Assembly: GCF_022869805.1 (NCBI RefSeq)
Contig: NZ_CP094974.1
Location: 2,480,001 to 2,544,000, forward strand
Source of the DNA: Halosolutus halophilus
Lineage (GTDB): Archaea; Halobacteriota; Halobacteria; Halobacteriales; Natrialbaceae
DNA: 64,000 nt
Reading direction: 5' to 3'
In this document: one piece after another, positions 1 through 64,000 of the stretch
Numbering within the stretch: the first letter of the stretch is position 1
How the letters are laid out: each line of letters opens with the position of its first letter
Program-made: the position numbers and the translations under genes
The notes under the pieces: model-generated
Database searches by the model: none
Told to the model about the DNA's origin: nothing
Seen by the model: the letters and a program-made list of their open reading frames with translations, nothing else

Positions 1-194
1 CTGCGAAGGTCACCGAACACGAACCCGACAGGGCGTTCGCTGGCACGGCGTTGCTCGGCGGCCTGGCAGTCCTGCTGACTGGAGGGACCGTCGACGGATG
101 GCTGGCGTTCGTCGGCTGTCTCGGTGGTACCGCAGGATGGTGGGTCATAACCAGACCGTCGATCTGGAAGGTCTGGCGCGGAGTAACGCAGTAA
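1..194 (+). CDS. C-terminal end of a small membrane protein (partial)
   Basis: An open frame enters from the left edge, with codons in phase with base 3, and stops at TAA 192-194. About 63 residues are visible. They start polar (AKVTEHEPDR) and continue with two glycine/alanine/leucine-rich hydrophobic stretches separated by a short GTVDGW turn, then a basic tail ending WKVWRGVTQ. This is the pattern of two membrane helices with a cytoplasmic C-terminus. The start lies outside the window. I do not recognise the family, so no function is proposed. Codon use is typical of the surrounding GC-rich genes, which supports real coding. Confidence 0.55.
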   Translation, partial: AKVTEHEPDRAFAGTALLGGLAVLLTGGTVDGWLAFVGCLGGTAGWWVITRPSIWKVWRGVTQ

Positions 195-725
195 CTCCCC
201 GGCGTCGTCACCTTGAATGTGAGGCGCTGTTCTCACGGACGGCACGGGGTGCCGCGGTGTGCACCAGAATCGGGACTGATACAACCGTCACGGTGCCGAT
301 ACCCCGTGTCCAATGGTGAAAGCGCCACTCGATCGAGTAACCACGACTAACGAGCCGTCGACCCGCACGCCGTCCCAGAAATAGTTCCGGAGGATCTCGA
401 ACTGCCGTTTGTAACACGCTACCCGTCGATTTCTCTGGCAGAAACAGTAGTCTGAATCGATCACTCGATTCAAAAACGCTCCGTTCGACCGTGCGAGACC
501 GCTTTGAACAGTATTCGATCGATTGTCCCGGTGACAGGAGGTCCGTCTCGTCAGGGATGGTGGAGAAGCACGGGATTTCGCTCGAGTAGTCGACGCATGA
601 GGTCTCGGTAGCCCCCTTGTTCTCTGCGACAACTGGTAGATAACAAAGCAAGTCTTCGAGATAGGTCGGTTTGCGATGCGCAGATTCAGCAAAAAAGACT
701 CTCACGGCGAATCGCAGATCGATCC
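195..725. other. intergenic stretch, no supported gene
   Basis: About 530 bases separate the first membrane protein from the repeat surface protein. The open frames here are on the minus strand, overlap one another in different phases, are rich in Arg, Ser and Cys and look unlike haloarchaeal proteins. The last part (about 600-725) is less GC-rich and presumably carries the promoter of the downstream gene. I see no clear TATA at the usual distance and no RNA gene. Confidence 0.4.
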
Positions 726-2555
726 ATGAAAGTTACGACAGCGAAACGATCACGGTTTACGACGATTTTAGTCGCCTGTATGGTCGTCTTGTCGATGGTA
801 GCAGCCGCCGGACCGGCCGCTATCGCGGGAGAGGACAACGACGACGGTATGCAGACGATCGAAATGGAGAACGGTGAGGCGCTCTACCTCTCGTTCGGTG
901 CCGATCTCGGCGACATGTCGTTAGAGGAGTACGTCGAGGAGCACGCGGACGAGAGCGGTACGTCGAACTCGGAGGTCATCCAGTACCAGGACGTTGATCA
1001 GGTAAACATCAACGAACAGGGACAGGCGGTCTCCATCTCCATCGATGGCGGTGAGGCCACTGCCATCCAGGAGGTCAACCAGGAGAACAACAACTCCCAG
1101 ATCGGCCAAGCGGCCGCGGAGAACTTCGCCGGCCACGAGACGATGTTCGAGGACGTCGGCGACGTCTACCTGATCATGGGTGACGGCGACAAGCAGTTCG
1201 ACGGCTGGGGGATCGTCGACGACAACGGCGAGGCGACGGTCACCCAGACCGCCGAGGCGTCCGTCTCCCAGGCCCAGGAGGTCAGTCAGGCGAACGTCAT
1301 CCAGAACACCACCGCGCTCGCGTACGCCGAAGACGAGAGTACGGCGACCGCGGTGCAGGTGACCGAACAGTCGAACCTGAACCTCCAGGAGGGGTCGGCG
1401 AACGCGACGAACGTGTACGGCGATAACTACGACGGAGACAAACACAAGAAGGGCGACGACGGTGACGCCGCGACTGCCGCCCAGGCCGCGAGCGCAACCG
1501 TCGAACAGGCCCAGGAGGTCCAGCAGATAAACGTTCACGAGCGGAACGCCGCCGTCGCCATCGCAGTCGGTGACAACGCGTCCGCGACGGCCGTTCAGAT
1601 CAGCGAGCAGTCGAACATCAACGAACAGATCGGGACCGCAGAAGCCATCAACGTCCTGATGGAATCCGCGGGAATGCACGTCGCGACCGCGAGCACCGAC
1701 GGTACCACCGACGTCGTGAGCCAGGACAGCGCGGACTACCCCGAGCCCAAGGACAAGAAGGGCGACCACGCTGACGACGGCGTCACGCAGGCCGCCGAGG
1801 CCAGCGTCACGCAGTACCAGAGCGTCGAACAGGTGAACTTCAACCTCAACAGTTCGGCCCAGGCGATCGCCACGGGCGGGAGCGAGGCTGAAGCGGTACA
1901 GCTGACCTACCAGCAGAACATCAACGCGCAGGTCGCCTCCGCCGAGGCCCTGAACGTCTTCCTCGAAGACGCCGACGGGGACCACGACAAGAAAGACAAG
2001 AAAGGGGATGGCGACTACGAAGAGGGCCACGACTACGAGGGTGTCTTCACGACCGAGACGACGACCGCGACGATCAACGGTGACGGGGTCGGGGACACCA
2101 ATATGACGGCCTTCGACTACGACGGCTCCAACGATCAGCTAAACGACGTCGACCAGTACTCGAACGCGGAGATCGAGCAGAGTCAGAACGTCACGCAGGT
2201 GAACCTTGTTAACTCGAACACCGCACTAGCGGTCGCCGAGGACGAGGGAAGTGCCTCCGCGTTCCAGATCAGCATGCAGGAGAACGAGAACGTCCAGATC
2301 GCCAACGCAGAGGCGACGTCGGTCCACGAGGAACCAGTCGACGACGAGGACGAGAAAGACCAGGACGATGAGGACGAGAAGGACCACGACGAGGAGCAGA
2401 CGAACGACGACGAGGAGTCCGACACGGTCGAAGAGACGAAATCCGAATCCGAATCCGACGACGACACCAAGAAGGACGACTCGATGCCCGGCTTCGGGGC
2501 CGCAGTCGCTCTCGTCGCGATGCTCGCCGCAGCGATGCTCGCGAGGCGCACGTAA
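726..2555 (+). CDS. secreted curlin-like repeat surface protein with PGF-CTERM anchor
   Basis: 609 residues. Residues 1-35 form a Sec-type signal peptide (basic start, hydrophobic core, AIA-G junction). Five related blocks follow at about 82-133, 176-230, 255-310, 357-411 and 480-533. Each has the pattern Q-x3-V-x-Q-x-N, then alternating A-x-A residues, then Q-x3-Q-x-N-x-N. The alternation of polar Gln/Asn with Ala/Val resembles curlin (CsgA) repeats and predicts stacked beta strands. Blocks 2-5 are separated by charged Asp/Lys linkers such as DKHKKGDDGD. Residues 536-585 are a very acidic Ser/Thr/Asp/Glu stalk, followed by PGF (588-590), a hydrophobic helix and ARRT. In haloarchaea the PGF-CTERM tail is processed by archaeosortase ArtA and lipid-anchored. 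It stands alone, with no csg-like secretion partners nearby. The amyloid-like fold is an inference from the pattern. Confidence 0.82.
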   Translation: MKVTTAKRSRFTTILVACMVVLSMVAAAGPAAIAGEDNDDGMQTIEMENGEALYLSFGADLGDMSLEEYVEEHADESGTSNSEVIQYQDVDQVNINEQGQAVSISIDGGEATAIQEVNQENNNSQIGQAAAENFAGHETMFEDVGDVYLIMGDGDKQFDGWGIVDDNGEATVTQTAEASVSQAQEVSQANVIQNTTALAYAEDESTATAVQVTEQSNLNLQEGSANATNVYGDNYDGDKHKKGDDGDAATAAQAASATVEQAQEVQQINVHERNAAVAIAVGDNASATAVQISEQSNINEQIGTAEAINVLMESAGMHVATASTDGTTDVVSQDSADYPEPKDKKGDHADDGVTQAAEASVTQYQSVEQVNFNLNSSAQAIATGGSEAEAVQLTYQQNINAQVASAEALNVFLEDADGDHDKKDKKGDGDYEEGHDYEGVFTTETTTATINGDGVGDTNMTAFDYDGSNDQLNDVDQYSNAEIEQSQNVTQVNLVNSNTALAVAEDEGSASAFQISMQENENVQIANAEATSVHEEPVDDEDEKDQDDEDEKDHDEEQTNDDEESDTVEETKSESESDDDTKKDDSMPGFGAAVALVAMLAAAMLARRT

Positions 2556-3085
2556 CAGCGAGCACCGTTTCCGACGAAACGGCTCCGGTCGAGTGTAATC
2601 GGTCGAATTTCGACGACTCGTTTTTTCGGACGTCGGCAGCCAGAGACAGTGTTGCAACGGCCGCGGGATCGAATTGCGTATGGCGGACCGTCAGCGTACG
2701 TCGAGTCCTCAGCGGACGGCGGATCGTCAGTTGCTCGTATCGTCGGTATTCGACGAGTCGAGAGCCGCGCCCTCGCCGCGGTGCTCGGCCAGCGCTTCAT
2801 CGATCGTCAACTCGCCGGCCGCAACCCGCCACAGTTCGAAGTCCTCGGTGGCGACGACGATAACGACTGCCCCCTTCGGGACCGATTCGAATAAACGTAC
2901 ACGATCCACCGCGGACCCCCGGGCGCGATCGATTCGAGGGGGACGCTCTGATCCGTCGCCCGGCCGATCGCTTCGGATACGGGGCTACCCGTTCGAGACG
3001 TCCTTCGGTGAGTCGAAGCAGTGGCTCAAGTGAGGAAATAGAATCACGATAGCGACGGTAGACGCTCCTGAGTAAACGATCACTG
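2556..3085. other. gap between the surface protein and the nucleotidyltransferase, holding a gene remnant
   Basis: 530 bases with no intact gene. The centre is occupied by a shortened copy of the RuvX-like gene located at 18419-19183, annotated separately. The flanks show nothing I can assign. Confidence 0.5.
2727..2900 (-). pseudogene. internally deleted copy of the RuvX-like gene at 18419-19183
   Basis: Read on the minus strand, this carries the start region of the gene at 18419-19183 (AVVIVVATEDFEL against AVIVVATEDFEVY) joined directly to its C-terminal segment (RVAAGELTIDEALAEHRGE in both). About 200 internal codons are missing. Bases 2772-2830 match 18458-18516 over 59 identical positions, and 2836-2905 align with the start and promoter region near 19150-19220. 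The TATA-like box is preserved near 2889-2898. The codon matching the parent's probable GTG start is GTT here, and one extra base lies just upstream. The missing core includes the putative catalytic residues, so any product would be inactive. The high identity suggests a recent event. Confidence 0.82.
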
Positions 3086-3859
3086 TCAGTCGGTCGCGGA
3101 CTCCGGTTCTTCCATGATTTCTGCTTCGATGGCACCAGTCCGACTCGATTCGTCCTGTAGCTGCTCCGCGGCGCGATCTCTGTCTTCGGGGTAGCCGACG
3201 TCGACTCGCCATCCTTCCATACGGATGGCATCGATGGTTCGGCCGGATTGGATTAACAGGTCGATAGCGGCTGGAAGTTCGTACTCGCCCCTGTCCGACG
3301 GCTGGACGAGGTGACAGGCGTGAAAGATCGCCGGCGTGAACGTATAGAAGCCAGTCATCACGAGATTCGACGGCGGATCGTCCGGCTTTTCGACCACTTT
3401 GACGATCTCACCGTACTCGTTCGTGTCGAGTACACCGTAGCGGGACGCCTCTTCGTACGGTACCTGTTCGACGAGAAAGGCCGCGTCGGCGCGGTCTTCC
3501 TGCTGACGATTGACGACGTCCGCCAGGTTTGCCCGGAAGACGTTGTCACCGAGCATCAGCATGAAGTCACCGTCCACGTGGGGTTTTGCTTGCAGAATCG
3601 CGTGGGCCAGCCCAAGCTGTTCGCGCTGGTGGGCGTAGGTGATCGGAACGCCCTCGTATTCGTCACCGTACCGATTGATGATCTGTTCTTTCAGGTACCC
3701 GACGACGACGATCAACTCGTCGACGCCGATTTCGAGGAGGTTGTCGAAGGCGTCCTCGATGATGGGGCGTCCGTCGACCTCTACGAGTACCTTGGGTTTG
3801 TCCTCCGTATGTGGGCGCAGGCGCGTTCCCTTCCCTGCCGCCAAGACGACTGCTTGCAT
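3086..3859 (-). CDS. sugar-phosphate nucleotidylyltransferase (RfbA/AglF-like)
   Basis: 257 residues, usual for the family. The N-terminal signature GKGTRLRPHTEDKPK (residues 9-23) is the nucleotide-binding loop of NTP-transferases that make UDP- or dTDP-sugars. MLGDNVF near residue 103 is the metal-binding Asp region and VEKP near 166 is a conserved sugar-site motif. No left-handed beta-helix acyltransferase domain follows, so it is a short single-domain form. The likely reaction is sugar-1-phosphate plus NTP to NDP-sugar in the cytoplasm, feeding the glycan locus to its right. It is divergent from the epimerase across a 357-base gap. Whether the sugar is glucose or another hexose cannot be told. 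Haloferax AglF is one relative with a glycosylation role. Confidence 0.85.
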   Translation of the reverse strand: MQAVVLAAGKGTRLRPHTEDKPKVLVEVDGRPIIEDAFDNLLEIGVDELIVVVGYLKEQIINRYGDEYEGVPITYAHQREQLGLAHAILQAKPHVDGDFMLMLGDNVFRANLADVVNRQQEDRADAAFLVEQVPYEEASRYGVLDTNEYGEIVKVVEKPDDPPSNLVMTGFYTFTPAIFHACHLVQPSDRGEYELPAAIDLLIQSGRTIDAIRMEGWRVDVGYPEDRDRAAEQLQDESSRTGAIEAEIMEEPESATD

Positions 3860-4217
3860 GTGCCGCCAACCACTTCGAATCCGGGTAAATAGCTGTCACC
3901 TGCATTTTCAGCGGTCGTCGATTCGACTGTGCGGACACGTTTCCGTCGATAATCGACTCGAACACCTGGCGAAAATTAGCCGTATACCCAGAATTAGACG
4001 GTTCTTTGTCCACAGATCTTGTCATTCTACGCTATTAACGTATGGAAGTATAATGTACTGATTCGGTGTGGAGGCGTGGTATGGGCGAACTCGAGGGGCC
4101 CGGCCACGCACTTGCAACAGAGACGAAAGTACCGTGGACAATCGGGGACACGGCTGAACAGAGAGATACCGGTCGAGTACGAACTGGAGCCGATGTCGTA
4201 CCGCAGTTCGATCGGCC
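3860..4217. other. divergent promoter region between nucleotidyltransferase and epimerase
   Basis: The 358 bases between two divergently read sugar genes are AT-richer than the genes. The run around 4030-4060 (ATTAACG, TATAATGT) contains candidate TATA boxes. I see no supported gene or RNA. Confidence 0.4.
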
Positions 4218-5201
4218 ATGAACGTACTCGTTACCGGCGGTGCCGGGTTCATCGGTTCGCACGTCGCCGAACGACTGCTCGACCGAGGTCACCACGTCGT
4301 CACGCTCGACGTCCTCGATTCGTATTACGATCGCTCGATCAAGCGACGGAACCTGCGGATCTGTCGTGAAACCGGCGGCGATCGATTCGAGTTCGTCGAA
4401 GGATCGATTACTGACGAGCGAACGGTACGCGACGTCATCTCGAGTCGCGACGTCGACGTGATCTATCACAAGGCCGCCCAGGCGGGCGTCCGCACGAGCG
4501 TCGAGAATCCCCACAAACCCCACGAAATCAACACGACCGGACTACTGACAGTGCTCCAGGCCGCAGACGAACACGGCGTCGATCGGCTCATCAACGCCTC
4601 GTCGTCGTCGGTGTACGGCGACGCGGACACCCTGCCGTACGTGGAAGATGCCCGGACTCGGCCCCGGAGCCCCTACGCCGTCACGAAACGTACCGGGGAA
4701 CACTACTGTCGCGTCTGGAACGACGTCTACGACGTTCCGACAGTCAGTTTACGGTATTTCACCGTCTACGGGCCGCGGATGCGCCCGAACATGGCGATCA
4801 CGAACTTTACGTCCCGCTGTCTCAACGGAAAGCCGATGCAGATTTACGGCGATGGCCGGCAGAGCCGGGATTTCACCCACGTCGCCGATGTCGTCGACGC
4901 GAACGTAGCCTTGCTCGAGACCGACGCGGCCGATGGCGAGGTGCTGAACGTCGGGTCGACCGGCAACATCACGATCGTGGAACTGGCCGAACACGTCGCC
5001 GAGGCGACCGGCGGTGAGTTCGAACTCGAGTACACCGAGCCGAAAGCGGCGGACGCACGCCACACCCACGCCGACGTGTCGAAAGCCCGGAATCTGATCG
5101 GGTACGAGCCGTCGATATCGATTCGAGACGGAGTCTCGGCGTTCGTCGACTGGTACCGGCAGAACCGCGATTGGTACGAGCCGCTCGTCGTTCAGTCGTG
5201 A
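4218..5201 (+). CDS. NAD-dependent sugar epimerase/dehydratase (extended SDR)
   Basis: 327 residues. The N-terminal GGAGFIG (7-13) is the Rossmann NAD-binding loop. SSSSVYG (128-134) and YAVTK (153-157) supply the Ser/Tyr/Lys catalytic set of extended short-chain dehydrogenases. RYFTVYGPRMRPNMA is close to that of UDP-glucuronate 4-epimerases and UDP-glucose 4-epimerases, which act on NDP-sugars in the cytoplasm. Its position beside a nucleotidylyltransferase and membrane glycosyltransferases fits supply of an activated sugar. An ATG at 4218 follows a gene-free region. The exact sugar is unknown. UDP-glucuronate epimerase is my first guess, based on the YDRSIKRRNL region. Confidence 0.85.
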   Translation: MNVLVTGGAGFIGSHVAERLLDRGHHVVTLDVLDSYYDRSIKRRNLRICRETGGDRFEFVEGSITDERTVRDVISSRDVDVIYHKAAQAGVRTSVENPHKPHEINTTGLLTVLQAADEHGVDRLINASSSSVYGDADTLPYVEDARTRPRSPYAVTKRTGEHYCRVWNDVYDVPTVSLRYFTVYGPRMRPNMAITNFTSRCLNGKPMQIYGDGRQSRDFTHVADVVDANVALLETDAADGEVLNVGSTGNITIVELAEHVAEATGGEFELEYTEPKAADARHTHADVSKARNLIGYEPSISIRDGVSAFVDWYRQNRDWYEPLVVQS

Positions 5202-5259
5202 AACGTGATCGTTCGGTGGCCCGCTACGGGAATTCTAAGGGTTGGACGTGGAAAAGCGA

Positions 5260-7008
5260 ATGATGGGTTCGACGCACCGGTCCGTGGGTCAGACTGCCGT
5301 TAGATACCTGCTCTACGTGACAGTCGGGCTCGTGGCGCTCGATGTCGTCGTCGATATCGGGTCGATCGTTCCAATCGATCGACTGACGCTCATCGTGGCA
5401 GGTGCGCTCGTATTGGCTTCCGCCATCAGGTACGTCGGACCCGAGTCTGAAATCGGGGCGAGAGCGCTCTCGCCGTCGGTTCGACAGCCTTCGGATCGAA
5501 CCGTCGCGATAATTCTGCTCGGGTTGCTCGTCGCCGGCGGCATGCTCCGTGCGTACGCGCTGGGCGCTCAGAGTTTCTGGTTCGACGAGGCGATTTCGAC
5601 GAACGCCGCGATCGCCGTTCTCGAGACCGGCCGACCGACGTTTCCGTCGGGGTACACGTACTGGCGGGCGTTTCCACAGACGCTCGTGATGGCGGGATCG
5701 ATGGCGGTGTTCGGAACCGGAGAAGCGGCTGCGCGAGCACCGTCGGTCGTCTTCGGCGTCGCGACGATCGGCGTGACCTACTGGCTCGGACGCGAGGTCG
5801 GCGGGCCGCGCGTCGGGTTGCTCGCGGCTGCGCTCGTCACGTTTGCGACCTGGGAAATCGCCTGGAGCAGGCAGGCACGCATGTACCAGCTGTTTCAGTT
5901 GTCGTACGTTCTCGCACTCGTACTTCTATTGCGAGTCGAACGAACGTGGTTCGGCGATAAACGGTCGGTCGTTGCCCTCGCAGCCGTCAGCGTCCTGGCC
6001 GCGTTGACACACCAGATCGGGTACGTGCTGTTGCCGATCGCCGTCGCGTATCTCGGACTCACAGGTCTGATCGACGGGCGACTCTCCGGACGCATCGTCG
6101 GTAGTCTTCTCGTCGGGTCGCTGGTTCTCCTGTTCGCAGTCGAGTTCGTCACGTCGGGATTTACGGGCGCGATCGAGAGTGTGTCGACCACTGACGTGGA
6201 CTACCAGGAGGCGTACACTGACTGGCTGGTAGAGGAGTTTCACGCGTTCGTCTATCTCGCAGTTGTGGGTTCGGCACTGACGTTCTACCGTGGCCGATAT
6301 CGATCCGGGACGTTGCTCGTACTTGCGGTCGCTCCTGCGGCCTGGATACTCAGTTTCCACACGGAACTGTTCGCCAGTCGGTACCTCTACTTCGTCGTCC
6401 CCGTCTTGTTTCTGTGGGCCGCGGTGACGGTCGACTTCGTGGCCGTCGGCGTGGCCGATCGGGGACGGGCGATCGGTGATCGTCTTCTGGACGCGGATTC
6501 GTCCGTCTCTCGAGCCGACGGCGGGACGGCGACGGCATGTGTCGCTTGTTCCGTGGCGATCGCGTCCGTCGTCCTATTGGGGTTCGGCGGCGGGTTCACC
6601 GTTACGCCACACGCGGAGTACGAGTTGGGGCCGAACGCCCCACAGCCCGAGTTCGCAGATGCGTACGAGTACGTGAACGAGCATCGAGAATCAGGGGATG
6701 TGATCGTAGCGGGCTGGACAGCGACGGGTGTGTACTACGCCGGCGGTGTCGACTACTGGCTGGCACACGATCTGACGGGCTCTGGAGGGAACTGGACAGT
6801 CGACGGCGTGGATCAGTATGCGGGCGCGGAACCGATCCGAAGCGCGGACGATCTTGAGGCCGTGATGGACGACAACGAGCGCGGCTGGATTGTGGTGGAC
6901 GAGATGGCATTGGCACGACAGCCTCATGAACTGCGCTCGGAGCTCGAGGCGATGCCGAATTATCGGTCGGACTCGGTCTACGTCTTCCACTGGGATGGTG
7001 ACGACTGA
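5260..7008 (+). CDS. GT39-like polytopic membrane glycosyltransferase
   Basis: About 582 residues with roughly 11-12 hydrophobic helices. The extracytoplasmic loop after the second or third helix carries SFWFDEAIS, matching the conserved Asp-Glu of ArnT/PMT-type enzymes (GT39/GT83) that use lipid-linked sugars. The C-terminal soluble part after the last helix holds a GDVIVAGW region, as in other archaeal members. The frame can be opened from a TTG at 5242, but two adjacent ATGs at 5260 and 5263 are better starts. It lies 58 bases after the epimerase on the same strand and is probably co-transcribed with it. It converges on a second enzyme of the same type (7018-9129). The acceptor (protein, polysaccharide or lipid) is not visible from sequence. 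Confidence 0.75.
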   Translation: MMGSTHRSVGQTAVRYLLYVTVGLVALDVVVDIGSIVPIDRLTLIVAGALVLASAIRYVGPESEIGARALSPSVRQPSDRTVAIILLGLLVAGGMLRAYALGAQSFWFDEAISTNAAIAVLETGRPTFPSGYTYWRAFPQTLVMAGSMAVFGTGEAAARAPSVVFGVATIGVTYWLGREVGGPRVGLLAAALVTFATWEIAWSRQARMYQLFQLSYVLALVLLLRVERTWFGDKRSVVALAAVSVLAALTHQIGYVLLPIAVAYLGLTGLIDGRLSGRIVGSLLVGSLVLLFAVEFVTSGFTGAIESVSTTDVDYQEAYTDWLVEEFHAFVYLAVVGSALTFYRGRYRSGTLLVLAVAPAAWILSFHTELFASRYLYFVVPVLFLWAAVTVDFVAVGVADRGRAIGDRLLDADSSVSRADGGTATACVACSVAIASVVLLGFGGGFTVTPHAEYELGPNAPQPEFADAYEYVNEHRESGDVIVAGWTATGVYYAGGVDYWLAHDLTGSGGNWTVDGVDQYAGAEPIRSADDLEAVMDDNERGWIVVDEMALARQPHELRSELEAMPNYRSDSVYVFHWDGDD

Positions 7009-7017
7009 GCATCGATC

Positions 7018-9129
7018 TTACTCGATCATGCTCTCGTTGAAGTAGTACACCTCTACGTTGGTGTTGTCGACGCCGCTACCGTGGCGTTTCTCGAAGTGTT
7101 CGTCGGCGTACTCCCGGATTTCCGGGTGGACGTGATACGACTTGTCCGTCTCCCACGTTATCCACCCCGATCCGTGCCGTTCGAGGTCGTCGTAGAACTC
7201 GTCGGGTTTGTACTCCTGGTTGTTCTCCATGTCTATCACTGTGGTGTCGCTCGGCAGTTCCCGCAAGTAGTAATCGCGTGGATACTGGGCGAACAGAACT
7301 TCCCCGTCGGAGTTGAACTCTTCAACGATTGTCCCGTAGGCAGTCGTAAAGTCCTCGCTGTCTTCGTAGTAGTAGTCCTCGTAGTCGGTCGCGATCGGGT
7401 AGACTATACTGGTCACGAGCAGGAGTACCAGCATGACCTGGAGAATCGGGACGTCAATGGCTCGCACGAATTCAGCGTACGCGAACAGGACGAGTGCGAG
7501 ACCGAACGGAACGACGTGGACGATGTACGCAAAACTGGCGTACCGATCACCGACGTAGAGGTAGAAGACGAGCGAGAACAGACAGAGGACGTAAAGAAAG
7601 ATCAGCTTCTGTCTACGCGGCCCGTTCTCGATCCGCTGGAGCGTTACGAGTCCAGCGACGAAGAACACGATACCGAGCGCTGATTCGAATGGGAACTGAA
7701 GGAGATATTCGACGTAGACTGTGTTATTCCGTTCGAAGAAGGACAGGAACTGCTCGAGAAACTGCGCATAAGGTGTCCACTGGGCGAGAAGTGCCAGGGC
7801 GATTATCCCGACGAGTCCAAGTCCCCATGCAGTCCAGTACTTTCGTTCGCCCGTCGTCATCGCCCGATAGACGACGTAGACGTACGTCGCGGCCAGCACG
7901 ATCAGAGCGTTGTAGTGGATCTGGTACGCGACGTAGAGGACCGGAACGGTCACGAACCCCAGCGTGAGATTGAAGTCGAAGTACTGCTCGACGGCGGCGT
8001 TGAGCCGATCGTTCCGTAAGTCGAGGGAATTCCCTTCCGTCGTGGCCCGAAAGACGAGATACGTGAGCACGAGAAACAGCGGGAGCAACAATGCGTACAT
8101 ACGCGCCCAGCGGAAGTAAAAGAGTAGGCGTGGGTAGACGGCGGCTCCCGCGCTGGTCGCGAGTGCGACCGTCCTATGTTCGGTGAAGTGCCAGACGACG
8201 AGGTAGCAGATGGGGATGAACGCGACGCCGAAGAGGGCGGAGATCAGCCGTGCCGACCACTCGGAAACCCCGAATATTGCGTACGACGCCGCGACGAGCA
8301 GAGTATGTGGCCACGCACGATCGTAGTACCGGTCCGCATGCCCGTCCCTGATCCAGTCCCACAGGTACAGTTCGCCGGTGTAGTAGTAGCTGGCGGCCGC
8401 GTCGGCTACCAGGTACTCGTCGCCCTGCAGGTGGAACGCACCCAGTCGATAGATGTAGAGGATCGCTGCCAGCACCGTCGCCGCTCCGATGCCCAGGACG
8501 AAGACGCTCACACCGGCGACAGTCAGGGGCTCTTGGTGTGTGTCCGGACGGTTTCGAATGTCCTCCTTCCAGAGAACGAGCCCGACGAGAACGAGCGCCA
8601 ACAGGTATGTTCCCGAAGTGACGTACTCGTCGATCGAATCGGAGAAAACCGACGAGAGGGCAACGACGGTAACAAGCACGGCACCGATTTTCGTCGCGAG
8701 GATCGCACGTTCGCTGTCGTCTAACGCGAGCGAGAGCGTCAGCAGAAACACGGTGAGGGAGAACAGAGCGGTGAGGTTCACGTGGTGGTGGATCTCGAGT
8801 CGACTGTAAGCCAGACCCACTAGCAGGACGTACAGAACAATCAGGTTTCGCGTAGTGAGACGGACGATCATCTCAATGTCCGACGGGTCGATTCTATCGA
8901 ACGGTTGCGAGAGTCGATTCGAGTACGGAAATCGATCGCCGTACAGCCACGTTACGGCGAGGGCGCCGCCGACGAACGAGAGTGCGATCAGCCGGTCGGT
9001 CGAAAGGTGAGACGACACCTCGAGGACGTCACCGACGTCAAGGAGGAAGCCGGCGATGAGTACGATAACCAAGAAACGGCCGACCAACCCCATTGCATCG
9101 ACTTCCACGACCGCTGACCGTTCACCCAT
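7018..9129 (-). CDS. large GT39-like membrane glycosyltransferase
   Basis: 703 residues with about 14 hydrophobic helices. The loop GDEYLVADAAASYYYTG carries the acidic pair of the GT39/GT83 active-site loop, and a downstream WARMYALLLPLFLVL region is shared in kind with the convergent gene (RQARMYQLFQLSYVL). The C-terminal 100 residues are soluble and rich in Tyr and Asp. The start overlaps the stop of the LamG gene by 8 bases, so translation is probably coupled. Substrate and acceptor are unknown. Compared with its neighbour (5260-7008) it is longer and has extra N-terminal helices. It likely works at the membrane with a polyprenyl-phosphate sugar donor. Confidence 0.75.
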   Translation of the reverse strand: MGERSAVVEVDAMGLVGRFLVIVLIAGFLLDVGDVLEVSSHLSTDRLIALSFVGGALAVTWLYGDRFPYSNRLSQPFDRIDPSDIEMIVRLTTRNLIVLYVLLVGLAYSRLEIHHHVNLTALFSLTVFLLTLSLALDDSERAILATKIGAVLVTVVALSSVFSDSIDEYVTSGTYLLALVLVGLVLWKEDIRNRPDTHQEPLTVAGVSVFVLGIGAATVLAAILYIYRLGAFHLQGDEYLVADAAASYYYTGELYLWDWIRDGHADRYYDRAWPHTLLVAASYAIFGVSEWSARLISALFGVAFIPICYLVVWHFTEHRTVALATSAGAAVYPRLLFYFRWARMYALLLPLFLVLTYLVFRATTEGNSLDLRNDRLNAAVEQYFDFNLTLGFVTVPVLYVAYQIHYNALIVLAATYVYVVYRAMTTGERKYWTAWGLGLVGIIALALLAQWTPYAQFLEQFLSFFERNNTVYVEYLLQFPFESALGIVFFVAGLVTLQRIENGPRRQKLIFLYVLCLFSLVFYLYVGDRYASFAYIVHVVPFGLALVLFAYAEFVRAIDVPILQVMLVLLLVTSIVYPIATDYEDYYYEDSEDFTTAYGTIVEEFNSDGEVLFAQYPRDYYLRELPSDTTVIDMENNQEYKPDEFYDDLERHGSGWITWETDKSYHVHPEIREYADEHFEKRHGSGVDNTNVEVYYFNESMIE

Positions 9130-9895
9130 CGGTTCGTCTCACCTCGTATCCAGCCGTTCCGAACGCGAGCAATGCGACCGCGATGGTGGCCCCGAGCCTG
9201 AATTCCTCGGTGAAGAATGCCGCCGGTAGCCACAGACGATCAGCATACAGCGCGTTCACTTCTGCGGGTGAAACCGCACGGTCGTAGATACGCACCTCTG
9301 CGATCTCCCCGTCGAACGAGTACCCGCCCGGTCGCCGTCCCACATATATCGTCTCCGTCTCAACGTCTTCCGAGATCTCGAACTCGTCGACGAATTCGCC
9401 GTCCACGTACAACTCGAACGTCCCATCGCGGTGGATCGCAGTCAAGTGCTTCCACTCCCGATCCTCGTAGTCATCGGAGTCGATTCCCTCTTCAGTGGTA
9501 TAAAATCCATACCTATCGTACGGTGCGACGATTCGCCACGAATTGCTCGCGACGACTCCGGCGAAGTACTCTTGGAAACCGTTTCTCACCTCGACGACAA
9601 CCGTGAAGTCGTCTTTGAGTGGTCGTTCCTCGAGCTCGAGGACGACGTAGTGTGAACCCTTTTTGAAGAGCATTGCCCCGTCGGAAACGTCGGGGTGATG
9701 ATCGTCATCGGTAACAATCTCACCATGGTTACGTTCGCCGGAGACGTCCCTGACCGTCTCGTCGGTTACCGCATCCTCGCCGAAGTCGTAATGGATGACT
9801 TGATCATCGGAGAGGCTCGAGACGGGGGAAGCTACGTAGCCGGCCGTAGCGACCACGGCAAATAATAGAACCGAGAGCAGCCAGTATCGGCTCAT
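9122..9895 (-). CDS. LamG-domain membrane-anchored surface protein
   Basis: 257 residues from the ATG whose complement is 9893-9895. A longer frame exists, but the start chosen is directly followed by a hydrophobic signal or anchor (YWLLSVLLFAVVATAG). The central 40-215 region has the concanavalin-like LamG pattern: HYDFGEDAV near the start, GTFELYVDGEFVDEF in the middle and GEIAEVRIYDRAVSPAEV at the end. A second hydrophobic helix lies close to the C-terminus, followed by a short basic tail. It presumably sits outside the membrane and binds carbohydrate or surface polymer. Overlap with the membrane glycosyltransferase downstream suggests the pair acts together. Confidence 0.78.
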   Translation of the reverse strand: MSRYWLLSVLLFAVVATAGYVASPVSSLSDDQVIHYDFGEDAVTDETVRDVSGERNHGEIVTDDDHHPDVSDGAMLFKKGSHYVVLELEERPLKDDFTVVVEVRNGFQEYFAGVVASNSWRIVAPYDRYGFYTTEEGIDSDDYEDREWKHLTAIHRDGTFELYVDGEFVDEFEISEDVETETIYVGRRPGGYSFDGEIAEVRIYDRAVSPAEVNALYADRLWLPAAFFTEEFRLGATIAVALLAFGTAGYEVRRTDG

Positions 9896-10748
9896 TCCTT
9901 TTCCTCGCCACCGATGAAGAATATAAAGCTTGGCCACTCGATATCCGGACGGAACAGACTACTCGAAAGATCAAATTCGAAACCGTGGTGAGAGTTCGTA
10001 AGCTCCCGTAGACTTCCCGTGTGAGTTTTACGGTAGTGGACGTCGTGTGATAGATCGTGACCGAGATCCGCCACCGGGTTCGAGGCCAATTACCTCCAGT
10101 GGATGCTCGTTACTGAATTCCCCGGTATACGCTTTCGTTGAGGTCTTTTCGTGGGCTATCGTCAGCCACGAGTATGCGGCCCAGCAGTGGTGACATTCGC
10201 CGAATATGTTCTAGACACGTTTGGAGTCTGTTCGGCCGCAGGAACGTCTTGAATCCGATCGTTACGTTTTTGTCACACATCTCTCACCACTACCTCAGCG
10301 GGTCGTTGGCAGATTCGCGAAATGATGGAGTAAATACTCCTGATACTCCAGAAATGGGAACAGGTGAATCCTGCCTAGGAGATGAGAGACAGTACAATGG
10401 GGCACCTCTTAGTCATCTAATCTCGTGTAGCGTTCGAGAGGACGCTTCGAAGTGAGTACCTGAAATCGACCCTGAAACTCATACGTGATGGACGGAATTG
10501 CCATTTGTCGTTGCCGGCTGACGATCTCGTAAAAATATTTACGTACGCTTCCTATTTCGTAAGGAACGTTTCTTCGCCTAATGTCGAAATACCATCACAC
10601 GTTGCAAGATCGTCGGATGCGTACGTATTTTCCGATCTCCTTCGCACGAACCATCGTTTAATCTGCCTTTCACTCCATTTTACCGTCGTTTGACGGGTTG
10701 AAGTTCCCGACGATCGCTCCAGAGTCAGAAACAAAGGTGAGGGCTCAC
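9896..10748. other. AT-richer gap in the glycan locus, no supported gene
   Basis: About 850 bases with lower GC than the flanks and only short open frames on both strands, none with haloarchaeal composition. A minus-strand frame ending at 10552 reads ERQIKRWFVRRR, which superficially resembles a helix-turn-helix, but I could not support it. The stretch may be decayed coding DNA or a long regulatory region. The promoter of the LamG-glycosyltransferase pair lies at its left edge. Confidence 0.4.
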
Positions 10749-12098
10749 TCACTCAGTTACTTCCGAAATGACGTACCTATACTTGCCCGAGCTGCTCGGA
10801 GTGATTTCCTCCGTAAACTCAACCTTGACCGTGACCGATTCGCCCATCACCATTCGTATCTTTTCGACAATCTCAGTCAACTGTCCGTCTTGTTTTACCT
10901 CGTCGTCGCGTTCGACGATCCGTATGACCACCTTCTCAGGGGCCACCTGTCGAACCTGAAACTTCTGAATCCACGTCCGACCGTAGAAAAGGTGAGTGAA
11001 AAACTCCCCGTGGACGAGCTCACCGTCAACGGAAACTAAGTGGTCGCTAACGCGGCCGGTGATGGACTCAAGCAGCGGAAACGGACTCCCACACTGGCAC
11101 TGGTCGGCCGACGCAACGCCCATGTCACCGATCTCGTAGCGGATGAGCGGCATGGAGTAGTTAGTCAGATTCGTAATCACGATTCGGCCGATCTCGCCCG
11201 CTGGTGCCTGTTGTCCGTCCTCGTCGAGTACTTCCACATAATGGCTATACGGAAAGGCGTGCAGTCCGTCCTGTTTCGAACACTCACAGGCCACGTCACC
11301 GACTTCCCTGGATCCGTATTGGTTGTGAACTCTCGTATCAAAGGTCTCTTCGACTCGTTCCCGAACCGGCTCGTGAAGTGTTCCCGCCGTCGTTACGATC
11401 CCTTCTGGAGCGTAGACTTCAAGATCGTTGCGCTCGACGAACCGCGCGAGCTGGTAGATTGACTCCACGTACGCCCAGATAGTCAGGGGTTGGAACGAGT
11501 TGATGATCTCAACGTACTCATACATGTCCTCCTCGCTCATCCGAAAACTATTCAGCAGCCGCCGGTTGTACAGAAAGTTTCTCACCTGCGTCTTCAGCGA
11601 CTCCGTTCCCTCTAGCAGGTCGCGTTCGCTCCCCCAGAGTTTTATTTCGCGCCCGCCTAGTGGTTTGCCAGCGAGTTCCTGATAGAAGATCTTGGTCGCG
11701 ACGTTCCACTCCCAGTAGCGTTGATCCTGAACGAACTCGACCGGCTCTCCCGTGGTCCCGCCAGAAGTGTTGGTGTACGGATTAGGGCCGTGATCTCGGG
11801 AGACGAGCCTGTCCTGTTGCCTTCGGAGTGTCTCCTTGGTCAGGAGTGGGATTTCGGTAAAATTCTCGAGGTGAACGTCCCCGTCGACAACGACGCCGGC
11901 CTCCGTCAGTATTTCGGCGTAGTACGGCACCGTTTGGTGGGCGTGGTACAAGAGGTCGGTCAATCTCCGACGTTGATACTGTTCGATTTCTTCAGAATCT
12001 GCTAGGTTCAAACGCCGAATCGTCTGCAGATTCTCCGGCACCTCGCTTCGAAGTAACCGGAGTCCGGCGTGGATAACGGGTTTACGCCAGTTGATCAT
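10749..12098 (-). CDS. CapK/PaaK-like adenylate-forming enzyme
   Basis: 449 residues. The phosphate-binding loop TNTSGGTTGEPVEF (about 109-122) and QYGSREVGDVACEC match the phenylacetate-CoA ligase/CapK group of adenylate-forming enzymes. IRYEIGDMG is the late conserved motif and the C-terminal domain ends SSSGKYRYVISEV. CapK homologues occur in capsule and exopolysaccharide loci, where they are thought to activate a carboxylic acid for attachment to the polymer. The cytoplasmic product and the acid are unknown. A truncated paralogue lies at 14887-15147, so the locus once had two. Long AT-richer gaps lie on either side. Confidence 0.8.
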   Translation of the reverse strand: MINWRKPVIHAGLRLLRSEVPENLQTIRRLNLADSEEIEQYQRRRLTDLLYHAHQTVPYYAEILTEAGVVVDGDVHLENFTEIPLLTKETLRRQQDRLVSRDHGPNPYTNTSGGTTGEPVEFVQDQRYWEWNVATKIFYQELAGKPLGGREIKLWGSERDLLEGTESLKTQVRNFLYNRRLLNSFRMSEEDMYEYVEIINSFQPLTIWAYVESIYQLARFVERNDLEVYAPEGIVTTAGTLHEPVRERVEETFDTRVHNQYGSREVGDVACECSKQDGLHAFPYSHYVEVLDEDGQQAPAGEIGRIVITNLTNYSMPLIRYEIGDMGVASADQCQCGSPFPLLESITGRVSDHLVSVDGELVHGEFFTHLFYGRTWIQKFQVRQVAPEKVVIRIVERDDEVKQDGQLTEIVEKIRMVMGESVTVKVEFTEEITPSSSGKYRYVISEVTE

Positions 12099-12736
12099 GT
12101 TCGAGTGAGTGATTTACTGGCCTGCCTTACTAGCACGAACCGGTGAGTTACGGTTCCGCGATTCGCGACTCGGTATCGTCTTTCCCACGGGTCGAAACGA
12201 GATATCGGTCCAAATCCCTCCAATCTACAACTCGATCCCCTCATTTTCCCGTTCGCACCTCGGGTTCGAACCGTCTTTCCCACCTCGAATTCTTAGCCAT
12301 ATTGACCTGTGCGTTAGATATACGAAATGTCTAAATGCTATACGGGGTTGTCAGACGGATAGTAGCGTATAGATAGGGCACAAATGTTTCACGGATTAAT
12401 GTGAAATACATTCAGGTGCCGGATGTGGAGGCCAACCGCGTACCAGTTGCTCGTCTTGCTCTTCGACGAAAATGCAGCCGGGTAGATCTCAGCACTTCAC
12501 AAATGTGTCTTCTAAAGAGCAGGTTTGTAAAGTCGATCCACGGTAAACGTCTGTTCGAGCGACAGCTGTTCGGATGCTGACGCTTCTCTTCGGGTGAGTA
12601 ACACAGGTTTGTGTAATTGCAACTGCTTCCACAGTGGCAAACGGCGTTTATTTACTATAGATTTCTTTACACTAGCTCCAAAACGTGAACAGACATAGTT
12701 TTGCGGCGGATGGAAGGCATTCGACCTAGCTATTCG
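12099..12736. other. AT-richer gap, no supported gene
   Basis: About 640 bases between the capK-like gene and the oxidoreductase. Composition is clearly less GC-rich than coding DNA here. No open frame has plausible composition and I see no tRNA or long repeat. A promoter for the capK-like gene is expected near 12100-12160. Confidence 0.4.
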
Positions 12737-13825
12737 TCACCTAGCTTGATCCCAGATTGCCTCGAATAGTTCGACGTTTCGAACGCCCTCCTCCCCATCT
12801 ATTCGGAAGTCCCCGCCGGTTTCACCACCGTTTGCGATGTCACTGAACTGTCGGTAATTATCCGATTGCGAGTAGAATGGATCGGGTTTCCACTGAAGTT
12901 CCCTGCGGACGTAGTGCTGTGATAGCCGCAACGCGTTTTTCACACTGCCGAACAGGTCGTGTAGATTCGCTTTCGCTGTGCGCCACTCGACGCTGCTCGA
13001 ATCTTCGAACCCCCGCGGTTCGTGTATTCGCATGGTACTGTGATCGACTCTGATCGTTCCCCTCGAGCCGACGATGTCAAGTATTGTCGGTATATCCGTC
13101 GGAGTGACGTACGAGATTCTAGCACTCTTTTGTCCGGCCGCCAACGACACGTGTAGTTCGGTTCCTTCGTACACGACGTCTTCGACCACTGGTTCCGCTT
13201 GCAGAAACCATCGTACTATATACAACGCGTGAGGGAGGTGTTCGGAGATTATTCCCCCTGGCAGGTTCCGCAGCCATTCCCGTTTCGAGTGACTCCATTC
13301 GGAATACTGACCGACTGACTCTATCCAGTGAACGTGTCTGAGTTCGCCGATATTCTTTAACTGAGCCCATGCCCGCTGGTAGACCGGTGTGTATATCGCA
13401 TTGCGTCTCACGAATACGGATCGGTCAAGTCGGTTGGCCGTTTCGACGATCTCTCGGGCCCGTTCTGAATCCAGAGTCATTATTTTCTCGAGGTAGACGT
13501 CACTTCCGCCCTCTAATGCAGTCATGGCCAACTCATAATGTGTCTGCGGAGGAGTCGCGATTCGCACGAGTTCGGGGTTCGTCTCGGCGAGTGCGTCCGT
13601 CAGATCGGCGTACGTGTTCGGAACCTCCGAAGAAACAGCTGTCCGTTGGGTTCTATTTACGTCGATAATCCCGATAATGCGGACGTTCGGATGTTCACAT
13701 AATTCGGACACTTCTTTCCGTCCGATACTGCCTGCACCAGCGATCAGCACGTCCATCATTTCACCGTTATTCTTCTGATCAAGCGCCTCGTTACTTCTGT
13801 TGGGATCGGGATTGGTCTCACTCAT
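12737..13825 (-). CDS. Gfo/Idh/MocA-family NAD(P)-dependent oxidoreductase
   Basis: 362 residues. After a 24-residue polar N-terminus the Rossmann fold starts with VLIAGAGSIGRKEV. The EK of DVYLEKIMT is the catalytic-lysine motif of the family (normally EKP; here EKI, which is slightly unusual). The C-terminal alpha/beta domain follows. Members oxidise or reduce NDP-sugars and other polyols, and here the role is probably to make an unusual sugar for the surface glycan. Its start overlaps the stop of the upstream membrane protein by 4 bases (ATGA), so they are translationally coupled. The substrate cannot be deduced. Confidence 0.8.
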   Translation of the reverse strand: MSETNPDPNRSNEALDQKNNGEMMDVLIAGAGSIGRKEVSELCEHPNVRIIGIIDVNRTQRTAVSSEVPNTYADLTDALAETNPELVRIATPPQTHYELAMTALEGGSDVYLEKIMTLDSERAREIVETANRLDRSVFVRRNAIYTPVYQRAWAQLKNIGELRHVHWIESVGQYSEWSHSKREWLRNLPGGIISEHLPHALYIVRWFLQAEPVVEDVVYEGTELHVSLAAGQKSARISYVTPTDIPTILDIVGSRGTIRVDHSTMRIHEPRGFEDSSSVEWRTAKANLHDLFGSVKNALRLSQHYVRRELQWKPDPFYSQSDNYRQFSDIANGGETGGDFRIDGEEGVRNVELFEAIWDQAR

Positions 13826-14796
13826 TTAACGCTTGCTGTGTTTCGTTGGCGGCCTGTAAGCAAGAATACGGCTCCGAATGAGTAGGTAATCAATATCACG
13901 GTGAATATCGTAACGGAAAATCCGACAGCTTCTGGAACCGTTAACCCCACCTGGGTGTAGAAAAACACGAACAATCCCTCCCGAACGCCGTGGCCATGAA
14001 TCGAGACGGGGACGAGGAGTAACACTTGCGTAATCGGTACGGTGATGAAGAGATACGCAAGCGGTACAGGGAGATTGAGCCCTTGAGCAACCGCGTAATT
14101 AGCGAAGACGCCTAGTACTTGAAAGAACAAGGCGAGTGAGATGACCATCACGAGCGTCTTCGGTTTGGTTCGGTACTCGGCAATCGACGCGAGAAAACTG
14201 TTGAACGTTCTCAGCGGATCGATCCCGATCAGGTCTCCGAGTCGGTCGATTCGATCGGGAAGCATTGATAAACCGACGACGAAAATCGGAAACATGAGTA
14301 TCCCAGTAATCAGGAGTACCACAGCTTCCCAAATTCGTCGGTTCAGGAGGTCGGGACTGAGCAAGACAGCCACGAGCGCAATCGCTCCGAGCGCAAGAAG
14401 TCCACAAAAGCGGTTGACTACAACAGATGAATACGCCTCCATTCGTTCGTCCAGGCTCCGGGATATGGCTACCGATTTGACGACGTCACCGCCTATCGTG
14501 CTTGGAAGAAAGAGATTCGAGAATCCACCGATGTAGTAAATCTTGAACACGGAATACAGTGCCACGTTCTCCCGCTTTGCGCCGAGAAGCAGTCGCCATC
14601 GGATCGTACTCACAACGATTCCCACGAAGACGAGGGCGACGGCGAGAGTATAATATTCGGGGCGAACGTCGAGTACGACTGAGAGGATTCGTCCGGGGCC
14701 AGCAGAATAGAAGATCCCGGCTACCAGCGTTACGCTCACGACAATCCTGACCGCCGTCTTCGCACTGTCACTGACCACGTTGTACCTCCCGGGCAC
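13822..14796 (-). CDS. AglD/LPG-synthase-like integral membrane protein (UPF0104 type)
   Basis: 324 residues with about eight hydrophobic helices. The motifs RWRLLL, YYIGGFSNLFLPSTIGGD and VPVSIHGHGVREG are typical of the lysylphosphatidylglycerol synthetase membrane domain family, which also forms the C-terminal half of haloarchaeal AglD. These proteins are found in archaeal glycosylation loci and are suspected of moving or modifying lipid-linked sugars. The ATGA overlap with the following oxidoreductase supports one transcript. The enzymatic aminoacyl-transfer half is absent, so lipid lysinylation is unlikely. Confidence 0.78.
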   Translation of the reverse strand: MPGRYNVVSDSAKTAVRIVVSVTLVAGIFYSAGPGRILSVVLDVRPEYYTLAVALVFVGIVVSTIRWRLLLGAKRENVALYSVFKIYYIGGFSNLFLPSTIGGDVVKSVAISRSLDERMEAYSSVVVNRFCGLLALGAIALVAVLLSPDLLNRRIWEAVVLLITGILMFPIFVVGLSMLPDRIDRLGDLIGIDPLRTFNSFLASIAEYRTKPKTLVMVISLALFFQVLGVFANYAVAQGLNLPVPLAYLFITVPITQVLLLVPVSIHGHGVREGLFVFFYTQVGLTVPEAVGFSVTIFTVILITYSFGAVFLLTGRQRNTASVK

Positions 14797-14886
14797 GGCC
14801 GTTTCGGATTCGGAGCATAATCGTAATCAGTGCATTGCTCTCGAAGATAATCGATGGAGGATCGACCAGTCGGAAGTGGACAGCGA

Positions 14887-15147
14887 CTACCATGAGATCA
14901 CCGATCGACCTCGAAGATGACATATGGGTACTTTCCGGACAACGTCGGCGTCGTCGAGAGTGTCAGTGTAATACGGTACGGTTCGGTAGGTGGGACGACA
15001 CAGTCGCTTTAACGCCTCAATCTGGTACTGTTCTACCGTCTCCGGACGCGAGAGATCCAGCTTTCGGAACGTCTGCAGGTTACGAGTAATGTCACTGCCT
15101 GTCATACGCAGCGCAGCGTAAATTATCGGCTTGTGCCTGGTGATCAT
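14887..15147 (-). pseudogene. truncated, internally deleted capK paralogue
   Basis: The frame starts ATG (complement 15145-15147), overlapping the GT4 stop by 4 bases. Its first 70 residues parallel the N-terminus of the capK-like protein at 10749-12098: KPIIYAALRM against KPVIHAGLRL, ITRNLQTFRKLDL against VPENLQTIRRLNL, YRTVPYYTDTLDDADVV against HQTVPYYAEILTEAGVV. After residue 72 similarity stops. In another phase, at 14898-14939, the sequence reads SGKYPYVIFEVDR and then stop, matching the C-terminal SGKYRYVISEV of the intact protein. About 350 internal codons are therefore gone and the join is out of frame. The ATP-binding loops are absent, so the product is not an enzyme. Confidence 0.85.
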
Positions 15148-16283
15148 AATTCCCTCTTAACCCGCTCGTTCGGGGGAGTCCGGGTGGGAACGGATACGCT
15201 CTCGTACGCGTCTCGGTACTGCTCGGCAACTTGAGTCCAGCTCATCGTCTCCGCGATTGCGCGTGAATTCTGCCCGTGGCGGCGTATTTTGTCGTGGTTC
15301 CGACTGTATTCCGAGAGCACCTCGGCGATCGACTCCGCATGTCCGGCTGGGACGACGTATCCGTTGTCCTCTATCAACTCCGCTGTGCCGCCGGTATCCG
15401 TCGTGACGATAGGAAGTCCCGCCGCCATCGCCTCAAGGACAGTGTTGCTCATCCCCTCATTGAACGATGGCAGGACGAAGACGTCTGCGTGCTCGTAGTA
15501 GCTGTGGATCTCGTCGTGGGGGACGTAGCCAATGAACGTCACTTTGTCCTCGATCCCCAGCTGCCTCGCCCGGGACTTCAGCACCGCCTCCCGACCCCCC
15601 TCGCCGACGACCGTCAGTTCGACATCGAGCTCGGCGACCGCCTCGACGAGAAACCGGATCCCCTTTCGCTCGATCAACCGCGAGACACAGAGTACCTGCA
15701 ATCGATCGCGATCGTGGTATACTGGGTTGAACTCGTCGACTGCAACGCCGTTCGGGATGACCTCGATCGGGATATCGGCCGTCACTCGCGCCAGTTGCCG
15801 AAGGCCCGCGGAGTTTGCGACGACCGCCTCGGCGTCCCGCCACACCTTCCGAACGAGCGGTTTCAACACGACGTACTGCCAGGAGAAGCGCTCGTTGTAG
15901 CCCGGAACGTCGCTTCCGCGCAACGCGACGATGTAGGGCAGTCCCAGCATCCGTGCGACCACACCACTCGGGACGCCGAACCAGGCGTGAACAAGGTCGT
16001 AGTCGCTTTCGGCCATTAGCTCGTGGGCCTTCCGGTAACCTTTCCAGCTGTACCGCACGATTTCGGTCTGAGTCCAGTAGTGGATCTCGTCCTTGTGGAC
16101 GTCGAGTCGATAGAGTGTGACGTTTTCGGCGAACGACTCCTCACGGTAGCCGTCGGATGAAGACGTGACGAGATCTACCTCGAGGTCGTCCCGTCCGGCA
16201 TACTCATCGAGCAGGTATCGATTCGCGTTCGCGGCCCCGCCGCCCAGCGGCGGGAACTCGTAGTTAAGCATCAAGACGCGCAC
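15144..16283 (-). CDS. family 4 glycosyltransferase
   Basis: 379 residues with the GT-B double Rossmann arrangement. The N-terminus has FPPLGGGAANA, an acceptor-domain loop common in GT4. The C-terminal domain has GVAVDEF, VSRLIERKG and the E-x7-E motif in PSFNEGMSNTVLEAMAAGLP, which binds the nucleotide sugar. It is cytoplasmic or membrane-associated and retains the sugar configuration. It overlaps the GT2 gene by 20 bases upstream and the broken capK by 4 bases downstream, so it belongs to one minus-strand operon. Donor and acceptor sugars are not determinable. Confidence 0.87.
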   Translation of the reverse strand: MRVLMLNYEFPPLGGGAANANRYLLDEYAGRDDLEVDLVTSSSDGYREESFAENVTLYRLDVHKDEIHYWTQTEIVRYSWKGYRKAHELMAESDYDLVHAWFGVPSGVVARMLGLPYIVALRGSDVPGYNERFSWQYVVLKPLVRKVWRDAEAVVANSAGLRQLARVTADIPIEVIPNGVAVDEFNPVYHDRDRLQVLCVSRLIERKGIRFLVEAVAELDVELTVVGEGGREAVLKSRARQLGIEDKVTFIGYVPHDEIHSYYEHADVFVLPSFNEGMSNTVLEAMAAGLPIVTTDTGGTAELIEDNGYVVPAGHAESIAEVLSEYSRNHDKIRRHGQNSRAIAETMSWTQVAEQYRDAYESVSVPTRTPPNERVKREL

Positions 16284-17301
16284 CGTCGTCCACCTCCGAA
16301 ATTTCGAACAGTTTCGTAGCCCTGTCTGTCGGACGGGCTTCGGGTTCTTCTACAACATCCCTGCCATCCAACACCCTCGCGACACGGTACGTATCCTCTT
16401 GTCGCACGGCGAAATAGTTCTTGATCCCGATGTCGGCCAGGATCCCCGAAATGAAGAACTGGATCCCGAGCAGACACATGAACACCGCGAACAGCGGCAG
16501 TGCCGTGTCCGAGAGACTCACTGCGTGGACGGTCTTCAGGTACACTGAGTAGAAACCGCCGGCCAAACCGATCGCGCCGGCGAGAATGCCAAGTCCGCCG
16601 AACACGTGCAGTGGTCGGCCGGAGTACTTCTGCCAGAACCACACGTTTAGCATGTCAATGAACCCCTTGGGAAGTCGTCGCCAGCCGTACTTCGTCTCGC
16701 CGTTCTCCCGTTCGCGATGGTTGACCTCGATCTCGCCGACGTCGAACCCGCGCCAGATCAACAGCGGCGGGATGTACCGGTGCATTTCACCGTTCAAGCG
16801 AACGGACTCGGCTGCTTCCCGACGAAACGCCTTCAATGTACACCCGAAATCGTGCAGGTCCGTATCGAGAAATATCCGCCGCATCACGCGTGCGACGTTT
16901 GAGGCAAGGGTCTTTCCGATCGGATCCTCACGGTTCCGACGCCAGCCGACAACGCAATCCAGCCCCTCCCGGTCGAGAGCCTCGACCAGACGCGGAATAT
17001 CTGTAGGGTCGTTTTGCCCGTCCGAATCCATCGTGACGACCACGTCCCCTCGCGCGTATCGTAATCCCGCATCGAGTGCAGCGCTCTGTCCGAAGTTGGC
17101 TCCGAATTCTACTACCGTGACGCGTTCGTCCTGCTCATGTATTGACCGGAGGACGTCGTCGCTCCCGTCGTTCGAGCCGTCGTCGACGAAGATCAACTCC
17201 CATTGCTCAGACATCTCCTCTAGAACGCCCCGCGTTTCCTCGTACACGCCCTGTAGATTTCCCCGCTCGTTATAGACCGGTGACACTACTGACAGAGCCA
17301 T
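16264..17301 (-). CDS. family 2 glycosyltransferase, dolichol-phosphate sugar synthase type
   Basis: 345 residues. The catalytic domain begins LSVVSPVYNERGN and has VDDGSNDGS and TMDSDGQNDP (the DXD metal motif), followed by FGCTLKAFRR. Two hydrophobic helices near 245-300 and a soluble tail follow. This architecture is that of polyprenyl-phosphate glucosyl/mannosyl transferases (DPM1/GtrB/ArnC, and AglJ or AglD N-domain in haloarchaea), which load a sugar on dolichol phosphate for use by membrane glycosyltransferases. It is the first gene of the minus-strand run 17301-12737. The donor sugar is unknown. Confidence 0.87.
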   Translation of the reverse strand: MALSVVSPVYNERGNLQGVYEETRGVLEEMSEQWELIFVDDGSNDGSDDVLRSIHEQDERVTVVEFGANFGQSAALDAGLRYARGDVVVTMDSDGQNDPTDIPRLVEALDREGLDCVVGWRRNREDPIGKTLASNVARVMRRIFLDTDLHDFGCTLKAFRREAAESVRLNGEMHRYIPPLLIWRGFDVGEIEVNHRERENGETKYGWRRLPKGFIDMLNVWFWQKYSGRPLHVFGGLGILAGAIGLAGGFYSVYLKTVHAVSLSDTALPLFAVFMCLLGIQFFISGILADIGIKNYFAVRQEDTYRVARVLDGRDVVEEPEARPTDRATKLFEISEVDDGARLDA

Positions 17302-17558
17302 ACTACTGATTAACCGGGCAGGGAGTACAGATAGGGACCAGAACGTTTCGTTCGTTAATCAGAGTACGTGGGGAGGTAACATTCCACATATCCCACTTGC
17401 AGGCTCGAATTGCTATGTTGTATCAGTACGATGTGAACCATCAAAATGCGCGTCCAGGAAACGGATCCGACTCGATAAAAATCTTTTACCCCATGATACA
17501 TTCCTCCTTTTTCAATACACAATCTGTTGCCCCCCCCTCTAGGGGCGATCCACTAACA

Positions 17559-18317
17559 ATGACTCCGGGAACCGACTCTACAAGGGAGAAACTAGCCAGT
17601 CGCATAGTGGTACTACGAAATCAACTCCAAGCGAGCGTGATACGGCCACTACGAAGTTTGTCTGACCGTGAGGGGATCCGGACGAGGGCGATCGCACTGG
17701 TGCTCACAACGATCGTTGTTCTCGGATTAACGTTCGTCAGCGCATCTGCTGGAGGTGTCACGACTACACTCGCCGGCGACGAGGAAGTCGAACAGGATGA
17801 CGTCATAACGCTCGAATTGACGATCGAATCCGAAGACGACGAACGCATCAGCGCGAACGGCTTCCTATTGAACATCACCGATCAGGAAGGGAACGGCTTC
17901 GAGCAAGTGTTCACGGCTGATGGAACTCCTGTCACGAATGTTTCAGATTCCGAGAAAATATCTGAGAGAGAAGTAGATCCAACGCTCGAGAGAGAGGCTG
18001 AAGCTGAAGCCGTTGGCACCGGAGATGACAAAACCAAAGGATACGGCTACGAACAAGTCGAAACCGATAGAGACGACTCTGAAACGATCATTATCACGCT
18101 GAACGCGCAGGCGTTCGACGTGAACGAGTACGATGCCCAGGTTGAGATTATTACGGAGGAGATCGACGAAACGTACGAGCCACCCGAAGACACGCTACCC
18201 TCTGACGATCTCGAGACGGATCACGCCTCGAACGTTCACACCTTTGCAGTAATCGACACCGTTGAGGACTCGGACAAGCGAGACGATTCGAACGAAGTTG
18301 AAGACTCAGACAAGTAA
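17559..18317 (+). CDS. membrane-anchored secreted protein of unknown function
   Basis: About 252 residues from the ATG at 17559. The frame is open further upstream (to 17397), but that part is AT-rich and unlike a haloarchaeal protein. A basic cytoplasmic segment of about 45 residues is followed by one helix (LVLTTIVVLGLTFVSASAGG). An acidic outer domain then begins TTLAGDEEVEQDDVITLELT, which resembles the start of cohesin-like or immunoglobulin-like beta domains (QDDVITLEL, FLLNITDQ). The C-terminus is a short Asp/Ser/Lys tail (EDSDKRDDSNEVEDSDK). It sits at the end of the glycan locus. I do not recognise a family. Confidence 0.6.
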   Translation: MTPGTDSTREKLASRIVVLRNQLQASVIRPLRSLSDREGIRTRAIALVLTTIVVLGLTFVSASAGGVTTTLAGDEEVEQDDVITLELTIESEDDERISANGFLLNITDQEGNGFEQVFTADGTPVTNVSDSEKISEREVDPTLEREAEAEAVGTGDDKTKGYGYEQVETDRDDSETIIITLNAQAFDVNEYDAQVEIITEEIDETYEPPEDTLPSDDLETDHASNVHTFAVIDTVEDSDKRDDSNEVEDSDK

Positions 18318-18418
18318 ATTTCCGAGCACTCGTTCATTGTTTCCAGTTCGTTTTTCCGACGGTGGCCGCCGAAGGTCGCGCTACCTGATCACGCGATCGA
18401 ACCGATTCCGGAAAACCG

Positions 18419-19183
18419 TCAATCGATCGCGTCGTCCGACTCGTCCTGCTCCCCGCTCTCGCCGCGGTGCTCGGCCAGCGCTTCATCGATCGTCAACTCG
18501 CCGGCCGCAACCCGCCTCGCGAGCAGTTCGTCGATCGCCCGGTTCTCCTCGCTCTGCTCGCGCGATCGGTCCCTGATGACCTGGAGTTCGCCGTCCGTCG
18601 GTTCGATCTCCCGGGCGTCGACGACCTCGCCCTCGAGTCGTGCGATGTTGACCGCGGCGAGGACGTCGCCCATCCCCCGGGATCCGGTGCCGAGGTAGGG
18701 CGTGGTTCCCGTCTCGTCGACGAGTTCGACCCGGACGTCCTCCAGGTCGTTGACCAGCGTCGCCCCCTCGAGCCGGGAGCCGTCACCGACTCGGACGATC
18801 GGAGACGGTGCGTCGCTCGCCTCGCGCTGGATGACGTCGACGGCGTCCGACAGCGGGACCTGGAATGCGGCGACGACCATCTCGCCCGCCAGCACGGCGA
18901 TGCCGGGTTTCCGACCGGGGTCGACGCCGATGATCGTTCGGCCGCCGTCGCCCCGTACGGCGGTCAACGCCTGGTCGACCGCCCGTCGCGGCGCGTCCGG
19001 ATCCGCGACGATCGTCGTCACGCCGGTGAAGTCGTCGGCGTGGTCCGCGTCCGTCACGACCACCGCGGTCTCGTCCGGCAACCCCTCGCCGGGTTCGACG
19101 GTCGTAAACGTGGTCCCGCGGTCGCGAAGCTCGTTGACGACGCCGTGGTAGACTTCGAAATCTTCGGTTGCGACGACGATCAC
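18419..19183 (-). CDS. predicted RuvX/YqgF-like RNase H-fold protein, haloarchaeal
   Basis: 254 residues from a GTG at 19183. An upstream ATG at 19237 is possible, but a TATA-like TTTATTC at 19208-19214 lies between them and about 27 bases before the GTG, and the natural N-terminus would be VIVVATEDFEVYHG. Residues 1-80 look like a Rossmann-like regulatory domain. The second domain follows the RuvC/YqgF order: IIGVDPGRKPGIAV (first Asp), IVRVGDG, VELVDETGTT (Glu, as in YqgF DErlTT) and GDVLAAVNIARLEG (last Asp). A charged helical tail ends with an acidic segment. It is divergent from radB, which suggests a repair or recombination role. A damaged copy lies at 2727-2900. The nuclease assignment is an inference from motifs. 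Confidence 0.68.
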   Translation of the reverse strand: MIVVATEDFEVYHGVVNELRDRGTTFTTVEPGEGLPDETAVVVTDADHADDFTGVTTIVADPDAPRRAVDQALTAVRGDGGRTIIGVDPGRKPGIAVLAGEMVVAAFQVPLSDAVDVIQREASDAPSPIVRVGDGSRLEGATLVNDLEDVRVELVDETGTTPYLGTGSRGMGDVLAAVNIARLEGEVVDAREIEPTDGELQVIRDRSREQSEENRAIDELLARRVAAGELTIDEALAEHRGESGEQDESDDAID

Positions 19184-19367
19184 GGCTGGTCCTTCGGGCC
19201 CGGTCCGAATAAACGTACGCGAACCACCCCGAACCATCCCTGCGGCGCGGCCGTGTCGACGAGTTCGATCCGATCCTCACCCGGGCGCTCCGATCGTCTC
19301 CCGGTCGATCGAACCGGTCGTGATCCGCATTCGGGGCCTTTTTGCCCGCCACTCACTAACTCGAACC

Positions 19368-20126
19368 GTGACCGACGAGGCGATCCAGACCGGCTGTGGC
19401 CCGGTCGACGAGTTACTCGGTGGGGGGTTCGAACGCGGAACCGTCACGCAGTTGTACGGTCCGCCAGCGGCGGGCAAGACGAACATCGCGCTCTCGGCCG
19501 CGGTCGAGACCGCCGCCGCCGGCGGTACCGCCGTCTACATCGACACCGAAGGGGTCTCGATCGATCGGTTCGAGCAGTTGCTCTCGGCCCGCGTCGACGA
19601 CGCGGTCGGGACGCTCGGCGAGACAGACGCGTCGGGCGACGGAGACGGTGGAGACGACGTCGAGGCGGTCGCCTCCAGCATCGTCATCGAGGAGGCGCTC
19701 GATTTCGAGGAACAGGCCGAGGCCGTCCGGGACGCCGAGGAGTTCGCCGACCGCGCCGATCTGATCGTCCTCGACAGCGCGACCGGCTTCTACCGCCTCG
19801 AACGCACCGGCGAAGGGGACGACGGCGAGGCCCTCCGTCGCGTCGCGCGGCAGGTGACACACCTCCTCTCGCTCGCGCGCAAACACGACCTCGCGGTCGT
19901 GGTGACGAACCAGGTGTTCACGGATCCCGACGCCGATCGGACCCGCCCCCTCGGCGGGAACACGCTGGAGCACTGGACCGGTGCCGTGGTCCGCGTCGAA
20001 CGCTTCCGCGGCGGAAACCGGCGCGCGTCCCTCGAGAAACACCGATCGAAGGCGGCCGGCGACTCGGTCCAGTTCCGGATCACCGAGTCCGGACTCGAGG
20101 GAAGCGAGGACGGCGGTCGACTGTAG
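19368..20126 (+). CDS. radB: DNA repair and recombination protein RadB
   Basis: 252 residues from the GTG at 19368, preferred because RadB proteins begin close to the IPTGCGPVDDLLGGG motif (here IQTGCGPVDELLGGG). An ATG at 19320 would add 16 unusual residues. Walker A is GPPAAGKT (31-38) and Walker B is LIVLDS. The family is a short RecA-core RadA paralogue lacking the N-terminal helix-hairpin-helix domain, and acts as a recombination mediator for RadA in archaea. A Gly/Asp insertion (ASGDGDGGDD) follows the first strand-helix unit. The gene is divergent from the RuvX-like gene with about 185 bases between starts. Confidence 0.93.
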   Translation: MTDEAIQTGCGPVDELLGGGFERGTVTQLYGPPAAGKTNIALSAAVETAAAGGTAVYIDTEGVSIDRFEQLLSARVDDAVGTLGETDASGDGDGGDDVEAVASSIVIEEALDFEEQAEAVRDAEEFADRADLIVLDSATGFYRLERTGEGDDGEALRRVARQVTHLLSLARKHDLAVVVTNQVFTDPDADRTRPLGGNTLEHWTGAVVRVERFRGGNRRASLEKHRSKAAGDSVQFRITESGLEGSEDGGRL

Positions 20127-20325
20127 GGGCCCGAGAGACGAACGCACACTGGGAACTGGCCGTCGTACACGACCGCGGGCCGCGCGCGTCGACAGTAATG
20201 GTGGTAACGGATCGGCTACCGGCGGTAACGGATCGCCCGTCCGGCTTCGAATCGGTGCTGGATCGGCAGCAGAACACCGATCGAGATCGGAATCGGAAAA
20301 GAACGCCCTCGGTACCGGATCGTGA

Positions 20326-21483
20326 CTACAGTTCGTTGAGTTTGCGGAGGAGTTGCCCGCGGTACTCCTCGTCGCTCGTGACGCCTTTCACCTCGAGGAC
20401 GTTGCGTTCGAGTTTGTCGAGCGCCACCCGGAACGAGTTCTCGGCACCGTAGCCTTCGCCGGTGCCGGCGACCTGTCCCTTGTTGGTCCGGAGGCGAATC
20501 TGGCAGAGGACCAGGGGCGTCCCGCGGAGTTTCTCGTTGTGTTCGTTGAATCGGACGTGGGCGTGCATCACCTGCATGTCCTGGTACTTGTCGGCGACGT
20601 CCTGGATGCTCTCGACGATCGACTCGCGGGAGATGGTGTCGAGCAGCGAGATGTTCGTGATCTGGACGTCCATGCGGTCCTCTTCGGTGTAGGTCAGCGC
20701 CCGCAGGACGTCCGTCTTGGTGAGGACGCCGATCACGATCCGATCGTCGTCCTCGGGGGTGACCATCAGTCCCGCGTAATCCTGCTCGAGCATCGTCTCG
20801 ACGGCCACCTTCACGCTGGTATCGAGCGTGGTCGTCTCGACGGGGCTGTTCATGATGTCGTAGACCGGGACGTCGAGCAGACGCTGCGAGTCGCCGACTC
20901 GATCGCCGGTCGTCGTCGAGTGGTTCTCGCGGATGACGAAGTCGGCGATGTCGTGGGTCGTCACGACCCCGGTGAGAAAGCCGTTCTCGTTGAGTACCGG
21001 GAGCCGAGAGATGCCGTGTTCCCGGAGGTGGTTGATCGCCTTCCCGACCCCGTCGTCCTCCTGGAGGGTCACCGGATCGTCGGTGTAGATGTCCTCGACG
21101 TCGAGCGTGTCCAGGTTGTCGAGTACCGCTTCGAGAATCGCGTCGTCGCTGATGACGCCCCAGAGGTCGTCGTGTTCGAAGACCGGCGCGACCTTCGAGT
21201 TGGATTCGATCAGGACCCGTGCCGTCTCCCTGACGTCCTCCTGTCGATCGACCTTGGGGGCCGGTGAGTTCCGACTGGGTTTGATCAGCGCCGCGACCTT
21301 GGCGTCGTCCTCGACGTGAGACTGGAGGACCTCCCGCTCGCTGATGACGCCCTCGTACTCCCCATCGTCCGTGACGATGATCCCCTTGGGGTTGCCGTTC
21401 TCGAAGGTCGAACGGACCTTCCCCATGCGCGTTCCGACGTCGACTTCGATGTAATCCTGGGTGGCGATATCAGCGATATTCAT
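20326..21483 (-). CDS. four-CBS protein with C-terminal HPF/S30AE-like domain
   Basis: 385 residues from the ATG complement 21481-21483; upstream frame extension is not supported. Four CBS motifs follow one another: about 1-60 (IIVTDDGEYEGVISERE), 70-120 (LWGVISDDAI), 130-190 (GFLTGVVTTHD) and 200-265 (VIGVLTKTD). CBS pairs normally bind adenine nucleotides. The last 110 residues start MDVQITNISLL and end FRVALDKLERNVLEVKG. Their strand-helix-strand-strand-strand-helix order matches hibernation promoting factor (S30AE). This suggests an energy-sensing ribosome-associated factor. The HPF assignment rests on pattern and order, not on a search. Confidence 0.7.
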   Translation of the reverse strand: MNIADIATQDYIEVDVGTRMGKVRSTFENGNPKGIIVTDDGEYEGVISEREVLQSHVEDDAKVAALIKPSRNSPAPKVDRQEDVRETARVLIESNSKVAPVFEHDDLWGVISDDAILEAVLDNLDTLDVEDIYTDDPVTLQEDDGVGKAINHLREHGISRLPVLNENGFLTGVVTTHDIADFVIRENHSTTTGDRVGDSQRLLDVPVYDIMNSPVETTTLDTSVKVAVETMLEQDYAGLMVTPEDDDRIVIGVLTKTDVLRALTYTEEDRMDVQITNISLLDTISRESIVESIQDVADKYQDMQVMHAHVRFNEHNEKLRGTPLVLCQIRLRTNKGQVAGTGEGYGAENSFRVALDKLERNVLEVKGVTSDEEYRGQLLRKLNEL

Positions 21484-21715
21484 CCTTCTGTCGGGTGTTT
21501 GCCCGCGGAGGTATTTAACCTTGGCAAGCATGGGCCGCCAACTCATACCCCCCTGAACGCACTGTGGGCCGGAGACGGCCCCACGAGTCCCATCCGGTGA
21601 ACGCCTCCCGTTGAAGGCAACTGCAACCGTGGGACCCACGGAACTTCGGCGCGTCGCCCGTGGAATCGATCGTGACCGACGGAGTGTTTTTCTATCGTGT
21701 CATCGTACCGGAGAT

Positions 21716-22024
21716 ATGGCATCGGACATCAGCGTGCTCGGCCGATATACGTATCTCGCCACCGAACTGTTCTGGGGCGCCGTCGCCGCCCTCCTGCTGT
21801 GGCGCGCCGATGCCCTTCGGAAGGCGGCCGTCACGATCGCCGCGCTGTACCCGATCGCCTACGTCTGGGACCGGTACACGCTGGCAGTCGGCGTCTTCGA
21901 GATCAACCTCCGGACGGGAGTCGACGTCGCCGGCATCCCGATCGAGGAGCACCTCTTCATGGCCGTCGTCCCCGGCCTCGTCATCGGCATCCACGAGACG
22001 ATCTTCGGGTCGGACCCGGCGTGA
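21716..22024 (+). CDS. single lycopene-cyclase-domain membrane protein
   Basis: 102 residues from the ATG at 21716, with three hydrophobic helices. The motif GIPIEEHLFM matches the PxEE motif of the CrtYc/CrtYd-type lycopene cyclase domain. Known haloarchaeal cyclases carry two such domains in one chain, while this protein has only one, so it would need to dimerise or have a different substrate. No carotenoid gene lies next to it. The region upstream shows no clear TATA. Function as a cyclase is uncertain. Confidence 0.72.
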   Translation: MASDISVLGRYTYLATELFWGAVAALLLWRADALRKAAVTIAALYPIAYVWDRYTLAVGVFEINLRTGVDVAGIPIEEHLFMAVVPGLVIGIHETIFGSDPA

Positions 22025-22159
22025 TTACGGGCGAACGAAGGACGAACGGGCGAACGAACGAACGATCACGGGACCGCGTTATTTCAGCGGCGATGGATGT
22101 GTCAGCGACTGCGAGCCATCACGGCAACCTTATTTCGTCGCGACGAAGTTTCAGGTACG

Positions 22160-22915
22160 ATGGCTGGCCGTCCCAACGCCCCGTCTGACGGCGACGATCG
22201 CGACGACCGTGCCCTCGTGGGATCGCTGGTCCGGTTTCTCGTCGGCGTCCTGCTCTTCTGTGCGATCGTCGTCGGATCGCTCCTGATCGCACCCCAGTTC
22301 GTCGACGACGTCGAGATCGGCGACGTCGAGATCGATTCCCAGCCCCAGCCCAGTTCGGAGCCGCCGCCGGCCGGCGAGCGCAATCCCGACGTCACCGACC
22401 CCGCCGATCCCGGCGTCTCGACCTACGAGACCGACGTCGAAACCGTCTCCTCGGACACCGTCGAGGACTTCGTTCACGCCGAAGTGAACGATAGACGCGC
22501 CGAACACGGCCTCGAGCCGCTCGAGTGGGACGGCACCGTCGCCTCCGTCTCCCGTGCCCACAGCAGCGACATGGCCGATCGCGACTACTTCGCGCACACG
22601 AATCCCGATGGCGAGGGCCCCTACGATCGGTTCACCGCCGTCGACGACTACTGCCAGGGCTACGGCGAGAACATCGCCCTGACGTGGCTCGATCGACCCG
22701 TCGAGGAGCCCGGAGACGAAGACGACGTCACGGAGTACCAGACCGCCGAGGGCGTCGCGACCGGACTGGTCAACCAGTGGATGAACTCCACGGACCACCG
22801 GGAGGCGATTCTCGAGGAACACGCGTCCCACGGCTGGGATCGTGGCGGCGTCGGAGTCTACATCGCGGACGACGGTGCCGTCTACGCGAGCCAGAACTTC
22901 TGTCTCGAGTGGTAG
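22160..22915 (+). CDS. membrane-anchored CAP (SCP/PR1) domain protein
   Basis: 251 residues from the ATG at 22160. A TATA-like CTTATTTC at about 22130-22137 stands 22 bases before it, suggesting a leaderless transcript. One N-terminal helix (LVGVLLFCAIVVGSLLI area) is followed by a Pro/Asp-rich linker and a CAP domain from about residue 95: HAEVNDRRAEHGLEPL, VSRAHSSDMADRDYFAH (first His), GENIAL, and DHREAILEEHASHGWDRGGVGV (second His region). The domain is outside the membrane. Prokaryotic CAP proteins are secreted and mostly uncharacterised. The Cys in CQGYG and the one in NFCLEW may form a disulfide. Confidence 0.85.
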   Translation: MAGRPNAPSDGDDRDDRALVGSLVRFLVGVLLFCAIVVGSLLIAPQFVDDVEIGDVEIDSQPQPSSEPPPAGERNPDVTDPADPGVSTYETDVETVSSDTVEDFVHAEVNDRRAEHGLEPLEWDGTVASVSRAHSSDMADRDYFAHTNPDGEGPYDRFTAVDDYCQGYGENIALTWLDRPVEEPGDEDDVTEYQTAEGVATGLVNQWMNSTDHREAILEEHASHGWDRGGVGVYIADDGAVYASQNFCLEW

Positions 22916-23037
22916 TTCGTCCCGCCGATCGTCTCGGCGACGCCGATGCTGATGCCGATGCGACGTCCGTGACGTCGCCGCTTCCGCGCAGTGCGGGGAT
23001 GTTTCAGGTTCTTGGCAGTGGGCGCCGTAGTGGTCCT

Positions 23038-23850
23038 ATGGAGGTTCCGGAGACGCTCACTGCGATTTACAGGACGGCGAGCGATCGTGACGTCACGTTC
23101 CTGGCGGCCGGCTTCGCCTACTACGCGTTCGTCTCGTTGATCCCACTGGTGTTGCTCGCGCTCGTCGTCGGCTCCCTGCTCGGTGGCGAAGCCGCCGCCG
23201 AGCGACTCATCGTGATCGCCGGTGACTTCCTCCCGCCGGCCGGGGGAGAACTCGTCACCGACGCGCTCACGACGGAATCCGGGCGAACCGAGGCGACCGT
23301 CGCCGCACTCGTCGTCGCCGCGTGGGGTGCACTGAAGGTCTTTCGCGGACTCAGCCTCGCGTTCGACAAGGTCTACGACGAGGTCGGCGAGGATTCGCTG
23401 GTCGACGAGATCCGCGACGGCCTCACCGTCATCCTCGCGGGTACCGGCGCACTCGTACTGATGGTCGTCGTCGGGGCGGTTATCGGCGTCGCCGCCGACG
23501 CGATCCCTTTCGCGGGGCTCGTGAGCTGGGTCACGCTACTGTTCGGCCTCGTGCTCGTCTTCCTCCCGATCTACTACGTCCTCCCGCCGATCCCGGTCGC
23601 GGTGAGCGAGATCCTCCCGGGTGCGGTCTTCGCCGCCGTCGGCTGGACGATCCTTCAGGCCGGGTTCCAGATCTATGCAGCCAACGCCGGCCGTTACGCG
23701 GCCTACGGCGCCGTCGGCGTCGTCATCCTCTTCGTCACCTGGCTCTACTTCGCCGGCATCCTCATCCTCGTCGGGGCGGTTATCAACGTCGTCCTCGCGC
23801 GGCCGGCACTCGCCGAGGACGCGTCCGCGGAGTCGGTTGCCGGAGACTGA
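23038..23850 (+). CDS. YihY/BrkB-family inner membrane protein
   Basis: 270 residues from the ATG at 23038. Six hydrophobic helices are separated by short loops. The opening DVTFLAAGFAYYAFVSLIPL is the typical signature of the YihY/virulence factor BrkB family, and the closing RYAAYGAVGVVILFVTWLYFAG is equally diagnostic. The family is not RNase BN, as once believed, and its transport or structural role is still unclear. It is followed immediately after the stop by an 82-base palindromic element. Monocistronic by context. Confidence 0.87.
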   Translation: MEVPETLTAIYRTASDRDVTFLAAGFAYYAFVSLIPLVLLALVVGSLLGGEAAAERLIVIAGDFLPPAGGELVTDALTTESGRTEATVAALVVAAWGALKVFRGLSLAFDKVYDEVGEDSLVDEIRDGLTVILAGTGALVLMVVVGAVIGVAADAIPFAGLVSWVTLLFGLVLVFLPIYYVLPPIPVAVSEILPGAVFAAVGWTILQAGFQIYAANAGRYAAYGAVGVVILFVTWLYFAGILILVGAVINVVLARPALAEDASAESVAGD

Positions 23851-23932
23851 TACAGTAGCCACTGAAAGCCAGTGCACACCCGATCGCACAGCCGTCGTGC
23901 GATCGGTGTAAACCGTTTCAGTGGTTACTGTA
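23851..23932. repeat. 82-bp two-armed palindromic element
   Basis: The outer arms 23851-23867 (TACAGTAGCCACTGAAA) and 23916-23932 are reverse complements with 16 of 17 matches. An inner pair, 23876-23889 (ACACCCGATCGCAC) and 23896-23908, pairs with one bulged base around a 6-base loop. The element begins directly after the TGA of the YihY gene. It could act as a transcript terminator, or be one copy of a dispersed REP/MITE-like repeat. No second copy is in this window. Confidence 0.65.
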
Positions 23933-24122
23933 GACGAGGCACGACCCGTCGTACGTCCCGATTCCGGCGCTACGGTCGACTCGGGGTGGATCGATCGCTG
24001 GCGACCGCCCCACACCCGGTCCGAATCGTCCGCGACCGATCGATTCAGGGCGGAACGTGTCCGATACGTGAACCGACACCACAGGGGAAACGTTATGATC
24101 ACGCGGTCGACACACCACGACA

Positions 24123-24857
24123 ATGAGCGACGGACGATCATCCGCGGCCGATTCCGGACCCGAGTCGGAGTCGTCGGTCGACGATGGGGACAGTTCCGAG
24201 CCGGGCGGCGGACCGCAGCGCGTCGTCTCGGACGAGAGCGTCGACGACATCCTCGACTCCCTGAACGAGACGGACGCGACGGACGCGACGGACGCGAACG
24301 AGAGTGACGAGGCAGCCACCAGGACGCGGCTGGAGGGCGACTACGTCGAGTCCGCTCCCGACGAGACCACCGTCGCCAGTTCGCCACCGGCCGCGTCCGA
24401 GCCGACGGCAGACGCGACCGATCCGGCCGACCGATCGGCCGACGAGGACGGCGAGGGCGGTGATGAGGATACGAGAGGCGAATCTGCCGCCGAGGAGAGT
24501 GCCGACGACGGCTCCGTCGCCAGCGACGACGCGCTCGACGAACTCGCCGATCGAGTCGAGCGCGGGACCGTCACCGGCGCGGACGTCCGCGCTGCCGAGG
24601 CGGGCGAGGGTCGCGAGGCGACGCCCGCGATCGACGACGTGGAACTCACGGTGGACGACCTCGAGGAGACGAGACCGTCGATCGGGTCCGGGACCGGAGG
24701 TGGGGGTGACGAACCCGCCGACGACGCCGGCCCGCTCGCGGGATCGATCGACGCGGACGGCCGCCCGGACGCGAGCGGTGGCGACCCCGGCGAACCGACT
24801 GAGCAGGACGAGTCGACCGGGATTCTGGGACGACTCGTACGGCTTTTCTCGCGGTAG
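24123..24857 (+). CDS. acidic disordered protein with C-terminal amphipathic helix
   Basis: 244 residues, very rich in Asp, Glu, Ser, Ala and Gly and lacking Cys. No fold is obvious. Short conserved-looking patches are ESVDDILDSLNE (43-54), DDALDELADRVERGTVTGADVRAAE and IDDVELTVDDLEETRPSIG. The C-terminus is GILGRLVRLFSR, a basic amphipathic helix that could touch a membrane or a partner. Low-complexity ATDATDAT near residue 52 comes from a 9-base tandem repeat. The composition bias supports coding. Function unknown. Confidence 0.65.
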   Translation: MSDGRSSAADSGPESESSVDDGDSSEPGGGPQRVVSDESVDDILDSLNETDATDATDANESDEAATRTRLEGDYVESAPDETTVASSPPAASEPTADATDPADRSADEDGEGGDEDTRGESAAEESADDGSVASDDALDELADRVERGTVTGADVRAAEAGEGREATPAIDDVELTVDDLEETRPSIGSGTGGGGDEPADDAGPLAGSIDADGRPDASGGDPGEPTEQDESTGILGRLVRLFSR

Positions 24858-24959
24858 GGCACCAGTTGCGGGCGGTTCGATCTCGCGCAACACGGCCGCC
24901 GGTTGGCGACCGGACGAGCCGGTATCTGACGGGCCGACCGCCAGGTTGCGGTCCGACGC

Positions 24960-27080
24960 TCAGTCCTCGGTTCGACTCGTGACCGCCGGCAAGGTGAACG
25001 AGAAGGTCGCTCCCTCGCCGAGGTCGGATTCGACCCAGATGTCTCCGTCGTGTCGTTCGACGATCCGCTCACAGAGGGCGAGGCCGATTCCAGTACCGGT
25101 GTGCTCCTCGCGACCGTGGAGCCGCTGGAACACCTCGAAGATGCGCTCCTGATCGTCGGGCCCGATGCCGATCCCCTCGTCGGCGACGGACACCGTCCAT
25201 TTCGTCCCGTTTCGTTCGGCGGAGACCCGTATCCGTGGTGGCTCCGCACCGCTGTACTCGATCGCGTTGGACAGGAGATTCTGGAATACCTGCTGTAACT
25301 GCCCCTCGTCGCCCACGACGCGAGGGAGCGACTCCGCCGTGATCTCGGCATCACTCCGCTCGATCGTCACCTGAAGGTTCTCTCGAACGCTTTCGAGGAC
25401 GGCGTTCAGATCGACGGGTTCGAACTCGTCGCCCCGCGTCTCGACGCGCGAGTACTGGAGCAGCCCCTCGATCATCTCGCGCATTCGATCGGCCCCGTCG
25501 ACGGCGTAGGCCAGGAACTCCTCGCCGTCCGCGTCGAGTTCGTCGCCGTACCGGCGCTCGATCAGTTGCAGGTAGGTGGAAACCATTCGCAGCGGTTCCT
25601 GCAGGTCGTGCGAGGCCGCGTAGGCGAACTGCTCCAGGCGCTCGTTCGACACCTCGAGGTCGGCCACCAACTCCTCGAGTTCCGTCCGGTACTGCTGGCG
25701 CTCGATCGCTTCGGCGAGGACGTTGGCGACGCTCTGGACGAAGGTGACGTCCTCGTCGGTGAACGTCCGGCTGTCGGTGTCGTGCGACCCCAGGATGCCC
25801 CACGGCTCGTCGAAGGGGCCGATAATGGTACTGATACCGCTGCTGACGTCGTGACTCGTCAGCAGTTCGGGGCCGCTGAACCGCGTTTCTTCCTCGAGAT
25901 TCTCGACCACGATCGGGTGATCGTTCGCCAGGGTGTACGCGGCCTGGGAGTCCGCTTCGATGGCAGAGACCATCTCCGAACCGACGAGGCCGTCCTGCCA
26001 CCCGACGCCCTGGCGAAGCAGGAGGGCATCGCCGCGCTCGTCGAGATCGAGCACTTTGCAGAACTCGGTGTCGAGGACGGACGCCACCTGACGGGTCGCT
26101 TCGCGCATGAGGTCGTCGATGTCGTCGGTCTCGAGGGCGAACTGCCCGAGGTCGGCCACGACCTGTTGCTGACGGGCCCGATGTTCGAGCACCCGTTCGC
26201 GCTCCTTGCGATCGGAAATGTCACGCCCGATTCCCGCCAGTACCGACTTGCCGTCGGGCGTCTCGAGCGTCGACGCGGCGAACTCGTAGGGAACGTGTTC
26301 GCCGGCCTTCGTGAGCAGATCCCCCTCGATCTGGACGCTCCCGGTTTCGAACCCCTCTGCGATCGCGTTCGCGATCGTCTCGCGATCGCCTTCCGCGACG
26401 AATTCCACTGCGTTCATCGACGCGACTTCCGCGTTCGAATAGCCCGTTACCTCACAGAGACTTTCGTTCCACCGCTGAAGACTACCGTCCTCCTCGAGCA
26501 CGTAGAAGACGTCGTGAATGGCATCCAGCACGTGATCGGTGTACTGCCTGTAGCGCTCGAGGCGCTCGTTTGACTCTTCGAGTCGGCTATTCGCCTCCTC
26601 GAATCGCTGCACCGTTTCTTCGAGTTCCGCCTGCGTTCGTTCGAGTTTCCGGTTGCGCTGTTCGAGTTGCCGCGTTCGCGTTTTGGCCTGTCCGTCGTAG
26701 ACGCCCACCGCGAAGCCCGCGACGCTGCTGAGCGCCGTCAGGATCGGCGGCGCCGTCGCTGGATTGGTAACGCTCCCGTCGGGTTGCAGGTGATAGAGGA
26801 CGAGTACACTTGCCATTGCGCCGAAGCCGGCGAGACACCAGCCAACGATGTCGGGGTAGAACTCGGCGTCGATATCGACCCGAGATATCCAATAGCCACC
26901 GTAGATGAGGACGAACCCGGGGACGGCGATCAGCAGTGTGACGATGAGGACGTTCCCGAGCGGGACGCCGCGATCGATCTGTACGAGTGCCCGTCCTGCG
27001 GCAAGCGCAACGTACAGCCCACCGATCGCTTCGATGACGCGCCTCGCGCCAACCGCGGACAGGTGGCGGTTCCAGACCAC
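24960..27080 (-). CDS. PAS-GAF sensor histidine kinase with membrane N-terminus
   Basis: 706 residues from a GTG at 27080, chosen because a TATA-like box (27104-27110) lies 24 bases upstream and the upstream in-frame sequence is Arg-rich. An ATG at 27158 or 27236 would add 26-52 residues. About four membrane helices (1-125) are followed by a coiled coil (about 130-180), a PAS domain (about 185-300), a GAF domain (about 315-460), HisKA with phospho-acceptor AYAASHDLQEPLR (His about 491) and HATPase with NLLSNAIEYS, DEGIGIGP and GTGIGLAL. It autophosphorylates on His in response to an unknown cytoplasmic signal. No response regulator is adjacent, as is common in haloarchaea. Confidence 0.88.
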   Translation of the reverse strand: MVWNRHLSAVGARRVIEAIGGLYVALAAGRALVQIDRGVPLGNVLIVTLLIAVPGFVLIYGGYWISRVDIDAEFYPDIVGWCLAGFGAMASVLVLYHLQPDGSVTNPATAPPILTALSSVAGFAVGVYDGQAKTRTRQLEQRNRKLERTQAELEETVQRFEEANSRLEESNERLERYRQYTDHVLDAIHDVFYVLEEDGSLQRWNESLCEVTGYSNAEVASMNAVEFVAEGDRETIANAIAEGFETGSVQIEGDLLTKAGEHVPYEFAASTLETPDGKSVLAGIGRDISDRKERERVLEHRARQQQVVADLGQFALETDDIDDLMREATRQVASVLDTEFCKVLDLDERGDALLLRQGVGWQDGLVGSEMVSAIEADSQAAYTLANDHPIVVENLEEETRFSGPELLTSHDVSSGISTIIGPFDEPWGILGSHDTDSRTFTDEDVTFVQSVANVLAEAIERQQYRTELEELVADLEVSNERLEQFAYAASHDLQEPLRMVSTYLQLIERRYGDELDADGEEFLAYAVDGADRMREMIEGLLQYSRVETRGDEFEPVDLNAVLESVRENLQVTIERSDAEITAESLPRVVGDEGQLQQVFQNLLSNAIEYSGAEPPRIRVSAERNGTKWTVSVADEGIGIGPDDQERIFEVFQRLHGREEHTGTGIGLALCERIVERHDGDIWVESDLGEGATFSFTLPAVTSRTED

Positions 27081-27278
27081 TATACTCCCTTCTAGTGGAT
27101 CGAGTTTATGGACGTTGCGTTGCCTGGTACGTCTCCACGTAGCGAGGCGATTTCGCATCCTCGACACCGACTCACGAGCGGAGACGAATTTGCTGCTCGT
27201 GGGCGACGGTGCTGCTCGCGGGAGTCGTCGGTGCAAAATCAGTAGGCTGGGTCACGATCCCGTCGCTCGCAGATTTGC

Positions 27279-27449
27279 TCACGACAGAAGTAGTGGGTCG
27301 GGGACAGATTTGAACTGCCGATTTTTGAATTGTTCGCCATCACCGTCCGTGTCGTCACTATCGAGTCGATCCAGGTGCGGCGTCCGCCGCTTCTCCATCT
27401 CCTCGACGGGACTCGGTTTGTCGTAGCGGCGCTCAATGTCAACAGCCAT
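27279..27449 (-). CDS. possible 56-residue acidic protein or gene remnant
   Basis: An ATG (complement 27447-27449) preceded by GGGTGGTGGG opens a frame reading AVDIERRYDKPSPVEEMEKR and continuing with an Asp-rich segment to residue 45. That part looks like genuine haloarchaeal protein. The last 14 residues (KNRQFKSVPDPLLL) come from the tRNA-derived fragment, so the natural end is lost. It may be the start of a gene cut by integration, or a chance frame. Confidence 0.3.
   Translation of the reverse strand: MAVDIERRYDKPSPVEEMEKRRTPHLDRLDSDDTDGDGEQFKNRQFKSVPDPLLLS
27293..27321 (-). repeat. tRNA 3'-end fragment, candidate attachment site
   Basis: On the minus strand this reads as the T-arm and acceptor 3' half of a tRNA (CGGCAGTTCAAATCTG, then CCCGACCCA). 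It matches tRNA-Val at 29729-29756 with one substitution and one inserted base, including 17 identical bases. No 5' half is present, so it is not a tRNA gene. It has the same orientation as tRNA-Val and lies on its 3' side, the arrangement left by an integrase that recombines at a tRNA 3' end. Confidence 0.65.
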
Positions 27450-27818
27450 CCCACCACCCCATATATGTTTTATCGATTTGTTGTACGCCTCAACAACTAT
27501 GTTGTCCAGCGCAGTTGTAGCAGCGGCGGTAGCTTCGGAATAACCAACGCGTCCCATCGGCTCTCGGATCGGCATGTGAGCTATTCTGGTCGTTTGGGTG
27601 GCCGTCATCGGTCTGACTGCCCGACGAGGGTGGGGTCTCAACGGTGGGAACAGTTGTTCACTGGCGTATACGTGGCTATAGGGAAACCCGGTTCGGAATC
27701 GGTGTTGGTAGTCAGGGTACTTTTCGACGGATTCATCACCGAATATACCGTCGCCTGGTAGACAACTACTTCCATCAGGAGTGAGGACCTGGCGACCATC
27801 AGTCTCTGACGAACCGAA

Positions 27819-27849
27819 CTGACATCCTCCCTGCCCCGAAGGGCCGGCA
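27819..27849. mobile_element. possible IS200/IS605-type end, remnant
   Basis: The sequence CTGACATCCTCCCTGCCC followed by CGAAGGGC forms a small hairpin (GCCC/GGGC, loop CGAA). It resembles the GACATCCTCCC-hairpin ends that follow tnpB genes of haloarchaeal IS200/IS605 elements. No transposase or tnpB remains around it. The assignment rests on remembered similarity only. Confidence 0.4.
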
Positions 27850-27900
27850 TTATTTTTGACTTTCGGCGAGTAAATATGTCCATGCGCGTTAGACCACTGT

Positions 27901-29631
27901 ATGCCCCCAGATAGGACCACTTCTAACGGGAGTACTCGTCTCTCTACGGACCTGAAGATGGGAGTACAATACTGGGGCCCAGCAATCGCCGTGAGTCTGA
28001 CGACGTTCATCGTGGTCCTCAATGCATCCCTGATGAACGTGGCGATCCCCACGATGGTGGACGAGTTTGATACCACGGTCACCGTGATTCAAGGAGCGGT
28101 TGCACTCTACTCGCTGGTGACAGCTGCGCTGGTTCTCCCAGCCGGTACGCTGCCGTCTCGGCATAGTATTCGGCGTGTACTGGCAGTCGCACTGATCGTC
28201 TATGCCGGTGGGACGCTGGTGGCGTCGATTAGCTGGAATACGACGATTCTCTATCTCGGCTGGTCACTCATCCAGGGTTCCGCGGCCGCTGTGATATTTC
28301 CTCTGACGTTCACTGTATTGATAGTCAGTTACGAAGACGATGACCGGGCGAAGGCGTTCGGACTGTTGGCTGGCGTGAGTGGGGTTGGATCAACTATTGG
28401 ACCGATCATCGGTGGCGCACTAACCACGTACGCGAGTTGGCGGTGGGGATTTACGCTCCAACTCATCGGTGTGGGGGTTATTCTCTTCTTCGCTCAGTAT
28501 GTGAGTCCGAATCCACTGTCAGAAACGCGCAGTTCACTGGATAAAGGTGGGACAGTGCTGTCCATCGTCGGTTCGACGTCGCTCGTCACTGGATTCCTTC
28601 TCAGCGGGAAGTATGGGTGGTTAGTCGAACGGCGGCCGTTTTTCGTCGGCGGGATGCAGTTCAATCCGCTTGGGACGTCGCCGGCGATCTGGCTTCTCGG
28701 GATCGGGCTTCTCGCGTTCGCTGCGTTCGTTCAGTACGAACGCCGAATGGAACGTGCTGGGAAGTCGCCGCTCGTTCCGCTGCACGTACTGACGAACCGC
28801 CCTTTTTTAGCCGGTGTTCTCACGTACAACATTCGCTCGATAGTCTCGGCTGGCTTCTTTTTTATCTTCCCGGTCTATCTCCAGGCGGTACTCGGATACA
28901 CCGCCTTTGAAACGGGGCTCGCGCTGTTACCGTATTCACTCGCGTCGATCGCTTTTTCGACGTTTACGCCCAACTGGCGGAAGTACATCTCGCCGAAGAC
29001 GCTTATCCAGGTCGGTATCGTGTGTATGGGCGCTGCACTGGTGCTGTTGTACGAGCAGACGGGCCCCGGTCAGACGATCGGCAGGATGGTTATCCCGGTG
29101 GCGCTTTACGGAGCCGGTGTCGGACTCATACTGGCACAGATCACCAATATGACGATGTCTGCTGTCCCGACCGCGTACTCCGCCGAGGCATCCGGAGTCC
29201 TGAACGTGAGCTATTCGATCGGATTTTCCCTGGGGACAGCAGTCGTTGGCTCGTATTTTCTCGGACACTTCTATGGTGGTGTCGTCGATAGAGTGCTCCG
29301 AGCAGAACACGTGACCGTTTCAGCGGAGCAACGAACTGATCTGGTGATCGCTCTCGAGGATGCAGCAGAGACAGCGACCGAAGCCACTCAGCAACAGTTC
29401 CTGAACCAACTCACTCCGACGCAACGACAGTTGCTCGAGGGTATCTTCGAGGCTGCGATGTTCGACGCTCAGCGGGCAGCGCTGCTCCTCCTCGTACTGA
29501 TCGTGCTGCTCCTGCTTATCGCATCGACGTTCTTGCCACGGCAGATACCGGAAGCCGACGAAGGATCCGACTACCCCGAATCACCCCAGGGCTCAACACG
29601 GGAGACTTCTGAAACAGCCGTGGAGGACTAA
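27901..29631 (+). CDS. DHA2-type MFS multidrug exporter, 14 helices
   Basis: 576 residues with about 14 hydrophobic helices. An ATG at 27901 is used; a second at 27958 is possible. FIVVLNASLMNVAIPTM is the first-helix motif of drug:H+ antiporters of the DHA2 family. The loop LPSRHSIRRVL stands where motif A normally reads G-x-L-a-D-r-x-G-r-k, and is diverged. VSGVGSTIGPIIGGAL is motif C of exporters. It would move small compounds out of the cell using a cation gradient. An extra amphipathic stretch (about 480-525, AEQRTDLVIALEDAAETATE) lies between the last helices, and the C-terminus is acidic. Codon use is less GC-biased than its neighbours, and it sits between a tRNA-Val gene and a tRNA fragment, so it is probably acquired. 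Confidence 0.85.
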   Translation: MPPDRTTSNGSTRLSTDLKMGVQYWGPAIAVSLTTFIVVLNASLMNVAIPTMVDEFDTTVTVIQGAVALYSLVTAALVLPAGTLPSRHSIRRVLAVALIVYAGGTLVASISWNTTILYLGWSLIQGSAAAVIFPLTFTVLIVSYEDDDRAKAFGLLAGVSGVGSTIGPIIGGALTTYASWRWGFTLQLIGVGVILFFAQYVSPNPLSETRSSLDKGGTVLSIVGSTSLVTGFLLSGKYGWLVERRPFFVGGMQFNPLGTSPAIWLLGIGLLAFAAFVQYERRMERAGKSPLVPLHVLTNRPFLAGVLTYNIRSIVSAGFFFIFPVYLQAVLGYTAFETGLALLPYSLASIAFSTFTPNWRKYISPKTLIQVGIVCMGAALVLLYEQTGPGQTIGRMVIPVALYGAGVGLILAQITNMTMSAVPTAYSAEASGVLNVSYSIGFSLGTAVVGSYFLGHFYGGVVDRVLRAEHVTVSAEQRTDLVIALEDAAETATEATQQQFLNQLTPTQRQLLEGIFEAAMFDAQRAALLLLVLIVLLLLIASTFLPRQIPEADEGSDYPESPQGSTRETSETAVED

Positions 29632-29729
29632 CCGAAAACACCAAACCGGACACCTCGGATGCGAGCCGTCATCCATGCCGGCTGTGACCGCACCGGAGTC
29701 CGGTCCTTTGACTTCAGTAAATGAACGAG

Positions 29730-29804
29730 TGGGTTGGGGCAGATTTGAACTGCCGACTTCCTCCGTGTGAAGGAGGTATCATAACCGGACTAGATCACCA
29801 ACCC
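29730..29804 (-). tRNA. tRNA-Val (anticodon CAC)
   Basis: 75 bases on the minus strand. The acceptor stem GGGTTGG pairs with CCAACCC and the discriminator is A. The anticodon arm is CCTCC-TTCACAC-GGAGG with anticodon CAC, reading GTG. The T arm is GGCAG-TTCAAAT-CTGCC, perfectly paired. The 3' CCA is not encoded and there is no intron. Its 3' end is partly copied at 27293-27321. Confidence 0.95.
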
Positions 29805-29859
29805 GCACGGGAACGTATCAGTGCGTTCGACTTAAGACTTCCTTTCACCACCGGGTGGG

Positions 29860-30111
29860 TTACTCCGTCTCACCCGATCGGTCCCGACCCGAGAGCGACG
29901 ATCGGGCCTCCACGATCGCCTCGCGGGCCTGCCCTTCGACCGCTGCCAGTTCGTCGCGGACGCGATCGACCCGACGGTCCGGTTCCTCCTCCCGACCGGT
30001 CAGTTTTCGAACGCGGGTTTCGGTGGCGTCGACCACGTCGCGGAGGCCGAGGATGGCGTGTTCGCCGGCGCGCTTGAGGTAGTACAGGCTGTCGTGGAAG
30101 TGCTTGTTCAT
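29860..30111 (-). CDS. small helical haloarchaeal protein (DUF7553-like)
   Basis: 83 residues from ATG complement 30109-30111. It begins MNKHFHDSLYYLKRAGEHA and continues with a heptad-like helical part (LRDVVDATETRVRKLTG) and a charged second helix, with no membrane segment. The opening is one I associate with a small conserved haloarchaeal family of unknown function (DUF7553). An upstream in-frame extension to 30471 overlaps the MBL gene on the other strand and is rejected. Its role is unknown. Confidence 0.72.
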   Translation of the reverse strand: MNKHFHDSLYYLKRAGEHAILGLRDVVDATETRVRKLTGREEEPDRRVDRVRDELAAVEGQAREAIVEARSSLSGRDRSGETE

Positions 30112-30291
30112 GGGTGGCTCTAGCACACGATACGGAGCGGATAGATATAGACCTTTCGCAGGCAACACAATCTCTCCGTGACGATTGCGGATTCGATCGC
30201 CGATCAGTCGAGAGAACACGGGATCGGGAGCACAGTTGAGGGGGCTCCGTGGTTCCGAATTCTTAACACGCCCCGCGGGAAGGAACCGACG

Positions 30292-31305
30292 ATGTTCGAT
30301 CGTCGTTCGATCCCGACGCCGTTTCCCGTCGGCGACGTCAATACCTATCTCACAGCCCGCACGATCGTCGATCCCGGCCCCGACACCGACGAGGCGTGGG
30401 CCGAGGTCCAGTCGTTTCTCGCCGCCCACGACCTCCAGCCGGACGATATCGAGCAGGTGCTCCTGACTCACTCACACCCGGACCACTTCGGCCTCGCGAA
30501 GCGATTCCGCGATCGCGGGGCGACGGTCGCCGCGAGTCCGATCGCGGCCGAAATCGTCGAGGAGTTCGGTGCCAGACTCGACGCCGAAGGGTCCTTCTTC
30601 CGCCGGCTGTTCCCGGCCCACGGAATGGACCCCGGCGCTGCGGCGACGATCACCGATCTCTCGGGCGCCTACCGATCGTACGCCCCGGACTGTGCGGTCG
30701 ATCGGCGCCTCACCGACGGCGACACGGTCGAGGTCGGGTCGGCGACGCTGTCGGTACAGCAGGTCTCCGGCCACGCGGCCGGCGAACTGATCCTGTCCTC
30801 CGACGGCAGAGCGGGGTCCGAGTCCGTCGCTCGTGGCGAAACCCGTACCGACCCTGCACCCGATCGCTCCGGCGGCAAGACGGCCATCGTCGGCGATCAC
30901 GTCCTCGATCACATCACGCCGAATCCCCTCCTCAGGCCCCCGTTGGACGACGACGCGGAGCGACCGAAACCGCTGCTGGAGTTCAACGCGTCGCTGCCAC
31001 GCCTGCGCGACCAGGGGTTCGATCGGTTGCTGCCGGGCCACGGCGGGATCGTCGACGATCCCGCGGGTCGAATCGACGAAATTTTCGCCTGTCACGAGGA
31101 CCGGACCGAGAACGTCGGCGGAATCCTCGAGGAACGGGGGGAGGCGACCGCCTACGAGGTCATGACGGACCTGTTCGGCGACCTCTCGCTGGCCGACCAG
31201 TACACCGGCATGAGCGAGGCGATCGGCCACCTGGACGTCCTCGTGGACCGCGGTCGCGCGCGGCAAAACGACGGCGGAGACCGCATCACATACGAGCCTG
31301 CGTGA
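30292..31305 (+). CDS. metallo-beta-lactamase-fold hydrolase
   Basis: 337 residues from ATG 30292; a longer frame upstream lacks support. The zinc motif THSHPDH (59-65) is complete, and DHVLDHIT and LLPGHGG supply later ligands. A C-terminal helical domain (about 255-337; CHEDRTENVGGILEERG, EAIGHLDVL) resembles the winged-helix-like tail of LACTB2-type hydrolases. An unusual Ser/Gly/Arg loop (about 165-190) interrupts the fold before GDHV. Substrates in this group range from thioesters to lactones and RNA, so none is assigned. It lies 12 bases before the adenine-deaminase-like gene, on the same strand. Confidence 0.82.
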   Translation: MFDRRSIPTPFPVGDVNTYLTARTIVDPGPDTDEAWAEVQSFLAAHDLQPDDIEQVLLTHSHPDHFGLAKRFRDRGATVAASPIAAEIVEEFGARLDAEGSFFRRLFPAHGMDPGAAATITDLSGAYRSYAPDCAVDRRLTDGDTVEVGSATLSVQQVSGHAAGELILSSDGRAGSESVARGETRTDPAPDRSGGKTAIVGDHVLDHITPNPLLRPPLDDDAERPKPLLEFNASLPRLRDQGFDRLLPGHGGIVDDPAGRIDEIFACHEDRTENVGGILEERGEATAYEVMTDLFGDLSLADQYTGMSEAIGHLDVLVDRGRARQNDGGDRITYEPA

Positions 31306-31317
31306 GAATCCGACTCC

Positions 31318-33093
31318 ATGAACGAGTACCAGCCGATCGCGCTCGAACGCGAGGGCGCGACTGCCGACCTGGTCGTCCGGAGTGGACGCGTCTACTGTTC
31401 GAACCGTCGGGAGTTTCTCGACCGCGATATCGCCGTCGTCGGCGATCGAATCGCCGCCTTGCTCGAGGACGCCACGGCCGTCGTCGGTCCGGAGACTACC
31501 GTCGTCTCGGCGGCCGATCGCGTCGTCCTCCCCGGGTTCGTCGACGCACACACGCACGCGGACATCCAGTTGACGCCGGAGCGGGCCGTCCCGGCGCTGC
31601 TCGCGACCGGCACGACGGCGATCGTCACCGAAACGTCCGGGCTGGGGCTGCTCTTCGGGAGCCGCGGCGTCGAGACGACGCTCGACCGGACCGCCGACCT
31701 CCCGCTCTCGGTCTTTTGTACCCTGCCGCCGCAGGGAGTAGTCGACACCTTCGAACCGGCGACGGCCGACGATTCCGAACTCGAGGCGCTCGCGGACTTG
31801 CTCGACCACGATCGGGTCGTCGGCGTCGGCGAAATCGACTGGATCCACGTCGTCGGCCGGCACTCCCCGGTCGAACGGCTCTACGACCGTGCACGCGAAG
31901 CCGACGCGACGATCGTCGGCCACGGGGCGGGCTGTCGCGGGGCCGCACTCCGGGCGTTCGCGACGGTCGTGGACAACGACCACGAGGCGATCTCGGACGA
32001 GGGGGTACGCCAGCGTGCGGAACACGGCCTCCACGTGGTCGGCCGCTGCGGCACGATCCGGGACGACCTCGACCCCTTCGTCGAGGCGTTCCCGGACGTC
32101 GATCGGGGCAGCGTCTCGCTCTCGACCGACGGCGTCTGGCCGCCGGACCTCGTCGACGGCTTCGGCATGGGCGAGGTGGTCCGGCGCGCGATCGAGGACG
32201 ACATCCCCGCCGCGGACGCGATCGACGCCGCCACCCGGAATCCAGCCGAACACTTCGGGCTCGGGGACCGCGGCGTGATCGCACCGGGTGCGATCGCCGA
32301 TCTCGTACTCGTCGAGGACCTCGAATCGATGGCCGTCGAGACGGTACTCGCGGACGGCTCGATCGTCGTCGACGACGGTGCGCCGACGGTCGACCCCACG
32401 GCCGATCCCTACCCCGACTTCGCCTACGATACCATCGCCGTCGACCTCGATCGCGAGCGGTTCACGGCCCCGCGATCGGCGACTCCCGAGGGAACCGTTC
32501 GCGCGATGGCCGTCGAGCAGGGGCTCGTGACGACCGAGACGACGGTCGAGCCAGCGGTCGTGGAGGCCGACGGGGAGGCAGACCGGTTCGGTCCGGATCC
32601 CGCCGCGGACGTCCTCACGGCCACGCTGCTCGATCGGGATCCGGCGACCGAGGACCGCGGATTCACGGGCTTTCTCACCGGCTTCGGCCTCGAGACGGGT
32701 GCCGTCGCCGCCAGCGGAACGTGGGAGACGACCGGCCTCGTGACCGTCGCCGCCGACGCCGACGACGCGCTCGCGGCCGCCGAGCGCGTGCGTGCGATGG
32801 GTGGCGGCGTCGCCGTCGTCGGGAACGGCGAGGTCGTCGCCGACCTCGCGATGCCGGTCGCCGCGACCGCAGCGGAAGCGCCGCTCGAGGACGTCGCGGC
32901 GGGCTTCGGGGCCCTCGAGCGTGCCGTCGACGGCCTCGGCGTGACGGTCGATCGACCGCTGTTGACCCTGCAGACGCTCACGTTCCCCGGCGTCCCGGTG
33001 CTCAAACTCACGCCCTCGGGGTACGCCGACGTGCTGGACCGATCGCTGGTCGGACTGGATCCGGACGGCGACGACGCACCCGCAGACCCGTAG
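31318..33093 (+). CDS. adenine deaminase-type amidohydrolase
   Basis: 591 residues, the usual length for adenine deaminase (Ade/AdeC). The metal site PGFVDAHTHADIQL has His78 and His80. VGEIDWIHV supplies the Glu and LSTDGVWPPDL the late Asp. The C-terminal domain carries TGFGLETGAVAAS and GGGVAVVGNGEV, as in the family. The reaction would be adenine to hypoxanthine plus ammonia, part of purine salvage in the cytoplasm. The usual HxHIES pattern after the first metal motif is replaced by HADIQL, so a related substrate is possible. Likely in one transcript with the MBL gene just upstream. Confidence 0.78.
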   Translation: MNEYQPIALEREGATADLVVRSGRVYCSNRREFLDRDIAVVGDRIAALLEDATAVVGPETTVVSAADRVVLPGFVDAHTHADIQLTPERAVPALLATGTTAIVTETSGLGLLFGSRGVETTLDRTADLPLSVFCTLPPQGVVDTFEPATADDSELEALADLLDHDRVVGVGEIDWIHVVGRHSPVERLYDRAREADATIVGHGAGCRGAALRAFATVVDNDHEAISDEGVRQRAEHGLHVVGRCGTIRDDLDPFVEAFPDVDRGSVSLSTDGVWPPDLVDGFGMGEVVRRAIEDDIPAADAIDAATRNPAEHFGLGDRGVIAPGAIADLVLVEDLESMAVETVLADGSIVVDDGAPTVDPTADPYPDFAYDTIAVDLDRERFTAPRSATPEGTVRAMAVEQGLVTTETTVEPAVVEADGEADRFGPDPAADVLTATLLDRDPATEDRGFTGFLTGFGLETGAVAASGTWETTGLVTVAADADDALAAAERVRAMGGGVAVVGNGEVVADLAMPVAATAAEAPLEDVAAGFGALERAVDGLGVTVDRPLLTLQTLTFPGVPVLKLTPSGYADVLDRSLVGLDPDGDDAPADP

Positions 33094-33224
33094 CTCCCGC
33101 AAAGCGATCGGATCGACCGAAACGATCGCCTCGATCGGACGGGAAAGGGTATCGGAGAAGGCGATTCGACTGAAGCGATCGGATGGCGCTGTGCTGACCG
33201 GGAGTCGACCGCGTTCTCGGCCGC

Positions 33225-33758
33225 TCAGTACTCCGGCGACTCCTCGGGTTCCCCGTCCCGCTTGTTGACGACGCGACCGAACGTGAACAGGCCGTCCGAG
33301 AGCCGGTTCAGGTACTGAACTGCCTGTTCGTTGATCTGTTCCTCGCTCGCGAGGGCGACCGCTCGCCGTTCCGCGCGGCGACAGACCGTCCGGGCGTGGT
33401 GGAGTTGCGCACCGTGCTCGCTGCCCGTCGGGAGGATAAAGGAGGTCAGGGGCTCCAGTTCCTCGTCGTACTCGTCGATCCAGTCCTCGATCGTCTCGAC
33501 GTGGTCGGCACGGATCGCCGGATCGTCCTCGTCGGGATCGGGGTTCGCGAAGTCCGCCTGCACGACGTGGAGGTGGTTCTGGACCGTCCGCAGTCGATCG
33601 TCGACGTCGTCGTGGCCGGTCGGGCGAATCGTGCCGACGAGCGCGTTGAGTTCGTCGACGGTCCCGTAGGCCTCGATCCGCGCGCTCGCCTTCGAGACCC
33701 GCGTCATATCCCGGAGATCGGTCTTCCCCTCGTCGCCGCGACCGGTGTAGATCGACAT
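33225..33758 (-). CDS. PduO-type ATP:cob(I)alamin adenosyltransferase
   Basis: 177 residues. The N-terminal YTGRGDEGKTDL is the ATP-binding loop of PduO/MMAB enzymes, and VDELNALVG and ARTVCRRAERRAVAL are the other two signatures. The enzyme transfers adenosyl from ATP to cob(I)alamin, making adenosylcobalamin for mutases and type II ribonucleotide reductase. A TATA-like GTTAAGT on the minus strand near 33784-33790 precedes the start by about 25 bases. No other cobalamin gene is adjacent. Confidence 0.92.
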   Translation of the reverse strand: MSIYTGRGDEGKTDLRDMTRVSKASARIEAYGTVDELNALVGTIRPTGHDDVDDRLRTVQNHLHVVQADFANPDPDEDDPAIRADHVETIEDWIDEYDEELEPLTSFILPTGSEHGAQLHHARTVCRRAERRAVALASEEQINEQAVQYLNRLSDGLFTFGRVVNKRDGEPEESPEY

Positions 33759-33858
33759 ACGCGGAACGAGGGCAGGGGATCACTTAACTCCGCTGTCGTA
33801 TCGGGTGTGCCGCGTGAAAATCAGTACGTTAAACTCGCTTCGGTCGGTAGCCTTCGGT

Positions 33859-34026
33859 ATGTCCATGGAACGCGACGACGAGTGTCCGAACTGCGGGGAG
33901 GTAACGTTCTACCGTGCGGCGAGTACGACGCTCCACCTCGGTGAGAAGGTCAAGTGGCACTGTCCGAACTGCGACTACGGCTTCGTCCAGATCGACGGCA
34001 TCGACACGAACGCCATAGAGGCCTGA
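33859..34026 (+). CDS. small zinc-ribbon protein
   Basis: 55 residues from ATG 33859 (a second ATG lies at 33865). Two CPNC knuckles (residues 9-12 and 35-38) are separated by about 22 residues and end in an acidic tail, forming a complete zinc ribbon. Such one-domain proteins are abundant in haloarchaea. The role, nucleic-acid or protein binding, is not known. It precedes the NAD kinase gene by 285 bases and is probably independent. Confidence 0.8.
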   Translation: MSMERDDECPNCGEVTFYRAASTTLHLGEKVKWHCPNCDYGFVQIDGIDTNAIEA

Positions 34027-34311
34027 CTCGTCTGCATCGATCGCCGACACGTCCGTTCTCGATCGTCACTTCCGTCACCTCGATTCTCGATCGTCGTCTC
34101 CATCGCGCCGGGACCGAACGGTTCGCGTGCGAAATCGGCGACCGGTAGCCACGATCGACGACGGCCGTCACCGATCGATGTGTTTCGTTCGACCGGACGA
34201 TAGTTTTACTCAGTTTATTAGTACAGACATAGCAACTCGTCTTGGGGAAACGACGGCCAGTTCGCGAGTCGATACGTAAATAGCCGTGGTCTGCTGTGAG
34301 CACGGTATACG

Positions 34312-36102
34312 ATGCAAGGACGCAGGCTGGCAACGACGGACGAAATCATCGCGATCGTCAGTCCCGACAGCGACGAGGCGCTCGACCGACTCGCGGACTG
34401 GACCGACGACCGCGGTATCGACCTGGCGACCGTCGACGTCGGGGAGAACGTCGACGACGTCTACGACGAGAACCGGGCGACGCTCGGCGTCACCCTCGGC
34501 GGCGACGGCACCTTCCTCGAGGGCATCAAGTCGTTCGCGCCCCGAAACATTCCACAGCTCGGCGTCAACACGGGGACGCTCGCTTTCCTGGCCAGGGTCG
34601 AGCCGGAAGACATCGGGGCGGCGCTCGACGAAACGATCCGCGGCCGGGCGGCGGTCGACAGCCGCCAGCAGGTCTCCGTCGCCGGCCCGGGGATCGACGC
34701 GACCGGGATCAACGACGTCATGGTCCAGCACGTGCCGCCGGAGAACCCGATCGATCGGAAGATCACGCGGCTGGACGTCCACGCCGACGACGAGTACGTC
34801 GGCGAATTCGAGGGGACCGGCGTCGCCGTCTCGACGCCGACCGGGTCGACCGGCGTCTCGCTGTCAGCCGACGGTCCCGTCCACTATCCTGTGAACAACC
34901 ACACCCTCCAGCTGGTCCCGTTGCACACCCACCAGATCGGCGTTCGACCGGTCGTCTTCTCGCCGGAAACCGAACTCCGGATCACCACCCGGGGACAGGC
35001 GAGCCTGCAGGTCGACGGCGGTCGGGCGAACGCGATCCTCGACGAAGACGACGAAATCATCGTCACGGGAGCCGAGCAACTCGCGCACGTCGTCCGGACC
35101 AGCTACGACGACCACTTCTTCACCGCGATCTCGAAGAAACTGGGCTGGGACGTCCGCGACGCCGACGGGACGGGCGCATCGGGCGACGGAGCGGCCCCGG
35201 GAGCCGACGGGGCAGCTACGACGGCCGACGGCCGGTCCGATCGCGGTACCACGACGTTCTCCGGGCCTACCACCGCGTCCGGGACGGCCGATCCCGACGC
35301 CGACACCGTCGACCGTGCGCTCACGATCGCCAAAGAGGCCGCACAGGCCGCCGGCGACCCGCTCCGGGAACTCCACGGACAGGTCGAGTCGGTCGACGTC
35401 AAGAGCGACAAGTCCGACATCGTCACCGAGGCCGATCACCAGGCCGATCGGATCATCACGACGGTCGTCGGCAACGAGTTCCCCGACCACGCGATCTTCT
35501 CCGAGGAGAGCACCCGTCAGACCGGCCCCGACTCGGCGTACACGTGGGTCGTCGATCCCCTCGACGGGACGGGCAACTTCGCCCACGGCAACCCCAACTA
35601 CTCCATCTCGATCGCGCTCGTCGAGGACGGCGAGCCGGTGCTGGGCGTCGTCTACGTCCCCGAAACCGACGAACTGTTCAGCGCCGTCGCGGGCGGCGAC
35701 GCCAGGAAAGACGGGGCTCGGATCGAGACGACCGACCGGGACCGCCTCGACGAGAGCATGCTCATCTCGGGGTACGATCCCGACGGGTCCTTCCTCTCGC
35801 ACTTCTACCAGGAGTCGCGCGGAGTCCGCCGACTCGGCTCGGCCGCGCTCAACTGCTGTTACCTCGCCAGCGGCAGCGCCGACGCCACGTGGGAGTACGA
35901 CACCTACCCGTGGGACGTCGCCGCCGGCCTCGTGATCGCCCGCGCCGCCGGAGCCGAGATCACCGACGAGACCGGCCAGCCGTTCGAGTTCGACCTCGAG
36001 ACCGACGATCGGACGGCCCTGCTGGGATCGAACGGCTCGCTCCATCCCGCGCTCCTCGAACACCTGGAACGCGATACCGGGCTCGCGACGCCGTCGGGGT
36101 GA
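34312..36102 (+). CDS. NAD kinase fused to an inositol-monophosphatase-type NADP phosphatase
   Basis: 596 residues. Residues 1-270 are an NAD kinase: GGDGTFLEG (63-71), NTGTLAFL, NDVMV (134-138) and TPTGSTGVSLSADGP. A Ser/Thr/Gly/Ala/Asp linker (about 284-328) joins it to an IMPase domain: SDIVTEAD (368-375), FSEES (396-400), DPLDGTGNF (415-423) and WDVAAG (534-539), the full metal set. The known archaeal kinase/phosphatase fusion (Methanocaldococcus MJ0917) has the phosphatase first; here the order is reversed. The enzyme could set the NADP/NAD ratio in both directions. A TATA-like GTAAATAG lies about 30 bases before the start. Confidence 0.92.
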   Translation: MQGRRLATTDEIIAIVSPDSDEALDRLADWTDDRGIDLATVDVGENVDDVYDENRATLGVTLGGDGTFLEGIKSFAPRNIPQLGVNTGTLAFLARVEPEDIGAALDETIRGRAAVDSRQQVSVAGPGIDATGINDVMVQHVPPENPIDRKITRLDVHADDEYVGEFEGTGVAVSTPTGSTGVSLSADGPVHYPVNNHTLQLVPLHTHQIGVRPVVFSPETELRITTRGQASLQVDGGRANAILDEDDEIIVTGAEQLAHVVRTSYDDHFFTAISKKLGWDVRDADGTGASGDGAAPGADGAATTADGRSDRGTTTFSGPTTASGTADPDADTVDRALTIAKEAAQAAGDPLRELHGQVESVDVKSDKSDIVTEADHQADRIITTVVGNEFPDHAIFSEESTRQTGPDSAYTWVVDPLDGTGNFAHGNPNYSISIALVEDGEPVLGVVYVPETDELFSAVAGGDARKDGARIETTDRDRLDESMLISGYDPDGSFLSHFYQESRGVRRLGSAALNCCYLASGSADATWEYDTYPWDVAAGLVIARAAGAEITDETGQPFEFDLETDDRTALLGSNGSLHPALLEHLERDTGLATPSG

Positions 36103-36114
36103 GCGACGGGGAGA

Positions 36115-37626
36115 TCACTCGTCGTCCGCGAGCGCCTGCCAGGACAGCCGCGGGTTTCGCGCAGCGCTGGTCTGGTCGATCCGGCGAGCCGTGGTCCGAT
36201 CGGGTGCGGCCTCGATCGTCGCGTCGTCCTCCTCGGCGACGGCGTTGAACGCCGCGGCCAGCCGATCGAGGGTCGATTTGCTTTCGACCTCGGTCGGTTC
36301 GGTCATCAGCGCCTCGGGAACGATTTCGGGCCACTTGGTCGTCGGCGGGTGGACGCCGTAGTCGAGCATCCGCTTTGCGACGTCGGCGGCGTCCTGATCG
36401 CCGGCGCTGGCGACGAACTCGTGGTGGAACGGTTCGTACGGGACGTCGTACTCGATCCGGCTCGCGAGGTAGTTGGCGTTGAGCACTGCCTTCGCGCTGG
36501 CGTCGGTGAGGCCCTCGTCGCCCAGCCGGGCGATGTAGGCGAAGGTCTTGACGAGCACGAGCCAGTTGCCCTGGTACCCGTGAACCCGGCCGATCGTGTG
36601 CTCGGGATCGAACAGTTCGTAGGTCTGCTCGCTTCCCGTGTCGGTCCCGTCTCGAGACTCGCGGACTCGTGGCGCCGGCAGGAACGGCGCGAGGTCCTCG
36701 ACCACGCCGACCGGGCCGGCACCGGGCCCACCGCCGCCGTGGGGGGTCGCGAAGGTCTTGTGGACGTTGTAGTGCATCACGTCGAAGCCCATGTCGCCCG
36801 GCCGGGCGCGACCGAGCAGCGCGTTGAGGTTCGCCCCGTCGTAGTAGAGCAAGCCGCCGACGTCGTGGACCATGTCGGCGATTTCGGTGATGTCGCGCTC
36901 GAACAGGCCGAGCGTGTTCGGGTTCGTGAGCATCAGCGCGGCCGTATTCTCCGAGAGCGCGGCGTCGAGCGCCTCGAGGTCGACCCGACCCGCGTCGTCG
37001 CTCGGGAGCGAGACGACGTCGTAGCCGCCGAGCGCGGCGGTCGCGAAGTTCGTCCCGTGGGCGCTCTCGGGGACGATCACCTCGTCGCGATGTCCCTCGC
37101 CGTTGTGCTCGTGGTAGGCCGCGGCGACTCGAATGCCGACGAACTCGCCGGCCGCACCCGCGGGCGGCTGGAGCGTCACGGCGTCCATCCCGCCGATCCG
37201 ACCGAGGTAGTCCTGCAGCCGATAGCAGAGTTCGAGGGTGCCCTGGATCGACTCCGCGGACCGATCGGGGTGGACCGCCGCGTCCGGCAGGGCCGCCACG
37301 TCCTCGGTGAACTTCGGGTTGTACTTCATCGTACACGAGCCCAGCGGGTACGGACCGCTGTCGATGCCGTAGATCATCTGGGAGAGCCGCGTGTAGTGGC
37401 GGGCCAGTTCGGGTTCGGAGAGTTCCGGAAGTTCGATCGAGTCCCGCGTGAGGTCGTCCGGGAGCGGAGAGTCGTCCCCGTCACCGATCTCGACCTCGGT
37501 CCGGTCTTTCTCGCAGAGGAGGGGTTCGTACTGGCCGTCCTCGACGTACCGGGCCTGGTCGTATCGGACCTGGTCGGCCCGCTCGTCGGTCTCGTGCTCG
37601 ATCGTCCGTCCGTCGTCGGCCGTCAT
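36115..37626 (-). CDS. gcvPB: glycine dehydrogenase (decarboxylating) subunit 2
   Basis: 503 residues from ATG complement 37624-37626; the frame is open further but the start shared with the upstream stop (ATGA) is preferred. The PLP lysine lies in [16 protein letters not shown] (Lys290). [15 protein letters not shown] and [12 protein letters not shown] are P-protein signatures. With subunit 1 it forms the P-protein, which decarboxylates glycine and passes the aminomethyl group to the lipoyl H-protein. gcvT and gcvH are not within this window. A short additional acidic C-terminus is present. Confidence 0.95.
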
Positions 37627-38960
37627 CGGACCACCTCCGTGAAGGCGTCGACGAAGGCGTCGATCCGGTCGTCGGGCACGCCGGCGACGCAGACCTGGAT
37701 CTCGTGGTCGCCGACCACGTGGACCGCGAACCCGCGCGTCTCGAGGTCGTCGGCGATCGCCCGCGCTGGCTGGTCGACGTGGGCGACGAACTCCCGGAAG
37801 TGCCGTCGGTCGTGGACCGGCGCCGTGACTCCGACGAAGTCGTCGAGTCGATCGGCGAGCGTCTCGGCGCGGGTGACGCCCCGTTTGGCGAGGTCGACCA
37901 TCCCGTCCGGGCCCAGGTACGCGGCGTGCATCGCGGTTCGCAGCGCGACCCACGCCTGGTTCGTACAGATGTTGCTCGTCGCACGCTCCCGGCGGATGTG
38001 CTGTTCGCGGGTCTGTAGCGTGAGCGTGTACGCCCGGCGATCGGTCGCGTCCTCGCTCGCGCCGACGAGTCGGCCGGGAACCTGCCGGAGGTAGTCCTCG
38101 CGACAGGCGAACAGGCCGAGCCCCATCCCGTAGCTGGTCGGCAGGCCGAGTACGCTCGCGTCGCCGACGACGACGTCGGCACCGACGTCGGCCGGCCGCT
38201 GGAGCAAGGAGAGCGCGATCGGATCGGAGCCGAGCACGAACAGGGCGTCGTTGTCGTCGACCAGGTCGCCGATCGCGTCGAGTTCCTCCTCGATCGTCCC
38301 GCGGACGGTGGGGTTCTCGGCGTAGACCATGACGACGTCATCGTCGACCGCGGCCCGGAGGGCGTCGAGGTCGACGGCGCCGTCCGCCGTCGGATACTCC
38401 TCGATCGCGAGGTCGGTGCCGGCCACGTAGTTCGCGAGCGTGCTCCGGCGCCCCTCGAGCAGGAGGTCCGGCACGAGGACCCGCTGGCCGCTCGTGTCGC
38501 GGACGCGATCGGCGAGCGTCGCGGCTTCGCCGAGCGCCGTCGCGGCGTCGTACATCGAGCAGTTCGCGATTTCCAGGCCGGTCAACTCGACCAGCAGCGA
38601 CTGGTACTCGAACAGCGCCTGCAGGAACCCCTGCGACGCTTCGGGCTGGTACTGGGTGTACGACGTGAGAAACTCCGATCGATCCGCGAGGTGATCGACG
38701 AGCGACGGGACGTAGTAGCCGTAGTGACCCCGCCCGAGCAACTCCGTGAGGTCGTCGTTGCGCCCGAGGATCGACCGGACCAGCCGCCGCGTCTGGCGTT
38801 CCGTTCGCGATTCGATACCGAACTCCTCGTCGAACCCTACGTCCGCGGGGATGTCGAAGAGGTCGTCGACCGCGTCGACGCCGATCGCCTCGAGCATCGC
38901 CGCCCGTTCCTCGTCCGTGTGGGGAGCGTACGGACTCCCCGTGGTGTCTGTCCCGTGCAT
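37623..38960 (-). CDS. gcvPA: glycine dehydrogenase (decarboxylating) subunit 1
   Basis: 445 residues from ATG complement 38958-38960; the 35 upstream in-frame codons are unlikely to be translated. Family signatures: [36 protein letters not shown], and STLANYV (close to the family's R-x-V-x-x-T-Y). It has no PLP lysine, which is supplied by subunit 2. The stop overlaps the subunit 2 start by four bases, giving coupled synthesis of equal amounts. It opens the operon; no gcvT/gcvH is upstream, where an unrelated gene runs the other way. Confidence 0.95.
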
Positions 38961-39220
38961 AGTTAAACTGGGTCCCGATCGAACGCGCTTGTCACTCCCC
39001 TCCCACACCGAGACCGTCGACGGCCAGGTTCGATTCGAGACACGATATCCCCCTCTTACGGTCACGGGATAATGAACGCACCTCTTCTGACGCGTCCGAT
39101 CGAGCGTTCCGACGTACGATCGACCGACGACAACGAGGAGCGGCGAGCTCGTCGACGACGATCCCGGCCTGCAGGTGCTACACGAACCACGATACGGATG
39201 GCTGGTGTCGGGTCCCCGTT

Positions 39221-39921
39221 ATGACCGCCGACGACCGTGATTCGCCGCTCGATCGAGACGACCAGGAGATCGGAGCCGATATCGCGACCGAGCGCGAAGA
39301 GTTTCTGGCTATCCTCCCACACTTCTATCGCGGCGAGGTCAGCCAGGCAAACAACGCACAGGACCGGATCGATCGGACGACCGACTGGGCGATCGCGTTG
39401 CTGGCGGCGCTGCTGTCGCTGGTCTTCTCGAGTCCCCGGATGCCAGCGTTCTTACTGTTGATCGGCCTGTTTGCCCTGTGTATCTTCCTGTTCTACGAGG
39501 TTCGACGGTATTCTACGATCACTGGCGGGCGCGCGTTCGATTCCTCCAGGAGAACGTCTTCGCAAACGCCCTCAAGCCGGCCGGCGTCGAGCACGCCTAC
39601 TGGCGCGAGGAACTGAGCGACGACCTCAGAAATCCGACGTTCAAAGTCTCGGTTCGGGAAGCGCTATCGCGCCGGCTCCGGCGCGTCTACGGGTTGCTGT
39701 TCGCGGTGACCGGGATCGCGTGGGCGTTCAAGGTCACCCTGTTCACGCCGGAACAGCGCTGGACGGAGGCAGCCGAGTTACCCGGAATTCACGGGTATTA
39801 CGTCGCCGCCGGTCTCGGCGTCTTCTTTCTCGTCGTGGGCGCACTCGCGTTGCTTTCCGGCCGACGACGAGCGAAAGGCGAAATCCACGGCGTGGAACCA
39901 GGCGACTGGAAGAACGACTGA
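39221..39921 (+). pseudogene. DUF2270 membrane protein gene with a one-base frameshift
   Basis: The first half (ATG 39221) reads AILPHFYRGEVSQANNAQDR, a helical pair (WAIALLAALLSLVF), and YEVRRY at about residue 97. It then runs into unrelated sequence. The second half, in the next frame, continues FYDHWRARVRFLQENVF, DLRNPTFKVS and RRLRRVYGLLFAVTGIAWAFK to TGA 39921. Both belong to the DUF2270 family, and together they give about 233 residues, the usual length. Loss of one T at about 39511-39513 (TATTC where TATTTC would restore phase) explains the break. A real mutation, a sequencing error or a rare programmed shift are all possible. The function of DUF2270 is unknown. Confidence 0.85.
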
Positions 39922-39934
39922 CCGTGTTACGATC

Positions 39935-41191
39935 CTACTCGTCGATATCGGCGTCGGTCTCGCCGTTTGGCCCTGTAGCGCCGGCGTCTGTGATCTCGGC
40001 GTCCACCTCCGAATCCGACCGATCGTCGTCCGGGTCTCGATCGGACGCGCCACCCTCCCCGGGTCGAATTCCGGTACCGGTGTCTGTATCGACCGCTGCG
40101 TCGTCGGATGGGTCAGTGGCGGGGGGAACGTCGACGTCCGCATCGGGTGCGATGGACTCGTCCGGACTCGCCGATCGTTCCCGGGCGAACAGGTCCAGCG
40201 TGACCTTGGCCCCGCCGAGAACGACCGGCCCGACGAAGAGGCCGACGGCACCGAAGACGACGATGCCGCCGAAGATGCCGACGACGATGATCGCGGAGTT
40301 GAACGCCCCCGTCTTGCCGATGAGCGCCGGGCGCAGGTACGTGTCCGAGGCGCTTACGAGCGAGCCGTAGACGACGAGCACGCCGGCCGAGAGGTACTGG
40401 CCGGTCGCGAAGAGGTACAGTGTGACCGGGATCCAGACCCCGAACGCGCCGACGAGCGGGAGCAACGTCAGGACGAACGTCGCAACGGCGAGAAACGCGA
40501 TGGCAGGGACGCCGAGCAGCGCCAGCCCGATTCCGAGCGAAATCGCCTGGATCGCCGCCACCGCGACGTTCCCGACGAGAGACGCCCACATCAACTGGTC
40601 CAGTTCGGCGATCAGTTCCCGGTGTACGTCGTCCTCGATCGGGATGACCCGACGCGACCACGCGACGAGTCGCTCGCCGTCGCGCAATAGCGCGAAGAGG
40701 ACGAACAGCGTTACCGTCAACCCGATGAGGATGCCGGGCAACCCCCCGAGAAATCCGATCCCGGACGACGCGAACCCCTGCAGCGTCGTTCCGATCGGCT
40801 CCTGATAGGTCTCGTACATCTCGGCGAGGTCGACGGTTAGCCCGCTCGATTCGAGTCGCCGTTCGACGTCGGCGACGTCGAGCGTCCCCTCCTGTATGGC
40901 CGTAATCACCTGGAGCGCCTGCCGGAGCGCGATCGCGAGAATGTACATCGTCGGCAGCAGGATCGCGAGAATCGCGACGGCGACGAGCACGAGTGCTGCG
41001 ACCAGCGGCCGTACGAACGCTTCGAGACGCCGCTGTGCGGGCGTGAGGATGTACGCCAGGACCACGCCGAGGAGAATGTACTGGAGGTACGGCAGGATGA
41101 TGAGCGTCGCGAGGACGACGCTGAGCAGGGCGAGCGCGGTCAACCCCGTCCGTTCGGAGAGCCACCCCGGCGTATCGGCATCCTCGGCCAT
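39935..41191 (-). CDS. AI-2E/PerM-family transporter
   Basis: 418 residues. About eight hydrophobic helices occupy 15-330 with a central soluble loop (100-150). LLRDGERLVAWSRRVIP and the late GPVVLGGAKVTLDLF match the AI-2E transporter family (formerly UPF0118). The last 75 residues are a Pro/Asp/Thr/Glu-rich acidic tail typical of haloarchaeal additions. Some bacterial members are Na+/H+ antiporters, and the substrate here is unknown. It converges on the broken DUF2270 gene with a 13-base gap. Confidence 0.85.
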   Translation of the reverse strand: MAEDADTPGWLSERTGLTALALLSVVLATLIILPYLQYILLGVVLAYILTPAQRRLEAFVRPLVAALVLVAVAILAILLPTMYILAIALRQALQVITAIQEGTLDVADVERRLESSGLTVDLAEMYETYQEPIGTTLQGFASSGIGFLGGLPGILIGLTVTLFVLFALLRDGERLVAWSRRVIPIEDDVHRELIAELDQLMWASLVGNVAVAAIQAISLGIGLALLGVPAIAFLAVATFVLTLLPLVGAFGVWIPVTLYLFATGQYLSAGVLVVYGSLVSASDTYLRPALIGKTGAFNSAIIVVGIFGGIVVFGAVGLFVGPVVLGGAKVTLDLFARERSASPDESIAPDADVDVPPATDPSDDAAVDTDTGTGIRPGEGGASDRDPDDDRSDSEVDAEITDAGATGPNGETDADIDE

Positions 41192-41270
41192 AGCGTCAGT
41201 TGGGGACCCACACTAAATTATTTCGGGGACCGTACGGCGACGATCGGCGAGCGACAGCGTGAGGATCGTG

Positions 41271-42608
41271 CTACTCGACGTAACGGTACTTTCGCTCGCC
41301 CATACGACCCCAGCCGTCGAAGACGAACTCCGACTCGGGGGTCGTGAACTCCTCGACGTCGACGTCCATCTCGTGGTTGTGGACGTCGTGGATCTCCTCG
41401 TAGTCGTCCCAGCTCATGTCGTACCGGTCCTCGAGCTGTTCGTCGACGTTCAGAGCGGCAATCTCGTCCTGCCAGCCGTCCTGGATCGTCTCCGCGTGGC
41501 CCTCAGCCTGGGCACCGGAGCCGTACGACCCCACGAGCAGTTTGCTCCCGGCGAGATCGAGATCGTTCTCGAGGCCGTGTTTCAGCGCGCTGACGCGGGC
41601 GACGTGGACGGAGCCGGTGTACCAGTTGCCGACTTCACGGGAGATCGTGAGGGTCGGATCGATCGTGTTGGCGTACCACTCCTGATACCGGTCCGTCTCC
41701 TTGAGCGCGTCCATGTACACCCGGAGCGCGTCGTGGAACGCCTCGTCGTCGTCGAACGCTTCGGCCCGGGGCTGGCGACCGATCTCGTCGGCCAGTTCGT
41801 CCTCGATGCTGGTGTCGCGGATCATGTGGCGATACGCGAGCATTCCCGCTTTGCGGACCATCCCCGGAAACGGGGTGTGGAACGGGATGTAGGCGAACTG
41901 ATCCGGGTGGGTGTCGCCCGCGACCCTCTCGTAATCCTCGAGCGCCTCGCGCATGCGTGCCAGATACACCTGGACGGAGCGCTTGCCGTCGACGGAGGGG
42001 AACTGCTGGTTCGGTTTGAGGAAGTCGGTCTCGTCGGCCGAGCCGTATCCCTGCTCGGCGGAGAGTTCGACGAGAGCCGGGTCCTCGCCGATGAGCATCG
42101 CGACGGCACCGGCACCCTGGGTCGCTTCGCCGGCGTCACCGCGAGCGTACAGCGCCGTATCGGTCGCGATGACCAGCGCCGAACGGCCGCGATTGCGGCC
42201 CGCACGGATCCAGTTGTACGCGTCGTCGAGACTCTGGGTGCCCGCGATACAGGCGAACTTCCGCTCGCCCTTGTTCGCGTGGTGGAAGTCACCATCGTAG
42301 ACCTGTTCGAGACAGCCAGCGACGTACGTCGAAACCGGCTTCGAGTTGTCGAACGCGCTCTCCGTCGCGACGTCGATCCGGCCGATATCCTCGGGTTCGA
42401 GCCCCTTGCGTTCCATCAACCGGTGAGCGGCGTTGGCCGCCATCGTGACGATGTCCTCGTAGCTGTCGGGAAACGAACTGGCCGTGAGGCCGAGCCCCTT
42501 CGTATACTTTTCGGGGTCTTCGCCCTTTTCGGGGGCGAATGTGCCGGGTAAGTCGAGTTTGAGATTTCCCGTCCAGATCTCGATCGCGTCGATACCGACT
42601 GCTGTCAT
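41271..42608 (-). CDS. hydroxymethylglutaryl-CoA synthase
   Basis: 445 residues. The nucleophile is Cys120 in KFACIAGTQSL. The general acid/base Glu is in ATESAFDNSKP (Glu83), and IPFHTPFPGM carries the active-site His near 252. It condenses acetyl-CoA with acetoacetyl-CoA to HMG-CoA, the first committed step towards isoprenoid ether lipids via mevalonate. Haloarchaeal enzymes are of this eukaryote/Gram-positive-like class. The gene name hmgB or mvaS depends on the scheme. A TATA-like CATATAG is about 25 bases upstream of the start, so the message is probably leaderless. Confidence 0.95.
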   Translation of the reverse strand: MTAVGIDAIEIWTGNLKLDLPGTFAPEKGEDPEKYTKGLGLTASSFPDSYEDIVTMAANAAHRLMERKGLEPEDIGRIDVATESAFDNSKPVSTYVAGCLEQVYDGDFHHANKGERKFACIAGTQSLDDAYNWIRAGRNRGRSALVIATDTALYARGDAGEATQGAGAVAMLIGEDPALVELSAEQGYGSADETDFLKPNQQFPSVDGKRSVQVYLARMREALEDYERVAGDTHPDQFAYIPFHTPFPGMVRKAGMLAYRHMIRDTSIEDELADEIGRQPRAEAFDDDEAFHDALRVYMDALKETDRYQEWYANTIDPTLTISREVGNWYTGSVHVARVSALKHGLENDLDLAGSKLLVGSYGSGAQAEGHAETIQDGWQDEIAALNVDEQLEDRYDMSWDDYEEIHDVHNHEMDVDVEEFTTPESEFVFDGWGRMGERKYRYVE

Positions 42609-43002
42609 AGGTGGTGAATATTGACGAGGCTATATGATATTGTCGTTTACTGTTTCGACGATCGACGTTCGTCGAGGAACGCGATCCGGGTGCGGCCCGT
42701 GCGAAGTAGAACGCCCGTTCGGGACCGTCGCTCACACCGGATCGTCCGTCGCGACGGCCCGTCCTCAGAATCGATCAGCCGCTGGAGATTGCTACCGCCG
42801 TCGTCGATCGGGTCGTCGACTGTACGCACGTCGACGGGACCGTTCCGTCCGGTCGGGTAATCGCCGCATTCTGCGTGTTCCGTCCAGACACACACGCGAG
42901 GATAGTTCTGGCAGTTCGAGCGGTCGTTGGCCACGAAAACGGCGATCGAACGGCCCTGTGAGGCGATTCTCCCGTCGTCCGCGTCGCTTCGCCACGCGGC
43001 TG
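42609..43002. other. intergenic gap, promoter of HMG-CoA synthase and possible small frame
   Basis: Bases 42629-42639 hold the TATA-like box of the HMG-CoA synthase gene. The remaining about 350 bases contain a 95-residue minus frame (42647-42934) with several Cys and Arg residues that I could not support, and no RNA gene. Confidence 0.4.
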
Positions 43003-45258
43003 CTACTCCTGCTGTGCGTCGACGACTGCGACGCCGGCCAGGTTCACGATGTCCTTGACCTCGTCGCCGCGCTGGAGGACGTGGACCGGTTTGTCCATAC
43101 CGACGAGCATCGGTCCGATCGCGTCCGCGCCGCCGAGGCGCTGGAGGAGTTTGTAGCCGATGTTGCCCGACTCGAGGTTCGGGAAGACGAGCACGTTCGC
43201 AGGTTCCTCGAGTTCCGAGAACCCGTACGTTCCCTCGAGGATATCTTCGACGACTGCCGTATCGGCCTGCATCTCGCCGTCCACCGGAAAGTCGACGTCG
43301 GGATCGTTCTGGAGCATGCTCGCTGCCCGGCGCGGTTTACGGGTCCCCTCGTTGTTCACGCTCCCGAAGTTCGAGTACGACAGCAGCGCGGCGCGGGGTT
43401 CGATGTTGAACCGGCGGGCGAGTTTCCCGGTCTGTTTGGTCACTTCCGCGAGGACCTCCTCGTCGGGATCCTGATTGACCGTCGCGTCGGCGACGAAGAT
43501 GACGCGGTTCTTGAACGTGAGCATGTAGACACCCGCCGCGTAATCGACGTCCTCGTCGGTCCCGACCACCTGCAACGGGGGTCGGAGCGCCGAGGGATAG
43601 TGATGGGAGAGACCGGTCAGCAACGCGTCGGCGTCGTCCTGTTCGACCATCACGCTCCCGAAGTAGTTCGAGTCGCGCTCGATGAGTTCGCCCGCTTCGG
43701 ACCGCGTGATCCCCTTCCGCTGGCGCAGTTCGTGGAGCCGTTCGGCGTACTCCTCGTAGTCGCCCACGGACGGATCGGCGACCTGCGGATCGAAGTCGAG
43801 TCCGAGGTTCGCGGACGTCCGGCGGATCTCGCTCTCGTCGCCGATGAGGACCGGGAGCGCGATGCCCTGCTCCTGGATCTGGTAGGCCGCCCGGATCATC
43901 TTCTCGTTCTCGCCCTCCGCGAGTGCGACCGTCTTGGGATCGCTCTTGGCCTTGTTGAGGACGACCCGCATCATCTCGCGGGACTTGCCGAGGCGCGCCT
44001 CGAGTTCCTCCTCGTACTCGTCGAGGTCGATCTCGGTGCGGGCGGCACCGGACTCCATCGCGGCCTCGGCGATCGACGGCGCGACGCGGAAGAGCACGCG
44101 GGGATCGACCGGCTTCGGAATGATGTAGTCGGGGCCGAACTGGAGCGGTTCGTCGCCGTAGGCCTTGACGACCGCGTCCGGAACGTCTTCGCGGGCGAGT
44201 TCGGCGAGCGCCTCCGCACAGGCGACCTTCATCCGCTCGTTGATCTCGGTCGCCCGGACGTCGAGCGCGCCGCGGAAGATGAACGGAAACCCGAGGACGT
44301 TGTTGACCTGGTTCGGGTAGTCGGAGCGACCCGTCGCCATGATGACGTCGTCGTCGCGGGCCGCCTTGGCCTCCTCGTACCCGATCTCGGGATCGGGGTT
44401 GGCCATCGCGAAGACGATCGGATCGTCGGCCATGGACCGGATCATCGCCTGACTGACGATCCCCCCGATCGAGAGTCCGACGAAGACGTCCGCACCCTCC
44501 ATCGCGTCCGCGAGGTCGCCCTCGGGCACGTCACGGGCGAACTGCTGCTTGTACTCGTTGACCTCGCCCCGCTCCGCGCGCCGCTGGGTGATGATCCCCG
44601 TAGAGTCACACATGGTGATGTGCTCCTTCTTGCAGCCGAGCGAGACGTAGAACCGCGCCGTCGCGATCGCGCTCGCGCCGGCACCCGAGAAGACGATCTC
44701 GAGGTCTTCGAGGTCCTTGCCGGCGATATCGGCGGCGTTGAGCAGGGCGGCACCGGAGATGATGGCGGTACCGTGCTGGTCGTCGTGGAAGACCGGGATG
44801 TCGATCTCCTCGCGGAGCCGTTCCTCGACGGTGAAACACTCGGGGGCCTTGATATCCTCCAGGTTGATCCCGCCGAAGGTCGGCTCCATCATCTTCACCG
44901 CTTCGACGATCTTGTCGGGGTCGGCCTCGTCGAGTTCGATGTCGAAGACGTCGATGTCGGCGAAGCGCTTGAACAGGACGCCTTTCCCCTCCATGACGGG
45001 CTTGGACGCCTGTGCGCCGATGTCGCCGAGCCCCAGCACGGCCGAGCCGTTCGAGACGACGCCCACGAGGTTGCCCTTTGCCGTGTAGGTGTATGCCTCC
45101 GTCGGGTCCGCGTCGATCTCCATACACGGGGCCGCGACGCCGGGCGAGTAGGCGAGCGAGAGGTCACGCTGTGTATTTGTCGATTTCGTGGTCGAAATCT
45201 CGATCTTTCCGGGTGGATCCGTCCGGTGGTACTCGAGTGCGTCCTCGTCTAGTCCCAT
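43003..45258 (-). CDS. maeB: NADP-dependent malic enzyme with phosphotransacetylase-like C-domain
   Basis: 751 residues from ATG complement 45256-45258 (an upstream start adds 11 weak residues). The N-domain has [12 protein letters not shown], the malate/metal site [20 protein letters not shown], and the dinucleotide fold [13 protein letters not shown]. The C-domain (about 420-750) is related to phosphate acetyl/butyryltransferases and carries [15 protein letters not shown] and YSNFGSV. It converts malate plus NADP to pyruvate plus CO2 plus NADPH. The C-domain is a regulatory site for acetyl-CoA in bacterial MaeB. A TATA-like TTTTTAG lies about 25 bases before the start. Confidence 0.92.
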
Positions 45259-45379
45259 ACCGGTGACACTGCGGGGCAGAACTAAAAACAATCGAAGGGG
45301 AGATTCGACAGCTGTCGTAATAGCCAGTCAGTTCCGGTCGACGGCGGTTCAGTCGACCGGGAGACGGGGATTCGACCGT

Positions 45380-45386
45380 TTTATAC
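45380..45386 (+). promoter_or_regulatory. TATA-like box for coaD
   Basis: TTTATAC lies 23 bases before the ATG at 45410, as expected for a leaderless archaeal message. The preceding CGACCG could be the BRE side. Confidence 0.6.
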
Positions 45387-45409
45387 GCGCCGCCCAACTG
45401 GGATTGGGT

Positions 45410-45880
45410 ATGGACGTCGCGCTTGGTGGGACGTTCGACCCCGTCCACGATGGCCACCGGCGGCTGTTCGAACGGGCGTTCGAACTCGGAGACGTGACTG
45501 TCGGGCTGACCAGCGACGAGCTCGCACCGAAGACACGACACGTCGAGCGGCGGGTCAGGCCGTACGACGAACGAGAGCGGCGACTCGCGTCGGAACTCGA
45601 CTCCTTCGCGACGGAGTACGATCGCGAATTCGAGATCCGGACCCTGACGGAGCCGACCGGTATCGCGACCGAGCCTCAGTTCGATTACCTGGTCGTCTCG
45701 CCGGAGACCCGCGACGGCGGCGAGCGAATCAACGAGATCCGACTCGAACGCGGTCACGATCCGCTCGAGGTCGTCGTCGTGCCACACGTTCTTGCCGAGG
45801 ACGGGGACATCATCTCGAGTACCCGAATCGTCAACGGGGAAATCGACGAACACGGGAACCTGATCTCGGACGACGCCTGA
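45410..45880 (+). CDS. coaD: archaeal phosphopantetheine adenylyltransferase
   Basis: 156 residues from ATG 45410. GGTFDPVHDGHRRLFERAF contains the HxGH nucleotidyltransferase motif (HDGH), and IISSTRI the late ISSTxI motif. It transfers AMP from ATP to 4'-phosphopantetheine, the penultimate step to CoA. Archaeal PPAT is longer and more diverged than bacterial CoaD, and the size fits. The frame is open upstream to 45188, but the ATG with the TATA 23 bases ahead is preferred. It diverges from malic enzyme. Confidence 0.92.
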   Translation: MDVALGGTFDPVHDGHRRLFERAFELGDVTVGLTSDELAPKTRHVERRVRPYDERERRLASELDSFATEYDREFEIRTLTEPTGIATEPQFDYLVVSPETRDGGERINEIRLERGHDPLEVVVVPHVLAEDGDIISSTRIVNGEIDEHGNLISDDA

Positions 45881-46044
45881 GTCACGACCGGAAGTCCCCG
45901 GTCGCGACTGCGCCGATCTGCCACCACGGTCGGCCGACTGATTTCGCGTTCGCGGACAGTCAGTTCGTCGAGTCGTTCACGCGGTTTTCTCAGTGTATCG
46001 TACACTTACGTGGATAAGCGATCGGCTGACCGGTGAAACGGTCG

Positions 46045-46353
46045 CTACCAGCGCGGCGGCTCGAGTCCGGCCGATTCGAGGAGGTCCTTCCAGCGCGACT
46101 GAATCGAGAGCCGAGAGACGTCGGCAGCCTCGGCGACCGTCCCCTGGGTCCGCCCGTCCCCAGCGACGAGCGCCCCGGCGTAGAGACTGGCCGCCAGGAC
46201 GGCCCGTTTCGACCGATCGGTCTCGGGGACGTCCGCGAGAAAGAGATCGATCGCACACGACCGTGCCTCGTCGGAGAGTTCGAGGCGATCGGCGACGGTC
46301 TCGAGTTCGTCGAGCCACGGTTCGTACTCGATCCGATCCCGGGCGCTGTACAT
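46045..46353 (-). CDS. single-repeat TFB-like (cyclin-fold) protein
   Basis: 102 residues from ATG complement 46351-46353. The segment RLELSDEARSCAIDLFLADVP, followed by KRAVLAASLYAGALVAGDGRTQGTVAEAADVSRLSIQSRWKDLLE, resembles one of the two cyclin repeats of archaeal transcription factor B. The zinc ribbon, B-finger and second repeat are absent. It might bind TBP/BRE DNA or block TFB without initiating transcription. The longer frame upstream (to 46473) is rich in Arg/Pro and is rejected. An 8-bp inverted repeat lies at 46493-46513. Confidence 0.75.
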   Translation of the reverse strand: MYSARDRIEYEPWLDELETVADRLELSDEARSCAIDLFLADVPETDRSKRAVLAASLYAGALVAGDGRTQGTVAEAADVSRLSIQSRWKDLLESAGLEPPRW

Positions 46354-46492
46354 ACGACGACCTATCGCGGCATCCGGAATAAACCCACGGTCCGGGTCGA
46401 CCGGGTACAGCCGTCGAACCGGTCGCGGTGAGAGTCGGTGAAACGGTGCCCAATACGGAGCTACGCGGGGCAACGTTCAGCTACGAACGCCT

Positions 46493-46513
46493 CAGTGAAC
46501 CGGCCGTTCACTG
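46493..46513. repeat. 8-bp inverted repeat, 5-base spacer
   Basis: CAGTGAAC and GTTCACTG flank CGGCC. It lies about 140 bases upstream of the TFB-like gene and about 95 bases before the small Cys protein. A hairpin or a dimeric operator is possible. Confidence 0.4.
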
Positions 46514-46608
46514 CCGATTTCACTAGGAGACGACTACTAAAGCACGGGTAGAGCCAACGTCGAGACGACGCCTGTCGCTCGATCCCGGTGCGCGGCTCGC
46601 GTTCCGCC

Positions 46609-46782
46609 ATGAAAGAACCAACGTGTAAACTCGTCTGTACCGGCTGTGGTCTCGAGATGCCGTACCGGGACCGATCGCTGGCCGAACAGGCGGCAGAACT
46701 CCATCAGCTTCGTGATCCGGAGCACGTGACGTTCATCGTCCCCCCGGACTGGTCACCGGAGGAGCCGGTCAAACACGAGTAG
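46609..46782 (+). CDS. 57-residue Cys-containing small protein
   Basis: From ATG 46609. It begins MKEPTCKLVCTGCGLEMPYR, with three Cys that may hold zinc, followed by a helix (SLAEQAAELHQLRDPEH) and an acidic C-terminus. No membrane or signal part is visible. Small haloarchaeal proteins of this kind are common and mostly uncharacterised. Confidence 0.65.
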   Translation: MKEPTCKLVCTGCGLEMPYRDRSLAEQAAELHQLRDPEHVTFIVPPDWSPEEPVKHE

Positions 46783-46835
46783 CGAGTAGTGCGGATCGAC
46801 AGCTTCTTACTCGATTCGGAAAAAGCGGGACGTGA

Positions 46836-46920
46836 GCGCGGGTAGCCAAGCCAGGCCAACGGCGCAGCGCTTAGGACGCTGTCCCGTAGGGGTCCGCCGG
46901 TTCGAATCCGGTCCCGCGCA
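46836..46920 (+). tRNA. tRNA-Leu (anticodon TAG)
   Basis: 85 bases with a long variable arm. The acceptor stem GCGCGGG pairs with CCCGCGC, discriminator A. The anticodon arm is CAGCG-CTTAGGA-CGCTG with anticodon TAG, reading CTA. The T arm GCCGG-TTCGAAT-CCGGT closes with one G-T pair. CCA is not encoded, and there is no intron. Confidence 0.95.
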
Positions 46921-46955
46921 TCGCTGTCGCGAACAGTATCGTGAGCGACAGCGAT
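46920..46955. repeat. 11-bp perfect inverted repeat just after tRNA-Leu
   Basis: ATCGCTGTCGC and GCGACAGCGAT flank a 14-base loop. The left arm starts at the discriminator base of tRNA-Leu. A terminator or processing signal is possible, as is a recombinase core site. Confidence 0.6.
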
Positions 46956-47016
46956 CGGTCGGTCGGATTCGCACCCTGCGAGGAACGCGCAGCGACCACC
47001 GGACGCGAGCATTGCT

Positions 47017-47042
47017 TCCGCCGTTCGAATCCGGTCCCGCGC
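47017..47042 (+). repeat. duplicate of the tRNA-Leu 3' end
   Basis: TCCGCCG followed by TTCGAATCCGGTCCCGCGC repeats 46893-46919 of tRNA-Leu, lacking one G in the T stem. The two copies are about 120 bases apart, in direct orientation, on the 3' side of the tRNA, as left by integration or deletion of an element. No 5' half is present. Confidence 0.7.
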
Positions 47043-47331
47043 CAGTTTCTCCCGCCAGTTCACCGGAACGCGGCCGATCGAGAGCCGAATCGCGATCGAA
47101 CCGGGCTGGTTTTCGTTCGAGTCCGATCGCGACTCGTGACAGTCCGCCAGCGATCGTGTTCGCCTTCCATCGCGTCCGAACTGCCGTGTCGGATCGCGAT
47201 CGGGAGCTACCCGGTGTCGATCGGAGCGGCCGGATCGGCCAGATTCAAGCCAGCCAGACCGTCCAGACTGCAGAAATCTCCTGAACGAGCGCCTGTGCCG
47301 AGCGACAGACGCGCGTCTGACGGTCCACAAC

Positions 47332-47337
47332 GCTTAT
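47332..47337 (+). promoter_or_regulatory. TATA-like box for dacZ
   Basis: CTTATT lies 26 bases before the ATG at 47364, with no Shine-Dalgarno, suggesting a leaderless transcript. Confidence 0.5.
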
Positions 47338-47363
47338 TCGCGCGCGACCGGGTTGTATGAGCA

Positions 47364-48176
47364 ATGGCCGGACTTGACGACGTGTTCGGGGACATCTTCT
47401 CGAGTGTGGACGCGGTCGTCCTTTTCTCGCCGAGTGGGTCGTACTACGAACGCTTCACCGAAGTCGACGATCTCGACCTGATCGTCGTCGGCACGGAAAA
47501 CGCCGTGGGAGCCGACACGTTCGTCGAACTCCCCCTCGCGTTCGACGAGATGTCCGAACGGATCCGCTTCGGTATCGAAGGGTCGTTCGAACAGGACCTG
47601 ATCGAGGACGGCGACGTGCTGGCCTGTGCGACGAGCGTCTTCGGCGACGAGATCGACACCATCTCTCGCGTGCGTGCAAGCGCGGACCAGCACACCGGCA
47701 TCTACGACCTCTTCTCGAAGTCGCGAGCGGACCCGGACGTCATCAAGTCGGTACTGGAACTGGCGATCGAACTCGGCAAGAAGGGCCAGAAGGGAAAGCC
47801 GGTCGGGGCGCTGTTCGTCGTCGGGGACGCGGGCAAGGTCATGAACAAGTCCCGGCCGCTATCGTACAACCCGTTCGAGAAATCCCACGTCCACGTCGGC
47901 GATCCGATCGTGAACGTGATGCTGAAGGAGTTCTCGCGACTCGACGGTGCGTTCGTGATCTCCGACGCGGGCAAGATCGTCTCGGCGTACCGGTATCTCG
48001 AACCGTCGGCGGAAGGGGTCGACATCCCGAAGGGGCTCGGTGCGCGGCACATGGCCGGTGGAGCCATCACTCGCGATACGAACGCGATCGCGATCGTGCT
48101 CTCGGAGAGTGACGGACTCGTCCGGGCGTTCAAAGCAGGAGAACTCATTCTGGAGGTCGATCCGGAGGCGTACTGA
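47364..48176 (+). CDS. dacZ: diadenylate cyclase DacZ (c-di-AMP synthase)
   Basis: 270 residues. The DisA_N/DAC domain occupies the C-terminal half, with the DGA motif in LDGAFVISDAG (194-196) and the GARHMAG motif at 226-232, both needed for ATP condensation. The N-terminal 110 residues are the archaeal DacZ-specific part. It makes cyclic di-AMP from two ATP in the cytoplasm. In Haloferax volcanii DacZ is essential at a controlled level and linked to osmotic balance. The next gene, an MscS-like channel, starts one base after its stop, so the two are coupled. Confidence 0.93.
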   Translation: MAGLDDVFGDIFSSVDAVVLFSPSGSYYERFTEVDDLDLIVVGTENAVGADTFVELPLAFDEMSERIRFGIEGSFEQDLIEDGDVLACATSVFGDEIDTISRVRASADQHTGIYDLFSKSRADPDVIKSVLELAIELGKKGQKGKPVGALFVVGDAGKVMNKSRPLSYNPFEKSHVHVGDPIVNVMLKEFSRLDGAFVISDAGKIVSAYRYLEPSAEGVDIPKGLGARHMAGGAITRDTNAIAIVLSESDGLVRAFKAGELILEVDPEAY

Positions 48177-48177
48177 T

Positions 48178-48945
48178 ATGGTGGACTGGCAGACGCTCAT
48201 CGACGAACCGGCCGTCATAGCGGCGGCGGTGCTGGCGCTCGGACTGGTCATCGGCTATCTGGTCGGGCGACTCAACAAGGAGTTGCTCACCGCCTCCGGC
48301 GTTCCCGAGGCCGTCGAGGGGACGCCGTTCGAGCGGACTGCCCAGTCGATCGGGACCTCGACGGTCGAGATCGTCGCGCGGTTGAGTTCGTGGTTCATCT
48401 ACGGGATCGCCGTCCTGACGGCGATCCACATCGCCCAGTTGCTGGACACCAACGCATTCTGGCTGCGCGTGACGGAGTTCATCCCGCAGGTGTTCATCGC
48501 CGTGCTCGTGCTCATTCTCGGCTTCATCATCGCGGACAAATCGGAGTTACTGGTCAGCGAGTACCTCCGCGGGGTCAAACTCCCGGAGGTGTCGGTGATA
48601 CCGAAGGTCGTCAAGTACTCCGTGCTCTACGTGGCGTTCATCATCGCGCTGGGACAGATCGGCGTCCACGTCATCGCGCTGATGGTTCTGCTGACGGTCT
48701 ACGCGGCCGGGATCGTGCTCGTCGGTGCCTTCGCGTTCAAGGACTTCCTCGTCTCGAGCGCAGCGGGGATCTACCTGCTGCTCAACCAGCCCTACAGTAT
48801 CGGCGACGAGGTCAGGATCGGCGACCAGTCCGGCATCGTCCAGGAGGTCGACCTGTTCGTGACCAAGATCGAGGACGACTCCGAGGAGTACATCGTTCCC
48901 AACCGGAAAGTGCTCGAGGACGGGGTCGTGCGAATGCGAGAGTAG
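48178..48945 (+). CDS. MscS-like mechanosensitive channel homologue
   Basis: 255 residues from ATG 48178. Five hydrophobic helices include a pore-type helix (LVGAFAFKDFLVSSAAGIYLL) where MscS has its Gly/Ala-rich TM3. The beta domain NQPYSIGDEVRIGDQSGIVQEVDLFVTKI and the IVPNRKVLED motif follow. The usual large C-terminal cytoplasmic vestibule is nearly absent, so it is a short member. It would open on membrane tension and release ions after osmotic downshock. Coupling to dacZ suggests control of osmolyte flux by, or together with, c-di-AMP. Confidence 0.87.
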   Translation: MVDWQTLIDEPAVIAAAVLALGLVIGYLVGRLNKELLTASGVPEAVEGTPFERTAQSIGTSTVEIVARLSSWFIYGIAVLTAIHIAQLLDTNAFWLRVTEFIPQVFIAVLVLILGFIIADKSELLVSEYLRGVKLPEVSVIPKVVKYSVLYVAFIIALGQIGVHVIALMVLLTVYAAGIVLVGAFAFKDFLVSSAAGIYLLLNQPYSIGDEVRIGDQSGIVQEVDLFVTKIEDDSEEYIVPNRKVLEDGVVRMRE

Positions 48946-48971
48946 GACGGCCGCTGCGGACCGATCGGCCG

Positions 48972-49796
48972 CTAGTCTTCGATCGAGAGGCCGGCGTGCC
49001 AGCGATCGACGCCGGCCTCGCGTTTGACCGCGTCCATCTTCGCCAGCAGGTGCGTCGCGAGCGTCGCGGTTTCGGCCGCGCGTGACTCGCCTTCGGTTCT
49101 GAATTCGCCCGTTTCGCGGTTGGCGTAGACGGAACAGACGGCGCCGGCCCGGAGTCCGTAGACGTTCGCGAGCGTGAGGATTGCGCTGGCTTCCATCTCG
49201 ATGTTCTTGACGTTGGCTTCGGCGAGCTGGTCGACGAGGTCGTCCGCACCCGCGGCCTCGAACCCGTCGAAACCGGGCCGACCCTGGCCGGCGTAGAACG
49301 AATCGGCGCTCATCGTCACGCCGGTGTGGTAGTCGTACCCGAGCCGTTCGGCGGCAGCGACGAGCGCCGAGACGACCTCGTGGTCAGCGGCGGCGGGGTA
49401 GTCCTCTCGGACGTATTCGTCGCTCGTCCCCTCCTGACGGACGGCACCGGTGGTGATCACGAGGTCGCCAACCGCCATCTCGGGCTGGAGCGCGCCACAG
49501 GAGCCGACCCGGATGAACGTGTCGGAGCCGACGCGGGCGAGTTCCTCGACGGCGATCGCGGCTGAGGGGCTGCCGATCCCGGTCGAAGTGACGGAGATCG
49601 GCGTCCCCTCGGCGGTCCCGGTGGCGGTCCGGTACTCGCGGTGGTGGGCGACGACGTCGTGGTCGTCCCAGTGGGCGACGATCTTTTCGAGGCGTTCGGG
49701 GTTACCCGGCAGGAGCACGGTATCGGCGACGTCCGCCGGACCGACCTCCAGGTGATACTGCACGTCGGCGTTCGGATCTTCGCTGTCCCCAGGCAT
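48972..49796 (-). CDS. uridine phosphorylase-type nucleoside phosphorylase
   Basis: 274 residues. VLLPGNPERLEKI starts the fold. FIRVGSCGAL supplies the phosphate site and IEMEASAILTLANVYG the ribose/base site Glu-Met-Glu. The family is NP-1 hexameric, cleaving uridine with phosphate to uracil and ribose-1-phosphate. Its context beside cytidine deaminase and a nucleoside ABC importer supports uridine as substrate. The start faces the DUF488 gene across a shared TATA-like box. Confidence 0.88.
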   Translation of the reverse strand: MPGDSEDPNADVQYHLEVGPADVADTVLLPGNPERLEKIVAHWDDHDVVAHHREYRTATGTAEGTPISVTSTGIGSPSAAIAVEELARVGSDTFIRVGSCGALQPEMAVGDLVITTGAVRQEGTSDEYVREDYPAAADHEVVSALVAAAERLGYDYHTGVTMSADSFYAGQGRPGFDGFEAAGADDLVDQLAEANVKNIEMEASAILTLANVYGLRAGAVCSVYANRETGEFRTEGESRAAETATLATHLLAKMDAVKREAGVDRWHAGLSIED

Positions 49797-49824
49797 GGAA
49801 TAGCGGCGTTTCGCACCGACACTG

Positions 49825-49833
49825 TATATAAAT
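49825..49833. promoter_or_regulatory. shared, nearly symmetric TATA box between two divergent genes
   Basis: TATATAAAT lies 22 bases before the DUF488 ATG (49856) and 28 bases before the uridine phosphorylase start (49796, minus strand). On the minus strand it reads ATTTATATA, also a good TATA. The whole intergenic region is only 59 bases and has no second candidate. Confidence 0.7.
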
Positions 49834-49855
49834 GCGGGGCGCGCGTAGGCCGCGT

Positions 49856-50287
49856 ATGGGAGACGCGACGCTCTCCGACACCTACGTCGCCGCCATCCAG
49901 CACGATCGGGCCGACGTACCGCCCGACGCGACGCTCGTCGGCGTCGTCCGGAGTCCGACGCGGTGGTTCCACGCGGCCGTCGACGAGAACGTGCCCGAAC
50001 TCGGGCCGCCGGCCGAACTGCTCGACGCGATCAAAGACGTCGAGGAGGAGTTCAAGATGCAAGGGCTCTGCGAGGAAGGCGCGCACAACGCCGCGTGGGA
50101 TCGGGTCGAGTTCGACGATCGGTACCGCGACCACCTCGCGGAATCGAGCGAGGCGACGGCGGCGCTCGCGGACCTCGAAGAACGGCTCGAGGCGGGCGAG
50201 TCGCTGGCGCTGGTCTGCTACGAGAACACCGACAAGAAGCAGTGTCACCGGACGATTCTACGGGACGTCCTCGAGGGAGACCCGTAG
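49856..50287 (+). CDS. DUF488 family protein
   Basis: 143 residues from ATG 49856. The C-terminal LALVCYENTDKKQCHRTILRDVL is the characteristic C-x-E...CHR ending of DUF488. The N-terminal half lacks the classic opening (SIGHS) and is diverged, starting with a QHDRADVPPDATLVGVVRSP strand-loop. Function unknown; two Cys and one His could hold a metal or act catalytically. It is read away from uridine phosphorylase. Confidence 0.8.
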   Translation: MGDATLSDTYVAAIQHDRADVPPDATLVGVVRSPTRWFHAAVDENVPELGPPAELLDAIKDVEEEFKMQGLCEEGAHNAAWDRVEFDDRYRDHLAESSEATAALADLEERLEAGESLALVCYENTDKKQCHRTILRDVLEGDP

Positions 50288-50419
50288 ACGGACCGTTCCG
50301 GCGCGGACGCGCGACTCGAGTTGAGAACCCGTGTGAGCGGGGGTAGGTCGGGTACACAGATCGAGGCGGCTCGATCAGATAGATTTTTGGCTGAAGTGGA
50401 GAATGAAAAATATTGTGCC

Positions 50420-51598
50420 ATGATAACGAACGAGGACTTGCCCGCGATCGGCGCTATCTTCGTCGCCGGTATGGCGCCCCCGATCGTGGTTGCGCTGTCG
50501 GTACACGACGTTCTCTCTCTCTACCTGACTGGCCGACAGTTCGCGTCCCTCGGTGCGGCCGCGTTCGCCCTCCTCGCGTGGGTACTCCTCGAAGCACGGG
50601 ATATAGACCGCGCGAACTTCCTGGTCGCGTCGCTCGTCCTCCCGTGGATCGGTGTCGTCGGGGTGCTATTCGTGGCGCTCACGCTGGGAGAACACCCCGT
50701 CGGTTTTCAGTACCTCTTCGGGGAGTTCGAGGATCTCGGAGCGTACGCAGCGTTCTACACGATCGCCGGCGTCGTGGCCGTGGGACTCCTGCGAGGAGTC
50801 GAACGGTTCGCACGGCGGGACGGCTGGAGTCCCGCACCGCTGACCGTCGCCGTCGGCCTCGTCGCCGTCCTCGTGCTCGGGTCGGCCGCGAGCGGCGCGT
50901 ACGTGACTATCGCCGCGAGTTCCGCCTCGATCTCGGATGTCGAGGCCGACGTCATCGATCGACGATCGAACTACGAAACCGACGGGACGGGGCTGGTCGT
51001 CGTCGTCGAGGGCGAGCCAACGGAGCTTCGACTGGTGGTGACCGCACCCGACGGGACGACGGCGATCGAGCGGCTCTCTGCCGAGGATCTGCAGGACGGA
51101 AGGATCACGGTCGAACTCGAGTACTGGCGATTCGACGCACCCCTGCGGGCCGGGACGTACGAGGTGGAGTTGTCGGCACTGACGGGGGTAACCGTCGATC
51201 GGACGACGTACACGATCGAGACCGAGCCCACGCCGTCGCTTCGGCAGGTCGAGGTCGTACCGGCGGACGACGAATTCGACGTCGACGTTCCCGCCGACGC
51301 GACGGTGAGAGACCCAACAGGCACGGATGCGGTCAGGATCGTCACCGTGATCGCCAACGAGGGCGACGCCCCCGGCAGGTTCGCCACCAGACTCATGACC
51401 GGAGACGGCGAGTACGTTACGGTCCAGGACATCGTGATCGAACCCGATCAGTCCGGTGTGAACGTCGTCGGCCTGTCCGACGAGGACGTCGAGCGGGTCC
51501 ACCGGGAGAGCGACGGGGAACTCGAGGTGGAAGTCATCTTCGACGGCGAAGTCGTCACGACGGAGACCGTGACGCTACCCGAGACCGATAGCGAGTAG
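50420..51598 (+). CDS. five-helix membrane protein with extracellular beta domains
   Basis: 392 residues from ATG 50420; upstream extension is weak. About five hydrophobic helices (8-185) are followed by two beta-rich outer domains (about 195-285, LVVVVEGEPTELRLVVTAPD; 290-390, LRQVEVVPADDEFDVDVPADA) with an Ig-like/CARDB-like alternating pattern. The tail ends in acidic residues. No known enzyme motif. It may be a surface sensor or structural protein. No neighbour shares its strand. Confidence 0.68.
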   Translation: MITNEDLPAIGAIFVAGMAPPIVVALSVHDVLSLYLTGRQFASLGAAAFALLAWVLLEARDIDRANFLVASLVLPWIGVVGVLFVALTLGEHPVGFQYLFGEFEDLGAYAAFYTIAGVVAVGLLRGVERFARRDGWSPAPLTVAVGLVAVLVLGSAASGAYVTIAASSASISDVEADVIDRRSNYETDGTGLVVVVEGEPTELRLVVTAPDGTTAIERLSAEDLQDGRITVELEYWRFDAPLRAGTYEVELSALTGVTVDRTTYTIETEPTPSLRQVEVVPADDEFDVDVPADATVRDPTGTDAVRIVTVIANEGDAPGRFATRLMTGDGEYVTVQDIVIEPDQSGVNVVGLSDEDVERVHRESDGELEVEVIFDGEVVTTETVTLPETDSE

Positions 51599-51620
51599 CG
51601 ACGAACGTCCTGCCGTCGCG

Positions 51621-52010
51621 TCACTCGAGCATCTCTTCTGAGATCGTGTTCGGTAGCAGTTCGCCGAGCGTGTACTCGCTGACTGAATCGCCCTCGTCAC
51701 AGAGCACGAGGAGGTTCGCGTCGCAGAACTCGGTCAGCGTCTGGCGACACATGCCACAGGGCGTGACGCCGTCCCGGCGGCTGGAGCTGACCGCGAGTCT
51801 GGTGAACTCCCGGTGGCCGTTCTTGACCGCCTCCGCGATCGCGACCTCCTCGGCGTGGAGGCTGTTGCTGAAGTTCGCGTTCTCGAGGTTGCAGCCGACG
51901 AACACCTCGCCGTCGGCCGTCTCGAGGGCGGCCCCGACGCGGTACTCGGAGTACGGGACGTGTGACTGTGACTGGATCTCCCGGGCGGCGGCGACGAGTT
52001 CCTCCGTCAT
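51621..52010 (-). CDS. cdd: cytidine deaminase
   Basis: 129 residues. The zinc site is complete: HAEEVAI (His52, Glu54; many enzymes use Cys at the His position) and PCGMCRQ (Cys85, Cys88). FVGCNLENANFSN is the substrate loop. It deaminates cytidine or deoxycytidine to uridine, feeding uridine phosphorylase. It lies downstream of the CaiB-like gene by 106 bases on the same strand as the nucleoside importer. Confidence 0.93.
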   Translation of the reverse strand: MTEELVAAAREIQSQSHVPYSEYRVGAALETADGEVFVGCNLENANFSNSLHAEEVAIAEAVKNGHREFTRLAVSSSRRDGVTPCGMCRQTLTEFCDANLLVLCDEGDSVSEYTLGELLPNTISEEMLE

Positions 52011-52116
52011 GAGATGGGCTATCCGCGGTTCGGGGAAGAAAGTACCGACCGACCGGCCGAGCAGACCCGATCGACGGCTCGCGCCGCGAGTCGCTCACGC
52101 AGCGCCTCGACCGTCG

Positions 52117-53259
52117 CTAGTCGCCCTCCAGTAGGCCCTCGATCTCGGCCTCGTCGCAGCCGATCGCCTCGAGGACCGCTCGCGTGTGTTCGCCGTGGGC
52201 CGGCGTCTCCGACGGCGCGGGCGACGCGCCCCTGATCGGCGAGAGGATCGCCGGATCGTCGCCCCGCCTGACCATCCCGCGGTCCGCGAACTGGGGGTGG
52301 TCGAGCGCCTCCGCCGGCGTCAACACGGGCGCGATGGGGATCTGCGGGGTCGCGAACTCGACCCACTCCTCGCGCGTCCGATCGGCGAACACGGCCTCGA
52401 GTTCGGCCCGGAGTGCCGCCTGCTCGGTCTCGTCGCGGGTCCCGTGGACGGACGCGAGGTCGGGTCGATCGACGGCGTCACAGAACGCCTGCCAGAACTT
52501 GGGTTCGAGCGCCGAGAGCGTGACGTACCGGTCGTCGGCGGTTTCGTAGACGTTGTACCACGGGTGACCGCCGGTGAAAAACCCGTCGCCCGGCCGCGGC
52601 TCGTCGCCGTACAGGGCGGGCGTGGCGACCGCCTGCGAGAACGACAGCACCGCGTCGGAAAGCGAGCAGTCGAGGTAGGTGCCGCCCCTGCCGCCGAGTT
52701 CCCGCGAGAGCAGAGCCGAGACGATCGCGAACGCGGCGGACAGCCCGCCGGCCATGTCGGCCACGGGGTAGCCCGGAATCCGGGGCCGTTCGTCGGTATC
52801 CGATCGAGTCACGTCGAGCAGGCCCGCCAGGCCGACGTAGCCGAGATCGTGGCCGGCGTGGTCGCGGTAGGGGCCGTCCTGCCCGTAGCCGGAGATCGAG
52901 CAGTAAACCAGGTCTGGATTGCGGTCGCTGACCGTCTCGTAGTCGATGCCGAGTCGATCGACGACGCCGGGCCGGAAGCTCTCGATCAGGACGTCCGCAT
53001 CCTCGACGAGTCGCAGAAACGCGTCGCGTCCGTCGTCGGTCTTCAGGTCGAGGGTGACGCTGCGTTTCCCGCGGTTGACCGCTTCGAAGACGGCACCGGT
53101 GCCGTCCGGGGTCCGTGGCGGGAGGTGTCGGGCGTAATCACCCGCGTCGGGATCCTCGATCTTGATCACGTCCGCGCCGAGATCCGCGAGCAACTGGGTC
53201 GCGTACGGACCGGGCAGGAGCCGCGTCAGGTCGAGCACGCGTACGTCGTCGAGATGCAT
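52117..53259 (-). CDS. CaiB/BaiF-family CoA-transferase
   Basis: 380 residues from ATG complement 53257-53259 (an upstream ATG adds four residues). The opening LDLTRLLPGPYATQLLADLGADVIKIE is typical, and SYGQDGP is seen as ISGYGQDGPYRDHAGHD. It includes alpha-methylacyl-CoA racemases and formyl-CoA transferases. It moves CoA between acids, or epimerises. Its place between the ABC importer and cytidine deaminase is unexplained; it could be an independent gene. Confidence 0.85.
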   Translation of the reverse strand: MHLDDVRVLDLTRLLPGPYATQLLADLGADVIKIEDPDAGDYARHLPPRTPDGTGAVFEAVNRGKRSVTLDLKTDDGRDAFLRLVEDADVLIESFRPGVVDRLGIDYETVSDRNPDLVYCSISGYGQDGPYRDHAGHDLGYVGLAGLLDVTRSDTDERPRIPGYPVADMAGGLSAAFAIVSALLSRELGGRGGTYLDCSLSDAVLSFSQAVATPALYGDEPRPGDGFFTGGHPWYNVYETADDRYVTLSALEPKFWQAFCDAVDRPDLASVHGTRDETEQAALRAELEAVFADRTREEWVEFATPQIPIAPVLTPAEALDHPQFADRGMVRRGDDPAILSPIRGASPAPSETPAHGEHTRAVLEAIGCDEAEIEGLLEGD

Positions 53260-53401
53260 ACACGCGGCCACGGCGGCTGGACACTTGACAGTTAGCGAGT
53301 GGAAACCCGCGGTTACCGCCGTGGAAAGAGGTGGCTACAGTAAGACGCCGCTGCGGTGGCCAACCGGGAGGGACGAATGCGCGGCGATCCGAGCGTCGCG
53401 A

Positions 53402-54499
53402 TCAGTCCTCGCCGGATTCGTAGTTCTCGCCGGCGGCCTCGGGGAGGCGGGTTCGGCCGACGAAGACGAGGACGACGATCACCGTCGCGTACGGGATGGT
53501 ACGGATGAGTTCCGTCGGAACGGCATAGCCGGCCGCCTGCAGACGGATCTGCAGCGCGTCGAGGCCCGCAAAGAGGAACGAACCGGCCAGGGCCCCGATC
53601 GGGTTGTAGTTCGCGAACAGGTAAGTTGCGATCGCGATGAACCCGCGGCCCCCGATATCCGTCTCGCCGCCGCCGGCGAACGTCCCGAGTTGACCCAGGG
53701 CGAACCCCGCGCCGCCGAGCCCGGCGAAGACGCCCGAAAGGAGGACTGCGGCGTATCGGACCTTGCGGACGTCGACGCCGGCGGTGTCCAGCGCTTTCGG
53801 GTTCTCGCCGCTGGCGACGACCCATCGGCCGAACCGCGTCTGGGTGAGCAGATACCAGCCCGCAGCTGCCGCGAGCAGCATGATCCAGACCTGCGGCGGC
53901 GTGTCGAACAGCAAGTACCCGACGATCGGAATCTCGGCGAGCAGCGGGACCGTCACCTTGTCGAACGTGCCGACGCGGGCCGAGTTCGGGCTGTTGAAGA
54001 CGATGCGCGAGACGAACGGCGCGAGGCCGAGCGCGATGAGCCAGACCGCCAGTCCGGCGATGATCTGGTCGGCCTTGAACTCGATGCAGACGATCGCGAA
54101 CACCAGCGCGAAGGCCGTGCTCACGAGCACGCCGGCCAGCAGTCCCCACCAGTGATTCGAGACGAACGCCGTCGACTCGCCGGAGCCGAGCCAGTGGGTC
54201 ACGAGAATACCGCCGAACGCCGAGACGATGAGCAGTCCCTCGATCCCGATGTTGATGACACCGCTCTTCTCCGCGAAGATGCCGCCGATCGCCGCCAGCG
54301 CGATCGGGACCGCGAGTCGGAGCGTCGCCGTGTGTGTACTCGGACTGATCACTACCGAGAGGAGCACGCCGAGCCACGAGTCGGGATAGACGACCCCGAT
54401 CACGACCCAGGTGGCCGCGAGTGCGAGCAGGACGCCGACGATCGCACGCGTAGAGAGGGACGCGGAGAGGTCCTCCAGGCGGTCGCGGCGTTCAGTCAT
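53402..54499 (-). CDS. nucleoside ABC transporter permease 2
   Basis: 365 residues from ATG complement 54497-54499. About nine hydrophobic helices. The motif KSGVINIGIEGLL, together with the later FNSPNSARVG and TDIGGRGFIAIA, is that of YufQ/BmpB-type permeases in the branched-chain/nucleoside importer group. With permease 1 it makes the membrane channel. It overlaps permease 1 by 8 bases. The last 20 residues are a soluble acidic tail. Confidence 0.9.
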   Translation of the reverse strand: MTERRDRLEDLSASLSTRAIVGVLLALAATWVVIGVVYPDSWLGVLLSVVISPSTHTATLRLAVPIALAAIGGIFAEKSGVINIGIEGLLIVSAFGGILVTHWLGSGESTAFVSNHWWGLLAGVLVSTAFALVFAIVCIEFKADQIIAGLAVWLIALGLAPFVSRIVFNSPNSARVGTFDKVTVPLLAEIPIVGYLLFDTPPQVWIMLLAAAAGWYLLTQTRFGRWVVASGENPKALDTAGVDVRKVRYAAVLLSGVFAGLGGAGFALGQLGTFAGGGETDIGGRGFIAIATYLFANYNPIGALAGSFLFAGLDALQIRLQAAGYAVPTELIRTIPYATVIVVLVFVGRTRLPEAAGENYESGED

Positions 54500-55736
54500 C
54501 GGACTCACCTCCCGACCGCTCGCCCTCACCGTCGGCGCGAACCGGGCGGTTCGCGTCGACCGCGACGTAGCGCTGGCCGATCATCCGGAAGAACTCCGGC
54601 ATCGCGACGAAGAGGATGAGCAGTCCGCTCAGGATGCCGACCAGTTCCGGCGGCACGTCGGTCGCGGTACTGATCGATCGGGAACCGCCCTGGAGGACGC
54701 CGAACAGAAACGCCGCGAGGCCGACGCCGAGCGGGTTGTTCCCAGCGAGGATCGACACCGCGATGCCGTCGAAGCCCAGCGACGGCACGTTCTCGAGCCA
54801 GCGGCCGTGGACCATCAGTACCCAGAAGGCGCCGCCGATGCCGCCGAGCGCGCCCGAGAGCGTCATGCTGGCGACGGTCATCCGCTTGTCGTCGACGCCG
54901 CCGTACGCGGCGGCTTCGGGCTGGACGCCGCTCGTGCGCAGTTCGTAGCCGAAACTCGTCCGGGCCAGCAGCCAGGCGATCCCGACCATCAGGAGGACGG
55001 CGAACGCGAGCGCGAGCAGCGAGAACCGCATCCGGCCGCTGAAGCCGACGAACGGAATCGTCGGAATCTGTGCGTACTCCGGGACCGCGGCCGTCTGCGG
55101 GTTCGCGCTGTCGGGATCCTGGAACTGCCAGGACAACAGCGTCGAGGTGACGCCGACCGCGATGAAGTTGAGCATGATCGTCGTGATCACCTCGTTGGCG
55201 TCGCCGTACGCTTTCAGCGCACCGGGGATCGCGCCGTAGAGGCCACCGGCGACGGCGCCCGCGAGAACGCCGACGGGAACGAGCAGTATCGTCCCGACGA
55301 ATCCGGCGGGGACGACCGCCGCGACGGCGAGGACCGCCACCGCCGTTGCGAGACCACCGACGACGAGTTGCCCCTGCGTGCCGATGTTGAACAGTCCCGC
55401 GCGAAAGGCGACTGCGACCGAGAGGCCCGTGAATATCAGCAGCGTCGTCTGCTGGAGCGTCGTCGCGAGGCTGAAATTCAGCGGGGTCCACCCGCCCTCC
55501 AGCGGATGCCCGAGCGCGCCGAAGAACAGTTCGTAGTAGACCTGCATGGGGTTGTAACAGAAGGTGACGCCGGCCAGGTCGAGGCCGGTTCGACAGGAGG
55601 CGAAGGCACCGGAGACGAACACGAGGACGCCGCCGATGAGTATCGAGACGATCAGTGCGGCGACGCTGATAACGGCGCGTTCGAACACCGATGCGCGAAC
55701 GAGTCGATCGAAAAGGCGTTCGATCCGCGCTCTCAT
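54492..55736 (-). CDS. nucleoside ABC transporter permease 1
   Basis: 414 residues, about ten hydrophobic helices. FRAGLFNIGTQGQLVVGG is the family signature of YufP-type permeases. GDANEVITTIMLNFIAVG is the coupling region that touches the ATPase. A Cys-containing outer loop (SCRTGLDLAGVTFCYN) may form a disulfide. Start overlaps the ATPase stop by 4 bases. The tail is acidic. Confidence 0.9.
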   Translation of the reverse strand: MRARIERLFDRLVRASVFERAVISVAALIVSILIGGVLVFVSGAFASCRTGLDLAGVTFCYNPMQVYYELFFGALGHPLEGGWTPLNFSLATTLQQTTLLIFTGLSVAVAFRAGLFNIGTQGQLVVGGLATAVAVLAVAAVVPAGFVGTILLVPVGVLAGAVAGGLYGAIPGALKAYGDANEVITTIMLNFIAVGVTSTLLSWQFQDPDSANPQTAAVPEYAQIPTIPFVGFSGRMRFSLLALAFAVLLMVGIAWLLARTSFGYELRTSGVQPEAAAYGGVDDKRMTVASMTLSGALGGIGGAFWVLMVHGRWLENVPSLGFDGIAVSILAGNNPLGVGLAAFLFGVLQGGSRSISTATDVPPELVGILSGLLILFVAMPEFFRMIGQRYVAVDANRPVRADGEGERSGGESDD

Positions 55737-57373
55737 CGCTCGTCACCTCCGCGTTCGCTGCGGGCCATGCCGTCTATCTCCGACGGCGCGGCCGTGTCAG
55801 TGCCGGGCCGTTCGCCGGCCATCAACAGCCCGAGTTCTTCCTCGGTGAGGTCGTCCGGATCGGTGACGTCCATGAACTCGCCCTCGTAGATGACGGCCAG
55901 TCGGTCCGACAGCCCCCGGACCTCCTCCAGGTTCGACGAGACGAGGAGTATCGCGACGCCCTCGCGCCGGAGTTCGAGCAGTCGATCGTGGATGAACTCC
56001 GTCGACCCGATGTCGACGCCGCGCGTCGGGTGGGTCGCCACGACGAGGTCGGGGTCCCGTTCGAACTCCCGACCGACGATGAACTTCTGCTGGTTACCGC
56101 CCGACAGCGATCGAGCGTCGGCGTCGGCGTCCGGCGGCCGGACGTCGTAGGTGTCGATGATCGCGTCCGTGTGGTCGCGCACGTCGGGCCAGTCGATCCG
56201 TCCCGAATCGGTGAACGTCGGCGACCGCTGGCTGCCGAGCACGCCGTTCTCGACGAGATCGAACGGCATCACCAGTCCCTGTTCGTGTCGATCCTCCGGA
56301 ACGTACGCCATTCCGGCCTCGATTCGACGTCGGCGAGACCACTCGGTGATGTCGGTGCCGTCGAACCCGATCGATCCGTCGTCCGGCGTTCGAAGGCCGG
56401 TGATCGCCTCGATCAGTTCCGACTGCCCGTTTCCGTCGACGCCGGCGATCCCGAAGATTTCGCCCGCTCGAACCTCGAGGTCGATGCCGGAGACGTCGGT
56501 GACGCCGTGACCGTTCTCGACGGTGAGATCGGACGTCGAGAGGACGACGTCACCGGTCTCGCTCGGATCGGGGTCGACCTCGAGCAGGACCTCACGACCG
56601 ACCATCAGTTCCGCCAGGTCCCCGCGACTGGTCGTGGCGGGATCTACCGTGCCGACGGACTCGCCGTCCCGGAGGACGGTGATGGCGTCCGCGGCGTGCA
56701 TCGCCTCACCGAGTTTGTGGGTGATGAAGATGATCGTCTTCCCCTGGGCGGTGAGTTCCTCGAGGACGTCGTAGAGGCCCTCGACCTCCTGTGGCGTGAG
56801 GACCGCCGTGGGCTCGTCGAGGATGAGGACGTCCGCGCCCCGGTAGAGCGTCTTGAGGATCTCGACCCGCTGCTGGACGCCGACGCTGACGTCCTCGACG
56901 GTGGCTCCGGGGTCGACGTCGAAGCCGTAGCGGTCACAGAGGTCGCGGATCTCCCGATCGATCCGCTCCCGATCGACCGCGAGTCCGAACCACTTCCGGG
57001 GCTCGTTCCCGAGCGCGATATTCTCGGCGACGGTCATCGGATCGACCAGCATGAAGTGCTGGTGGATCATCCCGACACCGGCGTCGATCGCGTCCCGGGG
57101 CGTCTCGAACGATCGGCTCTCACCGGCGACGACGATTCGGCCCTCCTCCGGCCGGTAGAGTCCGTAGAGGACGTTCATCAGGGTCGTCTTTCCGGCACCG
57201 TTCTCGCCGAGTAGTGCGTGAACGGTGCCGCGCTCGACGACGAGGTCGACGTCGTCGTTGGCGACGACGCCCGGGAACCGCTTCGTGATTCCGTCGAGGT
57301 GAACGGCGACGTCGTCGCTCGTCGCGGCCGTCTCGTCGGTTCCACCGTCGGGTGGCGCTCCCGGCTGGCTCAT
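55733..57373 (-). CDS. nucleoside ABC transporter ATP-binding protein (two NBDs)
   Basis: 546 residues with two nucleotide-binding domains. NBD1 has Walker A GENGAGKT (56-63) and DVLILDEPTAVLTP (Walker B). Its signature is degenerate (VSVGVQQRVEILKTL). NBD2 has a degenerate Walker A (GVDGNGQSE) and an intact signature LSGGNQQKF. This is the standard asymmetry of sugar and nucleoside importers (MglA, YufO). Overlaps with both neighbours show a single operon. The N-terminal 20 residues are polar and acidic. Confidence 0.92.
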   Translation of the reverse strand: MSQPGAPPDGGTDETAATSDDVAVHLDGITKRFPGVVANDDVDLVVERGTVHALLGENGAGKTTLMNVLYGLYRPEEGRIVVAGESRSFETPRDAIDAGVGMIHQHFMLVDPMTVAENIALGNEPRKWFGLAVDRERIDREIRDLCDRYGFDVDPGATVEDVSVGVQQRVEILKTLYRGADVLILDEPTAVLTPQEVEGLYDVLEELTAQGKTIIFITHKLGEAMHAADAITVLRDGESVGTVDPATTSRGDLAELMVGREVLLEVDPDPSETGDVVLSTSDLTVENGHGVTDVSGIDLEVRAGEIFGIAGVDGNGQSELIEAITGLRTPDDGSIGFDGTDITEWSRRRRIEAGMAYVPEDRHEQGLVMPFDLVENGVLGSQRSPTFTDSGRIDWPDVRDHTDAIIDTYDVRPPDADADARSLSGGNQQKFIVGREFERDPDLVVATHPTRGVDIGSTEFIHDRLLELRREGVAILLVSSNLEEVRGLSDRLAVIYEGEFMDVTDPDDLTEEELGLLMAGERPGTDTAAPSEIDGMARSERGGDER

Positions 57374-57379
57374 GAGCGA

Positions 57380-58432
57380 TTACAGTTCGTCTGGGACGTC
57401 GATCTCGCCGTCGATGATCGCCTGCCTGGAGTCGTCGAGGGCGCTTTTGACATCGTCGGGGATTTCGTCCCCGAGGGTCTGCCCGTAGACCGCCTCGACG
57501 CCGTCCGCTTCGAGGCCGAGTTGTTCGACCTCGCCGCCGGTGAACTCGTCGTTGACGACGGATTCGACCGCGGTGAAGACGGCGGTATCGACGCGCTTGA
57601 CCATGCTCGCGAGGATGACGTCGGCGTAGTCGGATTCGCTCTGGGACTGGTCGGCGTCGACGCCGATCGCGAACCGGCCCTCGGATTCGGCCGCCTGGAA
57701 GACGCCGACGCCGGTCGCGCCCGCCGCGTGGAAGATGATGTCGGCACCCTGATTCTGGTACATCGATCGCGCGGCCTCCTGTCCGCCCGCGGTGTCGTTG
57801 AAGTCGCCGACGTAACTCGAGACGACCTCGGCGTCCTCGTTCGCGTACTCGACGCCGGCCGTGAAGCCGGCCTCGAACGATTCGATCAGCGGCGATTCGA
57901 CGCCCCCGACGAAGCCGACCACGTTCTCGTCGGGATTCGTTTCACCGTCGCCGGCCGCAAACTCCATGTCGGTCAGCAGTCCGGCGAGGTGACCGACCTG
58001 GAACGACCCCTGTGGCTCGCCGAAGACGAAGCTCCGGACGTTGTCCGCCTCGACGACGGCGTCGATGATCATGAAATTCTGGTCCGGGTACTCGGGCGCG
58101 TTTCCGGACAACGCGTCCTCCTGTGCGAACCCGATACAACTGATCAGGTCGTACTCGCCGGACTCGGCGAAGTCGCGCTGTGCGCCGTCGAACTCGCCCG
58201 CTGACTCGGGTTCGGTTTCGTCGACGGCCACGTTGTACTCGTCCTGGGCGTCCTGTACGCCCCGCTGTGCCATGTCGTTGAACGAGTTGTCGCCGAGTCC
58301 ACCAGTTGCGTACACCATTCCGACCTTAACGTCCGCCCCCGATTCGTCACCGAACCCGCCGACGCAACCGGCCATCGCCGCGAGTCCAGCAACCGTTCCC
58401 CCTTTCAAAAACGTCCGTCGATTTCGTGACAT
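57380..58432 (-). CDS. BMP-family nucleoside-binding Tat lipoprotein
   Basis: 350 residues from ATG complement 58430-58432. The N-terminus MSRNRRTFLKGGTVAGLA carries a twin-arginine motif and is followed by the lipobox MAGC (Cys23), so it is exported folded and lipid-anchored. The mature part has VGMVYATGGLGDNSFND, FVGGVES and IIFHAAGATGVGVF, typical of the PnrA/Bmp purine/pyrimidine nucleoside receptors. The binding partner of the permeases. A TATA-like box (58457-58466) precedes it, making it the first gene of the operon. Confidence 0.92.
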   Translation of the reverse strand: MSRNRRTFLKGGTVAGLAAMAGCVGGFGDESGADVKVGMVYATGGLGDNSFNDMAQRGVQDAQDEYNVAVDETEPESAGEFDGAQRDFAESGEYDLISCIGFAQEDALSGNAPEYPDQNFMIIDAVVEADNVRSFVFGEPQGSFQVGHLAGLLTDMEFAAGDGETNPDENVVGFVGGVESPLIESFEAGFTAGVEYANEDAEVVSSYVGDFNDTAGGQEAARSMYQNQGADIIFHAAGATGVGVFQAAESEGRFAIGVDADQSQSESDYADVILASMVKRVDTAVFTAVESVVNDEFTGGEVEQLGLEADGVEAVYGQTLGDEIPDDVKSALDDSRQAIIDGEIDVPDEL

Positions 58433-58456
58433 GGGCACGACTAGCGTACACCATCG

Positions 58457-58466
58457 ATTTATACCC
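58457..58466 (-). promoter_or_regulatory. TATA-like box of the nucleoside ABC operon
   Basis: GGTATAAATC on the minus strand lies 24 bases before the BMP lipoprotein start, with no Shine-Dalgarno, consistent with a short-leader message. Confidence 0.65.
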
Positions 58467-58602
58467 GTCGGAATCCTCGATGGTGCGTCGACGAAACAGG
58501 TGATCTATCCGACATCTGTTCCGTTCACGGCCGGTACGATCGATTTCCGGTTCGGTTCGGACCGAGCGAATCCGGGGAATCCGGGGGCGTTGACGGATCA
58601 CC

Positions 58603-59994
58603 TCACTGCGGATCGGCGTCTGTCACCACCGACTCGACGACCGAACGGGCCTGGTCGACCAGTTCGTCGACATCGTCGCTCTCGGCGTAGAGCCGAACGT
58701 ACGGTTCGGTCCCGCTCGGGCGCACGAGGAGCCAGGACGCGTCGTCGAACTCCAGTCGAACGCCGTAGTCGGTGTCGACGGCCGCCTCGGGGAACCGATC
58801 GGGCAGGTCGGTCTCGAGCGTGGCCATGACGTCGGTCTTGGCCGCGTCCGGACAGTCGACGCTAACCTTCCGGTAGGGACGTTCGGTGACCGGTTCCCGG
58901 AGCGCCGCCGTGTCCCCCGCGTCGGCGACGAGCGCGGCGACTGTGGCGGCGCTCGCGACGCCGTCGATCCAACCCCCGAACGCGGTGTGAATGTGTTTCC
59001 ACGGCTCCGCGGCGAAGACGACCTCGGTGTCAACGCCGCCGCGCTCTCTGGCGATCCCCTCGTGGAGCGCCCCGAGTCGCACCCGCTCGACGCGGCCGCC
59101 CGCCTCGCGGACCTGCTCGTCGATGCGGGCCGAGGCGTTGGGGGTGGTGACGACGACGGGATCGTCGACGTCGCTCTCGGCCGTGTAGTGGGCCGCCACC
59201 GCGGCGAGGACGGTGTCCTCGTGGATCACGTCGCCGTCGGGACCGAGGACGACGAGCCGATCGGCGTCCCCGTCGTGAGCCAGTCCGAGGTCGAACGCGC
59301 CGGCCGCGAGGAAGTCGGAGAACTCGGCGAGCGTCTCGGGAGTCGGTTTGCTCGGCCGGGCGGAGAAGTGGCCGTCGACGGACGCGTTGACGCCGACCAC
59401 GTTCGCTCCCAGCCGATCGAGGACCTGTGGCGTTGCGAGCGACCCCACACCGTTCCCGCAGTCGACGGCGATCGAGAGCCCCGCGAGCGGTCGTTCGTTC
59501 GGGGACCCCGCCTCGCTCCCGTCGCCGAACCGATCGCGGACATACGCGACGACGGCGTCGCGGTATCGATCGAGGATTTCGAGCCGGTGTGCCTCGCCCC
59601 ACTCGTCCCACGGCGCGAGTCCGCGGGCCTCGCCGGTGACGCGGTCGTCGATCGCCCGCTCGGCGTCGCTGTCGTACTCGACGCCGTCGGCGAAGAGTTT
59701 GATCCCGTTGTCGGTCGGCGGGTTGTGACTCGCGGTGAGCATCACGCCCCGGCGACCGCGCGAGGCGAACGCGAGTGCGGGCGTCGGGACGACGCCGACG
59801 CGGCGGACGTCCGCACCGGCGCTCTCGAGGCCGGCTTCCATCGCAGCCGCGAGCGCTGGGCCCGTCTCCCGGCCGTCACGGCCGACGACGAACGTCGTTC
59901 CGGGGTCGCCCGCCGCCTGCCCGACCGCGAGTGCGAGCGACGGTGTAACCTCCTCGACTGGCCCCCGGATCCCTGCTGTCCCGAACAGTGTCAT
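58603..59994 (-). CDS. phosphohexomutase-family enzyme, possible phosphopentomutase
   Basis: 463 residues from ATG complement 59992-59994. The start FGTAGIRGPV, phosphoserine loop MLTASHNPPTDNGIK, metal loop DGDADRL and late RPSGTEPYVRLYAE are the four conserved sites of alpha-D-phosphohexomutases. It lies directly upstream of, and in line with, a nucleoside importer. Nucleoside phosphorylases release ribose-1-phosphate, so phosphopentomutase action (to ribose-5-phosphate) is likely, though phosphomannomutase or glucosamine mutase action cannot be excluded. A TATA-like ACATATAAG is about 30 bases before the start. Confidence 0.85.
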   Translation of the reverse strand: MTLFGTAGIRGPVEEVTPSLALAVGQAAGDPGTTFVVGRDGRETGPALAAAMEAGLESAGADVRRVGVVPTPALAFASRGRRGVMLTASHNPPTDNGIKLFADGVEYDSDAERAIDDRVTGEARGLAPWDEWGEAHRLEILDRYRDAVVAYVRDRFGDGSEAGSPNERPLAGLSIAVDCGNGVGSLATPQVLDRLGANVVGVNASVDGHFSARPSKPTPETLAEFSDFLAAGAFDLGLAHDGDADRLVVLGPDGDVIHEDTVLAAVAAHYTAESDVDDPVVVTTPNASARIDEQVREAGGRVERVRLGALHEGIARERGGVDTEVVFAAEPWKHIHTAFGGWIDGVASAATVAALVADAGDTAALREPVTERPYRKVSVDCPDAAKTDVMATLETDLPDRFPEAAVDTDYGVRLEFDDASWLLVRPSGTEPYVRLYAESDDVDELVDQARSVVESVVTDADPQ

Positions 59995-60095
59995 GGTGGC
60001 CCGTTCCGCAAGCAACTACTTATATGTCCGAGAAGGATCGTCGCCGAGAACCGGGACGTGGCGAGAGTGAGAAGAGTGGGGGGTGGCGTCTCGAG

Positions 60096-60731
60096 TTACT
60101 CGGGCAGGTCGTCGATCAGCACGACGGCCTCGCCGTTGATCACCGTCGCGTCGTCGTCCTCGTTGCGGATGACCGTCTCGAGACGGTACTGGTCGTTGCC
60201 GAGGTCCTCGACGATTTCTACGCGTGCGGAGACGCGATCGCCGATGCCGACCGGCCCGCTGAACTCGAGGTCCTGCGAGAGGTAGATCGTGAGTCCGGGG
60301 AGTCGGGCCAGCGCCGCACTGATCAACCCGGAGACGAGCGTCCCGTGGACGATGCGCTCGCCGAAGCGCGTGTCGGCGGCGAACCCCTCGTCGAGGTGGA
60401 GGCGATTCGTGTCGCCGCTGACGTGGGCGAAGGCGCGAACGTCCTCGTCGGAAAGGACCTTCTCGAAGGTCACGGTGTCGCCGACGCTGATCTGATCCGG
60501 ATCGTCGACGGTCCGATCGAACTGCCAGTCGAGACTCGAGTGATCGATCGAGGGAATGGACGCAGGAACGCTGTCGCTGTCCGCACAGTTCGTGTCCTCG
60601 GAGGCGGGGAGCATGGCAGAGACTGCAGCACGGTTCGCAGCCGTCGCACTCTGCAGGAGGGTCCGGGTCATCGCCGTCCACGCGTTCGTCATGGCAGCGA
60701 AGTTACTCCCCCCAGAGTTCTGGTGTGACAT
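60096..60731 (-). CDS. MaoC/(R)-hydratase with phasin-like N-terminal extension
   Basis: 211 residues. The hot-dog domain starts near residue 75. The hydratase motif DTNRLHLDEGFAADTRFGERIVHG contains the catalytic Asp and His of (R)-specific enoyl-CoA hydratases (PhaJ/MaoC), giving (R)-3-hydroxyacyl-CoA, the monomer for PHA. Residues 10-45 (AAMTNAWTAMTRTLLQSATA and following) form an Ala/Thr-rich amphipathic helix not found in plain MaoC proteins. It may bind the PHA granule as phasins do. It diverges from phaRPEC. Confidence 0.85.
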   Translation of the reverse strand: MSHQNSGGSNFAAMTNAWTAMTRTLLQSATAANRAAVSAMLPASEDTNCADSDSVPASIPSIDHSSLDWQFDRTVDDPDQISVGDTVTFEKVLSDEDVRAFAHVSGDTNRLHLDEGFAADTRFGERIVHGTLVSGLISAALARLPGLTIYLSQDLEFSGPVGIGDRVSARVEIVEDLGNDQYRLETVIRNEDDDATVINGEAVVLIDDLPE

Positions 60732-61149
60732 CTACCCGCGCATAAGCGTGTGGGGGTTATGACTTCTTTGGCCGAAGCAATCCACACTTACTGTCCGAAA
60801 TCGGGTATTACTGACTTTCGGATCGAATCTGTGGGGCCGTTCGATCGGTGGGACGGTCGAGATGGATTCGTCGAGCGGTCGAGGTCGTCCCGATTCCGGA
60901 TCGGCCGGTTGCGATCGCGCGCCTACCAGCCCTCGACCTTGATTTCGCCGGCGTGCATCGCTTGTACGTTGCCAGGATAGAGCATTCACTCTCGCGGGCC
61001 CACGGAGATTCCGTCGATCAGCGGCGAATCCCGCCGATCGTCGACGTATACAGCGTCGACGTTATCGTAACGCGCCCCGGCGTGCGATGCCCTCGTGATC
61101 CGGTACGGGGACACTATCCGATACTCCCGGTACAGGACACGCCATCCGA

Positions 61150-61207
61150 TGCTATCTGAACTACCAGATACCACGTACACCATTTCATGGTATCAGATGG
61201 TATCTGA
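61150..61207. promoter_or_regulatory. four copies of a 10-bp operator-like motif
   Basis: TGCTATCTGA (61150-61159), TGGTATCTGG (complement 61164-61173), TGGTATCAGA (61188-61197) and TGGTATCTGA (61198-61207). The last two are tandem and one helical turn apart, nine bases before the TATA box. They are likely binding sites for a regulator of the PHA operon, with the AbrB-type PhaR the first candidate. Confidence 0.75.
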
Positions 61208-61215
61208 GGGCAAGC

Positions 61216-61222
61216 TTTATTA
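61216..61222 (+). promoter_or_regulatory. TATA-like box of phaRPEC
   Basis: TTTATTA lies 24 bases before the phaR ATG (61247), directly after the operator repeats. Confidence 0.65.
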
Positions 61223-61246
61223 CGATCGGGGCCCTCCGTACAGTTG

Positions 61247-61567
61247 ATGACGGACGACTCCGACCGATCGCTCTGGTTCCCGCCTGCGATGTTCACCGAA
61301 CAGATGCAGGAGGCAGGCGAGCAGGTCGCCGAATCCCAGCAGGAGATGATGCGGAAGCTGATGCAGGCGAGTTCCTCGAACCCGTTCGAGAGCACGTCGG
61401 CACTCGGCCCGATGAACATGGGAACGGCGACGTTCAAGGCTCGCGTCCAGAGCGGCGGTCGGATCAGCATTCCCGGCCCGGAACGGGAAGCCCTCGACAT
61501 CGAAGAGGGAGATATCGTCCAGACGATTGTCGTGCCCGTCAAACGCAACCGAGAGGATCAATCATGA
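61247..61567 (+). CDS. phaR: PHA regulator PhaR, AbrB/SpoVT domain
   Basis: 106 residues from ATG 61247 (a TTG just ahead is less likely). An N-terminal helix (FTEQMQEAGEQVAESQQEMM) resembling phasins is followed by an AbrB-type swapped-hairpin DNA-binding domain (VQSGGRISIPGPEREALDIE). In Haloferax mediterranei a protein of this type binds the phaRP promoter and the PHA granule, sensing granule formation. Its stop overlaps the phaP start by four bases. The four upstream motifs are its likely target. Confidence 0.85.
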   Translation: MTDDSDRSLWFPPAMFTEQMQEAGEQVAESQQEMMRKLMQASSSNPFESTSALGPMNMGTATFKARVQSGGRISIPGPEREALDIEEGDIVQTIVVPVKRNREDQS

Positions 61568-62049
61568 CTCAGAACCCTATGACGCAAATCTTCGACGCAC
61601 AGCGCACCGCAGTTGAACAGTCCCAGAACCTCACCCACGACGCTCTCGAGGCCCAGAAGACCTCGATCAGCGCCGTCGCCGACGTCGTTCAGACGTCGGG
61701 CGCGATGTTCGAGTCCAACGCCGAACTCACGAAGGGCGCGATTCACGCCTACTTCGACGCCATGGAAGCCTCGCTCCCCGAAGAGGCAGCCGACTTCGAC
61801 GAGGCCCGTGAACTCGTCGACGAAGGCTTCGACGCCGCCACCGAGGCCCAGTCGCAGTCCCTCGAGGCCGTCGTCGAGGCGATCGAGGAATCCGAAGCCG
61901 CCTACGACGAGTTCGCCGGCAACTACTCAGAAGTCGTCGACTCCTCGTTCGACGCCTTCCTCGAGGCCCACGAGCAGGTCGAGCAGAACGTGACGGCCGT
62001 CGCCGAAAACGTCGAAGAGGCCGCCGACGAGTTCGACGTCTCGGCGTAG
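61564..62049 (+). CDS. phaP: phasin PhaP
   Basis: 161 residues, almost wholly helical and acidic: TQIFDAQRTAVEQSQNLTHD, followed by Ala/Glu-rich repeats. It lacks Cys and Trp. It coats the surface of PHA granules and controls their size and number. ATGA overlap with phaR; 42 bases to phaE. Confidence 0.85.
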   Translation: MTQNPMTQIFDAQRTAVEQSQNLTHDALEAQKTSISAVADVVQTSGAMFESNAELTKGAIHAYFDAMEASLPEEAADFDEARELVDEGFDAATEAQSQSLEAVVEAIEESEAAYDEFAGNYSEVVDSSFDAFLEAHEQVEQNVTAVAENVEEAADEFDVSA

Positions 62050-62091
62050 AGAGCCCTCAGTCTTTTCACACTAGCACCCCAATTTTAGCCA

Positions 62092-62643
62092 ATGGCAGAC
62101 TCACAGCAGCCCCAGGCGCAGAACTGGAACGCATTCGTCGAACAGTGGAACGAACAGTTCCTCGAGACGCTCGAGGACAACATGGAGGCCCAGGCCCGGT
62201 TCGTCGAGAGCTGGTCGGAAGCCGTCGGCGAGGTCAGCGAGGACACCGAGATTTCGGACGGCGTCGAGGGCTACGCCCGCGCCTACGAGACGTGGATGAA
62301 CGCCTCCCAGCAGATGGTCGAGCGAATGAACGACGCCCTCGAGGGCGAAGACGTCGAGATCGAGGAGTTCCGTGACGTCTGGCTCAACACGGCCAACGAG
62401 GCGTTCAAGGAGATCATGTCGACGACGGCCTTCGCCAAGATGACCGGTGAAACCGTCGGCGACGTCCTCGAACTCCAGCAGCAGGCCGACGAAGCCGCCG
62501 AAGAGACGCTGCACAACCTCGGCTTCGCGACCGAGGGCGACGTCGTGGAGGTCGGCGATCGTCTCGTCGAACTCGAGCGTCGCCAACACGCCGTCGAGCA
62601 AAAACTCGACCGCGTCCTCGAACACATCGAAGACGAGCAATGA
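62092..62643 (+). CDS. phaE: PHA synthase subunit PhaE
   Basis: 183 residues: [20 protein letters not shown], a helical middle, [20 protein letters not shown] (PhaE signature) and a coiled-coil end ([20 protein letters not shown]). It is the non-catalytic subunit of class III synthases, shorter than bacterial PhaE, as usual in haloarchaea. Overlaps phaC by four bases. Confidence 0.9.
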
Positions 62644-64000
62644 ACAACCCATACGCAACCGTTCTGGACATCCAGCGGCAGGCCTGGGAAGGTGCGGCCG
62701 ACCTGGCCGACAAGAGCCGCGTCGCACCCGAGCGAACCGAAACGCTCGAGAACGTCGAGGTCGGCCAGACCCCGAGCGAGGTCGTCTACGAGGAGAACAA
62801 GCTCCGGCTCCTCCACTACGAGCCGATGACCGAGGAGCAACACGACATCCCGATTCTCGTCGTCTACGCGCTGATCAACAAGCCGTACATCCTCGACCTG
62901 CAGCCGGACCGATCGGTCGTCCAGACGCTGCTCGAGGCCGGCTTCGACGTCTACCTGATCGACTGGGGCGAGCCGTCCAAGCTCGATCGATCGCTCACCC
63001 TCGACGACTACGTTACCCGGTACATCGACAACTGCGTCGACGTCGTGCGCGAGCGCTCAGGCCAGGATGCGATCAACGTCCTCGGCTACTGTATGGGCGG
63101 CACCAAGTCGGCCATGTACGCCGCGCTCAACCCCGAGAAGGTCGAGAATCTCGCCCTGATGGCCGCCGGGCTGTGCTTCGCCGGCGACGGCGGCGTCCTC
63201 GAACTCTGGGGGGCCGAGAACTACTACGACCCGGAGAAGGTGACCGAAACCTTCGACAACGTCCCCGCGGAGTTCCTCGACATCGGGTTCGCGCTGATGG
63301 ATCCGATCGCGAACAACCTGACGAAGTACGTCCGCTTCTACGACAACGTGGAGGACGAGGACTTCGTCGAGAACTTCGCCCGGATGGAGCGCTGGCTCGG
63401 CGAGGGGATCGACGTCGCCGGCGCCGCCTACGAGGAGTTCATCGAGGACATCTACCAGGACAACAAGCTGTACGAGAACGAACTCCACCTGAACGGCAAG
63501 CACGTCGACATCACCAACATCGACATGCCCGTCCTCCAGATCGTCGCGGAGTACGACCACCTCATCCCGCCGGAGGCCTCCAAGCCGTTCAACGAGAAGA
63601 TCACCTCCGACGACACCGAGATCATGGAGTTCGCGACGGGTCACATCGGCATGTCCGTCTCCTCGCGGAGCCACGCCGAACTCTGGCCCGACGTCTGTGA
63701 CTGGTTCGAGGCCCGATCGAGCGGGGACGGCGAAACACCGGCGGAGCCACGTGAATCCGACGCCGCGCCGGAGACGTCGGAGCCCAAAACGGCCGACGCA
63801 GCCCTCGCCGAAGACGTCGCGGGCGACGAGAGCGGTGCCGAGGGCCTGACCGACGGCAGCGCGACCGTCGATCGGAAGGCCGACGACCTCCCCGGTGAAG
63901 CGCGGTCCGACGAGGAGATCGCCGAACGCGCGGAAGACGACGTCCAGGAAGCGCCCGCGGAACCGGGCGAGATGGCCGTCGACGAGGCCATCGCCGAGGA
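62640..64000 (+). CDS. phaC: class III PHA synthase PhaC (partial, runs off the end)
   Basis: 453 codons visible from ATG 62640. Alpha/beta-hydrolase with the lipase-like box GYCMGG (catalytic Cys151), Asp306 in AEYDHLIPP and His335 in TGHIGMS. The positions agree closely with bacterial class III enzymes. It polymerises (R)-3-hydroxyacyl-CoA with PhaE on the granule. After the core (about 357) an acidic extension of at least 95 residues follows (Glu/Ala/Asp-rich), as in other haloarchaeal PhaC. The stop lies outside the window. Confidence 0.95.

Follow-up and report, generated by a model that had tools for sequence, protein, structure and literature searches.

Conserved pairing of the diadenylate cyclase gene dacZ with a cage-less MscS-type gene in haloarchaea

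In haloarchaea, the gene of the diadenylate cyclase DacZ is followed directly by a gene of the MscS superfamily, mscS2, and this pairing is far beyond chance. The pairing itself is already known since 2019: Braun et al. described the operon of dacZ (HVO_1660) and mscS2 (HVO_1659) in Haloferax volcanii, reported it to be present in all halobacteria, and proposed a role in osmotic balance (PMC6741144, excerpts). Our analysis focused on the pair in a window of 64,000 nucleotides from Halosolutus halophilus (contig NZ_CP094974.1, positions 2,480,001 to 2,544,000; all coordinates are those of the window). The explanation we prefer, while judging it an even call, is that dacZ and mscS2 represent a hypo-osmotic unit whose products are made together: c-di-AMP would limit uptake, MscS2 would vent, and dosage coupling would be the link. 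The two genes and their domains are the following:

47364-48176, plus strand: dacZ, diadenylate cyclase, 270 aa, with its TGA stop at 48174-48176
47364-47738, plus strand: DACZ_N domain (PF19294) of DacZ, residues 1-125, 190.7 bits
47784-48143, plus strand: DAC catalytic domain (PF02457) of DacZ, residues 141-260, 71.1 bits, with DGA at 194-196 and RHM at 228-230
48178-48945, plus strand: mscS2, cage-less MscS-superfamily channel protein of 255 aa with five predicted TM helices and a beta-domain; ATG at 48178
48760-48921, plus strand: MscS beta-domain (PF00924), residues 195-248, the final domain of MscS2

A first-pass annotation had placed dacZ and an MscS-like gene one base apart and had called the MscS protein short. 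Both statements are correct: exactly one base (48177) lies between the TGA and the ATG on the common plus strand, and the mscS2 product stops where the beta-domain ends. Judging by the 1-nt gap, mscS2 would be co-transcribed with dacZ from the dacZ promoter; the H. volcanii pair is termed a 'predicted operon' (PMC6741144, excerpts).

Within the 5.06-Mb genome, no DAC gene other than dacZ was found. The dacZ product matches the NCBIfam equivalog NF041371 'diadenylate cyclase DacZ' over residues 1-270 of 270 with 494.1 bits (cut-off 430), and its AlphaFold model matches CdaA structures. D194-G195-A196 and R228-H229-M230, the latter presumably a catalytic motif, are invariant in 20 class-wide sequences and in 46 sequences. 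DGA is catalytic, and the N-terminal part of DacZ has been proposed to adopt a pyruvate-kinase C-terminal fold (PMC6741144, excerpts). The 50 matches listed for the whole DacZ model are all DAC proteins and thus say little about the N-terminal fold; our guess is that DACZ_N is a candidate regulatory domain. The H. volcanii orthologue makes c-di-AMP, in vitro on its own (PMC6741144, excerpts), and by orthology to this enzyme the DacZ of the window is a putative c-di-AMP producer.

The first-pass annotation had proposed a survey of the dacZ-mscS linkage, and the pair turned out to be clearly conserved, with a linkage near-universal in the class. According to a check at the DNA level, mscS2 lies directly 3' of dacZ on the same strand in 83/83 haloarchaeal loci, one per genome, ten duplicate loci having been removed beforehand. 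The same gene order and strand recur in 80/80 named GTDB loci (the best 80 of 303), a set which is skewed to close relatives and overlaps in species with the 83 loci. In further genomes, the pair keeps this arrangement in 8/8, with one at a contig end (cut) and one split across two frames. Outside the haloarchaea, none of 49 DAC loci of the phylum yielded a match to the MscS2 profile at E up to 10, 30 of these loci spanning only about 1.5 kb or less per side. The distance from the dacZ stop to the mscS2 start is -1 to +5 nt in the 83 loci; these figures rest on a start-choice rule that favours an ATG close to the dacZ stop, and one of the 80 named loci gives a spacing of -65 under this rule. 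Stop-to-stop frames of 530-770 aa around some of the mscS2 or dacZ genes hinted at DacZ-MscS2 fusions, but every locus examined has the two genes in different open frames.

Absence, too, affects both genes together. DACZ_N is present in 291 out of 292 class genomes and so is the MscS2 of the window, the missing genome being the same (G129) both times. In a larger draw, a profile built on 20 class-wide MscS2 members found matches in 388/391 genomes, a count that for most of the newly added genomes covers mscS2 only and leaves dacZ out; the three genomes without match, G129, G557 and G618, have no DacZ match either. G557 and G618 are fragmented drafts of 60 and 360 contigs, and their absences are likely due to an assembly gap which removes both neighbouring genes. 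G129, a single contig of 2.66 Mb, keeps an adk/DUF106-like stretch (gene names assigned by eye) that contains no N and continues with other genes instead of dacZ-mscS2; in the related genome G136, such a stretch lies directly 5' of the pair. Hence, this one haloarchaeon has probably lost both dacZ and mscS2. In the class genomes searched for both, neither gene was found alone.

Other DAC proteins were met along the way. Some haloarchaea possess a second, short DAC-like protein of 183-200 aa, as at L274:3929-4528 (minus strand) in G129, where no other DAC match was found, and at L144:1453-2001 (minus strand) in G075. With 27.2 and 30.5 bits, these proteins score just above the Pfam DAC cut-off and keep DGA-like and GARHM-like motifs; they could act as an alternative cyclase or be a relic that binds c-di-AMP. 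At four loci of another family of the phylum (L110-L113, family f21), the DAC domain ends proteins of about 560 aa whose N-terminal part has the look, by eye, of a receiver plus PAS, so that they look like sensor-type diadenylate cyclases. A different recurrent DAC neighbour outside the haloarchaea is an S-adenosylmethionine synthetase-like gene (by eye), which follows DAC on the same strand in several families (L045, L120, L123, L124). In L127 (family f18), whose DAC is among those outside the class most similar to haloarchaeal DacZ, a presenilin-type protease-like multi-pass membrane protein (by eye) is encoded 18 nt downstream of DAC.

The junction of the two genes points to a coupling at the level of translation, for which the relevant feature is:

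48164-48168, plus strand: GGAGG, Shine-Dalgarno-like site for mscS2 within the final dacZ codons

In the window, GGAGG is placed 9 nt 5' of the mscS2 ATG. It occurs in the final 15 nt of dacZ (+2) in 79/83 and 78/80 loci; since the loci share ancestry, these counts and the codon counts below are not independent events. The codons that contain GGAGG encode the DacZ tail DPE(A/E/D)Y, which is found class-wide, rare variants aside, and in 0/49 of the DAC proteins outside the class. The Pro codon of the tail is CCG in 79/83 loci (58% at other Pro of dacZ), and the Glu codon is GAG in 83/83 (74% at other Glu). Of 9 Pro and 10 Glu positions compared in the 83-locus set, P267 with CCG (0.95) and E268 with GAG (1.00) rank top, but the runners-up are close (P222 CCG 0.89, E172 GAG 0.96): CCG and GAG are preferred at further conserved Pro and Glu sites as well, and codon bias alone therefore yields part of the GGAGG signal. 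The most likely prediction from these sequences is that mscS2 is translationally coupled to dacZ via the embedded site.

Upstream of dacZ, two elements are of interest:

47314-47322, plus strand: palindromic operator-like site CGTCTGACG, 50 nt 5' of the dacZ ATG
47329-47339, plus strand: BRE/TATA-like element AACGCTTATTC of dacZ, at -35 to -25 from the ATG

In the region from -80 to -1 of haloarchaeal dacZ genes, CGTCNGACG is found exactly in 42/83 and with at most one mismatch in 69/83; in a control stretch from -300 to -221, these figures are 0/83 and 7/83. A ChIP site of CdrS, a cell-division-linked regulator, lies at H. volcanii dacZ at -47 from the TSS and has a symmetric motif (PMC8406309, excerpts). 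Going by its roughly similar distance, the palindrome may be a CdrS site, and this suggests that the pair is under CdrS control in much of the class; in Halobacterium salinarum, CdrS appears not to regulate DacZ (PMC8406309, excerpts). A second CGTCTGACG at 22182 of the window falls within ORFs without obvious link and was taken as chance. A or T occupies positions -29 to -27 in 99% of 154 dacZ upstream regions, and AACGCTTATTC may be the BRE/TATA of a short-leader or leaderless dacZ promoter.

The neighbours 5' of the pair vary: a tRNA-Leu gene (46836-46920) in the window, the adk/DUF106-like stretch in G136. An exact 20-nt copy of the 3' end of this tRNA-Leu occurs 123 nt further along (47023-47042) and resembles a leftover of integration at the tRNA, or a partial duplication.

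The pairing could also be merely historical, i.e. the genes would have been neighbours since the haloarchaeal ancestor, and mscS2 would rely on the dacZ promoter and ribosome site while sharing no function with the cyclase. With a Shine-Dalgarno site embedded in dacZ and no intergenic space, parting the two genes comes at a cost; in H. volcanii, mscS2 is deletable (PMC6741144, excerpts). We hold this to be improbable, because the pair stays together in every locus examined although its upstream neighbours vary, because mscS2 is also absent from the rest of the single-contig genome that lacks dacZ, and because a gene that is near-universal in the class is under selection.

MscS2 itself is a minimal member of its superfamily. 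The Pfam scan assigns it the PF00924 beta-domain with 46.4 bits (cut-off 20.2) and PF05552 with 30.1 bits, also above cut-off. Out of five MscS genes in the genome, mscS2 alone encodes a protein that ends at the beta-domain, 7 residues past the PF00924 match; the four others continue for 125-155 residues beyond this match (caged). The C-terminal alpha/beta vestibule (cage) domain of canonical MscS is thus absent from MscS2, and no cytoplasmic cage is available as a possible ligand site. Among 20 class-wide MscS2 members, PF00924 is found in 20/20 (E up to 0.01), PF05552 in 18/20, and a third, C-terminal MscS domain in 0/20. The AlphaFold model (mean pLDDT 86.9) shows five long stretches of helix plus the beta-domain; its residues 88-253 fit residues 14-178 of E. 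coli MscS (Z 14.1, 4.0 A, 162 residues), i.e. it has the MscS fold of TM1-TM3 plus beta-domain. The build looks like a TM_helix-type membrane part joined to an MscS beta-domain. In a profile search of 294 genomes of the phylum, full-length matches (E 1e-87 or better) are confined to the 53 genomes of the class that were in the draw; we also considered mscS2 genes outside the class, but the matches there reach 5e-26 at best and are partial, covering either profile positions 5-180, which form the TM part, or about 91-243 where the protein is a canonical MscS. No MscS2 relatives were found in viral contigs. As a predicted MscS-superfamily member, MscS2 would be a heptameric, tension-gated channel.

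Recognised c-di-AMP-binding domains include RCK_C, CBS, USP and PII-like. None was found in the Pfam scan of the protein of the window and of the 20 members, and the idea of a hidden domain of this kind in MscS2 was dropped on account of these scans. Two segments of MscS2 stand out by their conservation:

48316-48336, plus strand: EGTxFER motif, MscS2-specific, residues 47-53, in the TM1-TM2 loop, predicted cytosolic
48535-48621, plus strand: second conserved segment, residues 120-148, predicted cytosolic

Going by MscS topology, loops 40-62 and 120-141 would face the cytosol. Conservation within MscS2 is highest in segment 40-62, with a mean pairwise identity of 0.71, compared with 0.66 in the beta-domain and 0.48-0.52 in TM1/TM2 (TM1 0.48). 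E47, G48, F51 and E52 each occur in at most 1/14 TM_helix homologues; K121, K134, P136, E137, P142, K146, Y147 and S148 occur in 16-20 of 20 MscS2 and in at most 2/14 TM_helix homologues. These class-specific residues may be concrete candidates for a contact with DacZ or c-di-AMP, and equally may be structural.

MscS2 could be a direct effector: c-di-AMP or DacZ would bind loops 47-53 and 120-148 and bias the channel towards opening or closing, efflux and uptake then both being controlled by c-di-AMP. The first loop tops the conservation of the protein with key residues that the TM_helix homologues, within the above counts, do not have; the two genes are never apart in the class genomes searched for both; and in a protein without cage, the loops and the beta-domain make up nearly the whole cytosolic surface. 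Nevertheless, we consider this explanation unlikely. MscS2 contains no recognised c-di-AMP-binding domain, its loops may merely pack against the pore helices, and no binding measurement was found in the open-access literature. Furthermore, the phenotype of the mscS2 deletion in H. volcanii is unlike that of altered c-di-AMP, and the authors concluded that MscS2 is not a main c-di-AMP target (PMC6741144, excerpts). One may also picture that in the cage-less protein the class-specific loops replace the vestibule as a control surface on which DacZ or c-di-AMP docks, coupled translation fixing the enzyme:channel ratio. We doubt that this is the case; if true, MscS2 would be the first archaeal c-di-AMP-controlled channel.

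Membrane partners modulate some bacterial diadenylate cyclases, and MscS2 could be such a sensor for DacZ, with membrane tension shifting cytosolic loops that hold DacZ and thereby altering the cyclase activity. The Pfam scan detects no membrane domain in DacZ; the enzyme would require some input, DACZ_N is a possible contact, and coupled translation suits a stoichiometric complex. We regard this as quite unlikely: there is no DacZ-MscS2 fusion among the loci examined, and MscS2 is not needed for basal c-di-AMP synthesis. The latter follows from the activity of DacZ alone in vitro and from the genetics of H. volcanii, in which c-di-AMP and dacZ are essential and neither dacZ nor the whole operon, but indeed mscS2, can be deleted (PMC6741144, excerpts).

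We hence return to the hypo-osmotic unit as the preferred explanation. The two genes would be transcribed from the dacZ promoter and coupled in translation by the Shine-Dalgarno site in the 3' end of dacZ. DacZ would make c-di-AMP, which would restrain the uptake of K+ and osmolytes, by analogy with bacteria and in accordance with the swelling of H. volcanii cells with low c-di-AMP in low salt (PMC6741144, excerpts). MscS2 would be a minimal, cage-less, tension-gated channel produced in proportion to DacZ, and in a swelling cell it would release salt, presumably K+ and Cl-. Proportional synthesis would be the point of the pairing; dosage and co-regulation, not ligand binding, would connect the two proteins. 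This model is supported by the adjacency in 83/83, 80/80 and 8/8 loci and the joint absence in the same genomes, by the spacing of -1 to +5 nt with the embedded GGAGG, and by the MscS fold over residues 88-253. The mscS2 deletion of H. volcanii has a mild low-salt defect, with slightly reduced growth only at 1.8 M NaCl (PMC6741144, excerpts), and salt-in haloarchaea have been modelled as losing K+ on downshock partly via MscS (PMC4230888, excerpts).

There are also points against the hypo-osmotic unit. In the open-access literature, we found no haloarchaeal MscS2 whose channel activity or gating by tension had been measured. When both cage domains were missing, E. coli MscS reportedly failed to reach or insert into the membrane (PMC11262690, excerpts), so that a cage-less MscS2 is not necessarily a functional valve. 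The mscS2 deletion is mild, and the four caged MscS of the genome could vent instead. Moreover, simple co-regulation does not easily account for a pair that is never separated, nor for the fact that conservation in MscS2 peaks in a cytosolic loop.

The first-pass annotation had seen here a c-di-AMP synthase coupled to a mechanosensitive channel, with MscS2 as effector or as sensor feeding the cyclase. The conserved linkage is strongly supported, and so is the osmotic link, the latter by the published work on H. volcanii (PMC6741144, excerpts). For an effector or sensor, no positive evidence emerged: MscS2 has neither a recognised c-di-AMP-binding domain nor a cage, and it is dispensable in H. 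volcanii. The class-specific conserved cytosolic loop still leaves some room for the direct-contact model. The open-access literature yielded no named archaeal c-di-AMP target, and mscS2, a nearly constant companion that is never parted from dacZ, plainly suggests itself as the first candidate. That this companion is a pared-down MscS carrying two conserved loops on the cytosolic side narrows a vague idea to a few testable point mutants; should direct control prove wrong, the pair still offers a clear example of translational coupling between the enzyme of a messenger and an osmotic valve in organisms of the salt-in type.

Among known systems, E. coli MscS (2vv5, 6vyk) has TM1-TM3 and the beta-domain in common with MscS2, but MscS2 ends at the start of the alpha/beta vestibule and possesses two additional N-terminal TM helices. 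Core and beta-domain with an absent or reduced vestibule, as judged by length and alignment, are also found in microsporidian MscS2 (PMC11262690, excerpts), Trypanosoma cruzi MscS (9bgq) and PDB 9sdg (171 aa), the latter two compared as database entries only; these organisms are unrelated to haloarchaea, and microsporidian MscS2, unlike the haloarchaeal protein, also lacks TM1 and possibly TM2. Archaeal TM_helix (PF05552-type) proteins of about 220-310 aa align with the membrane part of MscS2 (profile positions 4-180), but have no beta-domain, none of the EGTxFER residues and none of the conserved residues of 120-148. YfkC of Bacillus subtilis is, like MscS2, an MscS channel tied to c-di-AMP, here genetically through solute export: a gain-of-function mutant that exports glutamate arose in c-di-AMP-free suppressors (PMC7857571, excerpts). 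It acts as a bypass by gain of function, is no c-di-AMP target and, unlike MscS2, no operon partner.

The closest system is the H. volcanii operon. Work on the pair after 2019 was not found in the open-access literature, most subscription papers being outside this scope. The cage-less architecture, the embedded ribosome site and the class-specific loops do not appear in the excerpts of PMC6741144; together with the single-contig genome without both genes, which we likewise did not find in print, they are modest additions that may be new. In the pair itself, the same two genes in the same order and class as in our window, nothing essential differs.

Follow-up and report, generated by a model that had tools for sequence, protein, structure and literature searches.

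A phased repeat array before haloarchaeal phaRPEC operons as the probable operator of PhaR, with candidate copies at dispersed phasin-like genes

The phaRPEC operon of Halosolutus halophilus is preceded by short repeats that end close to its basal promoter elements, which raises the question of what protein reads them and where else they occur. In the window analysed here, a stretch of 64,000 nucleotides, phaR lies on the plus strand at 61247-61567 and encodes a protein of 106 amino acids with a probable C-terminal AbrB-type domain at about residues 60-100. It is followed on the same strand by the phasin gene phaP (61564-62049; assigned by position and homology, with no Pfam family above the cut-off), by phaE, encoding a class III PHA synthase subunit (62092-62643; PF09712), and by phaC (62640-64000; PF07167 and PF00561), which continues past the window edge. 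The maoC/phaJ gene (60096-60731, minus strand; PF01575) is divergent from phaRPEC, and the grid-score scan described below found no array in its promoter. The TATA box of the operon, CTTTATTA (61215-61222, plus strand; core TTTATTA at 61216-61222), was recognised by its sequence and served as the anchor for promoter alignment; it is preceded by a BRE-like element, GGGCAAG (61208-61214, plus strand).

The array in the window and its conserved grid

The original prediction placed four TGGTATCTGA-like sites upstream of the TATA box, and a motif scan of the window located all four between 61150 and 61207: TGCTATCTGA (61150-61159, plus strand), TGGTATCTGG (61164-61173, minus strand), TGGTATCAGA (61188-61197, plus strand) and TGGTATCTGA (61198-61207, plus strand). 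They make up four of the six matches with at most one mismatch in the 64 kb, and all lie inside 58 bp. The 10-bp phasing proposed for the tandem pair was borne out by the TGGTATCAGA and TGGTATCTGA copies, and 8 bases separate the last copy from TTTATTA. When up to two mismatches were allowed, 29 occurrences were observed in the window against 25.5 expected, which is chance level, so that the evidence resides in the clustering and position of the sites and not in their count.

We collected 110 distinct phaR promoters, based on PhaR homologues of relatives and on named haloarchaeal genomes, and aligned them on the TATA box. ATGGT cores occurred almost only at -19/-18, -29/-28 and -39/-38 from TATA, and ACCAT cores almost only at -17/-16, -27/-26 and -37/-36. 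These offsets imply one centre common to both orientations, and thus a quasi-palindromic 7-mer, ATRSYAT, which appears as ATGGTAT, ATACCAT, ATGGCAT or ATGCCAT and is repeated every 10 bp in either orientation, with unit starts on a rigid grid at -19, -29 and -39. The first slot (-19/-18) carries ATGGT in 77 of the 110 promoters; the second (-29) carries ATGGT in 48 and ACCAT in 13, and the third (-39) ACCAT in 33 and ATGGT in 17. Closer to the TATA box, the BRE region has G at -6 in 95% of the promoters and AA at -4/-3 in 94-99%, and in many of them a TGG-like sequence is kept in the BRE's own grid slot. Three phaR promoters (L105, L106 and L108) have four ATGGTA-like units in tandem, all of the same orientation, an arrangement that comes near to the four tandem repeats described for Haloferax mediterranei.

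A position matrix was built from the phaR-promoter units and used to score three units at a set period. At a period of 10, 75 of 80 named phaR promoters scored at least 20, while none of the 80 did so at periods of 8, 9, 11 or 12, and no match of this score was found in 326.5 kb of flanking DNA. Since the matrix was trained on overlapping phaR promoters its scores favour them, a bias to which the comparison of periods and the lack of background hits are less sensitive. In the window the array obtained a grid score of 36.8, the next best non-overlapping place 10.8, and ten first-order Markov shuffles of the window gave no score of 18 or more. One outcome that the original prediction named as refuting it, a lack of the motif in phaR promoters of other haloarchaea, did not occur: of 80 named promoters, at least 75 have it in phase.

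The alignment also corrected the description of the array. The conserved unit is the 7-bp ATGGTAT/ATRSYAT, which is shorter than the frame first proposed and begins one base before it, and a third on-grid unit was overlooked. The three units that together score 36.8 are unit 1, ATGGTAT (61197-61203, plus strand; slot -19), which is the best conserved, unit 2, ATGGTAT (61187-61193, plus strand; slot -29), which lies 10 bp away, and unit 3, ACACCAT (61177-61183; ATGGTGT on the minus strand; slot -39). The two distal copies of the proposed four-copy array do exist, at 61150 and 61164, but they are off the conserved grid and lineage-specific. In the corrected frame they read ATGCTAT (61149-61155, plus strand) and ATACCAC (61168-61174, minus strand), the latter 9 bp upstream of unit 3 and 1 bp off the grid. 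The 61168 unit is ATACCAT in one congener (G002), where the 61149 unit is not kept, and neither is kept in another (G001); the two proximal units can be made out in each of the three genomes. Upstream of the -49 slot, no family-wide counterpart of the distal pair was found in the 110 promoters. A possible further distal unit, ACGCCAT (61139-61145, minus strand), lies 10 bp from 61149 and belongs to a one-mismatch pair (61139-61155), a match level that is background genome-wide. A reading of the four sites as one palindrome was discarded, as the distal arms are not conserved. An imperfect direct repeat, ACACTATCCGATACT (61111-61125) and ACGCCATCCGATGCT (61139-61153), 28 bp apart, was also noted upstream of the array.

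Candidate sites at dispersed phasin-like genes

The original prediction called for a genome search for further clusters. Within the window the cluster before phaR has no counterpart. Across the whole 5.06-Mb genome there are two exact occurrences of the pair ATRSYAT-N3-ATRSYAT, one before phaR and one at position 1097502, near a distant phasin-like gene. The strict pair ATGGTATNNNATGGTAT at two mismatches and ATRSYAT-N3-ATRSYAT at one mismatch were at control level genome-wide, and the evidence is therefore limited to exact sites. The 1097502 site directly precedes the TATATA of a stand-alone gene (L128:1562-2158; with its array, G000:C1:1097502-1098158, or L128:1501-2158), whose product shares 29% identity with PhaP across 156 residues. 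This gene lies about 200 bp downstream of an ORF (L128:447-1298) that by eye we take to be transposase-like.

Searching the relatives with the L128 protein revealed more PhaP-like genes away from phaRPEC. The resulting set of orphan phasin-like genes, from this genome and its relatives, comprised 16 members, 15 found by homology and L128 by its motif. Arrays were present upstream of 15 of the 16, with scores above 20 in 12 and in degenerate form in three (L208, L212 and L214); L211 was the only one with no array upstream. One of the degenerate arrays precedes the third phasin-like gene of this genome (L214, G000:C1:1403880-1404260; about 320 amino acids) in the same TATA register. Most of the arrays shared the -19 register of phaR, as seen wherever a TATA box could be anchored, those of L128 and L203 being displaced by about one base; the TATA box of L215 was beyond the scanned range. 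At 423 TATA-like control sites the maximum array score was 4.9. The orphan proteins share with PhaP an N-terminal signature (P5, F10, Q13, R14), and their phasin identity is based on 23-34% N-terminal identity. Fourteen relatives that lack phaR gave no phasin-like match, and in the same genomes the exact pair was at control level (3 versus 3).

A scan that started from the motif led to the same kind of gene: the best non-phaR array, four phased units in G026 (L217:1370-1406, G026:C34), precedes a phasin-like gene, and the gene on its other side is presumably, as judged by eye, a trpB-like gene for tryptophan synthase beta. Extension of the regulon by the motif alone is noisy, with 42 exact sites in 61 genomes versus 17 for the reversed control. 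In one genome, three ATRSYAT units spaced at exactly 10 bp (L218:1340-1366, G060:C1:2527839-2527865) have no obvious TATA box in register and lie between two genes that by eye appear to be archease-like and gpmI-like, the latter for phosphoglycerate mutase; this array is possibly a non-phasin target or a chance occurrence. The arrays at the orphan genes predict, from sequence, a regulon of PhaR and phasins.

PhaR as the probable reader and the alternatives

The C-terminal segment of PhaR is near-invariant, FKxRVQSGGRISIPxxEREALDIEEGDIVQ. PhaR matched the AbrB model TIGR01439 with an E-value of 7e-5, which is under the model's cut-off, and a PhaR profile matched the solved protein of unknown function 2glw with an E-value of 5.5e-8 and SpoVT far more weakly (0.7). 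An AlphaFold model of low confidence (pLDDT 64.7, pTM 0.31) has a long N-terminal helix followed by strand 61-66, helix 77-82 and strand 90-95, a beta-alpha-beta order placed as in an AbrB-type domain. The window PhaR matched no Pfam family even at an E-value of 5, and the PHB accumulation regulatory domain of the bacterial PhaR family was not encountered. The published motif of AbrB consists of TGGNA pairs 4-5 bp apart (PMC8552724, PMC11135676, PMC11497800), and positions 61188-61202 read TGGTA-TCAGA-TGGTA, in agreement with a bipartite TGGNA-N4/5-TGGNA site of the AbrB type. PhaR is likely, judging by these sequence features, to be the reader of the array through its AbrB-type C-terminal domain.

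In H. mediterranei, PhaR is reported to bind the phaRP promoter, to be located on granules and to repress phaRP by way of four tandem repeats in this promoter (Cai et al. 2015, as summarised in PMC9049629 and PMC7137286); the promoter activity of phaRP rises about fourfold when phaR is deleted, the repeats being termed a negative cis-element in a review (PMC9049629, PMC7137286), and in cells lacking PHA the activity is lower (PMC7137286). The core idea of the original prediction, that the array is a site of PhaR autoregulation, is therefore known in kind, and it gains support as a prediction of binding from the conserved phased motif and the reported autorepression (PMC9049629). Features expected of a haloarchaeal PhaR operator that are found at this locus are an array directly upstream of phaRP, an AbrB-like PhaR encoded next door, and tandem repeats before BRE and TATA that are conserved in orthologous promoters. 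The repeats are very probably docking sites by which PhaR would switch off its own operon. In the mechanism that we propose, PhaR dimers would bind the ATRSYAT units through the AbrB-type domain, one per helical turn and on one face of the DNA. As the last unit abuts the BRE and the next slot (-9) overlaps it, a filled array should block the loading of TFB/TBP and so keep phaRP repressed. The formation of PHA granules would draw PhaR onto them by titration and open the operon, a step suggested by the granule location that is reported for PhaR and by the lower phaRP activity in cells lacking PHA. The same array before dispersed phasin-like genes would bring these under PhaR control too, whether by repression or by activation. 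We infer the stoichiometry, the BRE occlusion, the titration and the control of trans targets, and occlusion is the best supported mechanism. Taken as a whole, the reading of the array as the PhaR operator of phaRPEC, repressive through a BRE block, titrated by granules and also controlling phasin-like genes, is one that we hold with high confidence.

Could the repeats be functionless? The loose motif, with up to two mismatches, is indeed at chance level in the window; the conservation of the grid in 110 promoters over a zero background already refutes chance, and we give this explanation a negligible probability. That all four sites first described act as one functional unit, with an essential distal inverted pair that serves for example in looping, is suggested by their resemblance to each other and by the 61168 unit in G002. 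The absence of the distal pair from G001, of the same genus, and of any family-wide counterpart beyond the -49 slot makes such a unit improbable.

The position of the array bears on a further alternative. Archaeal activators sit immediately upstream of the BRE, where the array is found, so that it could be an activating element at which PhaR or another factor recruits TFB/TBP; the fourfold rise upon phaR deletion and the negative cis-element reported for H. mediterranei (PMC9049629, PMC7137286) speak against activation, and we regard it as unlikely. Another candidate reader is PspR, the PEP-synthase-like repressor, which might bind the array as its main protein or together with PhaR. PspR is reported to bind a 211-bp phaR promoter fragment of H. 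mediterranei in EMSA and ChIP, but its binding is called weak and it is listed in only 13 haloarchaea (PMC10948481), whereas the array is present in nearly all phaR promoters. The AbrB motif is moreover part of the array, which in genomes that have phaR also marks phasin-like genes, and a main or common role of PspR appears very unlikely. The wider role of PhaR, as regulator of a dispersed haloarchaeal phasin regulon in which one TATA-anchored, orientation-indifferent array of TGGNA half-sites, exactly one turn apart, is the mark of phaRPEC and of orphan phasin-like genes in two to three families, with the AbrB code TGGNA-N5-TGGNA common to a bacterial global and an archaeal granule regulator, we consider reasonably probable.

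Implications and comparison with known systems

The rule of ATRSYAT with a period of 10 and its last unit beginning at -19 from TATA would make a class-wide operator readable from sequence, and would predict which scattered genes encode granule-coat proteins. With it, the titration of PhaR by granules becomes testable at several promoters together, and operators could be designed for PHBV production in haloarchaea. For the question of how DNA is read by AbrB-type proteins, whose Bacillus sites have long looked diffuse, the arrays also offer natural data of unusual clarity. Neither the TATA-anchored grid nor a unit free in its orientation nor phasin-like targets in trans came up in the literature searched, an absence that is no proof of novelty.

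The closest known system is the phaRP promoter of H. mediterranei, which has an orthologous regulator and operon, repeats upstream of phaRP and a reported autorepression by PhaR. The phaR promoters of the H. larsenii group have four phased units, and it is through this group, and not base by base, that the array would correspond to the published cis-element. Bacillus subtilis AbrB resembles PhaR in the sequence and spacing of TGGNA-N5-TGGNA and probably in the beta-alpha-beta type of DNA-binding domain. AbrB, however, acts globally as a transition-state regulator, and its sites are loose and AT-rich; those of PhaR form strict arrays over several turns, at very few promoters, and PhaR differs further in having an N-terminal helical region. 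The bacterial PhaR/PhaP system of the Cupriavidus type likewise has a granule-bound repressor of the phasin gene and of its own gene, but that repressor is of another protein family by Pfam search and acts on another type of operator and promoter.
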